From Rhodocyclales bacterium (GTDB taxonomy: Bacteria; Pseudomonadota; Gammaproteobacteria; Burkholderiales; Rhodocyclaceae), in NCBI GenBank assembly GCA_016214145.1, contig JACRPA010000005.1, positions 310,001-374,000 of the forward strand: DNA of 64,000 bases, read 5' to 3'. This document shows, piece by piece, positions 1 to 64,000 of this stretch. The position numbers and the translations under genes are program-made. The notes below the pieces were generated by a model. It did no database searches. It was not told where the DNA came from and was given only the letters and a program-made list of their open reading frames with translations. Each line of letters begins with the position of its first letter. Position 1 is the first letter of the stretch.

Positions 1-1
1 C

Positions 2-754
2 GTCGGCGCGCCGACCAAGGAAGAGTACGACGGCATCCCGGCGCACCTGCCCTCCGGCTGGAACTGGGGCTATCGCTCGATGACCACCGTCAAGGGCCTG
101 TTCACCGCCGGCGACGGCGTCGGCGCCTCCGGCCACAAGTTCTCCTCCGGCTCGCATGCCGAAGGCCGTCTGGCCGCCAAGGCGATGGTCAAGTACTGCC
201 TCGACAACCCGGACCTCAAGCCCGAGTTCGACGAGACCGCCGAACAGATCTCCGAAACGATCTACAAGCCGGTGCGCAACTTCATCGCGCACAAGGACTA
301 CACCACCGCCATCGACGTGAACCCGAACTACATCACGCCGAAGATGCTGCAGATGCGCCTGCAGAAGATCATGGACGAGTATGTCGCCGGCGTCGCCACC
401 TACTACAACACCAACGACAAGATGCTTGCCGTGGCGGAAGAGAAGCTGGAGATGCTGAAGGAAGACTCGCAGAAGATGCGCGCCAAGGACCTGCACGAGC
501 TGCTGCGCGCCTGGGAGAACTACCACCGCATCCTGACCGCCGAAGCGCACATGAAGCACATCCAGTTCCGCGAGGAGAGCCGCTATCCGGGCTTCTACTA
601 CCGCACCGACAAGAACTTCGTCGACGAGAAGAACTGGCACTGCTTCGTGAACTCGGTCTACGACAAGAAGAGCCACCAGTGGACCTGCTTCAAGCGCAAG
701 CACGTCGACCTGGTCGACAAGTCGAAGCTGTTCAAGGCGGCGGCGCCGCACTAA
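2..754 (+). CDS. aprA: Adenylylsulfate (APS) reductase alpha subunit, C-terminal part
   Basis: The 5' end lies outside the window; the frame is open from base 2 and gives the last 250 residues of a protein usually about 630 long. The fragment starts in the flavoprotein part (GLFTAGDGVGASGHKFSSGS, the conserved FAD-contacting turn of the AprA/succinate dehydrogenase superfamily) and runs into the helical C-terminal domain typical of AprA. AprA binds FAD and, with the ferredoxin-like AprB, interconverts sulfite plus AMP and APS in the cytoplasm. The qmoAB-hdrCB and soeABC genes nearby point to the oxidative direction. A strong terminator follows at 778, so aprA probably ends its operon. The upstream aprB is expected but not visible. 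Family call is confident; direction of catalysis is inferred. Confidence 0.93.
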   Translation, partial: VGAPTKEEYDGIPAHLPSGWNWGYRSMTTVKGLFTAGDGVGASGHKFSSGSHAEGRLAAKAMVKYCLDNPDLKPEFDETAEQISETIYKPVRNFIAHKDYTTAIDVNPNYITPKMLQMRLQKIMDEYVAGVATYYNTNDKMLAVAEEKLEMLKEDSQKMRAKDLHELLRAWENYHRILTAEAHMKHIQFREESRYPGFYYRTDKNFVDEKNWHCFVNSVYDKKSHQWTCFKRKHVDLVDKSKLFKAAAPH

Positions 755-777
755 GCCGTCCGCAGGCTGTTTGAAGT

Positions 778-813
778 GCAACCGGGCGCCGCAAGGCGCC
801 CGGTTGCTTTCTG
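778..813 (+). terminator. Rho-independent terminator after aprA
   Basis: Perfect 13-bp stem (778-790 with 795-807) around a GCAA tetraloop, followed by TTT. It lies 24 bases after the aprA stop codon. Confidence 0.85.
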
Positions 814-835
814 GTTCAGGAGTATTACCATCCAA

Positions 836-954
836 TGTAGGTCGGCCTTCAGGCCGACAATGTAGGTCGGCCTTCAGGCCGACATGGGCAGTTGATCAGC
901 CGATGCTGTCCCACAGGGATTTCCTTCGGTCATCGGACTGAAGCCCGACCTACA
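836..954. repeat. Three REP-like palindromes (family A), two direct and one inverted
   Basis: Copies at 836-859 and 861-884 are direct repeats with a period of 25 bases; a third copy at 933-954 is inverted. Each core is a palindrome of the type GTCGGSCTTCAGSCCGAC preceded by GTAG. About 30 bases between the second and third copy (901-931) recur in reverse orientation next to the copy at 29735, so the repeated unit is longer than the palindrome. The cluster fills the gap between aprA and the next gene. Confidence 0.85.
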
Positions 955-999
955 GTAGCTTTGGCGCATGTGCGCCTCAACCCGAACCGAGGTTTGAAA

Positions 1000-1914
1000 A
1001 TGGACACCTACATGGCGAAGGACCTGCCCTTCCCCGAGAGCCCGGTCGTGCCGCAGATGGTCGACGGCGGCAAGACGATCCAGTTCCAGTGCCGCAAGGG
1101 CATCGCCTGCTGGAACGCCTGCTGCAGCAACATCGACATCTCGCTGACGCCCTACGACATCCTGCGCCTGAAGCGCCGGCTGGGGCTCGCCTCGGCGGCC
1201 TTCCTGCAGCAGTACGCCGTGCCCTACGAGATGGAGAAGGACGGCATCGCCGGCATCAAGATGAAGCCGGTCGAGGGCGGCAGCGCCTGCCAGTTCATGA
1301 AGCCGGAGGGCTGCAGCGTCTATGAAGACCGTCCCACCGCCTGCCGCTACTACCCGGTGGCGCTGCTCTCCATGCGCCGGCAGGACGAATATACGGACAC
1401 GCATTCCTATGCGCTGGTGAAGGAGGCGCACTGCCTCGGCCATAATGAGCCGCGCAGCCTGACCATCGACGCGTACCGCGCCGAGCAGGGGCTGCAGGAA
1501 TACGACGCGCAGGGCCGCGGCTGGCGCCAGCTGGTGCTGAAGAAGATGTCCTCCGGCCCGACGGTGGGCAAGCCCTCCGTGCGCAGCCGCCAGCTCTTCT
1601 TCATGACCTGCTACGACATCGACACCTTCCGCGCCTTCGTCGACAGCGGCCCGTTCAAGGAACTCTACGACGTGCCGGAGGCCGAGCTCAAGGCGATGCT
1701 CGGCGATACGCTGGAGAGCGAAGAGGCCCTCATGCAGTTCGGCTTCCGCTTCCTGCGCCAGGTGCTGTTCGGCGAGGAGAGCATCGCCCTGCACAAGGAC
1801 GCGGCGGAAAAGCGCCGTGAGCAGGCGCGCGCGAAGGCGCAACAGGCCGAGCGCGAGGCCGCCGAGAAGCTGGCGCGCGAGGAGGACCCCCGCGACGAGG
1901 GCTTCGACGACTAG
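1000..1914 (+). CDS. YkgJ-family cysteine-cluster (zinc/iron-chelating) protein
   Basis: A 304-residue protein. Cysteines 31, 37, 41 and 42 form the CxxxxxCxxxCC cluster of the YkgJ family, followed by GCSVYEDRPTACRYYPV, the second conserved cysteine segment. The family is thought to bind zinc or an iron-sulfur cluster; the biochemical role is unknown. The C-terminal 40 residues are rich in Lys, Arg, Glu and Ala and probably form a charged helix. The ATG at 1000 is chosen because GAGG at 989-992 is a good ribosome binding site; an upstream TTG at 892 overlaps a REP repeat and is unlikely. It lies alone between aprA and a convergent hemerythrin. A link to metal-centre maturation of AprBA is only suggested by position. 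Confidence 0.8.
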   Translation: MDTYMAKDLPFPESPVVPQMVDGGKTIQFQCRKGIACWNACCSNIDISLTPYDILRLKRRLGLASAAFLQQYAVPYEMEKDGIAGIKMKPVEGGSACQFMKPEGCSVYEDRPTACRYYPVALLSMRRQDEYTDTHSYALVKEAHCLGHNEPRSLTIDAYRAEQGLQEYDAQGRGWRQLVLKKMSSGPTVGKPSVRSRQLFFMTCYDIDTFRAFVDSGPFKELYDVPEAELKAMLGDTLESEEALMQFGFRFLRQVLFGEESIALHKDAAEKRREQARAKAQQAEREAAEKLAREEDPRDEGFDD

Positions 1915-1953
1915 TGCCGGCCCTTGTGCCTGTGGCATTGAGCCTGTAGCGGC

Positions 1954-2355
1954 TCAGGCCGGTTCGGCGAGAAACCGCGCAAACTCCGTGTCGTGCTCCG
2001 CGATATGGTCGGTCAGCCAGTGCCTGAGAAAATCGACGGTTTCCTTTTCCATCTTGACGGAAGCTTCTTCCAGCTTGGCTTGCAGCTGGAAAATCGTCTC
2101 GAACAGATCGGCATGTATCCGCTGGTGCGCTTCCAGTTTCGGATAGCCCCGATCGGCCATCATGGTTTCCTCCCGCTGGAAATGTTCCTCGGCATATTGC
2201 ACGAGACCGTTGAGAATGCGGAGGATATCCGTGCGGTCGCGATTCTGGATGAACGCATAGTGAAAGGAATTGATCAGTTCGAAAAGATGTTGATGGTCCG
2301 AATCGATCCGGGCATTCCCTGTCAGGTAGCCGCGATTCCAGTTGAGCAGAGCCAT
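1954..2355 (-). CDS. Bacteriohemerythrin, single domain
   Basis: A 133-residue, one-domain hemerythrin of normal length. The diiron ligands are in the expected order: DSDHQHLF near residue 21, HFQREE, HQRIH and HIAEHD near the C-terminus. Such proteins bind O2 reversibly at a non-heme diiron site in the cytoplasm and serve as O2 stores, carriers or sensors. The ATG at 2355 fits the usual WNxxYxTGxxxIDxxH N-terminus. It follows, by only 11 bases on the same strand, a diguanylate cyclase that also carries a hemerythrin domain, so the two are probably co-transcribed and may act together in O2 or redox signalling. Confidence 0.9.
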   Translation of the reverse strand: MALLNWNRGYLTGNARIDSDHQHLFELINSFHYAFIQNRDRTDILRILNGLVQYAEEHFQREETMMADRGYPKLEAHQRIHADLFETIFQLQAKLEEASVKMEKETVDFLRHWLTDHIAEHDTEFARFLAEPA

Positions 2356-2366
2356 GGCAGTGTCCC

Positions 2367-3452
2367 TCAGGCGACAGGGACGGTTTCGGCATTTCCGGCG
2401 CCTGCCCTGAACAGCGGAAAGAAGTCGCGGTCCGCCTTGAAGAGATGCCGCGCCACGACTTCGCCGGCGAGGAATTCGACGATGCCGCCCAGGCTCGCAC
2501 TGCCCGCCTCCAGGCCATCTCTCAGCGCTCGTGCGCGCCTGAGCAGGTTGGCGTGGGCGCGCCGATGCGCATCGGCGTGCGCGTAGCCGCGAAGCTCCAA
2601 TAGCGCTTCCTCGTTGACGAAATGACAGGCGATGTGATCCAGCAGCTTGTCGAAAACGGACAGGACCTTGCCGGAATCGCTGTTGCTCATGACCGACACA
2701 TCGATCAGCGCATTCGCCAGATTGAAGAGTTCCAGATGCTCGCGGTCTATGCTGGGCTCCCCGCACTCGTAGGCTTCCTGCCAGCTCAGGCAGAGGGCCG
2801 CAGGTCCTTGCGCGGCGGCCCATGTGTCGGAATTCCCGTTCGCGTCGACGCGGACGCAGTTGCGTCCTTCGCGCTTGGCGGCGTAGAGCATGCCGTCGGC
2901 GCGGCGGAACCACGCCTCCGCGCTTTCGCTGGCGCTGTGCTCGGCCACGCCCAGGCTGACGGTCACCGTGCCAACATCGGGAAAGACATGGCACGCCACC
3001 TGGCCGCGCAGGGCTTCGGCCAGTCTGCCCGCGCCACGGTAACCGGTTGAAGTGGCAAGCACGGCGAACTCTTCCCCGCCCCAGCGGAAGACCGCATCCG
3101 AGGAGCGGGTCGCGGCGTTGGCGACGAGCGCCAGTTCGCGCAGCACCGCATCGCCGGCCTGATGCCCGAACTGGTCGTTGGCGCGCTTGAAGTGGTCGAT
3201 GTCGAACAGGATGAGCGAAACCGGCTGCTTGTAGCGCAGGCTGCGGTCCAGTTCGGAATCGACGACCTGGTTGAAGTGCGCCCGGTTCCAGAGGCCGGTG
3301 AGGTAATCGGTGGATACCTGCATCTCGAGATTGGCGAGACGCGCATTCAGCCGGGCAAAGGTCGGGCAGGCGTCGGACTCCGTGCAGGATTCGGCAATGG
3401 CCTGGCCGACCTGTCCGGGCACGGGAGGCTGCGAAGGCGCCATGATTGTCAT
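2367..3452 (-). CDS. Diguanylate cyclase (GGDEF) with C-terminal hemerythrin domain
   Basis: About 361 residues. The N-terminal third holds a GGDEF domain with intact active site RWGGEEF and an intact inhibitory I-site (RSSD, five residues before GGEEF), so it should make cyclic di-GMP with product feedback. The C-terminal 130 residues form a hemerythrin domain with DREHLELF, HFVNEE, HRRAH and a late H/D pair. This arrangement suggests a cyclase controlled by O2 or redox state of a diiron centre. The start is uncertain: ATG at 3452 is used, ATG at 3443 and one near 3575 are alternatives, and none has a strong ribosome binding site. The 268 bases upstream, to the stop of the next gene at 3721, hold nothing else I can identify. 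Confidence 0.85.
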   Translation of the reverse strand: MTIMAPSQPPVPGQVGQAIAESCTESDACPTFARLNARLANLEMQVSTDYLTGLWNRAHFNQVVDSELDRSLRYKQPVSLILFDIDHFKRANDQFGHQAGDAVLRELALVANAATRSSDAVFRWGGEEFAVLATSTGYRGAGRLAEALRGQVACHVFPDVGTVTVSLGVAEHSASESAEAWFRRADGMLYAAKREGRNCVRVDANGNSDTWAAAQGPAALCLSWQEAYECGEPSIDREHLELFNLANALIDVSVMSNSDSGKVLSVFDKLLDHIACHFVNEEALLELRGYAHADAHRRAHANLLRRARALRDGLEAGSASLGGIVEFLAGEVVARHLFKADRDFFPLFRAGAGNAETVPVA

Positions 3453-3720
3453 GCCCGGAAACCCGCCATGGCGCCGCTTGGCAGATTGGCCGGTTTGGCC
3501 AGGCGGCCGGACACCGGTTGGGCGAGACGCCGAGCGGAAGACATCGTCACTATCCCCTCCTTGAGCGACGCGCATCGTGCATGCATTGCGCGACGCGTAT
3601 CCCCCGGCAGGGAGGAAGGCGTATCGCGAGGGCGGGGCGATGCGCTTGACTATGTTCGATCTATAACGGTCAGCTTGCCTGAAACTTGAAACATGGCCAC
3701 AACCTGTTGATTGCAATGCA

Positions 3721-6645
3721 TTACGCAAGGGTGAAATAAAACGTGGCGCCTGTTTCCGGCCGACCCTCGGCCCAGACTTCGCCGCCGTGGCGGTGGATGA
3801 CGCGGGCGACGGTGGCCAGGCCGATGCCGCTGCCGGGGAACTCGGCGGGTGAGTGCAGGCGTTGAAAGGCGCCGAAGAGCTTGCCAACGTGCGCCATGTC
3901 GAAGCCGGCGCCATTATCGCTGACGAAGTAGGTGCGGCGGCCCGCGTGTTCCGCCGTTCCGAACTCGATGCGCGCCTCGCCGCGCCTTGAAGTGTACTTC
4001 CAGGCGTTGCCGAGCAGATTCAGCAATACCACCCTAAGCAGGACGGCATCACTTCTGGCACACACGTCGGGGGCGATGATCCATTCGACCCGGCGCGCCG
4101 GTTCCTCGGCATGCAGTTCCGCGGCGATCTCGCCGGCGATGAAAGACAGGTCGGTCGGGGCGATATTCATTTCCCGGCGCGACAGTTGGGACAGTTCGAG
4201 CAGGTGATCGATGAGTTCCGCCATTCGCTCCGAGCCGGCGCGCACCCGGGCGAGATAGTGCCTGCCGTTGTCGTCGAGCAGGCGTCCATACTCTTCCTCC
4301 AGTGCATGGCTGAAGCCGTTGATGGCGCGCAGCGGCGCGCGCAAGTCGTGGGACACCGAGTAGGAAAACGCCCCCAGTTCCCGGTTGGCTGTCAGCAGGG
4401 CGCGGGTCCGCTCGATGACGCGCTGCTCGAGCTCCTCGTGGAGACGCTGCCTTTCCTGTTCGTGCGCCTTGCGCTCGGTGATGTCGGAGACGAAAGCCAG
4501 CACCGCCAGAAGCGATCCATCCTCCCGGTAAAGGTTGTTGGCGCTGAAGGATACAGGGATGTTGTGCCCGTCCCGGTGCCGCAGGGCGATCTCGTAGTTG
4601 CGCCTGGTTGTCGTTGCACGGCGGTTCTTCTGCGCTTCGAAGATGCGGCTGTTATCCGCGTCGGTGAAATCGGTCGGTTCTTTTCCCAGCATTTCTTCGC
4701 GTGAATAGCCGAGCAGATCGCTCAGGCGCTGGTTGACCTCGATGGTGCGCTCGTCGGCGCCGATGATCCAGACGCCTTCCGGCGCGCTTTCGAACATCGT
4801 GCGGTAGCGTTGCTCGCTGTCCCGGATCGCCTGCTCGGCCGCCACGCGCTCGCTGAGGTCGGTGAATATTGCGACGTAGTTGATGACCTTGCCGGCGTCA
4901 TCGCGCACAGCGGTGATGGACAGCCACTCCGGGTAGATGCTGCCGTCCTTGCGCTTGTTCCAGATCTCGCCGCTCCAGTGGCCCTTGTCGGAAGCGAGCG
5001 CCGCCCACATCGCCCGGTAAAAAGCGGCGTCCTGCCTGCCGGATTGCAGGATGCGCGGATTCCGGCCGATCACCTCTTCGGGGGAATAGCCGGTGATCTC
5101 GGTAAAGCGCGGGCTGACGGTGACGATGCTGGAGTCGGCATCGGTGATGGTGATGGCCTCGTTGGCGTGTGCGAAGACGCTGGCCGCGAGGCGCAACTGC
5201 CGTTCCTGCTCGATGCGCGCGGTGATGTCCGTCAGGATGCAATGCGCGCACAGGAACTCGCCGGCGGCGTCGCGCGATACGCGCCCATTCACCTCTACCA
5301 GTCGCCGTTCGCCGTCGCCGCGAACGATTTCAAAGACATTGCCACCCTTATGATTGTCCCGCTCGAAGCTCGCGAATCGCTCGCCCAGAGCGGTCAGCGA
5401 GTCTTTCGTCAGGAAGTCGCCGACGAAGCAACCGATGACGGCGTCTTTCCTTCTATGGAACAGGTCGAGCCAGGCGTCATTTACGTCGAGAATCAATCCG
5501 GCCGCGTCGAGCGACTGGTAGGCCAGCGGCGCCTGTTCGTACAATTCCCGGAATCGCCGTTCGCTCTCGATCAGCGCCCTTCGTTGCCCCCCCAGCGATC
5601 CGGCCATCGCATTGAAATCCTCGATCAACGTCGAGATTTCGTCGTTGCCGGGGCCGGGCGGAATGCGGCAGTCCAGTTCACCCTCGCGCATCCGATGGGC
5701 TGCATTGGCCAGGGATCCGATCGGCCGCAGCAGGTAGCGTGTGCTGCCGATCCAGGCCACGGCGTACATGACGATGCTCAGGAGCAGCAGGATCAGTGTG
5801 CCGGCGGCCAGTGCGCGGTTGGCTGGCGCCTGTACCAGACCCAGCGGGATGCCGATGGAAACCACGCCGCCCGCGGCATGCTTGAGCGGGACGTCGGCCT
5901 GGAGCCGCACCACCTTGTCCAGCCAGACGCTTTCCGTCACCTGCGGCATGCTGTCCGCCAGCGCCTCCCTGATGCCCACGAGATTCAGGCCGGAACGGCC
6001 CAGGCAGCATTCCGGGTTGGGTTGGCGGACGAGGAAGGTGCCGTCCCGATCGAGTATGCGCAACACCGAGCCGGGGGGCACCAGTGCGGCGAATTGACGA
6101 TTTATCCGACTCAGATCCAGGTAGGCCACGATGAGACGGACGACCGCGGCATCGCCCGCCACCGGCTGCGCCAGGACGAGCACCGGGCCGCCTTGGGCCG
6201 GGTCGCGCGCCAGCGTGCCCACAACGGCTTTCCCGCTGGCGATCGCCTGGCGCACCGCCCGCGTTTCGCCCGGCTTGAATGAGGGTGAAGGCGTCTGTCC
6301 CGCGCAGCGAATGCCGCCCGTCTTGTCGAGGACAGCCAGGTTCATCAATTGAGGATGGGTCCGGGCAAGCCCGGCCAGAAGCGACTCGCATTGCGCAGGG
6401 TGGCTGCCGTCAGCCTGCGGCAGCGTGGCGAGATGGCGCAGCAATGCCTGGGCTTCGTCGATCTGGCTCTCGTAGCCTGCCGCGAAACTGCGGGCGAAAT
6501 CGAGGGCGCGCCCGGCCGCCTGCGCGCGGTTTTCCTCCAGAACGAGATGATGGCCGACCAGGAGGGCGACAAACAGCAGCACGAAAGCCGCGGTGAGCGG
6601 CAGCAGAAGGCGCTTGCGTACTGAAGCGAAAAGTCGGATCGGCAT
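3721..6645 (-). CDS. Membrane hybrid-free sensor histidine kinase with HAMP and multiple PAS domains
   Basis: About 974 residues. Order seen: a transmembrane helix near residues 10-32, a periplasmic sensor region, a second transmembrane helix near residue 300, HAMP, three PAS domains (the middle one with an [20 protein letters not shown] core), a HisKA domain with phosphoacceptor [13 protein letters not shown], and an ATPase domain with [17 protein letters not shown] and GSGIGLA. No receiver domain is attached and no response regulator is adjacent, so its partner is unknown. The ATG at 6645 is preferred over a TTG at 6687 because the protein then begins just before the first membrane helix. 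It is transcribed away from the cbbQ-like gene; the 127-base divergent gap should hold both promoters. The ligand is unknown. Confidence 0.88.
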
Positions 6646-6772
6646 GGTCTTGGCGAATCCTTTGCTATCTACGGATAACGGCCCCAAGCCTGAAAGCTTG
6701 AATCGTGTCCGCAGTCGCTCCAGCTTACTACCGGCTAGAATGCCTGTGAATACCTTGAAGGGAATCCTCCCG

Positions 6773-7591
6773 ATGTCCGAAGCCGCGCGCGTTTCAACTC
6801 CAAAGCTCCAGCAGATCGAGCGGGAACCGTATTACCAGCCGATCGGCGACGAGGTGGCCCTGTTCGAGTCGGCCCATCGCCGCCGCCTGCCGGTGCTGCT
6901 GAAGGGGCCGACCGGCTGCGGCAAGACGCGCTTCGTCGAATACATGGCGTGGCGCCTGAAGCGCCCGCTGGTGACGGTGGCCTGCCACGACGACCTCACC
7001 ACGGCCGACCTCGTCGGCCGCTACCTCATCGTCGGCAACGAGACGGTGTGGGTCGATGGCCCGCTCACCGCCGCGGTGCGCGCCGGCGCGATCTGCTACC
7101 TCGACGAGATCGTCGAGGCGCGCAAGGACACCACGGTGGTGATCCATCCGCTGGCTGATGCGCGCCGCATTCTCGCCGTGGACAAGCGCGGCGAGCTGGT
7201 GGCCGCGCCCGACCCGTTCATGCTGGTGGTGTCCTACAACCCCGGCTACCAGAGCGTCCTGAAGGAGATCAAGCCGTCCACGCGCCAGCGCTTCGTCGCG
7301 CTGGATTTCGACTATCCCGAGGCCGCCGTCGAGGCCGGCATCGTCGCCGCGGAAGGCGGCGTCGACGCGGAAACGGCGCGCCGCCTGGTCAAGCTGGCCG
7401 AACTGACGCGCAACCTCAAGGGGGCGGGACTGGACGAGGGCGCCAGCACGCGCCTGCTGGTGCATGCCGCCCAGCTCATCGCCGACGGTGTCGCGCCGGC
7501 CATCGCCTGCACCGCCGCCGTGGCGCGGGCGCTCACCGACGATCCCGACATGACGGGGACGCTCGATGACCTCGTCCACGCCGTCTTCTAG
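6773..7591 (+). CDS. cbbQ: CbbQ/NirQ/NorQ-family MoxR-type AAA+ ATPase
   Basis: A 272-residue AAA+ protein with Walker A GPTGCGKT, Walker B AICYLDEI and sensor region SYNPGYQ, the length and motif set of CbbQ/NorQ. These ATPases form hexamers that, with a VWA-domain partner, remodel and activate metalloenzymes: Rubisco (CbbQ-CbbO) or nitric oxide reductase (NorQ-NorD). The ATG at 6773 is preceded by GAAGGGA eight bases upstream and chosen over an ATG at 6740. It overlaps the partner gene by 26 bases, so translation is coupled. Neither cbbLS/cbbM nor norCB is in the window, so the client enzyme cannot be decided; the symbol is by family. Confidence 0.82.
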
Positions 7592-9659
7592 AAAGCTTTT
7601 CTCCGACGAACTCGAGCTGCGCCTCGACGAGGTGCTGTTCGCCTCGCCTTCGCATCGCTCGGCGAAGAACATCGCCGACGGCCTGGAGCGGCTCGGCCGC
7701 GAGCAGCAGGAGCGCGTGCTGCACTGGGTGGCCGTCGCCGCGCAATCCTATGCCGAGATCGGCTATCTCGTCGCCACACTGGCGCCGCGCGCCCTCGACC
7801 GGCTCGACGCTTCTGGCTTCGAGGCTTGGGTGCTGGCCGGGCTGGATGCCTATGACCGACAGGGCGGCCAGGCGGCGATGGCGCTGCTGCGCGACCTCGA
7901 CGGCTTCTGCGCCGCGCGCGAGCATGTCCCTGCGGCGGCGCGACTCGCCGACGTCGAGTCGCGCCTGTCGCGCTTTCTGCAAGGCCTTTCCGGGCGCGCC
8001 CTGGCCTTGAGTCACGGCGCTTTCGCGCATACCGACACGGAAACCGTTTTCCTGCCCGCGCAACTGGCCGCGCTGCCGACCGCCGCCGACAACCGGCGGC
8101 TGTACAAGGCGATGGCCGCGCTGCTCTGGGCGCAGACGCGCCATGGCACGTTCGGTTCAGCCGCGCTCGACATCGAAGCGGCGCTGGCGCGCTGGGCGGA
8201 TCGCGAGCGGGCGCTGCGCTGGTTTGCCACTCTGGAGGCGGTGCGCCTCGAAGCGGTGCTGGGCGCAGAGCTGCCCGGCCTTGCCGCCGAGATTGCCGCG
8301 CTGCGCGGCCCCTGGCCGACGGGCCTGGAAGAGGCCGTCCGGCGTCTCTCCCGGCCCGATGCCGCCGTGTCGCAGACACTGACTTTTCTCGCCGAATGCA
8401 TGGCGGGGGAGGATGAGCCGCCTCAGCTCGCCCATGCCGGCGCGATCGACATCGAAGCGGCGCTGCGGGTGCGCGCGGCGCGTATCGCGCGCGAGGCCGA
8501 AACCGTGCGTCGCGCCTTGTCGACGCTGAAGGGCTTCGGCGGCCGGCAGGGCGCCGGCGAGGAGGCGCCCGCGGTGAACATCGAAGGCGGCAGGGTGGAA
8601 TTCAGCCTCGACGGCGAGGTTGCCGCATTGCCGCCCGAGGCGCGGGCGGCGGCGCAATCGCTGCTGCAGGATCTGGGCGAGCTGCCGCCGGAATGCCTGG
8701 TGCCGGCCGGGCCGGGCGCCTGGCAGCCGACGCAGCGCGAAGGGGACGAGGGCGGCGGCGAGAATGCCCTGACCAGCCACCGCGAGCCGCATCGCCGCTA
8801 CGACGAGTGGGACTACCGCCGCCGCGCCTATCGCCGCGGCTGGTGCCATCTCTTCGAAGTGGATCTCGCGCCGGGCGATGCCGACTATGTGGCAAAAGTC
8901 AGTCTCCGCAATACGGCGGCGATACGGCAGATCCGCCGGCGCTTCGAGATGCTGCGCGGCGAAGACCGCCTGCTCGGCCGCCAGCCCGAGGGCGAGGAAG
9001 TCGACATCGATGCCCTCGTCGAGGCGGCGGGCGACCGCGCCAGCGGCGCAGAGCCCTCGGCGCGCCTGTTCTGCCGGCGCATCCGCAACGAGCGCTCGCT
9101 GGCCGCGATGTTCATGGTCGACATGAGCGGCTCCACCAAGGGCTGGGTGAACGACGCCGAGCGCGAGTCGCTGGTCATGCTGTGCGAGGCGCTGGAGACG
9201 CTGGGCGATGCCTACGCCATCTACGGCTTCTCGGGCTGGACGCGCACGCGCTGCGACATCTATCCGGTGAAGCGCTTCGACGAGCGCTACGACGCCACGG
9301 TGCGCGGCCGCATCGCCGCCATCGAGGCCAAGGACTACACGCGCATGGGCGTCGCCATTCGCCATCTGACGCAGCTGCTGGAAGCGCAGCCGGCGCGGCA
9401 CAAGCTATTGGTGACGCTCTCCGACGGACGGCCGGACGACTTCGGCGACGAGTACCGCGGCCACTACGGCATCGAGGACACGCGCCGCGCCCTGCAGGAA
9501 GCGCACGAGCGCGGCGTGAGGAGCTACTGCGTCACCATCGACCGCCATGGCGCCGACTACCTGCCGCGCCTCTACGGCCCGGCGCGCTACGCCGTGCTGG
9601 ACGATGTGTGGAAGCTGCCGCTCAAGGTGGCCGACATCTACCGCAGGCTGGCGACCTGA
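7566..9659 (+). CDS. cbbO: CbbO/NorD-family VWA-domain activator protein
   Basis: A 697-residue protein. The C-terminal 220 residues are a von Willebrand factor A domain with a complete metal-ion site: DMSGSTKGW, a Thr/Ser in the second loop and SDGRPDD in the third. The N-terminal 400 residues are helical and Ala/Arg rich, as in CbbO and NorD. It is the adaptor that recruits the AAA+ partner encoded just upstream to its client enzyme. The ATG lies inside the end of the ATPase gene. The 3' end overlaps the convergent histidine kinase gene by 22 bases. It contains two copies of the dispersed 25-bp motif, one on each strand. CbbO and NorD cannot be told apart here. Confidence 0.8.
8363..8387 (-). 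repeat. 25-bp bipartite motif AAAAGTCAGT-N9-ACGGCG, copy 1
   Basis: Reads AAAAGTCAGT, nine bases, ACGGCG on the minus strand, inside the VWA activator gene, where the plus strand encodes VSQTLTFLA. The base after the first block is G; in the other copies it is C. Confidence 0.7.
8894..8918 (+). repeat. 25-bp bipartite motif, copy 2
   Basis: AAAAGTCAGT, CTCCGCAAT, ACGGCG. Lies in the same gene as copy 1 but on the opposite strand, 507 bases further on; here it encodes KVSLRNTA. Confidence 0.75.
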
Positions 9660-12505
9660 GAGCCGGCTGCCGCTGCCCGCACGAGAGGCGGCGCGGCCAG
9701 CAGCACCGTCGTTTCGACCCAGCCGTCCTCCGCGCCGGCGAGGCCGATCGTCGCGCCCCGCGTCGGCAGCAGCGAGCGCACCAGGCCGAGGCCGGTGCCG
9801 AGCTCCTTGCCCTGCGCGAAATCCAGCCCGGCGGGCAGGCGGCCGGGGTTGCGGATCGTCAGGCGCGCGCCTTCGCCATCGCATTCGATGTCGAGCGAGG
9901 GCGGCGCGTCGCCGAGGCGATGCCGCACGGCGTTGGTCAGCAGCTCGTTGAGGATGAGCGCGAGCGGCACCGACTCCTCCTCGGCGACGGCCCATTTGCA
10001 GACTTCCTCGCGCGAGCAGGGCTGCGACATGAAGCATTGCCCCTCGCGCTCCGCCAGCCTGAGCGGAACGCCCATGACGCCGCTGAGGAAAGCGGCGATC
10101 TCCACGACCAGCCCGCGCAGGCTGATCTGCCCGCTTTCGTTGCGGCCCTGCAGGCCATGAACGATTGAGATGGCGCTGATCTGTCCGACGACCTCCTCCA
10201 GTGCCGGCTTGAGCGGCGCATGCTGCCCCATGTGCTGGCGCAGCAGCCCGGCCAGCCCCTGCAGGTGGTTCTTGATGCGGTGATGCACTTCGCGCACGAG
10301 CGCGTCGCGCTGGCGGCGGGCTTGTTCGAGACGCTGCGTTTCCGCCTGCCTGCGCTCGGTGATGTCGCGCGCGACGGACAGGATCACCGGTATCCCTTCG
10401 ATGACTATGCGGGCGGCGGTCGCCTCTGCGTGGATGGTCATGCCGTCAAGCGTGCGATAGACGAGTTCGGCCGGCGGCAGAAAGGCCATTTCTCCGCTGT
10501 TGAGGGAGGCGACGCGCGCTTCGATCTTCGTCCAGTCTTCCGGCGCAATCAGTTCGTGCCAGTCTCGGCCGACGAGATCTTGTGGGGAGGCGGCATGGAA
10601 CAGGCGTGCCGTGGCATCGTTGGCGAAGAGGATGACGTTGTCCCTGTGCACGAACACGGCATCGGGCGAGAGCCTGAAAAGGTATCGGTAACGTTCATCG
10701 CTCTCGAGCAGTTCTTTTTCCGCCTGCTTGCGCAGGGTGATATCTTCACCGGAACTCAGCGTTCCGACTGGGTTGCCGGTGGCATCGGTAAGAATGGCGT
10801 TGTGCCAGGCGATTGTTCGCTGTTGGCCGTTCCGGCAGAGTATCGCGTTCTCGAAATATTCTTCCGTCTTCAGGTCGCCCGCCATGAGACGCAGGAATAC
10901 CGGGTAGACCGTCTCCAGTCCTTCCGGCTGCGGCAGGCAGGTGTCGAACCAGAACCGCCCCCGCAGCTCTTCCTCGGTATAACCCAATAGCTCGGAGCCT
11001 TTGCGATTGATCATGGTGATGCGGCCCAGGGCATCCAGGGCCACGATCACGGTTTGAACCGTATCGAGGTAATGCTGATTCAACTGTTGTTGCGATCGGA
11101 GAGCAATTTCTGACTGTTTTCGTTCGGTGATGTCACGCGCCACATAGGAAAGCGCTTCAATGTCCGGGTCGTCGAAATGATTGGTAAAGCAGGATTCGAC
11201 CGTGAGCCAGGCGCCATCTCCGCGGGCGAGCCGGTGCTCGACGCACTGGGGCTTGCCCGGCTGATTCAGCGCCGCCTGCCGGGCGGCCTCGACCCGCGCA
11301 ACGTCGTCCGGGTGAACCCGGGCCGTGCCGACGCCGATGTCCTCTCCGGCGGCTTTGCGGCCCAGATAGCGGTCGATTGATGGACTGGCGTAGCGTATGA
11401 CCATGTTTCGGTCGAAGAGCGCGTTGAAATCCCAGCCGTGCTCGTGCAGCTTGCGGAAGCGCGCCTCGCTGGCGGTCAGTGCCTCCTTCGCCGAGGCCTG
11501 CTGCGCCAGGGCCAGTTCGCTCCGGCTGCGGCGCCACCAGGAGAACATGGCCAGGCCGAGGGCCAGCACCAGCAGCGCCGCGAGCGTGCCGGACCACAGC
11601 GCCTCGCGCCGCACCGGCGCGAGGATCTCGTCGCGGTCGAGCTTGGCGACGACGAACCAGGGCATGCCGGGCACCTGGCCGACTGCCGCCAGCACCGGGA
11701 CGCCGCGATAGTCGAGGCCCTCGGTGACGCCCTGCTGCCCGCGCGCGGCCAGGGCCGCCGGCAGCGAAGGATCATCGGTCTTGCGCTGTAACGCCGCCGC
11801 CTCGGCATGCCTTAGCGAGCTGAGATAAACGATCTGATCATTCATCCGCTCGACGAGGAAGGTTTCCCCGCCTTCGCTCGGCGAGGGCCATTTTCCCAGC
11901 AGCAGGCCAAGATGCGCCTGGGGATCGATGCGGAATACCAGTGCGCCAACGATGCGGGGTGAGGGCTTGCCCGCGGCAATCACCGGCGTGGCGATGTCGA
12001 TGTAAAGAGGGAAGGCTCCCCCTGCTTGGGAAGCATATACCCGGGAGACGAGGGTTTTGCCGCCTCCCATCGCGGCGTGCGCCGACTCCAGGGCCCGTTC
12101 GCGTGTGATCTCGTCCTGCGAGCCTATCTCGGCGCGGAAACGCCCCGCGCGGTCGAGCAGCATGACGCTTTCGTAACCATGCGCGTTGCGGAAGGCCTCG
12201 AGGCGGCCGAGCACTACATCCGCGCCGTCCATGCCGGCGCTCTCGATCCCGAACTCGGCGGCGCGGGCGATTAGCGGGGCGCTGGCCGGGATAGCCAAAT
12301 CGCCGCGCCGCTCCGACAGCCAGAAACGGACGAACTCGATCTTCAACTCGGCGATGGCCTGCAGCTCGCGGCCGCGTTCGCGCTGCACGGCCGCCTCGTA
12401 GGCGGAGAGGGCCGAATACCAGAGGGCGCCGATGCCGGCGGCGAGGAGAAAGAATGCGGCCACCAGCCACTTGCCGGCCAGGTTCCGGATTGGCAAAAAG
12501 GTCAT
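9638..12505 (-). CDS. Membrane sensor histidine kinase, Cache-PAS-HisKA_2 type
   Basis: A 955-residue protein. An N-terminal transmembrane helix (residues about 13-33) is followed by a periplasmic double-Cache-like sensor, a second helix near 308-330, three PAS domains, then a HisKA_2 dimerisation/phosphoacceptor segment (REVHHRIKNHLQ) and an ATPase domain with LILNELLTNAVRH. HisKA_2 kinases often signal to ANTAR or stress regulators; an ANTAR response regulator lies far away at 46.3 kb, and no link can be shown. The start ATG is directly before the first membrane segment. The 3' end overlaps the convergent VWA gene by 22 bases. The ligand is unknown. Confidence 0.88.
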   Translation of the reverse strand: MTFLPIRNLAGKWLVAAFFLLAAGIGALWYSALSAYEAAVQRERGRELQAIAELKIEFVRFWLSERRGDLAIPASAPLIARAAEFGIESAGMDGADVVLGRLEAFRNAHGYESVMLLDRAGRFRAEIGSQDEITRERALESAHAAMGGGKTLVSRVYASQAGGAFPLYIDIATPVIAAGKPSPRIVGALVFRIDPQAHLGLLLGKWPSPSEGGETFLVERMNDQIVYLSSLRHAEAAALQRKTDDPSLPAALAARGQQGVTEGLDYRGVPVLAAVGQVPGMPWFVVAKLDRDEILAPVRREALWSGTLAALLVLALGLAMFSWWRRSRSELALAQQASAKEALTASEARFRKLHEHGWDFNALFDRNMVIRYASPSIDRYLGRKAAGEDIGVGTARVHPDDVARVEAARQAALNQPGKPQCVEHRLARGDGAWLTVESCFTNHFDDPDIEALSYVARDITERKQSEIALRSQQQLNQHYLDTVQTVIVALDALGRITMINRKGSELLGYTEEELRGRFWFDTCLPQPEGLETVYPVFLRLMAGDLKTEEYFENAILCRNGQQRTIAWHNAILTDATGNPVGTLSSGEDITLRKQAEKELLESDERYRYLFRLSPDAVFVHRDNVILFANDATARLFHAASPQDLVGRDWHELIAPEDWTKIEARVASLNSGEMAFLPPAELVYRTLDGMTIHAEATAARIVIEGIPVILSVARDITERRQAETQRLEQARRQRDALVREVHHRIKNHLQGLAGLLRQHMGQHAPLKPALEEVVGQISAISIVHGLQGRNESGQISLRGLVVEIAAFLSGVMGVPLRLAEREGQCFMSQPCSREEVCKWAVAEEESVPLALILNELLTNAVRHRLGDAPPSLDIECDGEGARLTIRNPGRLPAGLDFAQGKELGTGLGLVRSLLPTRGATIGLAGAEDGWVETTVLLAAPPLVRAAAAGSQVASLR

Positions 12506-12638
12506 CGGTTCAATTCGAAGGGGTTCGGCAATTCGATATTACTCCCGATGGCCCCGGCGCGCGCCGGCAGGCGTGGAGGCGGGCGAATTCGGCTAAAATG
12601 CCGAACCTTTGTGCGGTGAAATTAACAGGAGATGGCAA

Positions 12639-13247
12639 GTGCAGCTTGCGTGTCTGGACCTTGAAGGCGTTCTGGTTCCCGAAATCTGGATCGAGTTCTC
12701 GAAGCGGACGAACATTCCCGAGCTTGCGCGCACCACGCGCGACGAGCCGGACTACGACAGGCTGATGCAGGGGCGTCTCGCCATCCTGAAAAAGCACGGG
12801 CTCGGCCTGCACGACATCCAGAAGGTCATCGCCGAAATGGGCCCGCTGCCCGGCGCGCGGGAATTCCTCGACTGGCTGCGCGAGCGCTTCCAGGTGGTGA
12901 TCCTCTCCGACACCTTCTACGAGTTCGCCATGCCGCTGATGAAACAGTTGGGTTACCCGGCGCTGCTCTGCCACAAGCTGGAAGTGGATGCGGGCGGCTT
13001 CGTGCGCAATTACGTCCTGCGCCAGCCCGACGCCAAGCGCGAATCGGTCAAGGCCCTCAAGTCGCTCAACTTCAAGATCATCGCCGCCGGCGACTCCTAC
13101 AACGACACCGCCATGCTGGCCGAGGCCCACGCCGGCATCCTCTACCGCCCGCCGCAGAACGTCATCGACGAGTTTCCGCAGTATCCGGTGACGCGCAATT
13201 ACGACGAGTTCGCCGCCGCCTTCCTCGACGCCAGCCGGCGCATCTGA
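12639..13247 (+). CDS. thrH: Bifunctional phosphoserine phosphatase / homoserine phosphotransferase
   Basis: A 202-residue HAD-superfamily protein. The nucleophile motif [11 protein letters not shown] replaces the usual DxDxT and is characteristic of ThrH, which hydrolyses phosphoserine and can move the phosphate to homoserine. Motif II (SDTFYEF), a motif III lysine and motif IV ([10 protein letters not shown]) are present. The GTG at 12639 is chosen because the protein then begins [10 protein letters not shown] as in relatives, and AGGAGA lies six bases upstream. It is transcribed divergently from the preceding kinase; 133 bases separate the starts. Confidence 0.9.
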
Positions 13248-13261
13248 CGGCCGAAAGAATG

Positions 13262-13349
13262 TGTAGGAGCGGGCTTGCCCGCGATTGCGCCCCGCAGGAA
13301 GTACCCCTTGGGTGCAGCCGCCAATATCGCGGGCAAGCCCGCTCCTACA
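13262..13349. repeat. Inverted pair of REP elements, family B
   Basis: Left unit 13262-13285 (core GAGCGGGCTTGCCCGC) and right unit 13326-13349, its near-perfect inverted copy, separated by 40 bases. Each unit is itself palindromic, and the pair can fold into a long stem. It lies between the converging ends of thrH and hdrB. A similar unit is common in Pseudomonas and other proteobacteria. Confidence 0.85.
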
Positions 13350-13360
13350 TGACTCGAAAC

Positions 13361-13384
13361 AAAAAAGCCGGCATCGCGCCGGCC
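13361..13384 (-). terminator. Terminator of the qmoAB-hdrCB operon
   Basis: On the minus strand a GCCGGC/GCCGGC stem with a 5-base loop (13367-13383) is followed by TTTTTTGTTT (plus-strand A run from 13358). It begins about 24 bases after the hdrB stop. Confidence 0.75.
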
Positions 13385-13407
13385 TTGTTGCCGAAGCAAG
13401 GGGAGGC

Positions 13408-14304
13408 CTACTTCTTCGCGATCTCTTCCAGCTTCGTCGCCCTGATGAGCTGGCCGTCAAGGCCGGCTTCCTTGGCGCTGCCGCCGTAGGCGATGGTCAT
13501 CAGCTGGCTGTAGTAGAGGACGGGCATGCTGAACTTGGTGCCCTGCTTCTTGTTGATCTCGCTCTGGTAGATCTCGACGTTGGCCTGGCACAGCGGGCAG
13601 GGCGTGACGATCATCTCGGCGCCGTGGTCGTAGGCCGACTCGACGATGTCGCGGATCTGCTTCTGCGACTTCTCCGGCTCGGAGAAGGCCAGCGCGCCGC
13701 CGCAGCAGGCGACCTTCTGGTCGTAGGGCACGGCCTCGCCGCCGACGGTCTCGACCAGCTTGTCGAGGTACACCGGATTCTCGAAGGATTCGCCGGCGAT
13801 GCCGAAGGGGCGGTTGGTCTGGCAGCCGACGTAGCCGGCGAACTTGATGCCCTCGAGCGGCTTCACCACGGGCTGCTTGAGGGCGTCGTAGCCGAGGTCC
13901 TCGATCAGCACTTCAACCATATGGCGGATCGGCGTCGTGCCCTGGTATTGCAGGCCGGCGGCGGCCAGCGCCTCGTTGGTTTCCTTGAGCAGGACTTCGC
14001 TGTGGTCGAGGCGCTCCTTCACTTCCCGCTGCGCCAGCCAGCAGGCGGCGCAGGTGGCGACCATCTGCTTGCCCGGTAGGTGCGTCTCGGCCAGGGCGAA
14101 GTTGCGCGCCGAGAGCGCCAGGCGCGGCAGTTCGCCGCCCTCGGCGTAGCCGATCGAGGCGCCGCAGCAGTTCCAGTCGGGGATCTCGGTGATGGTGACG
14201 TCGAGCTTGTCGCACATGGCGTTGACCGACGTCAGGTAGTTCGATGCGGAAGCGCCCTTTTGCGAAGAGCAGCCGGGGTAGAACGCGTATTCCTTTTTTG
14301 CCAT
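13408..14304 (-). CDS. hdrB: Heterodisulfide reductase subunit B-like protein (CCG domains)
   Basis: A 298-residue HdrB-type protein with two cysteine-rich CCG domains: PGC near residue 11 with DWNCCGAS and CAACW, then YVGCQTNRP with VACCGGA and TPCPLCQ. In HdrB these bind two non-cubane [4Fe-4S] clusters. As last gene of qmoA-qmoB-hdrC-hdrB it replaces, together with HdrC, the membrane protein QmoC of sulfate reducers. The complex is expected to accept electrons from APS reductase. No transmembrane segment is seen, so how it reaches quinone is open. GGAGA lies six bases before the ATG. It is separated from hdrC by two REP elements. Confidence 0.88.
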   Translation of the reverse strand: MAKKEYAFYPGCSSQKGASASNYLTSVNAMCDKLDVTITEIPDWNCCGASIGYAEGGELPRLALSARNFALAETHLPGKQMVATCAACWLAQREVKERLDHSEVLLKETNEALAAAGLQYQGTTPIRHMVEVLIEDLGYDALKQPVVKPLEGIKFAGYVGCQTNRPFGIAGESFENPVYLDKLVETVGGEAVPYDQKVACCGGALAFSEPEKSQKQIRDIVESAYDHGAEMIVTPCPLCQANVEIYQSEINKKQGTKFSMPVLYYSQLMTIAYGGSAKEAGLDGQLIRATKLEEIAKK

Positions 14305-14316
14305 TTGGTTTCTCCG

Positions 14317-14384
14317 TGTAGGTCGGCCTTCAGGCCGACACCGGGGATTGCAGCCGCTGTTGTCGGGCTGAAGCCCGACCTACA
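14317..14384. repeat. Inverted pair of family-A REP elements between hdrC and hdrB
   Basis: Units at 14317-14340 and 14361-14384 face each other across 20 bases. The second abuts the last base of the hdrC stop codon (14385-14387). On the qmo transcript the pair can form a strong stem-loop between hdrC and hdrB, which could stabilise upstream mRNA or lower hdrB expression. Confidence 0.85.
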
Positions 14385-14999
14385 TCATTTTGAAAAGCCC
14401 TTCTTGCGGTCTTCGATCTCGCGCGCCTTGGCGATCATGGCCTGCAGGCCGCTCTGGTCCTTGACGCCGTGGCCGCCGAGGATTTCCATCGGGTTGAGGC
14501 GCTTGGCCTTCATGAGGCCGAGGCCGATCGACTGCATGCCGAGCGCGTTCTTGATGCCCTGCACGAAGCCGTCCTTGAAATAGAGGGCGAGGGAGAAGGT
14601 CAGCTCGTTCACGCGTCCCTTTTTGATCAGGTTGTTCCAGAACAGCGTGGCGGTGGCCTGCGTCGGCTGGCCCTTCGGCGCCAGGCCGAGGCGGTGGGCG
14701 TAGTTGGCGAGGCCGTGCATGATGTGCGTGATCGGCAGCTGGCGCGGGCAGCGCACGATGCAGTTGTAGCAGGAGGTGCACATCCACATCGAGTCCGAGG
14801 TGAGCACTTCCTCGCGCTTGCCGGCGCGGATCATCATGAAGATTTCCTGCGGCGGATGCGCCCAGGCGTTGCCGAGCGGGCACGAGCCGGCGCAGACGCC
14901 GCACTGCATGCACATCTTGACCCAGTGGCCTTCCTCGACGTTCTTCTCGACTTCCCGGAGGAAGTCGTTGCGGTAGGGTGCAACAGCGTGTTCGCTCAT
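14385..14999 (-). CDS. hdrC: Heterodisulfide reductase subunit C-like iron-sulfur protein
   Basis: A 204-residue protein with two classical [4Fe-4S] motifs, CMQCGVCAGSCP near residue 30 and CTSCYNCIVRCP near residue 74, then a helical tail. This is the soluble HdrC architecture; the membrane-bound b-type cytochrome domain fused to it in QmoC is absent. It starts 10 bases after the qmoB stop, within the same transcript. Its job is to carry electrons between the QmoAB flavoproteins and HdrB. Confidence 0.88.
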   Translation of the reverse strand: MSEHAVAPYRNDFLREVEKNVEEGHWVKMCMQCGVCAGSCPLGNAWAHPPQEIFMMIRAGKREEVLTSDSMWMCTSCYNCIVRCPRQLPITHIMHGLANYAHRLGLAPKGQPTQATATLFWNNLIKKGRVNELTFSLALYFKDGFVQGIKNALGMQSIGLGLMKAKRLNPMEILGGHGVKDQSGLQAMIAKAREIEDRKKGFSK

Positions 15000-15009
15000 T
15001 TCGCGCTCC

Positions 15010-17238
15010 TCAGGCGAAGCCCTTCATGGGGCTCATGCCGATTTCCTTGATCTTGGCGGCGTACTCGTCGATGAGCTGCGGCACGCGCTCGATGTCGGTG
15101 ATGGCGACCTCGTAGCTCGCCACGCGCTCGGTCTCCAGGCCCATCTGCTTGAGCGTGTCGTCGACCTTGCTCATGCGGTAGCTGGCCATCTCCGAGCCCT
15201 TGACGAAGTGGCACTGGTAGTCGTCGCCCTTCTTGCAGCCCATCATCATGACGCCGTCCCAGCCGCCGTTGAGGGCGTCGGTGATCCAGATGGTGTTCAC
15301 CGAGCCGAGGCAGCGCACCGGGACGATGCGCACGAAGGCCGAGTAGCTGCGCCGCTGCATGCCGGCCATGTCGAGCGCCGGATAGGCGTCGTTCTCGCAG
15401 GCGAGGATGAGGATGCGCGGTTTCTCGGAGAACTCGTCGGGCATGTCGACCGATTTGATCTGCATGCCGACGGTGTCCACCGAGTAGTTCTCGAAGGAGA
15501 TGACGCGCACCGGGCAGGCGCCCATGCAGGTGCCGCAGCGGCGGCAGCGCGATTCGTTGAACACCGGGAAGCGCTTCTCGTCCTCGTCGATGGCGCCGAA
15601 GGGGCATTCCACCGTGCAGCGCTTGCACTGCGTGCAGCCTTCCAGCCGCACGATGGGGTAGGAGAGGTCGCCGGCGCGCGGATGCGCGGCGCGGCCGAGG
15701 CTGGCGTTCTCCACCGCCTGGATGGCCTTCATGGCGGCGCCGGTGGCGTCCTCGATGGCCTGCGTCATGTCCATCGGCCGCCGCACCGGGCCGGCGGCGT
15801 AGATGCCGGTCCTGCGGGTTTCGTAGGGGAAGCAGATGAAGTGCGAATCGGCGAAGCCGTTCTTCAGCTGCGGCATGTCCTTGCCCTGGCGGTAGTTCAG
15901 GTTGAGGATGGACACCGGCTTCACTTCCATCTTGGCGACTTCCTCCTCCGGGATGTCGATGTTCATGCCGGAGTTGGCCACCATGCCGGTGGCGAGGACG
16001 ACGAGGTCGGCCTCGATGGTCGCGTCCTCGTTGAGGATCAGATCCTTGAAATTGACCTTGCAGGCATTGCCCGACGCTTCGACGGAGGCGGTCTTGCCCT
16101 TGGTGAAGATGACGCCCTTCTGCTGGCCGCTGCGGTAGAAATCCTCGCCGGTGCCGGGCACGCGCAGATCGGTGTACATCACCATCGTGTCGATGTCGGG
16201 ATTGGCGTCCTTGAAGTACATGGCCTGCTTGATGCTGGTGGCGCAGCAGTGGCCGGAGCAGTAGGGCAGGTGCCTGCCGCCGGATTCCATCGCCTCGTCG
16301 CGCTGGCCGGCGCACTGGATGAACACCACGCTCTTCACTTCGCCGTCGTCGGAGGGGCGCTTGACCGGACTACCGTTGGCGGCCTTGACCAGCTTTTCGA
16401 GGCCGAGCTGGTCGACCACGTTCGGGCTCTTGCCGGCGCCGAGTTCCGGCAGCTGCATCATGTCGTAGGGCGTGAAGCCGGTGGCCTGGATGAGGGCGCC
16501 AACCTCCTCGGTGACCGTTGCGCCGGACTCCTGGGCGATGTCGACCGAGAAGCGGCCCGGCGCGCCGTTGGTCTGGGCGATCACGGCATTCAGGTACACC
16601 TTGATGTGCTTGTGGCCGCTCACCTTTGCGGCAAGCTCGGCGATGCCGGTGTCGGCCGGATCGGCGTAGGGCTGCTTCGAGGGCACGCGCTTGACGAGCT
16701 GGGCGGACCAGCCGCCGAGGGCGGCGGATTTTTCGACCAGCACGGTGTCGTAGCCGGCGTCGGCCATTTCCAGCGCCGCGGTCATGCCGGAGACGCCGCC
16801 GCCGACGACGAGGATGCGCTTGTTGCTGGCGCGATTCGGGTTGCCTTCCGGCACCTTCATCTTCTTCACTTCGGCGCAGCCCATGCGCACGTAATCGTCG
16901 GCCATTTCCTGCGTTGTTTCGGCGCGGTCGGCGTCGTCCGGCTGGCTCCAGATGACGCCTTCGCGGATGTTGGCGCGCGACATGGCGATGCCGGGGAAAT
17001 TGAACGCTTCCGTCTTGGCGCGGCGCGAGCAGGCGGCGATGACGATGTGGGTGACGGCTTCCTTCTCGATGTCGTCCCTGATCGCCTGCACGCCGGATTC
17101 GTCGCACAGGCAGGCATGCTCGCGCACGAGGGCCATCTTGCCTTCCTTCTGCGCGACCTTGGCCATTTGAGCCGTGCTGACGCGCTCGCCGATGCCGCAG
17201 CCGGAGCAGATGTAGGCTGCTGTTTTCATTTCGGCCAT
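15010..17238 (-). CDS. qmoB: Quinone-interacting oxidoreductase subunit QmoB (HdrA-like with MvhD domain)
   Basis: A 742-residue flavin/iron-sulfur protein. An N-terminal part with CSGCG and CLCDESG cysteines precedes an HdrA-type FAD domain (VVGGGVSGMTAALEMADAGY near residue 145) and an HdrA cysteine region (PYCSGHCC). Two [4Fe-4S] motifs follow near residues 545-590 (CTQCKRCTVECP, CRRCGTCMGACP). The last 140 residues are an MvhD-like domain (ACENDAYPALD, VRCLGSV, GCKKGDDYQCHF). This is the QmoB layout and length. Its ATG shares one base with the qmoA stop (TAATG), so translation is coupled. It should work with QmoA as flavin-based electron relay from APS reductase. Confidence 0.9.
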   Translation of the reverse strand: MAEMKTAAYICSGCGIGERVSTAQMAKVAQKEGKMALVREHACLCDESGVQAIRDDIEKEAVTHIVIAACSRRAKTEAFNFPGIAMSRANIREGVIWSQPDDADRAETTQEMADDYVRMGCAEVKKMKVPEGNPNRASNKRILVVGGGVSGMTAALEMADAGYDTVLVEKSAALGGWSAQLVKRVPSKQPYADPADTGIAELAAKVSGHKHIKVYLNAVIAQTNGAPGRFSVDIAQESGATVTEEVGALIQATGFTPYDMMQLPELGAGKSPNVVDQLGLEKLVKAANGSPVKRPSDDGEVKSVVFIQCAGQRDEAMESGGRHLPYCSGHCCATSIKQAMYFKDANPDIDTMVMYTDLRVPGTGEDFYRSGQQKGVIFTKGKTASVEASGNACKVNFKDLILNEDATIEADLVVLATGMVANSGMNIDIPEEEVAKMEVKPVSILNLNYRQGKDMPQLKNGFADSHFICFPYETRRTGIYAAGPVRRPMDMTQAIEDATGAAMKAIQAVENASLGRAAHPRAGDLSYPIVRLEGCTQCKRCTVECPFGAIDEDEKRFPVFNESRCRRCGTCMGACPVRVISFENYSVDTVGMQIKSVDMPDEFSEKPRILILACENDAYPALDMAGMQRRSYSAFVRIVPVRCLGSVNTIWITDALNGGWDGVMMMGCKKGDDYQCHFVKGSEMASYRMSKVDDTLKQMGLETERVASYEVAITDIERVPQLIDEYAAKIKEIGMSPMKGFA

Positions 17239-18521
17239 TACGCTGCCTCCACGTTTGCTGTCTTGTTGATCACCTGGATCGCGCGCAGCGATGCCGCCGT
17301 GGCGTTCTGCACTGCGCGGTTGACGTCGAGGGCATTGGTGGCGCAGCCGGCGCTGAACATGCCGTCGCCCGCGGTTTCGATGAAGCCGCTCGAATCGAGC
17401 ACGATGTCGTCTGGCAGCTTGACGCCCTTGATCGACGGCTCCATGCCCACCGCCAGCACGGCGAGATCATGCGGCGTCGCGTAGCGCTGGTAGCCCTCGG
17501 TGTTCACGCCGTGCAGCACGACGTCGCCGGTCTTCTCGTCCTGCACGATCTTCGCCACTTTCGACTTGATGAAGCTGACCGTCGCATCGCGCTGCACCAT
17601 CCGGTAGAAATCCTCGAAGCGGTCGATGGCGCGGATGTCGATGTAGTAGATGGTCGATTTCGCGTCGTCGCCCCAGGCCTCGCGCACATACTGCGTCTGC
17701 TTGAGGGAGGCCATGCAGCAGATGCGCGAGCAGTGGCGCAGGTGGTTCTCGTCGCGCGAGCCGGCGCACTGGATGAAGGCGACGTTCTTCGCCTCCTTGC
17801 CGTCCGAGGGGCGCAGGATCTTGCCGCCGGTCGGGCCGTGCGGGTCGCACATGCGCTCGAACTCGACGGAGGTGATGACGTTGGCGAAGCGGTCGTAGCC
17901 GTAGGGCTGGATCTTCGCCGCGTCGTAGGGCTTCCAGCCGGTGGCCCAGACCACGGCGCCGACCTTCAGCTCGATGGTTTCTTCCCGCATGCCGAGGTCG
18001 ATGGCGCCGACCTTGCAGGCGGCCTTCGCCGCCTCGCCGTCGGGCGTGCCGACGATGGCGGGGTCGAGCACGTAGCGCTGCGGGTAGGCCATGCCGTGCG
18101 GCAGGTAGGCGGCCTTCATCTTGTCCAGGCCGTAGTTGTAGGGGTTGGGGATCTCTGCGGAGACGGCCTTGCTGCAGTCGCCGCAGCCGGTGCATTTCTC
18201 GTTGACGTAGCGCGGGGCGATCTTCAGCGTGGCGGTGTAGTCGCCGCGCGTGCCGCTGATGGCGGACACTTCCGCCATGGTGAGGACGCGAACGTTGCGG
18301 TTGCCCTTGAGGCGGCGCAGGTTGATCTCCAGGCCGCAGGTGGGGTGGCACATCTTGGGAAAGTAGCGGTAGAGCTGCGCCGTGCGCCCGCCGAGCGTCG
18401 GCAGCTTCTCGGCGAGGATGACCTGCTTGCCGCATTCGGCGGCTTCGAGCGCCGCCGTCATGCCGGAGATGCCGCCGCCCACGACGAGGATCGTCTGGCT
18501 GGTAGCGATGGATGCTGACAT
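17238..18521 (-). CDS. qmoA: Quinone-interacting oxidoreductase subunit QmoA (HdrA-like)
   Basis: A 427-residue HdrA-type flavoprotein: VVGGGISGMTAALEAAECG at the N-terminus binds FAD, CHPTCGLEIN and CTGCGDCSKAV are cluster ligands, and HLRHCSRICCMASLKQ is the HdrA cysteine signature. Length matches QmoA of sulfate reducers and sulfur oxidisers. GGGAGG precedes the ATG by four bases. It is the first gene of the minus-strand operon qmoA-qmoB-hdrC-hdrB, which transfers electrons between APS reductase and the quinone pool. A TAGAAT -10-like hexamer (18566-18571) and an FNR-like box (18649-18662) lie upstream. Confidence 0.9.
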   Translation of the reverse strand: MSASIATSQTILVVGGGISGMTAALEAAECGKQVILAEKLPTLGGRTAQLYRYFPKMCHPTCGLEINLRRLKGNRNVRVLTMAEVSAISGTRGDYTATLKIAPRYVNEKCTGCGDCSKAVSAEIPNPYNYGLDKMKAAYLPHGMAYPQRYVLDPAIVGTPDGEAAKAACKVGAIDLGMREETIELKVGAVVWATGWKPYDAAKIQPYGYDRFANVITSVEFERMCDPHGPTGGKILRPSDGKEAKNVAFIQCAGSRDENHLRHCSRICCMASLKQTQYVREAWGDDAKSTIYYIDIRAIDRFEDFYRMVQRDATVSFIKSKVAKIVQDEKTGDVVLHGVNTEGYQRYATPHDLAVLAVGMEPSIKGVKLPDDIVLDSSGFIETAGDGMFSAGCATNALDVNRAVQNATAASLRAIQVINKTANVEAA

Positions 18522-18614
18522 CGGGCCTCCCGGGAACTGAAATTCCTGTTGAAGAACAGAAGCGAATTCTAATCAACTACGCCTTGTCGCATCGGCTGAT
18601 TTTCCCTATCGCGT

Positions 18615-18662
18615 GATTGAAACACTCAATCCCGATTTCGGGAGAAGGTTGACGCAAATCAA
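18615..18662. promoter_or_regulatory. FNR-like box and inverted repeat upstream of qmoA
   Basis: TTGAC-GCAA-ATCAA at 18649-18662 matches the FNR/Anr consensus TTGAT-N4-ATCAA in nine of ten defined bases. A second inverted repeat, GATTGA-N5-TCAATC, lies at 18615-18631. A possible -10 for qmoA (TAGAAT on the minus strand) is at 18566-18571. This would fit control of the operon by oxygen. The box centre is about 134 bases before the qmoA start codon, and no convincing -35 was found. Confidence 0.45.
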
Positions 18663-18681
18663 ACCACTGGGGGTTGTGGGG

Positions 18682-19206
18682 TCAAACGGTTGCCATGACC
18701 AGGGGGCGAACGGCGAATTCCATCGTCGCCAGGTCGCCCAGCACCCAGGTCGCCGACGGTGCGCCGAGGCCGGCCACCGTGCCCGGGTTCACCAGCCAGG
18801 TTTCGCCGCCCTTCACGTTGGCCTGGCGGACGATTTCCGGCTTGTGGCTGTGGCCGCAGCAGACCAGGTCGTAGTCGCCGGTGCACGCCATCGCTCGGCC
18901 GTAGTGCGGGTAGTGCACCAGAAAAATCTTCCGTCCGCCCAGCTCGATCGAGGCATCGCCGCCGTGGTAGTGCAGGAGTCCCTCGGAGCGCGCCGCCATC
19001 TGGCAGATGGCGGTGAAGTCGCCGAGGTTGTTGCCGTGGATGACATGCGTGTGCAGGCCGATCTTCAGCAGGGGCTTCAGGGTGTTCGGGCCGATGATGT
19101 CGCCGCAGTGCAGGACCGCCTCGGCGCCGAGGGACTTGGCTTCCTCGACAGCGGCGGCCAGCATGGGGCCGCGGTCGTGGCTGTCGGAGACGATGCAGAT
19201 CTTCAA
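18682..19206 (-). CDS. YfcE/MJ0936-type calcineurin-like phosphodiesterase
   Basis: A 174-residue metallophosphoesterase. The metal-binding motifs are in order: SDSHD at residues 7-11, GDI near 35, GNN (as HGNNLG) near 60, HYPHYG near 97 and GHSHKPE near 118. Length fits the small YfcE family, which hydrolyses phosphodiesters in vitro; the physiological substrate is unknown. It lies 160 bases upstream of qmoA on the same strand, with an FNR-like box in between, so it is probably a separate unit. A repeat-rich stretch separates it from the gene upstream. Confidence 0.85.
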   Translation of the reverse strand: MKICIVSDSHDRGPMLAAAVEEAKSLGAEAVLHCGDIIGPNTLKPLLKIGLHTHVIHGNNLGDFTAICQMAARSEGLLHYHGGDASIELGGRKIFLVHYPHYGRAMACTGDYDLVCCGHSHKPEIVRQANVKGGETWLVNPGTVAGLGAPSATWVLGDLATMEFAVRPLVMATV

Positions 19207-19220
19207 AGCAGACCTCTTTC

Positions 19221-19307
19221 AACGCGAAGGGTGCAAAGACGCAAAGATGAAATTCATTTCGTTTTTGCCTTTCTTTGCGCCCTTCGCGCCTTTGCGCCCT
19301 TTGCGTC
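19221..19307. repeat. Inverted, partly tandem repeat with GCAAAGACGCAAAG core
   Basis: Left arm 19221-19246 (GCGAAGGGTGCAAAGACGC) is partly complementary to the right arm 19269-19307, which holds two staggered TTTGCGCCCTT-type units. This is a known style of intergenic repeat in proteobacteria. It fills the gap between two minus-strand genes. Confidence 0.65.
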
Positions 19308-19330
19308 AAAGGCGGTAATGGTGTTTGGGG

Positions 19331-19726
19331 TCACACTACGATCGGGCCGTGGTAGTCCTCGTCCGGGCCGAGGCCGGGATTGGACATGATGGCGCGGCGC
19401 TTCGCGTCGTGGTCGACCTGCAACTGGAGCAGGTTGCGCACGCAGTCCTCGATGACGCCGTAGTCCTGTTCGCCGATGCGGTACTGCTGATCCTCGGTGT
19501 AGAAGAAGTAGGAGCGGTAACGCGCGCCGCCCAGCTTGCAGACGACGAACTGCACCTTGCGCTCGTTCCAATAGATGCCCGGCACGGTGGTGAGGGCTTC
19601 GCTGCCCGGCGTCAGGCGCACCTCGACGTCGGCCTCCTCCAGCGGGACCAGTTGGCCGTAGCGGTAGATCATGGCGGCCTCGACGGCGCGCCGCTCCTGG
19701 GGGGTGAATGCGGGGATGTCGCTCAT
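19331..19726 (-). CDS. Conserved-looking hypothetical protein, 131 residues
   Basis: I do not recognise the family. The protein is soluble, begins MSDIPAFTPQERRAVEAAMIYRYGQ, and has two cysteines (VVCKLGG and EDCVRNLL), several aromatic residues (SYFFYTEDQQYRIGEQDYG) and no signal peptide or membrane helix. Base composition and codon use match the neighbours, and a start with clean spacing is present, so it is probably a real gene. It sits on the minus strand at the head of the phosphoesterase-qmo group and back to back with soeA, which hints at a link to sulfur metabolism without proving it. Confidence 0.6.
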   Translation of the reverse strand: MSDIPAFTPQERRAVEAAMIYRYGQLVPLEEADVEVRLTPGSEALTTVPGIYWNERKVQFVVCKLGGARYRSYFFYTEDQQYRIGEQDYGVIEDCVRNLLQLQVDHDAKRRAIMSNPGLGPDEDYHGPIVV

Positions 19727-19748
19727 GGGAAACCTACTATTCTGAAAT

Positions 19749-19806
19749 TGTAGGTCGGGCTTCAGCCCGACATGGACCGCAGTTGTCGGCCTGAAGGCCG
19801 ACCTAC
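19749..19806. repeat. Inverted pair of family-A REP elements upstream of soeA
   Basis: Units at 19749-19772 and 19784-19806 face each other across 11 bases. The following 150 bases up to soeA are AT-rich compared with the rest of the window and probably hold the soeA promoter; no clear -35/-10 pair could be fixed. Confidence 0.85.
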
Positions 19807-19956
19807 TAGCGCGTTAGTATCCGATATCCGAGATTACACGAGCTCATAAGTTACTCAAGCAGTAGCTTCTTATGACCAAATAAAAACAATTGGCTTGAGG
19901 GCTTAGCCTAAAGTACCAAGAATATCAACAATCACTAATATATCTATTCCCCAACC

Positions 19957-22848
19957 ATGTCCGCTGTCAATCCGTCGGTCCAGGAGGTGAAGAAAACCAC
20001 CTGCTACATGTGCGCCTGCCGCTGCGGCATCCGCGTGCATCTGGTCGACGGTCAGGTGCGCTACATCGACGGCAACCCGGACCACCCGCTCAACCAGGGC
20101 GTGATCTGCGCCAAGGGCAGCTCGGGCATCATGAAGCAGTACTCGCCGGCCAGGCTGACGAAACCGCTGCTGCGCAAGCCGGGCAGCGAGCGGGGTGCCG
20201 GCGAATTCGAGGCGATCTCCTGGGAGCAGGCCTTCTCGATCCTCTCCGAGCGCCTGGCGAAGATCCGCGCCACCGACCCGAAGCAATTCGCCCTGTTCAC
20301 CGGCCGTGACCAGATGCAGGCGCTGACCGGCCTCTTCGCGCGCCAGTTCGGCACGCCCAACTATGCGGCGCACGGCGGCTTCTGCTCGGTGAACATGGCA
20401 GCCGGCATGATCTACACCATCGGCGGCTCCTTCTGGGAGTTCGGCGGGCCGGACCTCGACCGCGCCAAGCTCTTCGTCATGATCGGCACGGCGGAGGACC
20501 ACCACTCCAACCCGATGAAGATCGCGCTGTCGAAGTTCAAGCGCAACGGCGGCCGCTTCGTCTCCATCAACCCGGTGCGCACCGGCTACTCGGCCATCGC
20601 CGATGAGTGGGTGCCGATCCGTCCGGGCACCGACGGCGCGCTGCTGCTGGCGATCATCCACGAGATCATCGCCCAGGGCCTCTACGACCGCGACTTCCTG
20701 GTGCGCTACACCAATGCCGGCCAGTTGGTGAACCTCGACGCGAAGAGCGACGAGTTCGGCATGTTCCTGCGCACCGAGGTGCCGGAGGAGGAGGGCTGCT
20801 TCGACCCGCAGAACAAGCTGTGGTGGGACCGCGCCTCCAACAAGCCGGTGATTACCCACACCGAGGGCTGCGATCCGTTCCTGCTGGGTGAGTTCAAGCT
20901 TTCGGATGGCACGCCGGTGAAGCCGTCCTTCCAGTTGCTGCAGGAGCGGGTGCAGGACTACACGCCGGAATGGGCCGAGGGGCTGACCGGCATTCCCGCC
21001 GCAACGATCAAACGGCTTGCCTACGAGATGGGCGTCACCGCGCGCGACCAGAAGATCGAACTGCCCATCGCGTGGACCGATTCCTGGGGCAAGGAGCACG
21101 ACACCGTTACCGGCAACCCGGTGGCCTTCCATGCCATGCGCGGCCTGGCGGCGCACTCCAACGGCTTCCACACCATCCGCGCGCTGGCCATCCTGATGTC
21201 GCTGCTCGGCACCATCGATCGGCCGGGCGGCTTCCGCCACAAGGCGCCGTTCCCGCGGCCGATCCCGCCTTGCGCCAAGACACCCAACACGCCGCTGGCG
21301 GTGAAGCCCAATTCACCTTTGGACGGCATGGCGCTGGGCTGGCCGGCCGAGCCGGACGATCTCTTCGTCGACGAGGCGGGCAAGCCGGTGCGCATCGACA
21401 AGGCCTTCTCCTGGGAGTACCCGCTCTCGGTGCACGGCCTCATGCACAACGTTATCACCAATGCCTGGCGCGGCGATCCCTACCGCATCGACACGCTGCT
21501 CATCTTCATGGCCAACATGGCGTGGAATTCCACCATGAACACGGTCGAGGTGAGGAAGATGTTGAACGACCGCGACGAGAACGGCGAGTACAGGATCCCC
21601 TTCATCGCCGTCTGCGACGCCTTCCAGTCGGAGATGACGGCCTTCGCAGACCTGGTGCTGCCGGACACGACGTATCTCGAACGCCACGACGTGATGTCCA
21701 TGCTCGACCGGCCGATCTCGGAATTCGACGGCCCGGTCGACTCGGTGCGCATCCCGGTGCTGCCACCGACCGGCGAGTGCAAGCCTTTCCAGGAAGTGCT
21801 GATCGAGCTGGGCACGCGCCTGAAGCTGCCGGTGTTCGTCAACAAGGACGGGACGCGCAAGTACCGCGACTACCCGGACTTCATCACCAACTACGAGACC
21901 GAGCCGGGTTCCGGCATCGGCTTCCTCGCCGGCTGGCGCGGCAAGGGCGGCGAGAAATTCATGCGCGGGGAACCGAATCCGCGCCAGTGGGAGATGTACG
22001 CGGCCAACAACTGCGTGTACCACCACGCGCTGCCGCGCTCCTACCAGTACATGCGCAACTGGAACAAGGGCTACCTGGAATGGTCGCAGCGCAGCCGCAT
22101 CACGCGCTACGCCGAACCGATCCTGATCCACCTCTACTCCGAGGTGCTGCAGAAATTCCGCCTCGCGGCGCAGGGCAAGGGCATCACGCGCAAGCCGCCG
22201 GAACACCTGAAGCAGCGCATCGAGACCTGGTTCGATCCGCTGCCCTTCTACGCCGAGCCGCTCGAAGTGCAGGCGACCGACACGCACAAGTACCCGCTCG
22301 CCGCGGTGACGCAACGGCCGATGGCGATGTACCACTCGTGGGATTCGCAGAACGCCTGGCTGCGGCAGATCCACACGCACAACTACCTGTTCGTGAATGG
22401 ACGCACGGCGCGGCTCGCCGGCATCGACGACGGCGACTGGATCTGGGTCGAATCGCAGTGGGGCAAGGTGCGCTGCATGGCGCGCCACTCCGAGGCGGTG
22501 GAGCCGGGCACGGTGTGGACCTGGAACGCCATCGGCAAGGCCGCCGGCGCCTGGAACCTGACGCCGGACGCGAACGAGTCGAAGCTGGGCTTCCTGCTCA
22601 ACCACGTCATCTCCGAAGAACTCCCCTCTCCCCTCGCGGGAGAGGGGCAGGGGGAGAGGGGGAATCGCATCAGCAACTCCGACCCCATCACCGGCCAGGC
22701 GGCCTGGTACGACGTGCGCGTGCGGATTTCAAAAGTCAGTCCCGGTGATACGGCGGTGACATCGCCGCAGTTCGAAGCGCTCAAACCCTATCCCGGCCAG
22801 GAAGAGCGCAGGAGCCTCTGGAATTTCTTCGCGGGGAGGCGGACATGA
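19957..22848 (+). CDS. soeA: Sulfite dehydrogenase (quinone), molybdopterin catalytic subunit
   Basis: A 963-residue member of the DMSO-reductase family. The N-terminal cluster CYMCACRCG with a later CAKGS cysteine binds a [4Fe-4S] cluster, followed by the bis-MGD domains. No Tat signal is present, so the enzyme is cytoplasmic, as known for SoeABC, which oxidises sulfite directly to sulfate and passes electrons to quinone. soeB and soeC follow. The C-terminus is unusual: a CCCCTCTCCC palindrome is inserted in frame (encoding LPSPLAGEGQGERG), and a dispersed 25-bp motif follows 83 bases later. No ribosome binding site is visible before the ATG. Polysulfide or thiosulfate reductase are less likely alternatives. 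Confidence 0.85.
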   Translation: MSAVNPSVQEVKKTTCYMCACRCGIRVHLVDGQVRYIDGNPDHPLNQGVICAKGSSGIMKQYSPARLTKPLLRKPGSERGAGEFEAISWEQAFSILSERLAKIRATDPKQFALFTGRDQMQALTGLFARQFGTPNYAAHGGFCSVNMAAGMIYTIGGSFWEFGGPDLDRAKLFVMIGTAEDHHSNPMKIALSKFKRNGGRFVSINPVRTGYSAIADEWVPIRPGTDGALLLAIIHEIIAQGLYDRDFLVRYTNAGQLVNLDAKSDEFGMFLRTEVPEEEGCFDPQNKLWWDRASNKPVITHTEGCDPFLLGEFKLSDGTPVKPSFQLLQERVQDYTPEWAEGLTGIPAATIKRLAYEMGVTARDQKIELPIAWTDSWGKEHDTVTGNPVAFHAMRGLAAHSNGFHTIRALAILMSLLGTIDRPGGFRHKAPFPRPIPPCAKTPNTPLAVKPNSPLDGMALGWPAEPDDLFVDEAGKPVRIDKAFSWEYPLSVHGLMHNVITNAWRGDPYRIDTLLIFMANMAWNSTMNTVEVRKMLNDRDENGEYRIPFIAVCDAFQSEMTAFADLVLPDTTYLERHDVMSMLDRPISEFDGPVDSVRIPVLPPTGECKPFQEVLIELGTRLKLPVFVNKDGTRKYRDYPDFITNYETEPGSGIGFLAGWRGKGGEKFMRGEPNPRQWEMYAANNCVYHHALPRSYQYMRNWNKGYLEWSQRSRITRYAEPILIHLYSEVLQKFRLAAQGKGITRKPPEHLKQRIETWFDPLPFYAEPLEVQATDTHKYPLAAVTQRPMAMYHSWDSQNAWLRQIHTHNYLFVNGRTARLAGIDDGDWIWVESQWGKVRCMARHSEAVEPGTVWTWNAIGKAAGAWNLTPDANESKLGFLLNHVISEELPSPLAGEGQGERGNRISNSDPITGQAAWYDVRVRISKVSPGDTAVTSPQFEALKPYPGQEERRSLWNFFAGRRT
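22623..22647. repeat. Palindromic repeat inserted in the soeA reading frame
   Basis: Perfect 10-bp arms CCCCTCTCCC and GGGAGAGGGG around five bases, followed by another GGGGAGAGGGGG run to 22662. It belongs to a palindrome type widespread in proteobacterial intergenic regions. Here it is translated, adding a Pro/Gly/Glu-rich loop near the C-terminus of SoeA without breaking the frame. Confidence 0.75.
22731..22755 (+). repeat. 25-bp bipartite motif, copy 3
   Basis: AAAAGTCAGT, CCCGGTGAT, ACGGCG. Lies in the last 120 bases of soeA, encoding KVSPGDTA. Confidence 0.75.
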
Positions 22849-22853
22849 TGTAC

Positions 22854-22910
22854 GTAGGTCGGGCTTCAGCCCGACACGGCCGTCGTCGTCGGGCTGAAGC
22901 CCGACCTACA
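22854..22910. repeat. Inverted pair of family-A REP elements between soeA and soeB
   Basis: Units at 22854-22876 and 22888-22910, 11 bases apart, fill the 76-base gap between soeA and soeB. In the mRNA they would form a strong hairpin within the operon. Confidence 0.85.
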
Positions 22911-22924
22911 GACAGGGCCCGTCC

Positions 22925-23656
22925 ATGACCCAACTGGCTCTGGTCATCGACCTCAATGTCTGCGTCGGCTGCCATGCCTGCGTGACGAGTTGCAAGGAGT
23001 GGAACACCTCCGGGCAGGCCGGCCCGATGAGCGACTTCAATCCCTACGGCGCCGATCCGACCGGCACCTTCTTCAACCGCGTGCAGACCTTCGAGGTGGG
23101 CGAGTTTCCGAACACCGAGACGGTGCACTTTCCCAAGTCCTGCCTGCATTGCGAGGAGCCGCCCTGCGTCCCGGTGTGCCCGACCGGGGCTTCCTACAAG
23201 CGCAAGGAGGACGGCATCGTCCTCGTCGACTACGACAAATGCATCGGCTGCAAGTACTGCTCCTGGGCCTGTCCCTACGGCGCGCGCGAGATCGACGAGC
23301 AGCAGAAGGTGATGAAGAAGTGCACGCTGTGCGTCGACCGCATCTACGACAGCACGCTGCCGGAACGCGACCGCAAGCCGTCCTGCGTGCTGGCCTGCCC
23401 GACCAGCGCGCGCCTGTTCGGCGACGTGCACGATCCGGAGTCGGAGGTATCGCAGGCCATCCGCGAGAGCGGCGGCTATCCGCTCATGCCGGAGTGGGGC
23501 ACGCAGCCGGCCAACCACTACCTGCCGCGTCGCAAGACGAAGCTGCGCATCCACGAGGACGAACTGGTGCGCGCCGACAACCCGCTCAAGGTCGACGGCA
23601 AGCTGCCGAAGCCGGCCAAGGCCGAGCCTTCACTGGACGATGTGACGTCATGGTAA
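22925..23656 (+). CDS. soeB: Sulfite dehydrogenase iron-sulfur subunit
   Basis: A 243-residue ferredoxin-like electron-transfer subunit of the DmsB/NrfC type. Four cysteine groups for [4Fe-4S] clusters are visible: CVGCHACVTSCKEW near residue 14, CLHCEEPPCVPVCPTG near 75, CIGCKYCSWACPYG near 108 and CTLCVDRI with a late CVLACP. No export signal is present, in line with a cytoplasmic SoeAB. It carries electrons from the molybdenum centre to the membrane subunit SoeC encoded next. Confidence 0.88.
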   Translation: MTQLALVIDLNVCVGCHACVTSCKEWNTSGQAGPMSDFNPYGADPTGTFFNRVQTFEVGEFPNTETVHFPKSCLHCEEPPCVPVCPTGASYKRKEDGIVLVDYDKCIGCKYCSWACPYGAREIDEQQKVMKKCTLCVDRIYDSTLPERDRKPSCVLACPTSARLFGDVHDPESEVSQAIRESGGYPLMPEWGTQPANHYLPRRKTKLRIHEDELVRADNPLKVDGKLPKPAKAEPSLDDVTSW

Positions 23657-23664
23657 AAATCTTG

Positions 23665-23766
23665 AACCACCAAGACACCAAGGCACCAAGGAGCACCAAG
23701 AAGATCAAAACGATGCCCATAAAGGTTTTCCTTGGTGCATCTTGGTGTCATGGTGCCTTGGTGGTT
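23665..23766. repeat. Imperfect inverted repeat with CCAAGGCACCAAG-type arms
   Basis: Left arm 23665-23701 (AACCACCAAGACACCAAGG and following) and right arm 23729-23766, its imperfect inverse. It is built of short CACCAAG units, a repeat type seen in many unrelated bacterial genomes. It fills most of the gap between soeB and soeC. Confidence 0.8.
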
Positions 23767-23785
23767 AGCTTTTGAGGTTATTGAA

Positions 23786-24763
23786 ATGCACCCCGCGTTT
23801 TCGGTGATCTTTCTAACTACCCTGATCGGCGTCGGCCAGGGGCTGTTTCTCGCCCTGTTCACCGTCGAGTCCTACGCCGCCTTCGATCTGCTGCCGCCGC
23901 AGGCGGGCCGCTTCTACGCCCTCGGCAGTATGCTGGCGCTGGGATTCCTCGTCGCCGGACTGATTGCCTCCTTCTTCCATCTCGGCCATCCCGAGCGCGC
24001 CTGGCGCTCGGCCGCGAAATGGCGCACCTCCTGGCTGTCGCGCGAGGTGATCGTCCTGCCCGCCTTCATGGGCGTGGTGTTCCTCTATGGCGCGGCGCAC
24101 TTCACCGGTTTCAACCCGGCGCTGGCGACGCTGCCTTCCGGCGTGCCGGTCAACGTCACGGCGATTCTCGGCGTGGCCGGCACCGTGCTGGCGTTCGCGC
24201 TGTTCGTGTGCACCGGCATGATCTACGCCTGCCTGCGCTTCCTGCAGGAATGGCACACGCCGCTGACGGTGATCAACTACACCTTGCTGGGCGGGGCGTC
24301 GGGCTTCGTGCTGGCCACCGCGTTGGCGGCGCTCTCGGCGCCGGAGGTGGCAGGGTTTTACGGCGGCTGGGCGATGATCCTGACGCTGCTCGCCCTGGTC
24401 GGCCGCGCCGCCTCGCTGCTGCGCAATGCCCGCCTCAGGCCGAAGTCGACGCTGCGCACGGCCATCGGCGTGAAGCATCCGCGCATCGCGCAGAAGGCGC
24501 AGGGCGCCATGGGCGGCTCGTTCAACACGCGCGAATTCTTTCACGGCAGGACGGCCGCCTTCCTGCGCCAGGTGAAGTGGCTGTTCCTCCTGCTGGCTTT
24601 CATCCTGCCACTCGGGCTGCTCGCCGGCGGGGCGGCGACAGGTTCGGCGGCGCTGCTGCTGGCGGCTTTCGTCGTGCAGTACTCCGGCCTTCTTGCCGAA
24701 CGCTGGTTCTTCTTCGCCCAGGCGAACCATCCGCAGAACCTGTACTACCAGGCGGTCTCCTGA
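23786..24763 (+). CDS. soeC: Sulfite dehydrogenase membrane anchor subunit (DmsC type)
   Basis: A 325-residue integral membrane protein of the DmsC family with about eight hydrophobic helices, starting VIFLTTLIGVGQGLFLALF. It anchors SoeAB on the cytoplasmic face and passes electrons to quinone. The ATG at 23786, with GAGG eight bases upstream, is preferred; the open frame extends back to 23732 only because it runs through the repeat. The segment RTAFLRQVKWLFLLLAF-like near residue 270 and the C-terminal GLLAERWFFF are typical of the family. Confidence 0.85.
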   Translation: MHPAFSVIFLTTLIGVGQGLFLALFTVESYAAFDLLPPQAGRFYALGSMLALGFLVAGLIASFFHLGHPERAWRSAAKWRTSWLSREVIVLPAFMGVVFLYGAAHFTGFNPALATLPSGVPVNVTAILGVAGTVLAFALFVCTGMIYACLRFLQEWHTPLTVINYTLLGGASGFVLATALAALSAPEVAGFYGGWAMILTLLALVGRAASLLRNARLRPKSTLRTAIGVKHPRIAQKAQGAMGGSFNTREFFHGRTAAFLRQVKWLFLLLAFILPLGLLAGGAATGSAALLLAAFVVQYSGLLAERWFFFAQANHPQNLYYQAVS

Positions 24764-24808
24764 ATGCCGGGAGAAAGAAATTCGATGTTTTCGATTGCCC
24801 GTAACGGG

Positions 24809-24837
24809 TTGCGTTGATCGCCGCGCAAAAGTATATT
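24809..24837 (+). promoter_or_regulatory. Possible sigma-70 promoter of tusA
   Basis: TTGCGT at 24809-24814, a 17-base spacer and TATATT at 24832-24837, about 50 bases before the tusA start codon. Confidence 0.4.
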
Positions 24838-24889
24838 AGCCGTGGCTGAAATTTCGTGAGCTTGATCCAATCACTGAGGAGGAACCGAC

Positions 24890-25117
24890 ATGAATTTCGA
24901 CAAGGAACTGGATGCCAAGGGCCTGAACTGCCCGCTGCCGATTCTGCGCGCCAAGAAAGCGCTGGCGGATATGGGGAGCGGCCAGGTGCTGCGCATCATG
25001 GCCACCGACCCGGGCTCGGTGAAGGACTTCGCCGCTTTCGCCAAGCAGACCGGCAATGAACTTCTTTCGACCGCCGAGAAGGGCAAGGAATACGAGTTCT
25101 TCATCAAGCGGAAGTAA
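24890..25117 (+). CDS. tusA: TusA-family sulfur carrier protein
   Basis: A 75-residue protein with the sulfur-accepting cysteine in NCPLPILRAKKAL (Cys14), the CPxP signature of TusA. TusA carries sulfur as a cysteine persulfide, either for tRNA thiolation or, in sulfur oxidisers, toward the Dsr or sHdr system. Position just after soeABC and before dsrE2 supports the oxidative role. GAGGAGG gives a strong ribosome binding site six bases before the ATG. A terminator follows at once, so it is probably a short highly expressed unit. Confidence 0.92.
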   Translation: MNFDKELDAKGLNCPLPILRAKKALADMGSGQVLRIMATDPGSVKDFAAFAKQTGNELLSTAEKGKEYEFFIKRK

Positions 25118-25136
25118 TCGCGCGCATTCGCAGGGG

Positions 25137-25168
25137 CGGCCCGGGTTTGCTCCGGGCCGTTTCCTTTT
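25137..25168 (+). terminator. Terminator after tusA
   Basis: Stem CGGCCCGG/CCGGGCCG (25137-25144, 25152-25159) with a seven-base loop, then TTTCCTTTT. Confidence 0.75.
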
Positions 25169-25327
25169 GCGTTGGCCTGCCGCGGCGCAACATATACGAA
25201 GGATATAGGCCGATAAGAATAATCGTCTGGCTGTCGGCTGTACCTTAGAACATCATTATTCGTTAATGCATGAAATATAACGACAGGGCGAACCGATCCG
25301 ACCCTGCCGGACAAGAGGAGATGCTCC

Positions 25328-25933
25328 ATGAATATGCCCACGGACCAAGCTGCGCTGGATGCCCTGATTCGTCAGCGTCTCGACGAGATCCTGCCGCAGA
25401 AACTCGAAGAACTGAAGGCGTCCCGGACGCCCTCGATGACCATCATCGCCACCAAGGGCACCCTCGATTGGGCCTATCCCCCCTTCATTCTCGCCTCGAC
25501 GGCCGCCGCCCTGGGCTGGAACGTCTCGATCTTCTTCACCTTCTACGGCCTCAACCTGCTCAAGAAGGACATCAGCGACCTCAAGGTCAGCCCGCTCGGC
25601 AATCCGGGCATGCCGATGAAAATGCCTTTCGGCCCGGGCTGGTTCAAGAGCATCAACTGGAACATCCCGAACCTCATCCAGGCCGGCATCCCCGGCTTCG
25701 AGTCGGTGGCGACGATGCTCATGAAGCAGACCATCAAGAACAACGGCGTCGCCGACATCGCCGAACTGCGCAGCCTGAGCGTCGAGGCCGGCGTGGAGAT
25801 GATCGGCTGCCAGATGACGGTCGACCTGTTCGGCTTCACGCGCGACGATTTCATTCCTGAAGTGAAGGAATACTGCGGCGCGGCGACGTTCCTGCCGATG
25901 GCGCAGCAGGCGGATGTCAGCCTGTACATGTGA
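25328..25933 (+). CDS. dsrE2: DsrE2-like sulfurtransferase (DsrE/F/H-like family)
   Basis: A 201-residue protein of the DsrE/DsrF-like family, DsrE2 subgroup: SMTIIATKGTLDWAYPPFILASTAAALGW at 36-64 is the conserved first strand and helix, and the catalytic-type cysteine lies in MIGCQMTVDLFGF (Cys161). A second cysteine is at 183. In sulfur-oxidising bacteria dsrE2 is often next to tusA and a rhodanese gene and takes part in cytoplasmic sulfur trafficking. Here tusA is 210 bases upstream, beyond a terminator. AAGAGGAG precedes the ATG; a second in-frame Met at residue 3 is possible. The exact sulfur donor is not known. Confidence 0.82.
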   Translation: MNMPTDQAALDALIRQRLDEILPQKLEELKASRTPSMTIIATKGTLDWAYPPFILASTAAALGWNVSIFFTFYGLNLLKKDISDLKVSPLGNPGMPMKMPFGPGWFKSINWNIPNLIQAGIPGFESVATMLMKQTIKNNGVADIAELRSLSVEAGVEMIGCQMTVDLFGFTRDDFIPEVKEYCGAATFLPMAQQADVSLYM

Positions 25934-26098
25934 CCGAGGGAAATTCCCAAGGGGACGATTGTTGTTTCCATGCAACATCACAGGGCAATATAGTAAAGAA
26001 GAAGAACTGAGCATTTGCATTCCAACATTTAAACGAATACTTTCGCTTCAGTGGAATGGCAAGCGGATTAATACGGATTACCAAGGGGAGGCAGGACA

Positions 26099-27406
26099 AT
26101 GAAACTGAATAAATTGATCGGCGCGCTGGCGATTGCCGGTTTGGCGGTTCCAGGCGTTGCCCTGGCAACCAACGGCTATTTCTCGCATGGCTACGGCATG
26201 AAGTCCAAGGGCATGGCGGGCGTCGGCATCGCGCTGCCGCAGGATGCCATGGCTGCAGCGACCAACCCCGCGGGCATGGCTTTCGTGGGCGACCGCCTCG
26301 ATGTCGGCGTGGACTGGTTCCGGCCGATCCGCGATTCTGAAATCGTGTCCCCCTTTGGCGCCATCCCGGGTCTGACCGGCGATTTCGACGGCAGCGGTAA
26401 GAAGAACTTCCTCATCCCCGAGTTCGGCTACAACAAGATGCTGGGCTGGAACATGGCGATCGGCATCAGCGTTTATGGCAACGGCGGCATGAATTCAACT
26501 TACGACAATGGCCCCGCCCCCTTCGGTGGCGGTATCCCGGCGCTTAACGGTGGTACGGGCCAAAGAACCGGCGTCGACCTGAGTCAGTTGTTCATCGCAC
26601 CGACTTTCGCCTACAAGATCACCAAGGATCATGCCGTCGGGGTATCGCTGAACATCGCCTACCAGCGCTTCAGGGCCGATGGACTCGGCGCTTTTGCTCC
26701 CTTTTCAATGTCGCCGGCCAACTTTAGCGACAGAGGCCATGATTCCTCGACCGGCTGGGGCATCAAGCTCGGCTACACGGGGAATCTGACTGACGCAGTT
26801 ACCGTCGGGGCAACCTATCAATCCCGCACCTGGATGGGCAAGTTCGGCAAATACAAGGGTCTGTTCGCCGAACACGGCGACTTCGATATCCCCGAGAACT
26901 ACGGAATCGGCATCGCCATCAAGGCCACCCCTAAACTGACTGTTGCTGCCGATGTTCAGCAAATCAACTACAGCAGCGTCGACTCCGTGTCGAACGAGAT
27001 GCCGGCATTCCCCCCGATGTGCCTCCTGGCGGGAACGTGCCCGCTTGGTGCGAACAACGGCCCCGGTTTCGGCTGGCGTAATATGACGGTGTTCAAGTTG
27101 GGCATGAGCTACGCTTGGAGCGACAAGCTGACATTGCGTGCGGGCGTCAGTACGACTCGTCAGCCGATTCCCAAGGATCAGACTTTTTTCAACGTGGTGG
27201 CGCCGGGGGTAGTGGAGAATCACCTTACCTTGGGCGCGACGTGGGCGGTGTCGCCCTCCTCTGAACTGTCGTTGGCATACATGCATGCTTTCAGCAAAAA
27301 GGTGAAGGGCTCGGCGTCGTTCCCGATGGTGCCTCCGGGGTTCGCCGAGGCCAACCTGAAGATGTACCAGGATTCGCTGGGCATCGCCTACGGCTTGAAG
27401 TTCTGA
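26099..27406 (+). CDS. Outer-membrane channel of the OmpP1/FadL/TodX family
   Basis: A 435-residue protein with a Sec signal peptide (cleavage likely after GVALA, residue 23) and the mature N-terminus TNGYFSHGYGMKSKGMAGVG followed by AAATNPAGMAFVG, the FadL hatch signature. The rest alternates in beta-strand fashion and ends in a phenylalanine (YGLKF), typical of outer-membrane barrels. The family moves hydrophobic compounds into the periplasm. Next to tusA and dsrE2 it might admit sulfur compounds, but fatty acids or aromatics are equally possible. Base composition is slightly more AT-rich than the neighbours. The 165 bases upstream hold a TGTTG-N8-CAACA repeat (25960-25977) but no clear promoter. 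Confidence 0.85.
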   Translation: MKLNKLIGALAIAGLAVPGVALATNGYFSHGYGMKSKGMAGVGIALPQDAMAAATNPAGMAFVGDRLDVGVDWFRPIRDSEIVSPFGAIPGLTGDFDGSGKKNFLIPEFGYNKMLGWNMAIGISVYGNGGMNSTYDNGPAPFGGGIPALNGGTGQRTGVDLSQLFIAPTFAYKITKDHAVGVSLNIAYQRFRADGLGAFAPFSMSPANFSDRGHDSSTGWGIKLGYTGNLTDAVTVGATYQSRTWMGKFGKYKGLFAEHGDFDIPENYGIGIAIKATPKLTVAADVQQINYSSVDSVSNEMPAFPPMCLLAGTCPLGANNGPGFGWRNMTVFKLGMSYAWSDKLTLRAGVSTTRQPIPKDQTFFNVVAPGVVENHLTLGATWAVSPSSELSLAYMHAFSKKVKGSASFPMVPPGFAEANLKMYQDSLGIAYGLKF

Positions 27407-27438
27407 CCCAGCCAGGCTGGCGTCATGCAATAAAAATC

Positions 27439-27471
27439 GGGGCTGGAGCGCTTGCGCTTCAGCCCCTTTTT
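27439..27471 (+). terminator. Terminator after the FadL-type gene
   Basis: Twelve-bp stem (27439-27450 with 27455-27466, one G-T pair) around CTTG, followed by TTTTT. Confidence 0.88.
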
Positions 27472-27509
27472 CATACCCATAATCAACCGACCACCAAAGG
27501 AGAGCAGCG

Positions 27510-28421
27510 ATGAGAGCATTTCTCAGGGGAGTGATCTGCCTGTTTTTCGGCATCAGCGGCGCCGTCATGGCGCAGGATGCCGTGCTGAAACCGTTCGTGC
27601 TGGGTTCGAAAGGGCCCGGCGAGGTGGCCGCGAAGGCGGATGCCGTCAAGGCTGCGCTGGCCCAGCACGGCTTCACCGTCGCCGGCACCTACACGCCCTA
27701 TTCCGACGCGACCATCATTGTCGTCACCAATGATGAAATGAAAACCACGGCGGCGAAATCGGAGCGCGGCGGCTTCGGTGCGGCGCAGCGCGTTGCCGTC
27801 ACCAAGGTCGGCAACGACGTCCAGGTGACCTACACCAATCCGTCCTACATGGCGAACGCCTACCGCATGGCGGGCGACCTCAAGGACACCGCCGGCAAGC
27901 TGCAGGCGGCGCTGGGCCGCGTGGAGGAGTACGGCGCCAGGGGCCTGACGGCGGAGAAGCTGCGCAAGTACCACTACACCTTCGGCATGGAGTATTTCGA
28001 CGAGCCGAACGAACTCGCCAAGTACGCCAGTTATGAAGATGCGGCGAAGGCCGTCGAAGCCGGCCTGGCCGCCGGCAAGCAGGGCGTGACCAAGGTCTAT
28101 CGCGTCGATGTCGCCGGAAAGAAAGAGACGCTGTTCGGCGTCGCCATGAAGGGCGAGGGCGATGCGGGCAAGAACATGGACGACAAGTACATCATGAGCG
28201 AGATCGATTTCAAGGACATCCGGTCGACGGCCCACCTGCCCTACGACATCCTGGTCTCCGACAACAAGGTGTATGCCCTGTACGCCCGCTTTCGCATCGC
28301 CATCAGCTTCCCCGACCTGTCGATGATGGGCGCCAACAGCTTCATGAACATCATGAAGTCGCCCGAGGCGATCCGCGAGGCGCTGGCGCTCTCCGTCGGC
28401 GGCAAGAAGGACGCGCGCTGA
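27510..28421 (+). CDS. Secreted protein of unknown function, DUF302-like N-terminal part
   Basis: A 303-residue protein with a Sec signal peptide (MRAFLRGVICLFFGISGAVMAQ). The mature N-terminal 100 residues (AKADAVKAALAQHGFTVAGTYTPYSDATIIVVTNDEMK) have the alternating pattern of a DUF302-like fold; I make this comparison from the pattern alone. The remainder is unfamiliar. No membrane helix follows the signal, so it is probably periplasmic. It stands between two terminators as a single-gene unit downstream of the FadL-type gene. AGGAGAGCAGCG precedes the ATG. Confidence 0.65.
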   Translation: MRAFLRGVICLFFGISGAVMAQDAVLKPFVLGSKGPGEVAAKADAVKAALAQHGFTVAGTYTPYSDATIIVVTNDEMKTTAAKSERGGFGAAQRVAVTKVGNDVQVTYTNPSYMANAYRMAGDLKDTAGKLQAALGRVEEYGARGLTAEKLRKYHYTFGMEYFDEPNELAKYASYEDAAKAVEAGLAAGKQGVTKVYRVDVAGKKETLFGVAMKGEGDAGKNMDDKYIMSEIDFKDIRSTAHLPYDILVSDNKVYALYARFRIAISFPDLSMMGANSFMNIMKSPEAIREALALSVGGKKDAR

Positions 28422-28443
28422 CCAGTACATCAGCTGGCAACGG

Positions 28444-28471
28444 GGCCGGAGGGGAACCTCCGGCCTTTTTT
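28444..28471. terminator. Bidirectional terminator
   Basis: Nine-bp perfect stem GGCCGGAGG/CCTCCGGCC with loop GGAA and TTTTTT on the plus strand. The stop codon of the convergent MFS gene (28470-28472) overlaps the T run. Confidence 0.85.
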
Positions 28472-29705
28472 ATTTGTGCTGTGCGTAGAGCGGAAGGAGC
28501 TGCTCGCGCAGCGCCGTGAGGCGGCCGGCAAACCAGCCGGCGCCGATCAGGCAGCAGGCGCCGCCGACCGCCAGCGCGGTGCGCGCGCCGAAGTGCTCGG
28601 CGATCCATCCCGAAGCGAAGTGTCCCAGCGGGGCGATGCCAAGGAAGGCGACGATGTGGAAGCTGACCAATCTGCCGCGCAGCGCGTCCGGCACCACCGA
28701 CTGCAGGATCATGTTCGCCGAGGCGGTGTTCACCATGATGCCGAAGCCGATCAGGGGCAACGCGGCGAGCGACAGGCTGAACCAGGGCGACTGGGAGAAG
28801 ACGAGCAGGCCGAAGCCGGCACAGCCGGCGGCGACCGGCACCAGCGCCTCCAGTCCGGCGACGCTCTTGCGTGACGCCAGATAGAGCACGCCGCTCACCG
28901 CGCCCACGCTGCCGGCGCCCACCAGCACCCCTAGCAGCTCACCGCCGCCGGCGAAGATATCGCGGGCGAACACCGGCATGAGCGAGGCGTAGGGATTGGC
29001 GAAGAAACTCACCAGCGCCACCAGCGCCAGCAGGCTGCGGCTCGGCAGGAAATCCCAGGCGAAGCGTGCCGCCTCCTGGAGGCCGGCCAGCCATCCCTGC
29101 GCATGCGGCTTGCGCGGCGCGCCGCCGATGTGGATGGCGGAGAGCGAGGCGAGGACCGCCAGGTAGGAGAGGGCGTTCACCATGAAACACCAGGCTTCGC
29201 CGGCCAGGGCGAGCACCACGCCGGCGATGGGCGGCCCGATCAGGCGCGAGGCGTTCATCATGAGCGAATTGAGCGCGATGGCGTTGGGCAGGTGCTCGCG
29301 CGAGCCGACCAGTTCCAGCAGGAAGGATTGGCGCAGCGGCGTATCGAGGGCGTTGACGACGCCGAGGAAAGCCGCCGCGACCAGCAGGTGCCACACTTCG
29401 ACCATTCCGGCAAAAGTCAGTCCCGCCAGCACGGCGGCTTGCAGCAGCGACAGCGCCTGGGTGACGAGCATGCTGTGGCGGCGGTCGAAGCGGTCCGCCC
29501 ACAGGCCGCCGAGCGGCGCGAGGAAGAGGATGGGGATGTGGCCGACGAAGCTCGCCAGGCCGAGCATGAAGGGCGAGCCGGTCAGGCGGTAGACCAGCCA
29601 GGCCAGCGCGATCTGCTGCATCCAGGTGCCGACCAGCGATGCGCTCTGGCCGATGAAATAGACGCGGAAGTTGCGCTGGCCGAGCGCGCGCAGGAGGTGC
29701 TTCAT
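28470..29705 (-). CDS. MFS transporter, EntS-like exporter family
   Basis: A 411-residue major facilitator with about twelve hydrophobic segments, starting NFRVYFIGQSASLVGTWMQQIALAWLVYRLTGSP, a typical N-terminus of the MFS_3 (enterobactin-exporter-like) group. The loop 2-3 motif is present as GGLWADRFDRR. The substrate cannot be told from sequence. It is transcribed toward a shared terminator; upstream, two REP elements separate it from valS. A copy of the 25-bp motif lies inside the gene on the opposite strand. Confidence 0.85.
   Translation of the reverse strand: MKHLLRALGQRNFRVYFIGQSASLVGTWMQQIALAWLVYRLTGSPFMLGLASFVGHIPILFLAPLGGLWADRFDRRHSMLVTQALSLLQAAVLAGLTFAGMVEVWHLLVAAAFLGVVNALDTPLRQSFLLELVGSREHLPNAIALNSLMMNASRLIGPPIAGVVLALAGEAWCFMVNALSYLAVLASLSAIHIGGAPRKPHAQGWLAGLQEAARFAWDFLPSRSLLALVALVSFFANPYASLMPVFARDIFAGGGELLGVLVGAGSVGAVSGVLYLASRKSVAGLEALVPVAAGCAGFGLLVFSQSPWFSLSLAALPLIGFGIMVNTASANMILQSVVPDALRGRLVSFHIVAFLGIAPLGHFASGWIAEHFGARTALAVGGACCLIGAGWFAGRLTALREQLLPLYAQHK
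29412..29436 (+). repeat. 25-bp bipartite motif, copy 4
   Basis: AAAAGTCAGT, CCCGCCAGC, ACGGCG on the plus strand, antisense to the MFS gene, whose strand encodes AAVLAGLTFA here. Confidence 0.75.
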
Positions 29706-29734
29706 CGGATGTTCATGGCAACGGTTTGTTTTGA

Positions 29735-29828
29735 GTAGGTCGGGCTTCAGCCCGATGACCGAAGGAAATCCCCGTGGGACAGCGGCGCATAAGTCACCGC
29801 ATTTGTCGGGCTGAAGCCCGACCTACAG
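29735..29828. repeat. Inverted pair of family-A REP elements at the end of valS
   Basis: Units at 29735-29756 and 29804-29828 face each other. The bases after the first unit (GATGACCGAAGGAAATCCC and on to GTGGGACAGC) are shared, in reverse orientation, with 901-931. The TAG stop codon of valS (29823-29825) lies inside the second unit. Confidence 0.85.
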
Positions 29829-32633
29829 CCGCTCAAGTTGCGCACGCAGCTTGTCGACTAGCGCGCCGAAGTTCGCCAAACGTTCTTTTTCCTGCGCCAC
29901 GACGGCGGCGGGGGCGCGCTCGACGAAGCCGGCGTTGCCGAGCTTGGCGTTCGCCTTGGCGATCTCGCCCTCGATGCGGGCGATCTCCTTGCTCAACCGC
30001 TCGCGCTCGGCCGCCACGTCGATCTCGATCTTCAGCATCAGGCGGAAGTCGCCGACGATCTGCACCGGGGCGTCGCCGGCCGGCAGTTCGGCGCCGGTCG
30101 CCGTCACCTCCGACAGCCGCGCCAGGGCGGCGAGGTAGGGCGCGAAGACCGCCACCTTGTCCTTGTCGCCTGAGGCGAGCAGGGGCACCTTCTGCGCCGG
30201 CGAGAGGTTCATTTCCCCGCGCAGCCTGCGGCAGGCGTTGATCAGGTCCTTGAGCAGCCGGACGTCGGCTTCGGCCTTCTCGTCGATGCGCGACAGATCC
30301 GCTGCCGGGTAGGGCTGCAGCATGATGCTCTCGCCCGACCTCCCCGCCACGGTCGAGACGGTTTGCCACAGTTCCTCGGTGATGAAGGGGATGAGCGGGT
30401 GCGCCAGGCGCAGCATGGTTTCCAGCACGCGCACCAGGGTGCGCCGCGTGGCGCGCTGCCGCGCCTCGCTGCCGGTTTGGATCTGCACCTTGGCGAGTTC
30501 TACGTACCAGTCGCAGTATTCGTCCCAGACGAATTCGTAGATGGCGCGCGACAGCAGGTCGAAGCGGTAGTCGGCGAAGTGCCGCGCCACTTCGGCTTCG
30601 GTGCGCTGCAGGCGGCTGACGATCCAGCGGTCGGCCGCTGAAAAATCGAGGTAGGCGCCGTTGCAGGCATCCGAGCCGTGCGGGGCGAGGCCGCAGTCCT
30701 GGTCCTCGCAGTTCATCAGCACGAAGCGCGTGGCGTTCCACAGCTTGTTGCAGAAGTTGCGGTAGCCCTCGCAGCGCGAGAGGTCGAACTTGATGTCGCG
30801 GCCGGGCGAGGCGAGGCTGGCGAAAGTGAAGCGCAGGGCATCGGTGCCGAAGCCCGGGATGCCGTTGGGGAATTCCTTGCGCGTGCGCTTCTCGATCTTC
30901 GACGCGTCCTTCGGGTTCATCAGGCCGGTGGTGCGCTTCTTCACCAGTTCCTCGATGCCGATGCCATCGATGAGGTCGATCGGGTCGAGCACGTTGCCCT
31001 TCGACTTCGACATCTTCTGGCCTTCCGCGTCGCGGATGAGGCCATGCACGTAGACGTGGCGGAAGGGAATCCTGCCGGTGATGTGCCTGGTCATCATGAC
31101 CATGCGCGCGACCCAGAAGAAGATGATGTCGAAGCCGGTGACCAGCACCGATGAGGGCAGGTAGAGGTCCAGCGCGGTGTTCGACTTTGCCGGCCATTCC
31201 GATGTCCAGTCCAGCGTCGAGAAGGGCCACAGCGCCGAGGAGTACCAGGTGTCGAGCACGTCCGGGTCGCGCTCCAGTCCGCCTGTGTAGCCGTCCTGGC
31301 GGGCGAGGGTATAGGCCTCGTTCTCGTCGTGAGCGACGTAGACGCGGCCGTCGTCGGCGTGCCAGGCCGGGATCTGGTGGCCCCACCAGAGCTGGCGCGA
31401 GATGCACCAGTCCTGGATGTTGTTGAGCCATTGGTTGTAGGTGTTGACCCAGTTCTCCGGAATGAACTTGATCTCGCCGGAGGCGACGCATTCCAGCGCC
31501 TTGCCGGCAATGGAGCTGCCGTCGGCTCCAGGCTTGGACATGGCGACGAACCACTGGTCGGTGAGCATCGGCTCGATGACGGCGTGGGTGCGGTCGCCGC
31601 GCGGCACCATCAGCTTGTGCGGCTTGGTCGAGGCGAGCAGGCCCTGCGACTCCAGGTCGGCGACGATGGCTTTCCGGGCGTCGTAGCGGTCCATGCCCCG
31701 ATACTGCTCGGGGCCGTGCTCGTTGATGCGCGCATCCAGGGTGAGAATGGAGATCGGCGTGAGGCCATGGCGGTGGCCGACTTGCCAGTCGTTGAAGTCG
31801 TGCGCCGGCGTGATCTTGACGCAGCCGGTGCCGAAAGCCTTGTCGACGTAGCTGTCGGCGATGACCGGGATGCTGCGGCCGGTGAGCGGCAGATGGACGT
31901 GCTTGCCGACGAGGTGTTGATAGCGCTCGTCATCCGGATTCACGGCGACGGCGACGTCGCCGAGCAGGGTCTCCGGGCGCGTCGTGGCAACGATCAGTGC
32001 GCCTCCTCCTTCGACGAAGGGGTAGCGGATTTCCCACATCGAGCCGTCTTCCTCTGTGGACACGACTTCCAGGTCCGACACCGCAGTGAGGAGCTTCGGA
32101 TCCCAGTTGACCAGCCGCTTGCCGCGATAGATCAGCCCCTCGCGGAAAAGCCGCACGAAGGTCTCGGTGACGATCTTCGACAGGCCCTCGTCCATGGTGA
32201 AGCGCTCGCGCGACCAGTCGGGCGAGGTGCCGAGGCGGCGCATCTGCCGCGTGATGGTGCCGCCGGAATATTCCTTCCATTGCCAGACGCGCTCGAGGAA
32301 CTTCTCGCGGCCGAGGTCGTGGCGCGAGACGCCTTCCGCGTCGAGCTGGCGCTCGACGACGATCTGCGTGGCGATGCCGGCGTGATCGGTGCCCGGCTGC
32401 CACAGCGTGTTGGCGCCGCGCATGCGGTGGTAGCGGGTGAGCGCATCCATCAGCGTCTGGTTGAAGCCGTGGCCCATGTGCAGCGTGCCGGTGACGTTGG
32501 GCGGCGGCAGCAGGATGCAGAAGTTGTCGGCCTTGGACGTGTCGGCGCCGGCGGCGAAATAGCCGCGCGACTCCCACAGCGGGTACCAGCGGCGCTCGAT
32601 GTCGGCCGGTTCAAAGGATTTCGCGAGTTCCAT
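29823..32633 (-). CDS. valS: Valyl-tRNA synthetase
   Basis: A 936-residue class I aminoacyl-tRNA synthetase. [17 protein letters not shown] at residues 43-59 carries the HIGH motif as HMGH, and [12 protein letters not shown] gives the KMSKS loop. The editing domain, anticodon-binding domain and C-terminal coiled coil ([23 protein letters not shown]) are present, so the gene is complete. It charges tRNA-Val in the cytoplasm. The stop codon is provided by a REP element. Upstream lie a small ORF, holC and pepA on the same strand, an order common in Betaproteobacteria. Confidence 0.96.
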
Positions 32634-32759
32634 CTCTGCAGGGGGAAGGTACGGCGGAAAAGCCGAAATTATACCGGAGTGTGACTCGCTTCCTCAGCCG
32701 GCGCTGGGCCGTCCCGAGCCGGCTGCTCCAACATCATGGAGCGGAGCGATCCACCGTTG

Positions 32760-32788
32760 CCCCCTTCCCCGGGAAGGGGGCTAGGGGG
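32760..32788. repeat. Palindromic repeat CCCCCTTCCC-C-GGGAAGGGGG with CTAGGGGG tail
   Basis: Ten-bp arms at 32760-32769 and 32771-32780, then CTAGGGGG. Related palindromes occur at 42751-42771 and, with TCTCC arms, inside soeA. The TAG stop codon of the adjacent minus-strand ORF (32781-32783) lies in the tail of the repeat. Confidence 0.7.
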
Positions 32789-33188
32789 TAGGTTTCTTGG
32801 TTCTTTCCTGGGCGGAACGGATGAGATCCGAGATAAGCAAGGGCAGGCTTTCGCGCAGGGCCGCGCCGACTTCCTCGGCGACCTGCTCGGCGATGCCGTC
32901 GAGGCGGCGGGCGACCAGGCGCGGCAGGGTGGCGACCAGCCAGTTCTCCACGGCGCGCGCGATGTCCGGCGGCAGGGGGCCGAGCAGGTCGCGCATGCGC
33001 TCGGCCAGGTGTTCGGCGCCCGGGCTGCCGGAGAGTGCAGCCGAGAGTGCCGGCACCGCCTGGCTCGGGTCGACGACCTCGGTGAGCACCGGCAGATCCT
33101 CGGCCGGCGGCGCGGGTTGGGCGCCGCCGGCGACGAAGGCGCGGCGCTTCATCAGCGCGTCGGCCTTGCCGAATATGTCGTCGCTCAC
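32781..33188 (-). CDS. Hypothetical protein between holC and valS
   Basis: A 135-residue protein that I do not recognise by family. It starts at a GTG three bases after the holC stop, so it is translated from the same mRNA. The sequence is helical and Ala/Leu/Arg-rich (VENWLVATLPRLVARRLDGIAEQVAEEVGAALRES), with a low-complexity Pro/Ala linker at residues 24-45 and no signal or membrane helix. Similar small proteins occupy this position in other Betaproteobacteria. Its stop codon comes from a palindromic repeat, so the original C-terminus may have been altered. Confidence 0.65.
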   Translation of the reverse strand: MSDDIFGKADALMKRRAFVAGGAQPAPPAEDLPVLTEVVDPSQAVPALSAALSGSPGAEHLAERMRDLLGPLPPDIARAVENWLVATLPRLVARRLDGIAEQVAEEVGAALRESLPLLISDLIRSAQERTKKPTP

Positions 33189-33191
33189 CGC

Positions 33192-33614
33192 TCAGGCTTT
33201 CGTGAGGTCGTGGGCCGCGATGGCATAGCCGCGATCCCGGTAGAACTTGAAGCGTTCCCGCGCCGGCCCGCGGTCGGTTTCCTCCGTGCCGACAATCTCG
33301 AGCAGCCGCTCGAAACGGGAAAAGGCCGGCGGCAGGTCGCCGTCGAGATTCAGCAGCACGTCGTGGTGCGCCGCATCTTCCAGCGAGCCGCCGATGACGA
33401 TGGGCGTCTCGGCGGCCAGGGCCGCGCCGATGCGGCAATGGGGCACGAAGCCGGTCGCAGGCTGGACCCACAGTTGGCGATCCAGCTGGGCGGCCAGGCT
33501 GTCGGCCGGCACGTAGACCAGCACCTTGCGGCCCTGGGCATACAGCTCGCCTATCAGGCGGCAGGCTGCCTGTACCTTGTCGCCGGCGCCATGGTAGAAG
33601 TCGATGCTGGTCAC
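33192..33614 (-). CDS. holC: DNA polymerase III subunit chi
   Basis: A 140-residue protein starting [37 protein letters not shown], the conserved N-terminus of HolC. Chi links the clamp loader to single-strand-binding protein. The GTG start overlaps the pepA stop (GTGA), so translation is coupled; pepA-holC adjacency is widespread in proteobacteria and supports the call. Confidence 0.9.
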
Positions 33615-35110
33615 AGCTTGCCTGCGCGCTTCAGCAGGAAGTGCGTCAGCAGCGGCACCGGACGTCCGGTCGAGCCTTTTTCCTTGCCGGAGCGCCAGGC
33701 GGTGCCGGCGATGTCGAGGTGCGCCCAGCGGTATTTTTTCGTGAATCGGGCGAGGAAACAGGCCGCGGTGATGGTGCCCGCCGCACGGCTGCCGCTGATG
33801 TTCGGGATGTCGGCGAAATTGCTCTTGAGCATCTCCTGGTAATCCTCCCACAGCGGCAGTTGCCAGGCGCGGTCGCCGGAGACCTGTCCCGCTTCGAGCA
33901 ATTCATCGGCGAGGCCGTCGTTATTCGCCATCAGTCCCGAAGCCACCGCGCCGAGGGCGATGACGCAGGCCCCGGTGAGCGTGGCAATGTCCACCACGCA
34001 ATCGGGCTCGAAGCGTTCGGCATAGGTGAGCGCGTCGCACAGGATGAGGCGTCCTTCCGCGTCGGTGTTGAGGATCTCAATGGTCTGACCCGACATGGAC
34101 GTGACGATGTCGCCCGGTCGGGTGGCCGCGCCGCCCGGCATGTTTTCGGTGGTCGGGATGAGACCGACGACATTCAGCGGCAGCTTCATGGCGGCAAGCG
34201 CGCGGAAGGTGCCGAGCACGCTGGCGGCGCCGGACATGTCGTACTTCATCTCGTCCATTTCGGCGCCGGGCTTGAGCGAAATGCCGCCGGTGTCGAAGGT
34301 GATGCCCTTGCCGACCAGCACGACGGGTTTCGCCCTGGCCTTGCCGCCGTGATACTGCAGAACGATGAAGCGCGGCGGCTGGTGCGAGCCGCGCGCGACG
34401 GAAAGCAGCGAGCCCATGCCGAGCTTTTCCATGCGGGTGCGATCGAGCACCGAGCATTCCAGCTTGAATTCCCTGGCCAGTTTTTGCGCCTGTTGCGCAA
34501 GATAGGTCGGCGTACAGATGTTGGCCGGCAGATTGCCCAGTTCGCGCGTCATGTTCATGCCCTGCGCGATGGCCACGCCCTGCACGAGCGCGACGGCAGC
34601 GGATCTGGCATCCTTGCCCGCCATGGAGAAGGCGATGCCATCCAGGACGGGTTTGGCGCCGTCCGGATCCTTCTTCGACTTGAGCTGGTCGGAGCGGTAG
34701 AGCGTGTCATGGACGGCCAGCGCCGCCTGACGCACCCGCCAGGCGGCGTTGCGCCTGGCGACAGGCAATTCGCTCAGGGTAACGAGAACATTCCTGCTGC
34801 CGGTGTCCTTCAAGGCGCGAACAGTTGCGGCAACCGCGTCGCGATAGGCCTTCTCGCCGAATTCCGCTTCCTTGCCGAGGCCGACCAGCAACACCCGCCC
34901 GGCGGCGATTCCCGGCGTGCCGTGCAGCAGGAGCGTCGAGCCGTTTTTCCCCTCCATGTCGCCCCGACGCAGGATGCCTGTCAGAAATCCCCCGGAGGCC
35001 TTGTCCAGCCTTTGCGCCGGTGCCGACAATTTGCGCGAATCGAACACGCCGACAGCGACACAGTCGCATTTGGCCTTATCCGGGCTGCCGCTTTTTATGC
35101 TAAATTCCAC
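33611..35110 (-). CDS. pepA: Leucyl aminopeptidase (cytosol aminopeptidase)
   Basis: About 499 residues, the normal length for PepA (M17 family). The C-terminal domain holds the family signature NTDAEGRL and the two-metal ligands ([11 protein letters not shown] for Lys/Asp, KYDMSGAA for Asp, NTDAEGR for Asp/Glu). It removes N-terminal residues from peptides and in some bacteria also binds DNA. The GTG at 35110 gives [14 protein letters not shown] as in homologues, with GAGAGGAG six bases upstream; the TTG at 35116 is less likely. Divergent from lptF with a 62-base gap that should carry both promoters. Confidence 0.94.
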
Positions 35111-35172
35111 TCGCAACTCCTCTCCGGCTAATTAGGCTCCGATTATCCCTTTTCCCCTAAGAAAAAGTCAAA

Positions 35173-36279
35173 ATGGCGCGCGGGAAGATATTTGAGCGAG
35201 CGGTGATACGTGAATGCACCGGTACTGCCGGGGCGATCTTTGTTGCGCTCTTCGCCATTCTGGTGACGACGCAATTGATTCGCCTGCTGAGTCAGGCCGC
35301 TGGCGGCAAGATCGTGCCGGAAGCAGTGGTCGCCATGCTCGGCTTCGGCGCGCTGACCCAAATGCATGTTGTTCTTTCCATGACACTCTTCATTTCGATA
35401 CTGCTGACGCTTTCCCGCAGCTATCGCGATTCCGAAATGGCCGTCTGGTTTTCTTGCGGGTTGCCCCTGACGGCGTGGGTGAGGCCTGTTCTGAAGTTTG
35501 CAGTGCCACTGGTGGCGGCGATCTCGGTCATCTCCTTCCTGCTGTCCCCCTGGGCGCAATCCAAGAGCGCCGAGTACCGCCAGCGCATGGACAGCCGGGA
35601 CGATGTCGCGCGCGTGTCGCCAGGCGCTTTCAAGGAGTCGGCTAAAGGGGACAGGGTGTTCTTCGTCGAGGCCGCCTCAACTGGAGTCAGTGCCAACGAT
35701 GAAGGCGCAGTGCGCAACATTTTCATCAGTTCGATGCAGCATGGGCGACTCGGTGTCATGATGTCTTCTGACGGGTATACCGAAACCATGCCCAATGGCG
35801 ACCGCTTCGTGGTGATGATCAATGGCCGCCGTTATGAAGGCACTCCAGATTCACCCGAATATCGGGTCATGGAGTTCGAGCGCTATGCCGTGCGTATTGA
35901 AGCCAAGGAGGCGCACGAGGTTGAACCCACCAATAGAAACACGCCGACTTGGGTTTTGCTGCAGAACCCGACCAACAGCAGCAAGGGGGAAATGCTCTGG
36001 CGCATCGGCATGCCACTGGCGGCGCTGAACCTGGCGCTGCTGGCCATTCCGCTTAGTTTCGTCAATCCGCGTGCGGGCCGAACCAATAATATGATTCTGG
36101 CGCTGCTTACCTACATGATCTACAACAATATGATTTCGGTAAGCCAAGCTTGGGTTTCTCAGGGGAAAGTCCGATTCGAGATCGGCTGGTGGATGGTGCA
36201 TGTGGTGATGTTCGCGCTGCTGATCATATTCTTCTTCAAGCGCCTGTCCATGTTCTCCGGGATAAAGCTACGCAAGTGA
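35173..36279 (+). CDS. lptF: LPS export ABC transporter permease LptF
   Basis: A 368-residue membrane protein of the LptF/LptG family, with two helices at the N-terminus, a pair near residues 60-120, a periplasmic beta-jellyroll-like domain around 130-260, and three C-terminal helices (MILALLTYMIYNNMISVSQAWVSQG). With LptG and the ATPase LptB it extracts lipopolysaccharide from the inner membrane. It overlaps lptG by the GTGA sequence. The two genes are somewhat less GC-rich than their surroundings. Confidence 0.92.
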   Translation: MARGKIFERAVIRECTGTAGAIFVALFAILVTTQLIRLLSQAAGGKIVPEAVVAMLGFGALTQMHVVLSMTLFISILLTLSRSYRDSEMAVWFSCGLPLTAWVRPVLKFAVPLVAAISVISFLLSPWAQSKSAEYRQRMDSRDDVARVSPGAFKESAKGDRVFFVEAASTGVSANDEGAVRNIFISSMQHGRLGVMMSSDGYTETMPNGDRFVVMINGRRYEGTPDSPEYRVMEFERYAVRIEAKEAHEVEPTNRNTPTWVLLQNPTNSSKGEMLWRIGMPLAALNLALLAIPLSFVNPRAGRTNNMILALLTYMIYNNMISVSQAWVSQGKVRFEIGWWMVHVVMFALLIIFFFKRLSMFSGIKLRK

Positions 36280-37349
36280 AGGTATACAAACGCTATTTGG
36301 CAAGGGAGGTCTATTCCTCAGTAACGCTGATCCTGGTGGCGTTCCTGATGCTTTTTGCCTTTTTCGATCTCATCCACGAACTGGAAAGCCTTGGCAAGGG
36401 TAATTATCAGCTTCGGCACATGATGCTCTTCGTGCTGCTGACGCAACCGGGCCATATCTATGAACTGGCGCCGATCGCCGTGCTGATCGGAACGCTCTAT
36501 GCGCTGACGATGCTGGCTCGCCATTCCGAGATCACCGTTTTGCGCGCATCGGGCCTGTCGACCGCTTCAATTCTCGGCACCTTGGTACAACTCGGACTGG
36601 CGTTTGTTCTGCTAACTTTCATCGTCGGTGACTTCATTGCTCCGCCCTCTGAGCGTGCCGCGAAGGAATTGCGGCTGAAGGCGTTGTCACAGATAGTCGG
36701 GCAGGAGTTTCGCTCCGGCCTGTGGGTCAAGGACGAGTTGAGTTTCATCAATGTGCGCACCGTCCTGCCCGATACGAGACTGGAGGGAGTGCGCATTTAT
36801 GAATTCGACAAGAATCAAGTCTTGCGCTCGATTTCAGAGGCAAAGGAAGGCGAGTACCTGCCGCCGGATAAATGGCGATTGAAAGAGGTTGCGCAGACAG
36901 TTTTCGAGAAAGACGAAGCCAAGACAAGTCGGCTACCCGAAGCCATCTGGCGCTCGGCGATCAATCCGGAAATTCTTGGCGTCCTGCTGGTCATGCCCGA
37001 GCGCATGTCGGCGGCCAGCCTGTATCGCTATATCCACCACCTCAGGGAAAACCAACTTAAGACGCAGCGCTACGAGATCGCCATGTGGAAGAAGTTGATC
37101 TATCCGATGGCCGCGCTGGTCATGATGGCGATGGCCCTGCCTTTTGCCTACCTGCAGGATCGCATGGGTACGGTGAGCGTGAAAGTCTTTACCGGCATCA
37201 TGCTCGGCATAACCTTTCACATGTTGAATGGGCTTTTCTCGAATCTGGGCGCCATCAATAGCTGGCCGCCTTTCTTCTCGGCCATCACGCCGAGCGCGCT
37301 CTTCCTGATGGCGGCAGCCGGCATGCTGTGGTGGGTTGAACGACGCTGA
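36276..37349 (+). CDS. lptG: LPS export ABC transporter permease LptG
   Basis: A 357-residue partner of LptF: KVYKRYLAREVYSSVTLILVAFLMLFAFFDLIHEL at the N-terminus and FKVFTGIMLG-type C-terminal helices ending AAAGMLWWVERR. The GTG start overlaps the lptF stop, giving coupled translation; longer upstream starts in the frame lie inside lptF and are rejected. It acts in the inner membrane in the LptB2FG complex. It converges on the RDD gene with only three bases between stops. Confidence 0.92.
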   Translation: MKVYKRYLAREVYSSVTLILVAFLMLFAFFDLIHELESLGKGNYQLRHMMLFVLLTQPGHIYELAPIAVLIGTLYALTMLARHSEITVLRASGLSTASILGTLVQLGLAFVLLTFIVGDFIAPPSERAAKELRLKALSQIVGQEFRSGLWVKDELSFINVRTVLPDTRLEGVRIYEFDKNQVLRSISEAKEGEYLPPDKWRLKEVAQTVFEKDEAKTSRLPEAIWRSAINPEILGVLLVMPERMSAASLYRYIHHLRENQLKTQRYEIAMWKKLIYPMAALVMMAMALPFAYLQDRMGTVSVKVFTGIMLGITFHMLNGLFSNLGAINSWPPFFSAITPSALFLMAAAGMLWWVERR

Positions 37350-37352
37350 CGA

Positions 37353-37784
37353 TTAAAGCCGGATGAGGCGGGTGCCGGCCAGCCGATCGTGCAGGAACTG
37401 GCGGTCGGGATCGACCAGCGCCCAGAAAATTCCGACTCCGCCGGCAAGCAGGCTCGGCCAGGCCAGCGAATAGCGCAGGAGAATCTGCCCGTTCGTCAAT
37501 GGCGCGCCGTTGGCGGCCACCAGCTTGATTTTCCACGTCTGCATGGCCAGTGTTTGCCCGCTGCGCCTCCAGAGCCATCCGAAATACGCCAGCAGGACAA
37601 TGAATATGTGCAGCCAGAGCAGCGGGCCGGGGACAGCGGCCTTCCAGATCATGCCGATCAGCAGATGAGGCAGGACGAAAGCGATGCTCAATACACCCAG
37701 CAGCAGGAACGATTCATAGAGCATGCCGGCCAGCCGTCGGCGGATGCTGGGCGGCGCGACGACGGCAATAGTCTCGTCCGGCAC
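37353..37784 (-). CDS. RDD-family membrane protein
   Basis: A 143-residue membrane protein with three hydrophobic segments and the RDD features: an Arg-rich start (PPSIRRRLAGMLYESFLLLG), an aspartate-poor second helix and VDPDRQFLHDRLAGTRLI at the end. RDD proteins are inner-membrane proteins of mostly unknown role. It is the last gene of a minus-strand group: sigma factor, DUF3619, DUF3106, RDD, an order typical of Betaproteobacteria. Confidence 0.85.
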   Translation of the reverse strand: MPDETIAVVAPPSIRRRLAGMLYESFLLLGVLSIAFVLPHLLIGMIWKAAVPGPLLWLHIFIVLLAYFGWLWRRSGQTLAMQTWKIKLVAANGAPLTNGQILLRYSLAWPSLLAGGVGIFWALVDPDRQFLHDRLAGTRLIRL

Positions 37785-37790
37785 GACTTA

Positions 37791-38429
37791 CTACTGTGAG
37801 GCCGGGGGGGCGGATGCGGCAGGCGTTGCCTGAGCGGGCGCCTCAGTCGAGGCGGGTGTGTCGGCTTGGGCCGGGGGTGTCGGGATATCCGCCACTGCGG
37901 TGGAGGCGGCTGGCGCGGCCGGCGGAGGGACCGGCAGGGGCTGGGGCGCAGTCGCCGGTAGCTTGGGCGCCAGCCCAAGCGGCTTGGTCGTGCCGGGTTT
38001 GGGTGAAGGTTTGCTGACGGCTTTTTCCGCCAGTCGTTTTTTCTCTTCGTCCGGCAAATCCTTGTATTGCTCCCATTTCAGCTTGATGGCTTCTTTTTTC
38101 TCCGGTGGCGCCTTTTGCAGGGTCTTGTACTGTTCCCTAGCCTGCTTGCGCTGGTCCGGTGTCAGACTGGCCCAGTCCTTCATCTGGCTTTGAACGCGCG
38201 CCTGCTCCTCTGGCTTCATGGAGGGGTAGCGTTTGGCTATGCCGATCCATTTCTTCTTGCGATAAGCCTCCATCTTGTCCCAGTCGCGGGACAGGGGGGA
38301 CAGAATCTGCTTTTGCTCCTGGGGAAGTTCGGCCCACGCCGGCTGCCTTAGTTCGGGGACAACGGCCTGGGCGGGGGAGAGCAGCGAGAATGCGAGGATT
38401 AGTCCTGCGACGAGTGCTCGGAAAGCCAT
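37791..38429 (-). CDS. DUF3106 family exported protein
   Basis: A 212-residue protein with a signal peptide (MAFRALVAGLILAFSLLSPAQA). The mature part has the repeated W-x-x-L-x-P-x-Q/E pattern of DUF3106 (WAELPQEQKQIL, WASLTPDQRKQ, WEQYKDLPDEEKKRL), followed by a Pro/Ala-rich tail of about 75 residues. It is probably periplasmic; the function is unknown. It overlaps the DUF3619 gene by 31 bases and belongs to the sigma-factor cluster. Confidence 0.82.
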   Translation of the reverse strand: MAFRALVAGLILAFSLLSPAQAVVPELRQPAWAELPQEQKQILSPLSRDWDKMEAYRKKKWIGIAKRYPSMKPEEQARVQSQMKDWASLTPDQRKQAREQYKTLQKAPPEKKEAIKLKWEQYKDLPDEEKKRLAEKAVSKPSPKPGTTKPLGLAPKLPATAPQPLPVPPPAAPAASTAVADIPTPPAQADTPASTEAPAQATPAASAPPASQ

Positions 38430-38779
38430 GCCTGGAAGCCCTTGTCGAGGTAGGCGTTGATCGGCAGGTCGTCGGCCAGCAGCGCACTGTCGACTTCCTC
38501 TTGCTCAGCCGCCTTCCGGAAATCGTTCCAGGTGGATACTCCGACGACTCCGATCACCAGACCGACTATTCCTACCAAGGCGCGTGCATGGGGCAGAAAC
38601 AGGTCAGCGGCGATATGGCCCACACCGGCCAGACTCAATTGAGCACCGGCAATTTTTTGATGGGCAAGCGCATTCTGACGGGCTTCAAACAATCTGTCGG
38701 CGGTTTTGCGGTCGACGCCGTCCACCCCCAGGTTAAGGTGGTGGCGGACCTTGTAGGCGAATTCGCGTTCTTTGTTCAT
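38399..38779 (-). CDS. DUF3619 family membrane protein
   Basis: A 126-residue protein with one membrane helix near residues 62-82 (ALVGIVGLVIGVVGVSTW) between a cytoplasmic N-terminus (REFAYKVRHHLNLGVD) and a C-terminal part ending WLSEHSSQD. Such small proteins encoded directly after an ECF-like sigma factor can act as anti-sigma factors; that role is inferred from position and layout. The start ATG overlaps the sigma-factor stop (ATGA). Confidence 0.78.
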   Translation of the reverse strand: MNKEREFAYKVRHHLNLGVDGVDRKTADRLFEARQNALAHQKIAGAQLSLAGVGHIAADLFLPHARALVGIVGLVIGVVGVSTWNDFRKAAEQEEVDSALLADDLPINAYLDKGFQAWLSEHSSQD

Positions 38780-39264
38780 AGCTCGATGCCTCTTGCCTTC
38801 AATGCGGCGGCCAATGAATGAGTTGCCCGGGAGCAATGCGTTTTGACGCTGCCTTCCGAGCACCCCATGGCAGACGCGGTTTCGGCGATATCCATGTCTT
38901 CCCAATAACGCATAAGAAAGGCTTCGCGTTGACGCGGGGGCAGTTTTTTTACTTCTTCTTCAATGATTGCAAGTACTTGCGTTTGCTCCAGACTTGCATG
39001 CGGTGTTGCCGGCGTATATGACCCCTGTTCGACTTCGAAAGTTTCCAGGGGGTCGGCATCGTCGTCGTCGGCGGGTGAAAACGCAGAGAGCAGCGTGGTC
39101 CAAAGAGAACGGACTTTTTGTCGGCGGTAAAAATCGCGGATGGTGTTCTGCAGGATGCGCTGGAACAGCATCGGCAGTTCCCCGGAGGGCTTGTCGCCAT
39201 ATTTTTCCGCAAGCTTGAGCATCGAATCCTGGACGATATCCAGCGCCGCCTCGTCGTCGCGCAC
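38776..39264 (-). CDS. RNA polymerase sigma factor of the ECF/sigma-70 type, start codon unclear
   Basis: The called frame from GTG 39264 gives 162 residues: the rest of region 2 (ALDIVQDSMLKLAEKYGD, LFQRILQNTIRDFYRRQK), an acidic linker, and region 4 (LPPRQREAFLMRYWEDMDIAETASAMGCSEGSVKTHCSRA). However, about 26 further codons upstream, back to 39342, encode TELSDFLASVERRAYKQALFAV, which is good region 2 sequence. That extension has no ATG, GTG or TTG, only ATC (39342) and CTG (39339), and a TGA stands just before it. The true start is therefore unusual or the gene has a point mutation. It heads the DUF3619-DUF3106-RDD cluster. Confidence 0.8.
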   Translation of the reverse strand: MRDDEAALDIVQDSMLKLAEKYGDKPSGELPMLFQRILQNTIRDFYRRQKVRSLWTTLLSAFSPADDDDADPLETFEVEQGSYTPATPHASLEQTQVLAIIEEEVKKLPPRQREAFLMRYWEDMDIAETASAMGCSEGSVKTHCSRATHSLAAALKARGIEL

Positions 39265-39460
39265 CGCGAACAGTGCCTGCTTGTAGGCGCGCCGCTCTAC
39301 GCTGGCGAGAAAATCCGACAGTTCCGTTCTGGCGGCCAGGATTCAGTTTTCCACTCGTTGCGAAGGGATTTTTCCTTCGCGAAATACCTTGACCAACGGG
39401 GGGGGTGTAAGTAAAATCACAGGTTTTTCAGCCGTTTATGGAAGCCTTCTGGGTGCAACA

Positions 39461-42731
<3,271 letters not shown>

Positions 42732-42750
42732 ATGACGGCCTATCCCCCAG

Positions 42751-42771
42751 CCCCTTTCCCATGGAAAGGGG
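42751..42771. repeat. Palindrome CCCCTTTCC-CAT-GGAAAGGGG between ilvC and psd
   Basis: Nine-bp perfect arms around CAT. Same general type as the palindromes at 32760 and in soeA. No T run follows, so it is not a typical terminator. Confidence 0.6.
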
Positions 42772-42847
42772 TGACGACGGTTCAGCCGTTGCGCGGCTTC
42801 CATGTCGTTGACTGCAGCCCTCCTTGGGGCGGCCCGGCGGAGGGCTA

Positions 42848-43495
42848 GTGTCTTCTTCCTACCCGCATCCGATCATCGCCAGGGAGGGGTGGCCTTTCCT
42901 GGCGATTTCAATTGCTGCCGCGCTGGCCGTCGGCTGGTTTGCCGGCTGGGGCTGGTCGGCGCCGCTGTGGCTCTGGACGGTGTTCGTCCTGCAGTTCTTC
43001 CGCGATCCGGCGCGGCCGATTCCGGGCACGGCAAAGGACGTACTGTCTCCTGCCGACGGGCGCATCGTCGCCATCCAGACAACGCGCGACCCCTATCTCG
43101 ATCGCGAGGCGCTGAAGATCAGCGTCTTCATGAACGTCTTCAATGTGCACTCCAACCGCAGCCCGGTGGATGGCGAAGTGAAGGGCCGCTGGTACCACGC
43201 CGGCAGCTTCCTGAATGCCGCGCTGGACAAGGCCTCCCTGGAAAACGAGCGCAACGCGATCTGGTTGCGCACACCGGACGGCCAGGATGTCACCAGCGTG
43301 CAGGTGGCCGGGCTCATTGCGCGGCGCATCCTCTGCTACGTGAACAAGGGCGACCGGCTCACCCGCGGTCAGCGCTACGGCTTCATCCGTTTCGGCTCGC
43401 GCGTCGATGTCTATCTGCCGCCCGGCTCACGGGTAAAAGTCAGTCTCGGCGACACGGTGTCGGCGACGGCCACCATCCTGGCCGAGCTACAATAA
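42848..43495 (+). CDS. psd: Phosphatidylserine decarboxylase proenzyme, short form
   Basis: About 215 residues, the length of the short (Psd-B / archaetidylserine decarboxylase-like) group. Membrane segments lie at residues 17-50. Self-cleavage is expected at Gly-Ser in [11 protein letters not shown], making Ser184 the pyruvoyl group. It makes phosphatidylethanolamine in the inner membrane. The GTG at 42848 is chosen because GGAGG lies just before it; an upstream GTG/ATG at 42824 is an alternative. pssA follows after four bases. The 3' end contains a copy of the 25-bp motif. Confidence 0.9.
43435..43459 (+). repeat. 25-bp bipartite motif, copy 5
   Basis: AAAAGTCAGT, CTCGGCGAC, ACGGTG (one change in the second block). 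In the last 60 bases of psd, encoding KVSLGDTV. Confidence 0.7.
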
Positions 43496-43499
43496 GGCC

Positions 43500-44258
43500 A
43501 TGCCCGAGATCCGTTCCCGCAAAGCCCTGGTCAACCCCGAGTTGAGGCGGCGCGGCATCTACATCCTGCCCAACCTGTTCACGACGGCGGCGCTGTTCGC
43601 CGGTTTCTACGCCATCGTGCAGGCCATGACCGACCGCTTCGAGCATGCGGCGGTGGCTATCTTCATCGCCATGATCCTCGACGGGCTGGACGGGCGCGTG
43701 GCGCGCCTGACCCGTACGCAGAGCGCCTTCGGCGCGGAATATGACTCACTCTCCGACATGGTGTCCTTCGGCGTGGCGCCGGCCCTGGTGATGTTCGAGT
43801 GGGCCATGAAGGGCATGGGCAAGTGGGGCTGGATCGCCGCCTTCATCTATTGCGTCGGCGCGGCGCTGCGGCTGGCACGCTTCAACACCAATATCGAAGT
43901 CATCGACAAGCGTTTCTTTCAGGGCCTGCCCAGTCCGGCGGCGGCGGCGCTGGTCGCCGGCTTCGTCTGGGTGCTCATAGACCTGAATTACACCGGGGAG
44001 GAAGTGCGCTGGTACGCCTGGGCGCTGACCCTCTTCGCCGGCATCACCATGGTGAGCAACTTCCGCTACTACAGCGGCAAGGACATCAACTTGCGGCGCA
44101 GCGTGCCGTTCATGGCGGTGCTGGCCATCGTGCTGTTCTTCGTCCTGGTCTCCAGCTACCCGCCGGGCATCCTTTTCGCCCTGTTCCTCTGCTATGCCTT
44201 TTCCGGCTATGTCATGGCCGCCTGGGCCTGGGCCCGGCGCCGCAACAACCCGGCCTGA
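43500..44258 (+). CDS. pssA: CDP-diacylglycerol-serine O-phosphatidyltransferase
   Basis: A 252-residue membrane enzyme with about seven helices. The CDP-alcohol phosphotransferase signature DG-x2-AR-x8-G-x3-D-x3-D is complete as DGLDGRVARLTRTQSAFGAEY followed by DSLSD. It makes phosphatidylserine, the substrate of the Psd protein encoded four bases upstream. Position between ilvBHC-psd and leuA is the usual order in Betaproteobacteria. Confidence 0.94.
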   Translation: MPEIRSRKALVNPELRRRGIYILPNLFTTAALFAGFYAIVQAMTDRFEHAAVAIFIAMILDGLDGRVARLTRTQSAFGAEYDSLSDMVSFGVAPALVMFEWAMKGMGKWGWIAAFIYCVGAALRLARFNTNIEVIDKRFFQGLPSPAAAALVAGFVWVLIDLNYTGEEVRWYAWALTLFAGITMVSNFRYYSGKDINLRRSVPFMAVLAIVLFFVLVSSYPPGILFALFLCYAFSGYVMAAWAWARRRNNPA

Positions 44259-44300
44259 CCCCCCTTGCGCCGGTCCGGAATTCTGGGCTATAGTCGAGCC

Positions 44301-44387
44301 ATGCTTCAAATGGCAATGATCCTGTCTGCAACACTGCTTCTCAGCGGCCTCCTGCTGGCTCGGCCGCTGCTGCGCCGCGCGCGCTAA
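44301..44387 (+). CDS. Leucine-rich short ORF, candidate leu leader peptide
   Basis: A 28-codon ORF ending 89 bases before leuA. Ten of its 28 residues are leucine, including the runs in TLLLSGLLLARPLL; no other amino acid comes near this. Short leucine-rich ORFs before leuA act in transcription attenuation in many proteobacteria. After it, at about 44419-44443, an imperfect CGACGAGGG/CCCCCGTTCG hairpin could be a weak terminator. No clear ribosome binding site is seen, and a small membrane peptide or chance ORF cannot be excluded. Confidence 0.45.
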   Translation: MLQMAMILSATLLLSGLLLARPLLRRAR

Positions 44388-44476
44388 ACTCCCCCACCCA
44401 CAATTTGAGTTGTACCCGGCCGACGAGGGCATGACCCCCGTTCGACTTTATTGACGCATCCCATTCGGAGACGGAC

Positions 44477-46012
44477 ATGAAAGACCACTTGGTGATTTTC
44501 GACACGACCTTGCGCGACGGCGAGCAGAGCCCGGGCGCTTCCATGACCAAGGAAGAGAAGCTGCGCGTGGCGCGCCAGCTGGAGCGCATGAAGGTCGATG
44601 TCATCGAGGCCGGCTTCGCCGCCGCCTCGCCCGGCGATTTCGATGCCATCCGCAGCATTGCGGAAGCGGTCAAGGAGTCCACCGTCTGCTCGCTGGCGCG
44701 CGCCAGCGAGAACGACATCCGCCGCGCCGGCGAGGCCGTCAAGCCGGCCAGGTCCGGTCGCATCCATACCTTCATCGCCACCAGCCCCATCCACATGGAA
44801 AAGAAGCTGCGCATGACGCCCGACCAGGTCGTCGAGCAGGCGGTGAAGGCCGTGCAATGGGCGCGGGAATACACCGATGACATCGAATTCTCCGCCGAGG
44901 ACGCCGGCCGTTCGGAACTGGATTTCCTTTGCCGCATCTTCGACGCAGTCATCAAGGCCGGCGCCAAGACCCTCAACGTGCCGGATACCGTCGGCTATAA
45001 CGTGCCGGGACAGTTCGCCGCGACGATCCGCAGCCTGCGCGAGCGCGTGCCGAATTCGGACAAGGCGGTCTGGTCGGTGCATTGCCACAACGACCTCGGT
45101 CTCGCCGTGGCCAACTCGCTCGCCGCTGTGATGGAAGGCGCGCGCCAGGTGGAATGCACCATCAACGGGCTGGGCGAGCGCGCCGGCAACGCCGCGCTGG
45201 AGGAAATCGTCATGGCCGTGCGCACCCGCCAGGACATCTTCGGCTGCGAGACGCGCATCGACGCGACGCAGATCGTGCCGGCCTCCAAGCTGGTCTCCAG
45301 CATCACCGGCTTTCCGGTGCAGCCGAACAAGGCCATTGTCGGCGCCAACGCCTTCGCCCACGAGTCGGGCATTCACCAGGACGGCGTGATCAAGCACCGC
45401 GAGACCTACGAGATCATGCGCGCCCAGGATGTCGGCTGGGCGCAGAACAAACTGGTGCTGGGCAAGCACTCCGGACGGAATGCTTTCAAGACCAGGTTGG
45501 CCGACCTGGGAATCGTCATCGGGAGCGAGGAGCAACTCAACCTGGCCTTCTCCCGATTCAAGGAATTGGCAGACAAGAAGCACGAGATCTTTGACGAAGA
45601 TCTGCAGGCGTTGATGTCCGATGAAGCAGTCGCGCCCGAGCAGGAGCACTACAAGCTCGTCAGCCTGCGCGTCGCCTCGGAAACCGGTGAGACGCCGCAT
45701 GCCCGCATCACGGTTTCGGCTGGCGGGACAGAAAGAAAATCCGAAGCGGATGGAGACGGCCCGGTGGACGCTTCCTTCAAGGCGGTGGAGCGCATCGCCG
45801 AGAGCCGTTCCGAATTGTTGCTGTTTTCCGTGAATAGCATTACCGGCGGCACCGATGCGCAGGGCGAAGTCACGGTCCGGCTGGCCAAGGACGGCCGTGT
45901 GGTGAACGGTCAGGGGGCGGATACGGACATCGTCGTCGCTTCGGTCAAGGCCTACATCAATGCCTTGAACAAACTGGTTTCCAAGCCCGAGAAGGTCAAT
46001 CCGCAAGTCTGA
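44477..46012 (+). CDS. leuA: 2-isopropylmalate synthase
   Basis: A 511-residue enzyme. The catalytic TIM barrel begins [15 protein letters not shown] (residues 9-23) and holds [13 protein letters not shown] and [14 protein letters not shown], which bind the divalent metal. The C-terminal regulatory domain, which binds leucine, covers about residues 390-505. It commits 2-ketoisovalerate to leucine synthesis. GGAGACGGAC precedes the ATG. Downstream lies a 285-base non-coding stretch with a large inverted repeat. Confidence 0.96.
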
Positions 46013-46026
46013 TCCGGGTTCTTTCC

Positions 46027-46068
46027 CCTCGGCAACAAAATGATCGTTGCTATTTGGGCCGAGGGGGT
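46027..46068. promoter_or_regulatory. Nested inverted repeat between leuA and the ANTAR regulator gene
   Basis: Outer arms CCCCTCGGC (46027-46035) and GCCGAGGGG (46060-46068) enclose inner arms GCAAC (46034-46038) and GTTGC (46048-46052). It could serve as the leuA terminator (without a T run on the plus strand; GTAAAAATT follows) or as an RNA structure in the leader of the next gene. The rest of the 285-base gap (46013-46297) holds no gene I can support. Confidence 0.5.
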
Positions 46069-46297
46069 GTAAAAATTAAACAATTGAAGGCTGGCCTTGC
46101 ACATGCCGCCTTTTTTCGTTTCAGCCCGGCAAACGCCCATCCCCGGATTATTTTCGCGCCTTGTTCCTGCGCCGCGCGATCATTTTCGCCTGTTCGTCAT
46201 GACGGTTTTACCGGTTCCGGGGGGAACATTGCCGGGGCATATATATCTAAAGTTATGAAAATTGCGGTCGTAATTGATTCGGTAGAGAGAGTCATTC

Positions 46298-46909
46298 ATG
46301 AATGAGGGAAAACAAACACCGCAACGCAAGGTTCTGCTGGTCGATGACGACCGGCTGGTTTTGGCGACGCTATCGAGCGGTCTTGAGCAGGCAGGGTATG
46401 CCGTTCAGGCGTGCGCCTCGGCGGAGGAGGCACGGCGGGTGCTCGGCGTGGAGCATCCGGATATAGCCGTGCTGGATGTGCGCATGCCTGAGCAGTCAGG
46501 CCTGGATCTGGCTAAGCATTTGTTGGAGCATCCCCGTGTCCCATTCATCTTTCTGACCGCTTATAGCGAAGAAGATGTGGTGCAGCAGGCCATCGAGCAT
46601 GGCGCGCTCGGTTATTTGGTAAAGCCGGTCGATATTCCCCAACTGGTTCCGGCCCTAGAGGCGGCTTTGGCCCGAGCCACGGAGCTTGGGAAGCTGCGCA
46701 CTACCGAACAGCAATTGCAGACCGCCCTGACCGAAAACCGCGAGGTGAGCATGGCAGTGGGGCTTCTCATGGAACGCCGCAGACTGAATCGGCAGCAGGC
46801 CTTCGAAGCCTTGCGCACGACTGCGCGCACGCAACGGCGGAAGATCGGCGAAGTGGCGGAGGAAATCCTTTCCGCGGCAGAACTCCTCAACGTCAGCAAG
46901 ACTTCCTGA
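46298..46909 (+). CDS. Response regulator with ANTAR RNA-binding domain
   Basis: A 203-residue two-domain protein. The receiver domain (residues about 10-125) has the acidic pair DDD at 16-18, phosphoacceptor Asp60 in IAVLDVRMP and Lys109 in YLVKP. The C-terminal ANTAR domain (about 140-195: ENREVSMAVGLLMERRRLNRQQAFEALRTTARTQRRKIGEVAEEIL) binds RNA and prevents transcription termination in relatives such as NasT and AmiR. No kinase is adjacent; the HisKA_2 kinase at 9638-12505 is of a type that can pair with such regulators. The target RNA is unknown. It is preceded by a 285-base leader region with inverted repeats. Confidence 0.88.
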   Translation: MNEGKQTPQRKVLLVDDDRLVLATLSSGLEQAGYAVQACASAEEARRVLGVEHPDIAVLDVRMPEQSGLDLAKHLLEHPRVPFIFLTAYSEEDVVQQAIEHGALGYLVKPVDIPQLVPALEAALARATELGKLRTTEQQLQTALTENREVSMAVGLLMERRRLNRQQAFEALRTTARTQRRKIGEVAEEILSAAELLNVSKTS

Positions 46910-46922
46910 TCCGTCTTCAGCA

Positions 46923-47063
46923 TGGCTTGCGCCTGATGAACAACTGGCGATCGGCACGGCTCAACAAAGCAAGGCAGCCTCCAGCATGGCGGCTGCGGTG
47001 GAGGAGATGACAGTCTCCATCCACCACGTCTTCGACAGTGCCAATACGAGATCGGCGACATGA
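46923..47063 (+). pseudogene. Remnant of a methyl-accepting chemotaxis protein signalling domain
   Basis: The frame from 46923 to the TGA at 47061-47063 has no start of its own but encodes GTAQQSKAASSMAAAVEEMT followed by VSIHHV, which is the conserved start of the cytoplasmic methylation/signalling region of MCPs. Sequence before and after is unrelated and the frame soon ends, so only about 45 codons of a once-larger gene remain. It lies in the 236-base gap after the ANTAR regulator gene. Confidence 0.65.
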
Positions 47064-47138
47064 CGGAAAGCTGTGCAGGATGCGAAGCGAACAATCATCC
47101 CCTTCCCGAGGGGGGGTGGTGGAAGGCTATGACCCGGG

Positions 47139-47163
47139 CGCCGTGTTACAGCGACTGACTTTT
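47139..47163 (-). repeat. 25-bp bipartite motif, copy 6
   Basis: AAAAGTCAGT, CGCTGTAAC, ACGGCG on the minus strand. It spans the 3' end of the DUF2069 gene; its spacer supplies that gene's TAA stop codon (47146-47148). Confidence 0.75.
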
Positions 47164-47556
47164 GTTCCGGCATTCCGCCCGCTCACGCGGGCATTTGTCT
47201 TCCCTGAAACTTCGTTTTCCGGTGACGCGGACATAGAGCACCGCGCTACCGAACAAAATGCTGGCGAATATTGTTTCGGCGATGGCGAGCCAGGCGGACA
47301 AGCCGTGTTCGGTGGTTGCGCGCACAATGCCTTCGGTGAAATAGGCCAACGTCAGAAGAGACACCCACTGGTGCGTGTAACGCCGGCCGCGCAGCACGCC
47401 AAATAGCGGCGCCAGCAGCGGCAACGCCTTCAGCGCCAGCCACGAGCCGCCCGGGCGCAGGGGCGCCCACCACAGTTCCCAGGCCAGACAGAGAAAAAGC
47501 AAGGTCATCAGGCTCATCGTGGTGGCGTGATTGCAAAGACGGGCGGTAGTAGGCAT
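47146..47556 (-). CDS. DUF2069 family membrane protein
   Basis: A 136-residue protein with four hydrophobic segments between residues 15 and 110 (SLMTLLFLCLAWELWWAPL, WLALKALPLLAPLFGVL, WVSLLTLAYFTEGIV, ETIFASILFGSAVLYV), the pattern of DUF2069, a small inner-membrane family of unknown function. The charged C-terminal tail ends in NKSQSL, encoded by a copy of the 25-bp motif, so the tail may have been changed. It is divergent from yihY with a gap of 48 bases; the two families are often neighbours. Confidence 0.8.
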   Translation of the reverse strand: MPTTARLCNHATTMSLMTLLFLCLAWELWWAPLRPGGSWLALKALPLLAPLFGVLRGRRYTHQWVSLLTLAYFTEGIVRATTEHGLSAWLAIAETIFASILFGSAVLYVRVTGKRSFREDKCPRERAECRNKSQSL

Positions 47557-47604
47557 GAATGCTTCCGGTAGAATCGCGGCATTCTATCGGAACGGGAATC
47601 CTCG

Positions 47605-48429
47605 ATGCGCCTGGTTGGCCTCTTGCCCGACTTCCTGACGCGCTGCGTTTCACGCTTTCGCGAGGAGCGTTGTGCCCAGGCCGCCGCCAGTCTGGCCTTC
47701 ACCACGCTGCTGGCGCTGGTGCCGCTGCTGACAGTGGCGCTGGTGCTGATTTCCCAGTTCGACTTCTTCTCGGGACTGGGCACGGCGTTGCGCGGCTTTC
47801 TCCTCGCCAATCTGCTGCCGGAGAAGGCGGGCAGGGTCATCACCACGTATGCCCTGCAGTTTACGCAAAAGACCGGCCGCCTGACGGCGCTGGGCACGGG
47901 CATGCTGGTCCTTACGGCACTGCTGCTGATGCTCTCCATCGACCGCGTATTCGGCCAGATTTGGCGGGTGAGGGCGCCAAGACCATTGCTGAAGCGTATT
48001 TTTCTATACTTGTGCGGATTGATACTGGGGCCGGTCGTGCTGGGGGCATGCGTGGCGGCGGCGACCTATCTGATGACGGCTTCGCTGGGTCTGGTCAACG
48101 AGCCGAAATGGATGACCAACCTGTTCTTGAAAATCCTGCCGGCACTGCTGCTTGCAGCGCTATGCGGCCTGATTTACTACGCCATGCCGAATCGCCCGGT
48201 GGCACCCCGGCATGCTGTTGTCGGCGGGATGGTGGCGGCCTTGGGCTTTTCCCTCATCCAGCGTGGTTTCGGCTATTACGTATCGGCATTCCCGAACTAC
48301 ACCCTGATCTACGGCGCCTTCGCCACGGTGCCGATCTTCCTGGTCTGGCTGTACCTCTCATGGCTGGTGGTGCTGGGGGGGGCGCTGACGACGGCGGTGC
48401 TGGGGGAGATGCGCTCTGCCAAACGTTGA
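47605..48429 (+). CDS. YihY/BrkB-family inner-membrane protein
   Basis: A 274-residue membrane protein with about six helices. The start CAQAAASLAFTTLLALVPLLTVALVL and the late FPNYTLIYGAFATVPIFLVWLYLSW are the two conserved blocks of the YihY/UPF0761 family. Function is not established; the old label ribonuclease BN is wrong for this family. It converges on the next gene, with the stops directly adjacent. Confidence 0.88.
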   Translation: MRLVGLLPDFLTRCVSRFREERCAQAAASLAFTTLLALVPLLTVALVLISQFDFFSGLGTALRGFLLANLLPEKAGRVITTYALQFTQKTGRLTALGTGMLVLTALLLMLSIDRVFGQIWRVRAPRPLLKRIFLYLCGLILGPVVLGACVAAATYLMTASLGLVNEPKWMTNLFLKILPALLLAALCGLIYYAMPNRPVAPRHAVVGGMVAALGFSLIQRGFGYYVSAFPNYTLIYGAFATVPIFLVWLYLSWLVVLGGALTTAVLGEMRSAKR

Positions 48430-49950
48430 TCACATCGGATAGGGATCGGACTCGAACTGGAACAGTTCGACCGCGCCGGTCTGCAGATCGAGGCTGAGCA
48501 GCCGTCCTTGCATGACGTGGGTCTTGTCCTCGCCGGAGACGATGAAGAAGCGGCGCGCGCTGAAGACGCCGGAGGGGGCAAGGAGAGCAGGATGCTCGCG
48601 CAAGGCCGGAAGGGCCGGCAACAACAGCCCCGGGGTGGGCAATTGGGTTTGATCACCATTACGGAACAAAAGCTGCACCGAACGGGCTGCAGGGGCGACC
48701 AATTCCAGACCCAGCTCGATGTGTTCCGGGTTCTCGCTTTTCATCCAGCGCACAATGCAAATGCTCCAGGGCATGTCGGGCGCTGGACGCAACGCAATGG
48801 CGCTGCCCGGAACCAGCCCTTCGACTTCGCCGGCAACGTGCATCACGGCATATCCGGCGGGGCTTTCATTGAGCACCATCCACTCGGTCATGTGCAGCGC
48901 ACCCGCCTCGGCGCCCTCCTGCACCTCGCCGCGTTCCAGCAATTGCCATAGTTCGCTGAGGCCGACACAGACTTGGGCGCGGAAATTGTTGTGGCGGCGC
49001 GGATGCTGACGATGGGGGGGGTGCGCCCAGTGTGCTTGCAGGCGTTTAAGAGCAGCGAGACCACCATGCCCGGCGGCACGCTCCGGCAGCCGCAAGTTGC
49101 CCGCAGGCATGCCGCTTTCGAGGGCGGAGACCTGTTCGCCGAGCAGACGGGCCAACAACTGGAACGAACAGTAGAGCAGATCGCCATGGTCGGGCGGAAT
49201 TCGCCGGTTGGGCGGCACCGGCCCCATGTCGCGGCTGCCGTCCACCCAGTACCAAGAGCCTTCTTCCTTCGGTGGGGGCGAGGGCAGCAGATTAACCGCA
49301 GCGGCGAACTGCGCGAGGTACTCGCTCGTCAGCGCGATCTCTCCCGGCGAAAAACCTTCGGGTTGGGCTGCGGCCAAGGCCAGCAGCCCCTTGTAGATTT
49401 TTTCGGCATCAAGCGAGAGGCCAGGAATCAAGGTCGCTGTCGGCTCGAAATGTGCCCGTGCCGACTTGGCCAGGGTATGGGCGCGCCGCCACAGGTCCGA
49501 CGGCGGCGGTCCGGCCACCATGCAACTGGCTTCCAGGGCTTCGGCAAGACAACTGAGGGCGCGGGCAGCAACGGAGCCGGCATTGCGACGCTTGCTATGG
49601 GCGAGGCGATCAGCGTCAAGCAGGACGCGTTCGTATCCTGCCGCAATGTTCTCGTGCACGGCGATCAGCAAGGCGGCCATGGCGCGCAATTCCTTGCCGA
49701 GCGGCAGGCTGGCCTCGGTGAGGTGTGCTTTCAGGGCGCGGGAGAGTCGGTGTGCCCGGTCGTAGAAGAGGTCCAGAATTCGGTGGTAATGGGCATCTTC
49801 AAGGCGAGCACGCCCAAGTGCCGCCAGTTCTCCGCTGAGTTGGGCCAGATCCTGCGCAGGGTCTTCCGGAATCGGGGTGGCGAGCCAATCCAAGACGTGG
49901 GCGACGTCATCGGACAGGCGAATCTGGCGGACGGGGGCTGTGCGTGCCAA
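48430..49950 (-). CDS. Hypothetical protein with PilZ-like C-terminal region
   Basis: A 506-residue soluble protein. The N-terminal 350 residues are helical and unfamiliar. The segment near residues 365-440 (WMVLNESPAGYAVMHVAGE, VPGSAIALRP, SICIVRWMKSENPEHIELGLEL) has the strand pattern of a PilZ-like beta barrel. The usual RxxxR and D/NxSxxG cyclic di-GMP motifs are only partly present (NESPAG), so nucleotide binding is uncertain. Plus-strand ORFs in this region are shadows. The gene stands alone between yihY and the rpsP operon. The call rests on pattern recognition. Confidence 0.6.
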   Translation of the reverse strand: MARTAPVRQIRLSDDVAHVLDWLATPIPEDPAQDLAQLSGELAALGRARLEDAHYHRILDLFYDRAHRLSRALKAHLTEASLPLGKELRAMAALLIAVHENIAAGYERVLLDADRLAHSKRRNAGSVAARALSCLAEALEASCMVAGPPPSDLWRRAHTLAKSARAHFEPTATLIPGLSLDAEKIYKGLLALAAAQPEGFSPGEIALTSEYLAQFAAAVNLLPSPPPKEEGSWYWVDGSRDMGPVPPNRRIPPDHGDLLYCSFQLLARLLGEQVSALESGMPAGNLRLPERAAGHGGLAALKRLQAHWAHPPHRQHPRRHNNFRAQVCVGLSELWQLLERGEVQEGAEAGALHMTEWMVLNESPAGYAVMHVAGEVEGLVPGSAIALRPAPDMPWSICIVRWMKSENPEHIELGLELVAPAARSVQLLFRNGDQTQLPTPGLLLPALPALREHPALLAPSGVFSARRFFIVSGEDKTHVMQGRLLSLDLQTGAVELFQFESDPYPM

Positions 49951-50079
49951 GCTTCCGTAGGCCGTGGGGCGGCCCCAAAAATGATAATGGGTTCATTGTA
50001 GTGGAATCGGCCGGCCGGGCAAGGGGCGACGCAAGCGCGCGCGGCAGGTTGGAGACTGCCTCCGGGTTATCGCTTGTTC

Positions 50080-50106
50080 TTGTTTATCAGATGATTTTCC
50101 TATAAG
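50080..50106 (+). promoter_or_regulatory. Possible promoter of the rpsP operon
   Basis: TTGTTT (50080-50085), a short 15-base spacer and TATAAG (50101-50106), about 100 bases before rpsP. The TATAAGATATTTG stretch is the only clear AT-rich -10-like site in the 257-base gap 49951-50207, which holds no gene. Confidence 0.35.
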
Positions 50107-50207
50107 ATATTTGCCTTTTTAGCTTCGGCTGCTTCGTTGGCTGTTCGCTTCGCGGACCCGGCCTGCGCCGAATCCCCATTTTCCGATTTCAACCAAGGGT
50201 TAAGCAC

Positions 50208-50462
50208 ATGGTCGTCATTCGACTTGCCCGGGGCGGCGCCAAGAAGCGTCCGTTCTACAACATGGTCGTCACCGATTCGCGCAAGCGCCGCGATGGCGCC
50301 TGCATTGAACGCGTCGGCTACTACAATCCCGTTGCCGGCGAGAAGGAGCAGGGGCTGCGCGTCGACATGCTGCGCATCGAGCATTGGACGAGCAAGGGCG
50401 CCCAACTGTCGCCTACCGTCGCGCGGCTGGTCAAGCAGTTCGCTGCCAAGGCTGCTGCCTAA
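50208..50462 (+). CDS. rpsP: 30S ribosomal protein S16
   Basis: An 84-residue protein with the S16 N-terminus [29 protein letters not shown] and YYNPVAG. It is part of the small ribosomal subunit. First gene of rpsP-rimM-trmD-rplS, the conserved proteobacterial order; rimM follows five bases later. AAGGGTTAAGC precedes the ATG. Confidence 0.97.
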
Positions 50463-50467
50463 CACGC

Positions 50468-50977
50468 ATGATCGTCCTGGGGCGCATCACCGCCCCATTC
50501 GGCATCCGCGGCTGGGTCAATATTCATGTCTACGGAGACGATCCGCAGGCGTGGGCGCAAATGCCGTGCTGGTGGTTGAGCGCGGACGAGGAGATGGCGG
50601 ATGCGGCGTGGCAGGCGAGGCAGCTCGCCGAATGCAAGCCGCATGGTAAGGGCCTTGTCGCACGTTTCGACGGCATCGAGGACCGCAACGCGGCGGAGCA
50701 ATTGTCCCGACTCTATGTCGGTGCGCCTCGCGAGGCGCTGCCGAAAACGGCAAAAAATGAATTCTACTGGGCCGATCTGATTGGCCTGGAAGTGGTGAAT
50801 CGGGCGGGCGAACGGCTGGGCCGTGTCGCAGAACTGGTGAGGACCGGTGCGCACGAAGTGCTCGACGTGCGCGACGAGGACGGCAGCCGGCGCCTGCTGC
50901 CTTTCGTGGCGACGGTGATCAAGGAGGTGGATCTGGCCGGGTGCCTGATCCAGGTGGACTGGGAGCGTGACTGGTGA
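50468..50977 (+). CDS. rimM: Ribosome maturation factor RimM
   Basis: A 169-residue protein with the two beta-barrel domains of RimM: the N-terminal [23 protein letters not shown] and the PRC-barrel starting [22 protein letters not shown] and ending VDWERDW. It helps assemble the head of the 30S subunit and binds S19. The ATG at 50468 fits homologues. The stop overlaps the trmD GTG (GTGA). Confidence 0.95.
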
Positions 50978-51717
50978 GCGTCGCTTTCGATGTCATCACG
51001 CTGTTCCCGGAGATGTTCGCCGCGGTGGCCGACTACGGCATCACGCGGCGGGCGCGCGAGCAGGGCCTGTGGCGCCTGGCGCTGTGGAACCCGCGCGACT
51101 TCGCGGTCGACAACTACCGTACGGTGGATGACCGGCCCTACGGCGGCGGGCCCGGCATGGTGATGCTGGCCGAACCGCTGGAAAAGGCGATAGACGCGGC
51201 CAGGGGAAACCAACCTGGTGGCAAGGTGATCTACCTGACGCCGCAAGGCCGCCCACTGAGTCATGAGCGGGTGCTAGGGCTGGCGCAGGGGGCGGGAGCG
51301 ATCCTGCTGTGCGGACGCTACGAAGGGGTCGATGAACGGCTCATTCAGCGTAGCGTTGATGAGGAAGTCTCTCTGGGCGACTTTGTCCTCTCCGGCGGCG
51401 AGATCGCGGCGATGGCGCTGATCGATGCGGTGGTGCGGCAATTGCCTGGGGCGTTGAACGATGCCGATTCGGTGGTGGAGGAATCCTTTGCCGGCGGATT
51501 GCTCGATTGTCCGCACTACACGCGGCCCGAAGTTTATGCAGGGCTGCCGGTGCCGGCGGTATTGCTTTCCGGTCATCACGCCGATATCCGGCGCTGGCGG
51601 CTGAAGCAGGCGCTGGGGCGCACCTGGCTACGGCGACCGGAGTTGATCGAAAGCCGGCAATTGAGCAAGGAAGAATCGATCCTGCTGGAGGAGTTCAAGC
51701 AGGAGCAGAGAAAGTAG
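50974..51717 (+). CDS. trmD: tRNA (guanine-N1)-methyltransferase
   Basis: A 247-residue SPOUT-class enzyme. [11 protein letters not shown] at the start, GGGPGMVM near residue 58, and the trefoil-knot S-adenosylmethionine site [11 protein letters not shown] and [11 protein letters not shown] near 110-140 are all present. It methylates G37 of tRNAs to keep the reading frame. GTG start, coupled to rimM. Confidence 0.97.
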
Positions 51718-51817
51718 TTGGGTAGCGGCAACAGTTTGTTAAACGAGAAACGTGCGCATCATGCTGCGGCATGCTCTGCGCACAAGGCCAAAGGCCATTC
51801 GACTTAGGAGCAAGGCA

Positions 51818-52195
51818 ATGAATCTCATCGAGCAACTGGAACAGGAAGAAATCGCCCGCCTGGGCAAGACCATCCCAGAGTTCGCCCCCGGCGACACGGT
51901 GATCGTCAACGTGAACGTCGTCGAAGGCGAGCGCAAGCGCGTGCAGGCCTACGAGGGCGTGGTGATCGGCAAGCGCAACCGCGGCCTCAATTCCGCCTTC
52001 ACGGTGCGCAAGATCTCCTCCGGCGAGGGCGTCGAGCGAACCTTCCAGACCTATTCCCCGCTGATCGCCAGCATCGAGGTGAAGCGCAAGGGCGATGTGC
52101 GCCGCGCCAAGCTATATTATCTGCGCCAGCGTTCCGGCAAGTCGGCGCGCATCCGCGAGAAGTTGGAAGCGTCAGGCAAGGGCGGCGCGAAGTAA
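51818..52195 (+). CDS. rplS: 50S ribosomal protein L19
   Basis: A 125-residue protein starting [21 protein letters not shown], with [26 protein letters not shown] and [12 protein letters not shown], the L19 core. It sits at the 30S-50S interface. The ATG at 51818 follows TAGGAG; an upstream in-frame start at 51752 lies in the untranslated gap. A strong terminator closes the operon. Confidence 0.97.
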
Positions 52196-52211
52196 GCGGG
52201 ACGAACAAGGC

Positions 52212-52242
52212 AAACGGGGCGCTGCGGCGCCCCGTTTCTTTA
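52212..52242 (+). terminator. Terminator of the rpsP-rplS operon
   Basis: Eleven-bp perfect stem AAACGGGGCGC/GCGCCCCGTTT around TGCG, followed by CTTTAT; begins 16 bases after the rplS stop. Confidence 0.88.
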
Positions 52243-52260
52243 TGCCTCCAGGCAGGGGGC

Positions 52261-53067
52261 TCAGCCTTCGAGCTTGTTGCGCTCGATAAGCGCGTAGGCG
52301 GAGTGGTTGTGAATGGACTCGAAATTCTCCGATTCCACCACGTAGGCATCGATCCGTTTTTCCTTGTTGAGCAGCGCGGCGACGTCGCGCACCATATCCT
52401 CGACGAACTTCGGGTTGTCGTAGGCGCGTTCGGTGATGTGCTTTTCGTCGGCGCGCTTCAACAGGCCGTACAACTCGCATGAGGCCTGGCCCTCGACCAG
52501 TTGCACCAGGTCCTCGATCCAGACGAAATCGTTGGTCGTCGCCGTGACAGTGACGTGAGAACGCTGGTTATGGGCGCCGCGCTCCGAGATTTTCTTCGAG
52601 CAGGGACACAGGCTGGTGACGGGCACCAGAACCTTCATGGTGAAGCGGTAGTGGCCGCCGTCGCAGACTTTGCCGATGAAAGTGACCTCATAATCCATCA
52701 GGCTCTGCACACCCGACACGGGGGCCTTCTTGTTGACGAAATAGGGGAAGGTCATCTCGACGTGGCCAGTCTCCGCCTCCAGTCGCTTGACCATCTCGCG
52801 CACCATCGGCTCGAAATTCTCCACGGAGATCTCGCGCTCGTTGGTGTTGAGAATCTCGACGAAGCGCGACATGTGCGTGCCCTTGAAATTGTGGGGCAGG
52901 CCGACGTACATGTTGAACATGGCGATGGTGTGCTGCACGCCGCCGTTCTTGTCCATCACCCTGACCGGGTGGCGGATCGATTTGATGCCGACCTTGTCGA
53001 TGGCCAGCTGGCGGGTGTCGGCGGAGCCTTGGACGTCGGGTATGGCCATAGTGTCGCTCAGGTTCAT
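52261..53067 (-). CDS. folE2: GTP cyclohydrolase IB
   Basis: A 268-residue protein of the FolE2 (COG1469) family, which makes dihydroneopterin triphosphate for folate or queuosine using metals other than zinc. The conserved cysteine is in [11 protein letters not shown] and is followed by GAHNQRSHV, the family signature. The ATG at 53067 gives [15 protein letters not shown] as in homologues. A queuosine gene, queG, lies at 58.8 kb, but no operon link exists. Convergent with rplS. Confidence 0.93.
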
Positions 53068-53134
53068 GGTGTTCTCTCTCGGGGCAGGTCTATTAGCGTT
53101 TTCTTTTAAACACATCCTACCATTCCCGACGGAA

Positions 53135-54985
53135 TCACTCAAGTATTACCCGCTTCACCCTTTCCGAAATGCTTTTGGCGTCCAGACCCAGCTGCGCCAG
53201 CAGGGTGGCGGAATCGCCGTGTTCGGTGAATCGATCGGGCAGACCGAGGCGCAGCAGTCGCGTATTGAGGCCCTGTTCCTCCAGCGAGCGCGCCACTTCC
53301 GCGCCGGCGCCGCCGATGACGGCATTTTCCTCCAGGGTGACAACCAAGTCATGGCCGAAGGCGAGTTCCCTGACCAGGGCATGGTCGAGCGGCTTGATGA
53401 AGCGCATGTTGGCGACGGTGGCATTCAGGATGTCACCCGCTTCGAGGGCCGGCGCCAGCAGGCTGCCGAAGGCGAGCAGGGCGATGCGCGATCCCGAGCG
53501 GCGGAGCTCACCCTTGCCCAGCGGCAGGGCAGCCAGTTCCTTTTGCGGTGGAACGCCGGGGCCGTGGCCGCGCGGATAGCGCACGGCGCTGGGGCCGTCG
53601 TGGAGAAAGGCGGTGGTGAGCATCCGTCGGCATTCGTTCTCGTCGGCGGGGGCCATGACGACCAGGTTCGGCAGGCAAGTCAGGTAGGACAGGTCGAAGG
53701 CGCCGTTGTGGGTGGCGCCGTCGGCGCCGACGAGGCCGCCGCGGTCGATGGCCAGCATGACCGGCAGGTTCTGCAGGGCGATGTCGTGGATCAGCTGATC
53801 GTAGGCGCGCTGCAGAAAGGTCGAATAGATCGCCACCACCGGCTTGATGCCCTCGCAGGCGAGGCCGGCGGCGAAGGTCAGCGCGTGCTGTTCGGCGATG
53901 CCGACATCGTGGAAGCGCTGCGGGTATTCCTCGGCGAAGCGCACCATGCCCGAGCCTTCTTTCATGGCCGGCGTGATGGCGACGAGGCGCGCGTCCTGCG
54001 CCGCCATGTCGCACAGCCAGTCGCCGAAGACCTGGGTATAGGTGGGGCCGCCGCCCTTGCCCTGCTGGATGCCGTTCTCGCTGTCGAACTTCGACACGCC
54101 GTGATACAGCACCGGGTCGGCTTCGGCCAGCTTGTAGCCCTGGCCCTTCTTGGTGATGACGTGAAGGAACTGTGGGCCCTTCAGTTCGGCGATGTTGCGC
54201 AGCGTCGGCACCAGCGAATCGAGGTCGTGGCCGTCGATCGGGCCGATGTAGTTGAAGCCGAATTCCTCGAACAGGGTGCCCGGCGTGACCATGCCCTTGA
54301 TGTGCTCCTCGGTGCGCTTGGCAAATTCCAGCAGGGAAGGCGAGACGCCGAGCACTTTCTCGCCGGCGCGGCGCGCGGCGTTGAAGGCGTGGCCGGAGAA
54401 CAGCCGCGCCAGATACTTGTTCAGCGCCCCCACCGGCGGCGAGATCGACATGTCGTTGTCGTTGAGGATGACCAGCAGGTTGGCATCGGCGACGCCGGCG
54501 TTGTTGAGCGCCTCGAAGGCCATGCCGGCGGTCATGGCGCCGTCGCCGATGACGGCGACGACGTGCTTCTGCTCGCCGCGGTCCCGCGCGCCGATGGCCA
54601 TGCCCAGCGCCGCCGAGATGGAGGTGGAGGAATGACCGGTGCCGAAGGTGTCGTAGGGGCTTTCGTCGCGGCGCGGGAAGCCGGAGACGCCGCCCAGCAT
54701 GCGCAGCCTGGCCATGCCGGCGCGCCGGCCAGTGAGCACCTTGTGGGCATAGGTCTGGTGGCCAACGTCCCACACCAGCCGGTCCTCCGGCGTGTTGAAG
54801 ACGTAGTGCAGGGCGATGGTCAGTTCCACCGTGCCGAGATTCGAGGAAAGATGGCCGCCGGTCTTCGACACCGACTCGATGAGAAATTCGCGCAGCTCCT
54901 GCGCCAGCTGCGGCAATTGCTTGCGCTCGAGCTGGCGCAATTCGGCAGGGCTGTTGACGGTGTCGAGCAAGGGGTAGGCGGACAT
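53135..54985 (-). CDS. dxs: 1-deoxy-D-xylulose-5-phosphate synthase
   Basis: A 616-residue thiamine diphosphate enzyme. [18 protein letters not shown] near residue 150 is the cofactor motif; the pyrimidine-binding domain ([20 protein letters not shown]) and C-terminal transketolase domain are complete. It makes the first committed intermediate of the MEP isoprenoid pathway. ispA lies 23 bases upstream on the same strand, then xseB, the usual xseB-ispA-dxs operon. Confidence 0.97.
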
Positions 54986-55008
54986 GACGATCTGCGATGC
55001 GGTGTGCT

Positions 55009-55896
55009 TCAGAATTTCCGTGTGACGATGAAATGGGCCAGTTCGTGCAGGCGGCGGCCGCGCTCGCCGAAGGCCTCGATGGCTTCCCGCGCCTCGCTGC
55101 GCAGGGCGTCAGCCATCTCCCGCGCCTCGGCCAGGCCCATCGCGCTGACGTAGGTGGCCTTGCCCTGGGCGGCGTCCTTGCCGGCGGTCTTGCCCAGCGT
55201 GGCCGTGCTGGCTTCGGCATCGAGCAGATCGTCGACTACCTGGAACAGCAGGCCGACGCGCTTGGCGAAATGGTCGAGGCGCGCCATCTCCTCTTCGGGC
55301 AGCGGCGGGCCGCACTGTGCGCCGAGCAGGATGGCTGACCGGATCAACGCGCCGGTCTTGTGCACGTGCATGAGTTCCAGTTCCGGGCGTGTCAATTGCT
55401 GCCCGGTGCCCTCGATGTCGATCATCTGGCCGCCGGCCATGCCGCGCGAGCCGGACGCCTGCGCCAGGAGGCGCAGCATTTCGATCTGGCGGCGCGGATC
55501 GTCGGCCAGCACGTGGTCGGAGAGCAGCAGGAAGGCCTGGGATTGCAAGGCATCGCCGACCAGCAGCGCGGTGGCCTCGTCGTATTCGACATGGCAGGTG
55601 GGCTTGCCGCGGCGCAGGACGTCGTTGTCCATGCAGGGCAGGTCGTCGTGCACCAGGGAATAGGCGTGGATCATCTCGACGGCGCAGCCGGCAATGTCCA
55701 GGCGCGCATGGTCGGCGCCGGCCAGTTCGCCCGCCGCGTGGCACAGCAGCGGGCGCACGCGCTTGCCGCCGCCGAGGGTGGCGTAGCGCATGGCCTTGTG
55801 AAGGCGCTGCGGGGCGATGTCGGCGGCAGGCAGCAGGCTTTCGAGCGCACGCTCGGTGCGCTGCTGCACGGCAGTCATCCAGCTCTGGAAATCCAT
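55009..55896 (-). CDS. ispA: Farnesyl diphosphate synthase
   Basis: A 295-residue trans-prenyltransferase with the first aspartate-rich motif DDLPCMDND near residue 84 and the second, DDLLDAEAS, near 224, both binding Mg and diphosphate. It makes farnesyl diphosphate for quinones and undecaprenyl carriers. It stands between xseB and dxs; a repeat of about 48 bases separates it from xseB. Confidence 0.95.
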
Positions 55897-55904
55897 CTTG
55901 AAGA

Positions 55905-55952
55905 GTCAGCGCCCCCTCGGGGGGCAGCGAACGAAGCGAGCGTGGGGGTGGT
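55905..55952. repeat. Intergenic repeat with CCCCCTCGGGGGG core between xseB and ispA
   Basis: A CCCCCTCGGGGGG palindrome is followed by CAGCGAACGAAGCGAGCG and TGGGGG. Repeats of this shape are common between genes in Betaproteobacteria. It lies inside the xseB-ispA-dxs operon. Confidence 0.65.
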
Positions 55953-55957
55953 TCATC

Positions 55958-56194
55958 TCAGTTTTCGGAACGCGGCAAATCCTGCAACTGGCCCGCTTCG
56001 AGCACCTGGATTTTCTGCTCGGCGGCGGCCAGCGCGCCCTGGCAATGCTTGAGCAGTGCCGCGCCGCGCTGGTAGGCGGCGAGCGATTCTTCCAGGCTGA
56101 GCTTGCCGGTCTCCATGCCCTGCACGATGGATTCCAGTTCGGCCAGCGCCGCCTCGAAGGAGGGAGGCGGCTTGTCGTTTGCAGCTTGGCTCAT
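55958..56194 (-). CDS. xseB: Exodeoxyribonuclease VII small subunit
   Basis: A 78-residue protein with the XseB pattern SFEAALAELESIVQGMETGKLSLEESLAAYQRGAALLKHCQ, a helical hairpin. With XseA it degrades single-stranded DNA. First gene of xseB-ispA-dxs. The start ATG is at 56194; a longer out-of-frame ORF to 56225 is not coding. Confidence 0.94.
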   Translation of the reverse strand: MSQAANDKPPPSFEAALAELESIVQGMETGKLSLEESLAAYQRGAALLKHCQGALAAAEQKIQVLEAGQLQDLPRSEN

Positions 56195-56338
56195 TGGGGA
56201 TTGCTGATGGGCAAACCGTAATCATAGCGTATTGCCTTCATCCGGGCACGCGGCGCTTCGACTATACTCGGCCACTTTTCGCATTGTCGCCAACGGGTTG
56301 GGTTTCCCCCAACCCCGCATGCCGGACTTCTCTCAAGC

Positions 56339-57199
56339 ATGAACATGCAGTCCCTCTGGATGATCGCGGCGAGCGCGCTGTTCGCCTGCATGGGCGTCTG
56401 CGTCAAGCTGGGCGCCAGCCTGTTTTCCGCCGCTGAACTGGTGTTTTACCGCGGCGTCATCGCGCTCATCCTTCTGTGGGGCTTCGTGCTCGTGCGGCGA
56501 CTGCCGCTGGCCACCCCGCATTGGCGCGCCCACCTGTGGCGGGGGGTGGCCGGTTCCGTTTCCCTGGTGCTGTATTTCTACGCCATCAGCGTCCTGCCGC
56601 TGGCGACGGCGGTGACGCTCAACTACACTTCACCGCTCTTCCTTGCCCTCATCCTGGCGTTCTGGGTCGGCGAACGCGTGCGCTGGACGCTGTTTCTCGC
56701 CCTGACGCTGGGGTTGGCCGGCGTGGCCCTGCTGCTGCGGCCTAGCTTCGAGGCGGACCAGTGGCAGGGTGGGCTGGCTGCGCTGGCCTCCGGCGCCGGC
56801 GCCGGCATTGCATATTTCAATGTGCGGAAGCTGGGGCGTCTGGGCGAACCCGAATGGCGTACGGTGTTCTATTTTTCGCTGGCGTCGGCCATGATCGGCA
56901 TGCCCTGGCTGCTGGCGAGCCAGACGGTCCATGCCATCAGCGGCCAGGGCGCCCTGCTGGTGCTCGGCGTGGGCGGCTTCGGCGCGCTGGCGCAGCTGGC
57001 CATGACGCGGGCCTACAAGCGGGGCAGCACCCTGGTGTCGGCCAGCCTGGCCTACAGCACGGTGATTTTCGCCAGCCTGTTCGGCATGCTGCTGTGGGAC
57101 GAGGTCTTGCCGCTGTCCGCCTGGATTGCCATCGGGCTCATCGTCGCCAGCGGCCTGGTTGCTTCGGCGCAATCGCGTGCGCCGGCCGGGCAGGATTGA
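56339..57199 (+). CDS. DMT-superfamily EamA transporter
   Basis: A 286-residue membrane protein with ten helices in two EamA repeats; the first starts SLWMIAASALFACMGVCVKLGA, and both repeats hold the Pro-containing motif (ATAVTLNYTSPLFLALILA; STLVSASLAYSTVIFASLFG). Probably a small-metabolite exporter; the substrate is unknown. Divergent from xseB with a 144-base gap. Followed by a SpoIIAA-like gene after 33 bases. Confidence 0.85.
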   Translation: MNMQSLWMIAASALFACMGVCVKLGASLFSAAELVFYRGVIALILLWGFVLVRRLPLATPHWRAHLWRGVAGSVSLVLYFYAISVLPLATAVTLNYTSPLFLALILAFWVGERVRWTLFLALTLGLAGVALLLRPSFEADQWQGGLAALASGAGAGIAYFNVRKLGRLGEPEWRTVFYFSLASAMIGMPWLLASQTVHAISGQGALLVLGVGGFGALAQLAMTRAYKRGSTLVSASLAYSTVIFASLFGMLLWDEVLPLSAWIAIGLIVASGLVASAQSRAPAGQD

Positions 57200-57232
57200 T
57201 ATAGTAGAAACGGACAAACAAGGGAGCGCAGC

Positions 57233-57577
57233 ATGATCGTCACCGATCACAAGGAAAAGCTGGTCACCGTCGCCGTGTATGGCGAGTTCACGCTCGGCGA
57301 CTACAAGGAGTTCGAGGAGCTGGTCAACTACAAGGTCAAGTTCGAGGGGCCGGTCAACCTGCTGTTCGACCTGCGTCAGATGGCCGACTTCACGCTCGAC
57401 ATGGCGTGGGAGGAAATCAAATTCTCGCGTGCCCACAGCCACGATTTCGGCAAGATCGCCGTGCTGACGGATTCGCAATGGGTGACCTGGAGCGCCTGGC
57501 TGTCGCAGACCTTCGTCGATGCCGATCTGCAGGTTTTCGACGACGAACAGGAAGCGCGGGACTGGCTGGCGGCATGA
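57233..57577 (+). CDS. SpoIIAA/STAS-like protein
   Basis: A 114-residue soluble protein of the SpoIIAA-like (STAS/CRAL-TRIO related) type: alternating strands and helices with VTVAVYGEFTLGDYKEF at the start, LLFDLRQMADFTLDM in the middle and a Trp-rich segment near residue 82. Function unknown. It ends in ATGA overlap with the sulfurtransferase start, so the two are co-translated. Confidence 0.75.
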   Translation: MIVTDHKEKLVTVAVYGEFTLGDYKEFEELVNYKVKFEGPVNLLFDLRQMADFTLDMAWEEIKFSRAHSHDFGKIAVLTDSQWVTWSAWLSQTFVDADLQVFDDEQEARDWLAA

Positions 57578-58425
57578 AGACATTTTCCACCCTGGTCTCC
57601 GCCGAGGATCTGGCGCATCACCTGCACGATGCGCGCTGGTGTGTCTTCGACTGCTCCTTCGACCTGGTGCACCCGCACGCCGGCGAGCTGGCCTACCGCG
57701 AGGTGCATATTCCGGGGGCGATTTACGCTCACCTCGAACGTGATCTTTCCGGTCCGCTCACCGGCAGGAACGGCCGCCATCCCCTGCCGGATCCGGCGCG
57801 CTTCGCCGCCAAGCTGGGTGAATGGGGTGTCGGCAACGACACCCAGGTGGTGGTCTATGACGATGCCGGCGGCACCTATGCCGTGCGCCTGTGGTGGATG
57901 CTGCGCTGGCTCGGGCACGACGCCGTGGCGGTGCTCGACGGCGGGATCAACGCCTGGGAGGCCGCCGGCTACGACACGACCGATGCCGGGCCCCACCATC
58001 CCCATGCCGCGTTCACGCCGCGGCTGCGCCCGGAAATGGCCGTCGATGTGCGTTTCGTGGAAAGTCAGTCCCCACAGGACGGCGTCAGGCTGCTGGATGC
58101 GCGCAACGCGCAGCGCTTCCGCGGCGAGAACGAGACGCTCGATCCGGTCGGCGGCCACATCCCCGGCGCGGTGAACCGCTTCTTCAAGGACAACCTGGAG
58201 CCGAGCGGGCGCTTCAAGCCGGCGGGGATGCTGCGCGCCGAGTATCAGGCGCTGATGGCGGGTCGCGGCGCGGAGGAGGTGGTGCATTCCTGCGGTTCCG
58301 GCGTGACCGCCTGCCACAACCTGCTGGCGATGGAAGTGGCCGGCCTGTCCGGCTCGCGCATCTATCCCGGGTCCTGGAGCGAGTGGTGCGCCGATCCGGC
58401 GCGGCCGGTGGCAACCGGTCCGTGA
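57574..58425 (+). CDS. sseA: 3-mercaptopyruvate sulfurtransferase (tandem rhodanese)
   Basis: A 283-residue protein with two rhodanese domains. The active-site loop of the second reads CGSGVTA with Cys240; CGSGVTA is typical of mercaptopyruvate rather than thiosulfate sulfurtransferases. The first domain lacks the cysteine, as usual. It forms a persulfide and passes sulfur to acceptors. The start ATG overlaps the previous stop. Because the cell oxidises sulfur compounds, it might also feed TusA; this is inference. A copy of the 25-bp motif lies inside. Confidence 0.88.
   Translation: MKTFSTLVSAEDLAHHLHDARWCVFDCSFDLVHPHAGELAYREVHIPGAIYAHLERDLSGPLTGRNGRHPLPDPARFAAKLGEWGVGNDTQVVVYDDAGGTYAVRLWWMLRWLGHDAVAVLDGGINAWEAAGYDTTDAGPHHPHAAFTPRLRPEMAVDVRFVESQSPQDGVRLLDARNAQRFRGENETLDPVGGHIPGAVNRFFKDNLEPSGRFKPAGMLRAEYQALMAGRGAEEVVHSCGSGVTACHNLLAMEVAGLSGSRIYPGSWSEWCADPARPVATGP
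58060..58084 (+). repeat. 25-bp bipartite motif, copy 7
   Basis: GAAAGTCAGT, CCCCACAGG, ACGGCG (first base changed). Inside the sulfurtransferase gene, in a different frame from copies 2, 3 and 5 (encodes ESQSPQDGV). Confidence 0.7.
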
Positions 58426-58447
58426 ATTTCCGGGGATCGGCAAGAGG

Positions 58448-58800
58448 ATGCTGGCCGATCTCATTCTCGTCGTTCATTTCTGCATCGCCGGTTTCATCGT
58501 TGCCGGCTTTCTGCTGATTCCGCTCGGTGCTGCGGCCGATTGGCGCTGGGTCAGGCGCCGTCGCCTGCGCTTGCTGCATGCCGGTGCGATTGCCTTCGTC
58601 GCGCTCGAATCCCTCGCCGGCATCGCCTGTCCGTTGACGGTGTGGGAGGCCAATCTCCGCGGTGCGGCTTCCGGCGAGACGGGCTTCATTGGCCTCTGGC
58701 TCGGCCGGCTGCTCTATTGGGATTTTCCGCCGGCGGCGTTTGCCCTGCTGTACGTTGCTTTGGCGCTGCTGGCGATCTGGCTGTGGCGGCGGGTGCCGCC

Positions 58801-58813
<13 letters not shown>
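58448..58813 (+). CDS. DUF2784 family membrane protein
   Basis: A 121-residue protein with four hydrophobic segments. The start LADLILVVHFCIAGFIVAGFLLIPLG and the middle RLLHAGAIAFVALESLAGIACPLTVWE match the DUF2784 pattern. Inner-membrane protein of unknown function. Its 3' end overlaps the convergent queG by 13 bases. Confidence 0.8.
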
Positions 58814-59862
<1,049 letters not shown>

Positions 59863-59865
59863 AGC

Positions 59866-60363
59866 GTGGATGATAACCACTTGACCCTGAGCCTGCCTGA
59901 TGAGGCGGCGACACTGGCACTGGGCGCCCGGTTGTCCCAGGTTCTGACCGCGGGGCTGGTGATTTACCTCGATGGCGACCTCGGCAGCGGCAAGACGACC
60001 CTCGCGAGGGGGGTGCTGCGCGGCCTCGGCTATGCGGGAAATGTGAAAAGTCCGACCTATACTTTGGTTGAACTTTATGCTATTTCTAGATTAAACTTGC
60101 ATCACTTTGATTTTTATCGGTTCAGCCAGCCGGAAGAATACCTGGATGCGGGCTTGGACGAATACTTTCAGGGCGGGGCGGTCTGCCTCGTCGAATGGCC
60201 GGACAAGGCCGGGGATTACCTTGCCCCGGCCGACCTGCGCATTGCCCTTTTCGTTGCGGATCACGGACGGCGGGCCGACTTCGCCGCGTTCTCCAAAGCG
60301 GGGCACGCATGCCTGAGCAGGCTCCGCGCCTCCCCGCTGGAATCAAGCGCCGCGACTTCCTGA
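59866..60363 (+). CDS. tsaE: tRNA threonylcarbamoyladenosine biosynthesis ATPase
   Basis: About 165 residues with the P-loop LDGDLGSGKTTLARGVLRGLG and the conserved SPTYTLVE and HFDFYR segments of TsaE, which supports TsaD/TsaB in making t6A in tRNA. The GTG at 59866 gives a normal N-terminus; GTG 59848 would overlap the divergent queG. The stretch 60056-60122 is strikingly AT-rich for this genome. The amidase gene starts inside its 3' end (55-base overlap), the usual tsaE-ami arrangement. Confidence 0.88.
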   Translation: MDDNHLTLSLPDEAATLALGARLSQVLTAGLVIYLDGDLGSGKTTLARGVLRGLGYAGNVKSPTYTLVELYAISRLNLHHFDFYRFSQPEEYLDAGLDEYFQGGAVCLVEWPDKAGDYLAPADLRIALFVADHGRRADFAAFSKAGHACLSRLRASPLESSAATS

Positions 60364-61562
60364 AGTTCGCCGGTGCGGCCATGACGCTGCTGGTCAGCCC
60401 GGCGGGGCAGGCGGCGACCAGCATCCTTGCCGTGCGCGTCTGGCCGGCACGCGACTACACCCGTGTGACGCTGGAATACCAGCAGCCCATCGCCTTCACG
60501 CACATGATCGTAAAGAGCCCGGAGCGGCTGGTGGTCGATCTCGATGGTGTCGAGTTCAACAGCGTCCTGCAGAGCCTGCCGAACAAGATATCCGAGACGG
60601 ATCCCTACATCAGTCTGATCCGCGCCGGGCGCCACAAGCCAGGCGTGGTGCGCCTGGTGATCGAACTGAAGACGGAGATTCAGCCGCAGGTGTTCATGCT
60701 CAAGCCGGTCGGCGAGTACGGCCACCGCCTGGTGCTGGACCTTTATCCGGCCGTCGCGGACGATCCCCTCCTGGCCCTGCTGGAAAAGCTCGATGCGCCT
60801 CCGGAAAAGGCGCCGCGGAAGGAAAGCGGTCAGCCAGAGGTCGTGCGCATGGTCACCATCGTCCTCGATCCCGGCCACGGCGGCGAGGACCCCGGCGCCA
60901 TCGGCCGCGGCGGCACCTACGAGAAGAACGTCACGCTGCAGGTGGCGCGCCGGCTGAAGGCGAAGATCGATGCCGAGCCGAACATGCGGACCCTGCTGAC
61001 GCGCGACGGCGACTTCTTCATTCCGCTGCAAAGCCGCGTGCAGAAGGCGCGCCGCGTGCAGGCCGACCTCTTCGTCTCGGTGCATGCCGACGCCTTCGTC
61101 AAGCCGACGGCGCGCGGTTCCTCGGTGTTCGTGCTCTCCGAGAACGGCGCCTCCAGCTCGGCCGCGCGCTGGCTGGCGCAGCGCGAGAACGCCGCCGACC
61201 TCATCGGCGGCGTCAATCTCGACGTCAAGGATCCGCATCTGGCGCGCACCCTACTCGACCTTTCGCAGACCGCCACCCTCAACGACAGCCTGAAGCTGGG
61301 AAAATCGGTGCTGGGCGAGCTGGGCGGCATCAACACTCTGCACAAGGCCCATGTCGAGCAGGCCGGCTTTGCCGTGCTGAAGGCGCCGGACATTCCCTCC
61401 ATCCTCATCGAGACGGCCTTCATCAGCAACCCCGACGAGGAACGGCGGCTCAACGACGAGGCCTACCAGGAAAAAATGGCCGAGGCCATCTTGAAGGGGA
61501 TCAAGGGCTATTTCGCCAAGAATCCGCCGCTCGCCAAATCCAAGCTGGTACGCCTGGAGTAG
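60309..61562 (+). CDS. amiC: N-acetylmuramoyl-L-alanine amidase (AmiC type), Tat-exported
   Basis: A 417-residue protein. The signal peptide carries twin arginines (KRRDFLKFAGAAMTLLVS, residues 13-30), so it is exported folded by Tat. An AMIN domain (about 35-150) targets it to the septum. The catalytic Amidase_3 domain starts VTIVLDPGHGGEDPGAIG and has the zinc ligands His, Glu and HADAF. It cleaves peptidoglycan peptide side chains during cell separation. It begins within tsaE, so translation is likely coupled. Confidence 0.93.
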   Translation: MPEQAPRLPAGIKRRDFLKFAGAAMTLLVSPAGQAATSILAVRVWPARDYTRVTLEYQQPIAFTHMIVKSPERLVVDLDGVEFNSVLQSLPNKISETDPYISLIRAGRHKPGVVRLVIELKTEIQPQVFMLKPVGEYGHRLVLDLYPAVADDPLLALLEKLDAPPEKAPRKESGQPEVVRMVTIVLDPGHGGEDPGAIGRGGTYEKNVTLQVARRLKAKIDAEPNMRTLLTRDGDFFIPLQSRVQKARRVQADLFVSVHADAFVKPTARGSSVFVLSENGASSSAARWLAQRENAADLIGGVNLDVKDPHLARTLLDLSQTATLNDSLKLGKSVLGELGGINTLHKAHVEQAGFAVLKAPDIPSILIETAFISNPDEERRLNDEAYQEKMAEAILKGIKGYFAKNPPLAKSKLVRLE

Positions 61563-61611
61563 GCTGCCCTGCTGATATAATTCGCTGTTTTTCCAAGGCG
61601 AATTTTCTTCC

Positions 61612-62553
61612 ATGCAGGTCTTCCGCGGCATCCCCGCCCGCGCCACGCATTCGACGGTGCTCACCATCGGCAACTTCGATGGCGTGCACCGCGGCCATCG
61701 CGCGCTGCTGGCCAGGCTGACTGGCCTGGCGAAACAGGCCGGCCTGCCGTCCGCGGTGATGACCTTCGAGCCGAATCCGCGCGAGTTCTTCGCGCCGCAA
61801 TCTGCGCCAGCGCGCCTGGCCAGCCTGCGCGAGAAGCTGCAACTGCTGGCCGAATGCAGCGTCGACCAGACCTACGTCTGCGCCTTCAACAGGCGTTTCG
61901 CGGCGCTCTCGGCGAATGAATTCATCGAGCGCATCGTGCACGGATTGGGCGTGCGCCACCTGATGATCGGCGACGACTTTCGCTTCGGCAAGGGCCGCAG
62001 CGGCGACTTCGCGCTGTTGCAGCAGGCAGGGCAGGAACACGGCTTCGGCGTCGAAGCGATGGAAACCCTGGTGCATGAAGGCGAGCGCGTCTCCAGTTCG
62101 GCGGTGCGCGAGGCGCTCGATGCCGGTGATCTCGAGCACGCCGAGCGCCTGCTCGGGCGGCCCTACTGCATCGCCGGCCGCGTCATCCACGGCGAGAAGC
62201 TCGGCCGCAAGCTCGGCTACGCCACCGCCAACATCCAGCTCAAGCGCCTGAAGGCGCCGCTGTCGGGCATCTTCGTCGTGACGGTGGACGGCATCGCCGG
62301 GCGCCCGCTGGAAGGGGTGGCCAGCCTTGGTGTGCGGCCGACGGTGAGTTCGAGCGGCCTGCCGACGCTGGAGGTTTTCATCTTCGATTACCAGGGCGAC
62401 CTCTACCGCGCGCACCTGCGGGTGAATTTTCTGCACAAGCTGCGCGACGAGGCGAAATTCGATTCACTCGAAGCACTGACGGCGCAGATCGCGCGCGACG
62501 TTTCCGATGCAAAGGCGCACCACGCGGCGCTGCGCACACAGATGGCGAAATAA
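61612..62553 (+). CDS. ribF: Bifunctional riboflavin kinase / FAD synthetase
   Basis: A 313-residue protein. The N-terminal nucleotidyltransferase domain has [16 protein letters not shown] and the late SSSAVREAL motif; the C-terminal kinase domain has [11 protein letters not shown] and [10 protein letters not shown]. It makes FMN and FAD, needed by AprA and QmoAB among others. ileS starts one base after its stop; ribF-ileS is a common proteobacterial pair. Confidence 0.96.
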
Positions 62554-62554
62554 A

Positions 62555-64000
62555 ATGGCTGACTACAGAAAAACCCTGAACCTTCCCGACACCCCCTTCC
62601 CGATGAAGGGCGATCTCGCCAGGCGCGAACCGCAGTGGGTGGCCGACTGGCAGAGCCGCAGGCTGTACCAGAAGATCCGCAAGGCCTCCGCCGGACGGCC
62701 GAGGTTTGTACTGCACGACGGCCCGCCCTATGCCAATGGCGACATCCACATCGGCCATGCCGTCAACAAGATCCTCAAGGACATCATCGTCCGCTCGAAG
62801 ACCCTGGCCGGCTTCGACGCGCCCTACGTGCCGGGATGGGACTGCCACGGCCTGCCCATCGAGCACCAGATCGAGAAGCTGCACGGCAAGCACCTGCCGG
62901 CCGACCAGGCGCGCGAGCTGTGCCGCGCCTTCGCTGCCGAGCAGGTCGAGCGGCAGAAGAAGGACTTCATCCGCCTCGGCGTGCTCGGCGAGTGGGACGA
63001 CCCCTATCTGACGATGGCCTTCCGCAACGAGGCCGACGAGATCCGCGCCCTCGGCGAGATTCACAAGCGCGGCTTCCTCTTCAAGGGCCTCAAGCCGGTG
63101 AACTGGTGCTTCGACTGCGGCTCGGCGCTGGCCGAGGCCGAGGTGGAGTACCAGGACAAGGAATCGCCGGCCATCGACGTGGCCTTTCCGCTCGCCGATG
63201 CCGAACGCGCCCGCGTGGCGCATGCCTTCGGCCTGCCGGCTCTGCCCGACGGCCCCTGCTATGCCGTCATCTGGACGACGACGCCGTGGACGATTCCCGG
63301 CAACCAGGCACTCAACCTGCACCCGGAGTTCACCTACGAACTGGTGCAGACGCCGCGCGGCCTGCTGCTGCTGGCGGCCGAACTGCGCGGCCAGGCGCTG
63401 GCGCGCTTCGGCCTGGAGGGCACTGTGCTCGGCGCCTGCCAGGGCGCGGCGCTGTCGCTGGTGAAGTTCCGCCACCCTTTCTACGACCGCGAATCGCCGG
63501 TGTATCTCGGCGACTACGTCACGCTGGATACCGGCACCGGCGTAGTGCACAGCGCGCCGGCCTACGGCCTGGAGGACTTCGAGTCCTGCAAACGCCACGG
63601 CATGCGCAACGAGGAGATCCTCACGCCGGTGCAGGGCGACGGCCGGTTCAGTGAAAGCCTGCCCTTCTTCGGCGGCCTCAACGTCTGGAAGGCCAACGCG
63701 GCGATCATCGAGAAGATCTGCGAGTCCGGCTGCCTCTTCGCCTCTGGGAAAATCACGCACAGCTACATGCACTGCTGGCGGCACAAGACGCCGATCATCT
63801 ACCGTGCCACGTCGCAATGGTTCGTCGGCATGGATCGCAAGCCCGTCGAGGGCCGCACCCTGCGCGAAACGGCCCTGGCCGCGGTCGAAGCGACGAAGTT
63901 CTTCCCCGACTGGGGCCAGGCGCGCCTGCACGCCATGATCGCCAACCGGCCCGACTGGTGCGTCTCGCGCCAGCGCAACTGGGGCGTGCCGATCCCCTTC
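62555..64000 (+). CDS. ileS: Isoleucyl-tRNA synthetase, N-terminal part
   Basis: The gene runs off the window; 482 of about 940 codons are present. [19 protein letters not shown] carries the HIGH motif at residues 65-68, and [18 protein letters not shown] marks the editing domain. The KMSKS loop and the C-terminal zinc site would lie beyond the edge. ATG at 62555 directly follows the ribF stop, so translation is probably coupled. Confidence 0.96.

Follow-up and report, generated by a model that had tools for sequence, protein, structure and literature searches.

Within the window, the 64,000-nucleotide stretch of Rhodocyclales DNA analyzed here, an ECF-type sigma factor gene lies on the minus strand (38776-39339), running from a CTG codon to a TGA stop, encoding 187 aa and giving profile matches to NF006550 and Sigma70_r4_2. 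Three further genes follow downstream, all in the same direction: a DUF3619 gene (38399-38779, minus strand; 126 aa; PF12279, 1.2e-28), whose product is predicted to have one long helix that could span a membrane and is a candidate anti-sigma factor; a DUF3106 protein gene (37791-38429, minus strand, counted from the first ATG of the frame; PF11304, 7.7e-33), whose true start may lie further in; and an RDD family membrane protein gene (37353-37784, minus strand; PF06271, 2e-18). The ATG of the DUF3619 gene overlaps the sigma stop codon as ATGA, and its SD-like AAGAGG (38789-38794, minus strand) falls within the end of the sigma gene, with a duplex energy of −5.8 in the window's genome; all SD duplex energies given here were computed against an assumed 16S tail sequence. 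On the other side, a divergent acetolactate synthase large subunit gene (ilvB/ilvI; 39461-41167, plus strand; NF005409, 1088.9 bits) is preceded by a sigma-70-like promoter, TTGACC-17-TAAAAT (39389-39417, plus strand), which scored 10 of 12 matches in a consensus scan. A stretch of eight consecutive C (39398-39405, minus strand) lies between the divergent genes, within the spacer of this promoter-like site.

The sigma reading frame opens after an in-frame TGA (39345-39343, minus strand) with ATC (39342-39340) and CTG (39339-39337), continues with GCC GCC AGA ACG GAA CTG TCG GAT TTT, and translates as ILAARTELSDFLASVERRAYKQALFAV. As the initial annotation had observed, the frame offers no ATG, GTG or TTG upstream of GTG 39264, the first such codon after the TGA and residue 26 of the protein when counted from the CTG. 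A weak SD-like GTGGA (39350-39354, minus strand) stands 10 bases before the CTG, with a duplex energy of −3.3 for the stretch from −20 to −4. This arrangement is exceptional within the genome: the TIGR02937 sigma profile gave 12 matches over its cut-off; in 11 of these a canonical start codon precedes or coincides with the beginning of the match, and the sole match without an ATG, GTG or TTG there is the window's sigma gene. The same region also holds a three-codon frame, GTG GAA AAC TGA (39343-39354, minus strand), that ends 3 bases before the CTG; in 15 members of the window's genus its first codon is NTG in 11, ACG in 2 and absent in 2. Termination-reinitiation at the CTG by way of this short frame is conceivable in the genus.

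By score, the encoded protein is a member of the NF006550 / PRK09047 RNA polymerase sigma factor family (271.6 bits against an NCBI cut-off of 173, over residues 3-186). Sigma70_r4_2 also scored above its cut-off (62.7 against 25.7 bits), while Sigma70_r2 fell slightly below (23.0 against 24 bits). Position 9 of the NF006550 model aligns with the codon behind the CTG, so that about 7 model positions precede the CTG codon; these extra N-terminal positions perhaps derive from starts called too far upstream. The residues between the CTG and GTG 39264 appear to be an integral part of the protein, as the initial annotation had supposed: L7, F10, L11, E15, R16, R17 and A18 (CTG = 1) do not vary among 41 sequences, and the predicted structure begins with a helix of residues 4-26, directly behind the start, with block pLDDT values of 89-95 over residues 1-30 in a model of mean pLDDT 76.6 and pTM 0.55.

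We compared the start position across 300 distinct loci from 299 genomes of the window's order, covering 45 family codes and 145 genera. Matches at E <= 1e-30 were obtained in 159 of 199 genomes drawn from the family and 218 of 300 drawn from the order, a subset of which supplied loci. The codon aligned with 39339-39337 is CTG in 232 loci, ATG in 29, TTG in 26, GTG in 8 and another codon in 5, such that NTG occupies this position in 295 of 300 orthologues, and CTG itself occurs there in 33 of the 45 family codes and 104 of the 145 genera. This comparison of orthologous gene starts, which had been suggested as a check on the gene, supports a rare start codon. Among the five remaining loci, L208, L209 and L212 have an ATG four codons upstream, and in L328 and L365 a GTG or ATG is displaced by one codon; the former three, lacking NTG at the usual position, belong to a single genus code (g88). 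In the genus sample, the orthologue was found in 15 of 16 genomes, the one missing it (G006) being 53% complete, and all 15 orthologues have the CTG; the TGA is kept in 13 of the 15, in the arrangement TGA-(ATC or ACC)-CTG. A MAG record titled Bordetella parapertussis (L031), a title that is probably wrong, also carries a gene with 75% identity to the one in the window and with the same CTG. On a FastTree tree of 299 rows, the distribution of CTG against all other codons required 16 parsimony changes, compared with 53-62 in 20 label shuffles; scored individually against CTG, ATG accounted for 5 changes, TTG for 12 and GTG for 6.

Might the CTG instead be an internal leucine codon, with translation starting further upstream at some other codon or through read-through or a shift from an upstream frame? 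Some in-frame canonical codon does lie upstream in 93 of the 232 CTG loci, and 24 of the 232 have a canonical codon within 10 codons; in 139 the frame contains no ATG, GTG or TTG between the CTG and either the preceding stop or the limit of the sequence available. Against such a start, 74 of the 232 loci carry an upstream in-frame stop within 10 codons of the CTG, 71 of them with no canonical start between. Across the CTG loci, information per base is close to zero upstream of the CTG except for an SD peak at −12 to −9, at start distance from the CTG, whereas conservation of the first and second codon positions sets in behind it (codon 0 being fixed in this profile by the selection of CTG rows), so that codon periodicity begins at the CTG and is absent upstream. 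Nor is the codon choice that of an inner leucine: the next two conserved leucines in the same loci prefer CTG less strictly (66 of 215 Leu codons at the first, 37 of 230 at the second), and the start-position codon exchanges with ATG. Two neighboring genes served as controls. The ilvB gene was found in 257 of the 300 loci, divergent in all 257, and the codon aligned with the ATG of the window's ilvB is ATG in 205 and CTG in 1; DUF3619 starts, assigned in 217 of the 300 loci, are ATG in 203, GTG in 13 and TTG in 1. The loci with a codon other than CTG at the start position, 68 of 300 within the order and 29 of 54 from elsewhere, count against the CTG-start reading. On balance we regard a start upstream of the CTG as highly unlikely.

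The initial annotation had offered two accounts of the missing canonical start: initiation at a rare codon, ATC 39342, under infC-like control, or a start destroyed by mutation, leaving a truncated protein made from GTG 39264. The ATC has in its favor that the sigma frame opens with it and that infC of the window's genome likely starts at the same codon. However, among the CTG orthologues of the order the codon preceding the CTG encodes 17 different residues, or is a stop in 2, and it is ATC in only 20 of 232, while the CTG exchanges with ATG, TTG and GTG. Because the preceding codon varies whereas the CTG position is NTG in 295 of 300, CTG 39339 rather than ATC 39342 is indicated as the start, and we consider initiation at ATC very improbable; the broader proposal of a rare start codon held up, and infC-like control survives as a lead to follow. 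Truncation after a destroyed or mis-sequenced start can appeal to GTG 39264 being the first canonical codon, but the CTG is retained by every one of the 15 genus members that have the gene, which speaks against a sequencing error, and occurs in 104 of 145 genera; since orthologues share it, a local mutation is disfavored. Relatives with an ATG carry it at the CTG position, and starting at GTG 39264 would remove the seven invariant residues and the model helix 4-26. We give this alternative practically no credence. Comparison therefore places the start at CTG 39339-39337, a conclusion that we hold as nearly certain and as settled as far as alignment of related genes can settle it. The CTG is presumably read as fMet, with initiator fMet-tRNA.

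Outside the order, a class-level draw matched 56 of 274 genomes at 1e-30; two of the 56 came from the window's order and the other 54 were all read. The codon nine before a conserved Phe is CTG in 25 of these homologues, TTG in 3 and another codon in 26 (in L439 and L443 the Phe anchor was not found and the alignment was used instead, L443 being counted as CTG). No canonical start lies within 10 codons upstream in 20 of the 25 CTG homologues, the other 5 having one, and the SD energies of the 25 range from −4.9 to −12.8. Several of the non-CTG homologues carry upstream canonical codons or have a CTG 1-3 codons away from the usual place; in L388 the distance is three codons and in L428 one, both behind an SD-like stretch. 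L404 and L426 show AGGAGA followed by ATA at start distance, and the part of the L404 start region examined holds no canonical start codon; an ATA start is possible in these two. A phylum-level draw matched 25 of 299 genomes at 1e-25, and among the nine loci read from it, CTG occupies the start position in one, L471, behind AAGGAGG; L471 is one of two homologues from a different class. A search for plasmid relatives gave no match at E <= 1e-20. The sampled order and class we take to be Beta- and Gammaproteobacteria, going by named loci and GTDB usage, and we strongly infer that initiation at CUG is ancient and under selection in this ECF sigma family of both groups.

We then asked how start codon identity relates to the strength of the SD signal. 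Within the order, the mean sigma SD energy is −5.40 for CTG loci (n = 232), −4.30 for TTG (26), −2.46 for GTG (8) and −0.22 for ATG (29). The correlation between start codon and SD is strong, though it rests on about 5 ATG events, and an independent-pairs test had only six usable pairs. Non-AUG starts are generally associated with stronger SDs, according to one report (PMC5622118). Broadly, the sigma gene combines a poor codon with an SD or has a good codon and lacks the SD, a pattern that fits selection for weak initiation. In the CTG loci, the DUF3619 SD averages −6.50 (n = 213) against −5.33 for the sigma gene and −3.03 for in-gene control windows, but it is the stronger of the two in only 139 of 213 loci; conservation of GG in this SD has two possible causes, because the GG also lies in a conserved sigma glycine codon. 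In the ATG sigma loci (n = 25), the mean sigma SD is −0.09 and the DUF3619 SD −6.46, with DUF3619 stronger in 25 of 25, and the ilvB SD in loci with an ATG sigma gene is −5.59 (10 measurable loci). The window's own sigma SD of −3.3 is weak and has the same value in most of the 15 genus members, from which very low output is predicted in the window's genus.

A structured regulatory RNA at the sigma start was considered and rejected. Rfam gave no match for a regulatory RNA there, the start was not folded in excess (mean z of +0.55, compared with −0.06 and +0.39 for two control windows; 120 of the 232 CTG loci, mononucleotide shuffles), and the genus yielded no convincing consensus structure. A 5' hairpin is visible by eye in part of the genus; it does not appear in the genus consensus fold.

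The DUF3619 gene that follows the sigma gene has the −1 offset (ATGA) in 190 of 217 order orthologues with an assigned start, and outside the order the next gene was found at 51 of 54 loci, with offset −1 in 36 of the 51. For the 25 CTG loci outside the order, this gene encodes 109-137 residues with a hydrophobic stretch recognizable by eye, has offset −1 in 22, and has an SD of −9.3 in 14. All 51 partner proteins scanned match PF12279 (DUF3619); the profile scan gave no anti-sigma family match for these 51, and the 17 families listed for them at E <= 0.1 include no zinc anti-sigma family. The predicted DUF3619 structure contains a single long helix (53-101) that would hold a membrane span, which is only a hint because the model has a pLDDT of 65.9 and a pTM of 0.26. 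Judged by its gene position and form, DUF3619 is probably an anti-sigma factor.

These observations suggest a mechanism. Translation of the sigma factor would start at CUG 39339-39337, and this codon, which is established to make initiation very weak in E. coli, would be expected to do so here; in one study, CUG gives 0.86% of AUG output (PMC11497404, citing its reference 22). DUF3619, the next gene of the operon, has an ATG in an ATGA overlap and its own SD inside the sigma gene end. With a poor CUG on the one and an ATG and its own SD on the other, the sigma factor would therefore be produced at a lower level than its partner and, being scarcer, would remain inactive as long as the partner is functional. 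IF3, a factor that rejects non-canonical start codons, may add to the repression of the CUG, in line with its action on the GTC of Streptomyces sigR. A CUG start acting as a brake that holds the sigma factor below DUF3619, with IF3 as repressor, is in our judgment the best explanation and a reasonably probable one, argued from gene arrangement and from analogy. The main alternative keeps the CTG start as real but lets it set only a low basal rate, the IF3 level or initiation state being no signal and the ratio to the partner not being selected. In its favor, CUG output is low, relatives that start at ATG have dispensed with the SD, so that weak output by itself may be the conserved property, and the start shows no Rfam family, excess folding or convincing consensus structure. 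On the other hand, the sigR precedent couples IF3 repression with the ratio, and IF3 discriminates against non-canonical starts generally, so that some dependence on it is expected. We consider a purely basal role possible but rather unlikely. A further extension of the brake model, which we put forward only tentatively, is that the output of the family serves as a readout of translation initiation (fidelity and IF3 per ribosome) through a CUG kept for most of Beta- and Gammaproteobacterial history; it would then be a translation-gated stress switch, separate in origin from Streptomyces sigR, in which a change from CUG to ATG accompanied by SD loss keeps output low.

CUG is reported to account for 0.024% of bacterial start codons (PMC11497404), and yet it seems to be the normal start of one gene family across dozens of families. 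Start callers limited to ATG, GTG and TTG would be expected to truncate or extend such proteins; wrong start calls are described for sigR and infC (PMC5472188). A sigma factor with a CUG start was not reported in the open-licence literature that we found, which is no proof of absence, and neither DUF3619 nor DUF3106 in connection with a sigma factor was reported there.

Among known systems, a functional relative of the sigma/DUF3619 pair may be SbrI-SbrR of Pseudomonas aeruginosa, an ECF sigma factor with its anti-sigma factor (PMC10418997), which we treat as a lead. The infC gene resembles the sigma gene in having a conserved non-canonical start codon, ATT in E. coli and ATC in Streptomyces, with IF3 autoregulation (PMC5472188). 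Since infC encodes IF3, that loop is autogenous, whereas the sigma factor would be a target and not a regulator. In the window's genome, infC (L415; G000 C3:69130-69636) lies away from the sigma locus and opens after a TGA with ACC ATC GCA; ATC is its likely start, because the part of L415 examined contains no ATG, GTG or TTG, and this in turn makes IF3 autoregulation plausible in this genome. The pcnB gene of the same genome has an in-frame ATG.

The closest precedent found is sigR, seen only in Streptomyces. According to the report describing it (PMC5472188), sigR starts at GTC and is repressed by IF3; changing the GTC to ATG, GTG or TTG raises SigR above RsrA and renders the regulon constitutive; the two genes overlap as ATGA, with the rsrA RBS inside sigR; and the start is GTC in 32 of 34 Streptomyces and GTT in 2, with no evidence of it given there for other actinobacterial genera. 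The locus described here shares with sigR-rsrA an ECF sigma factor, a conserved non-canonical start, an SD before that start, the ATGA overlap and a partner with its own RBS inside the sigma gene. It differs in that the codon is CTG rather than the GTC of Streptomyces, this CTG extending over 33 of the 45 family codes of one order and into further orders, and in that the partner is a DUF3619 protein and not a zinc anti-sigma factor. Repression by IF3 was demonstrated for sigR and would apply to the CTG-start sigma gene by analogy; if it does, a ratio of sigma to anti-sigma factor set by a bad start codon would have evolved more than once.
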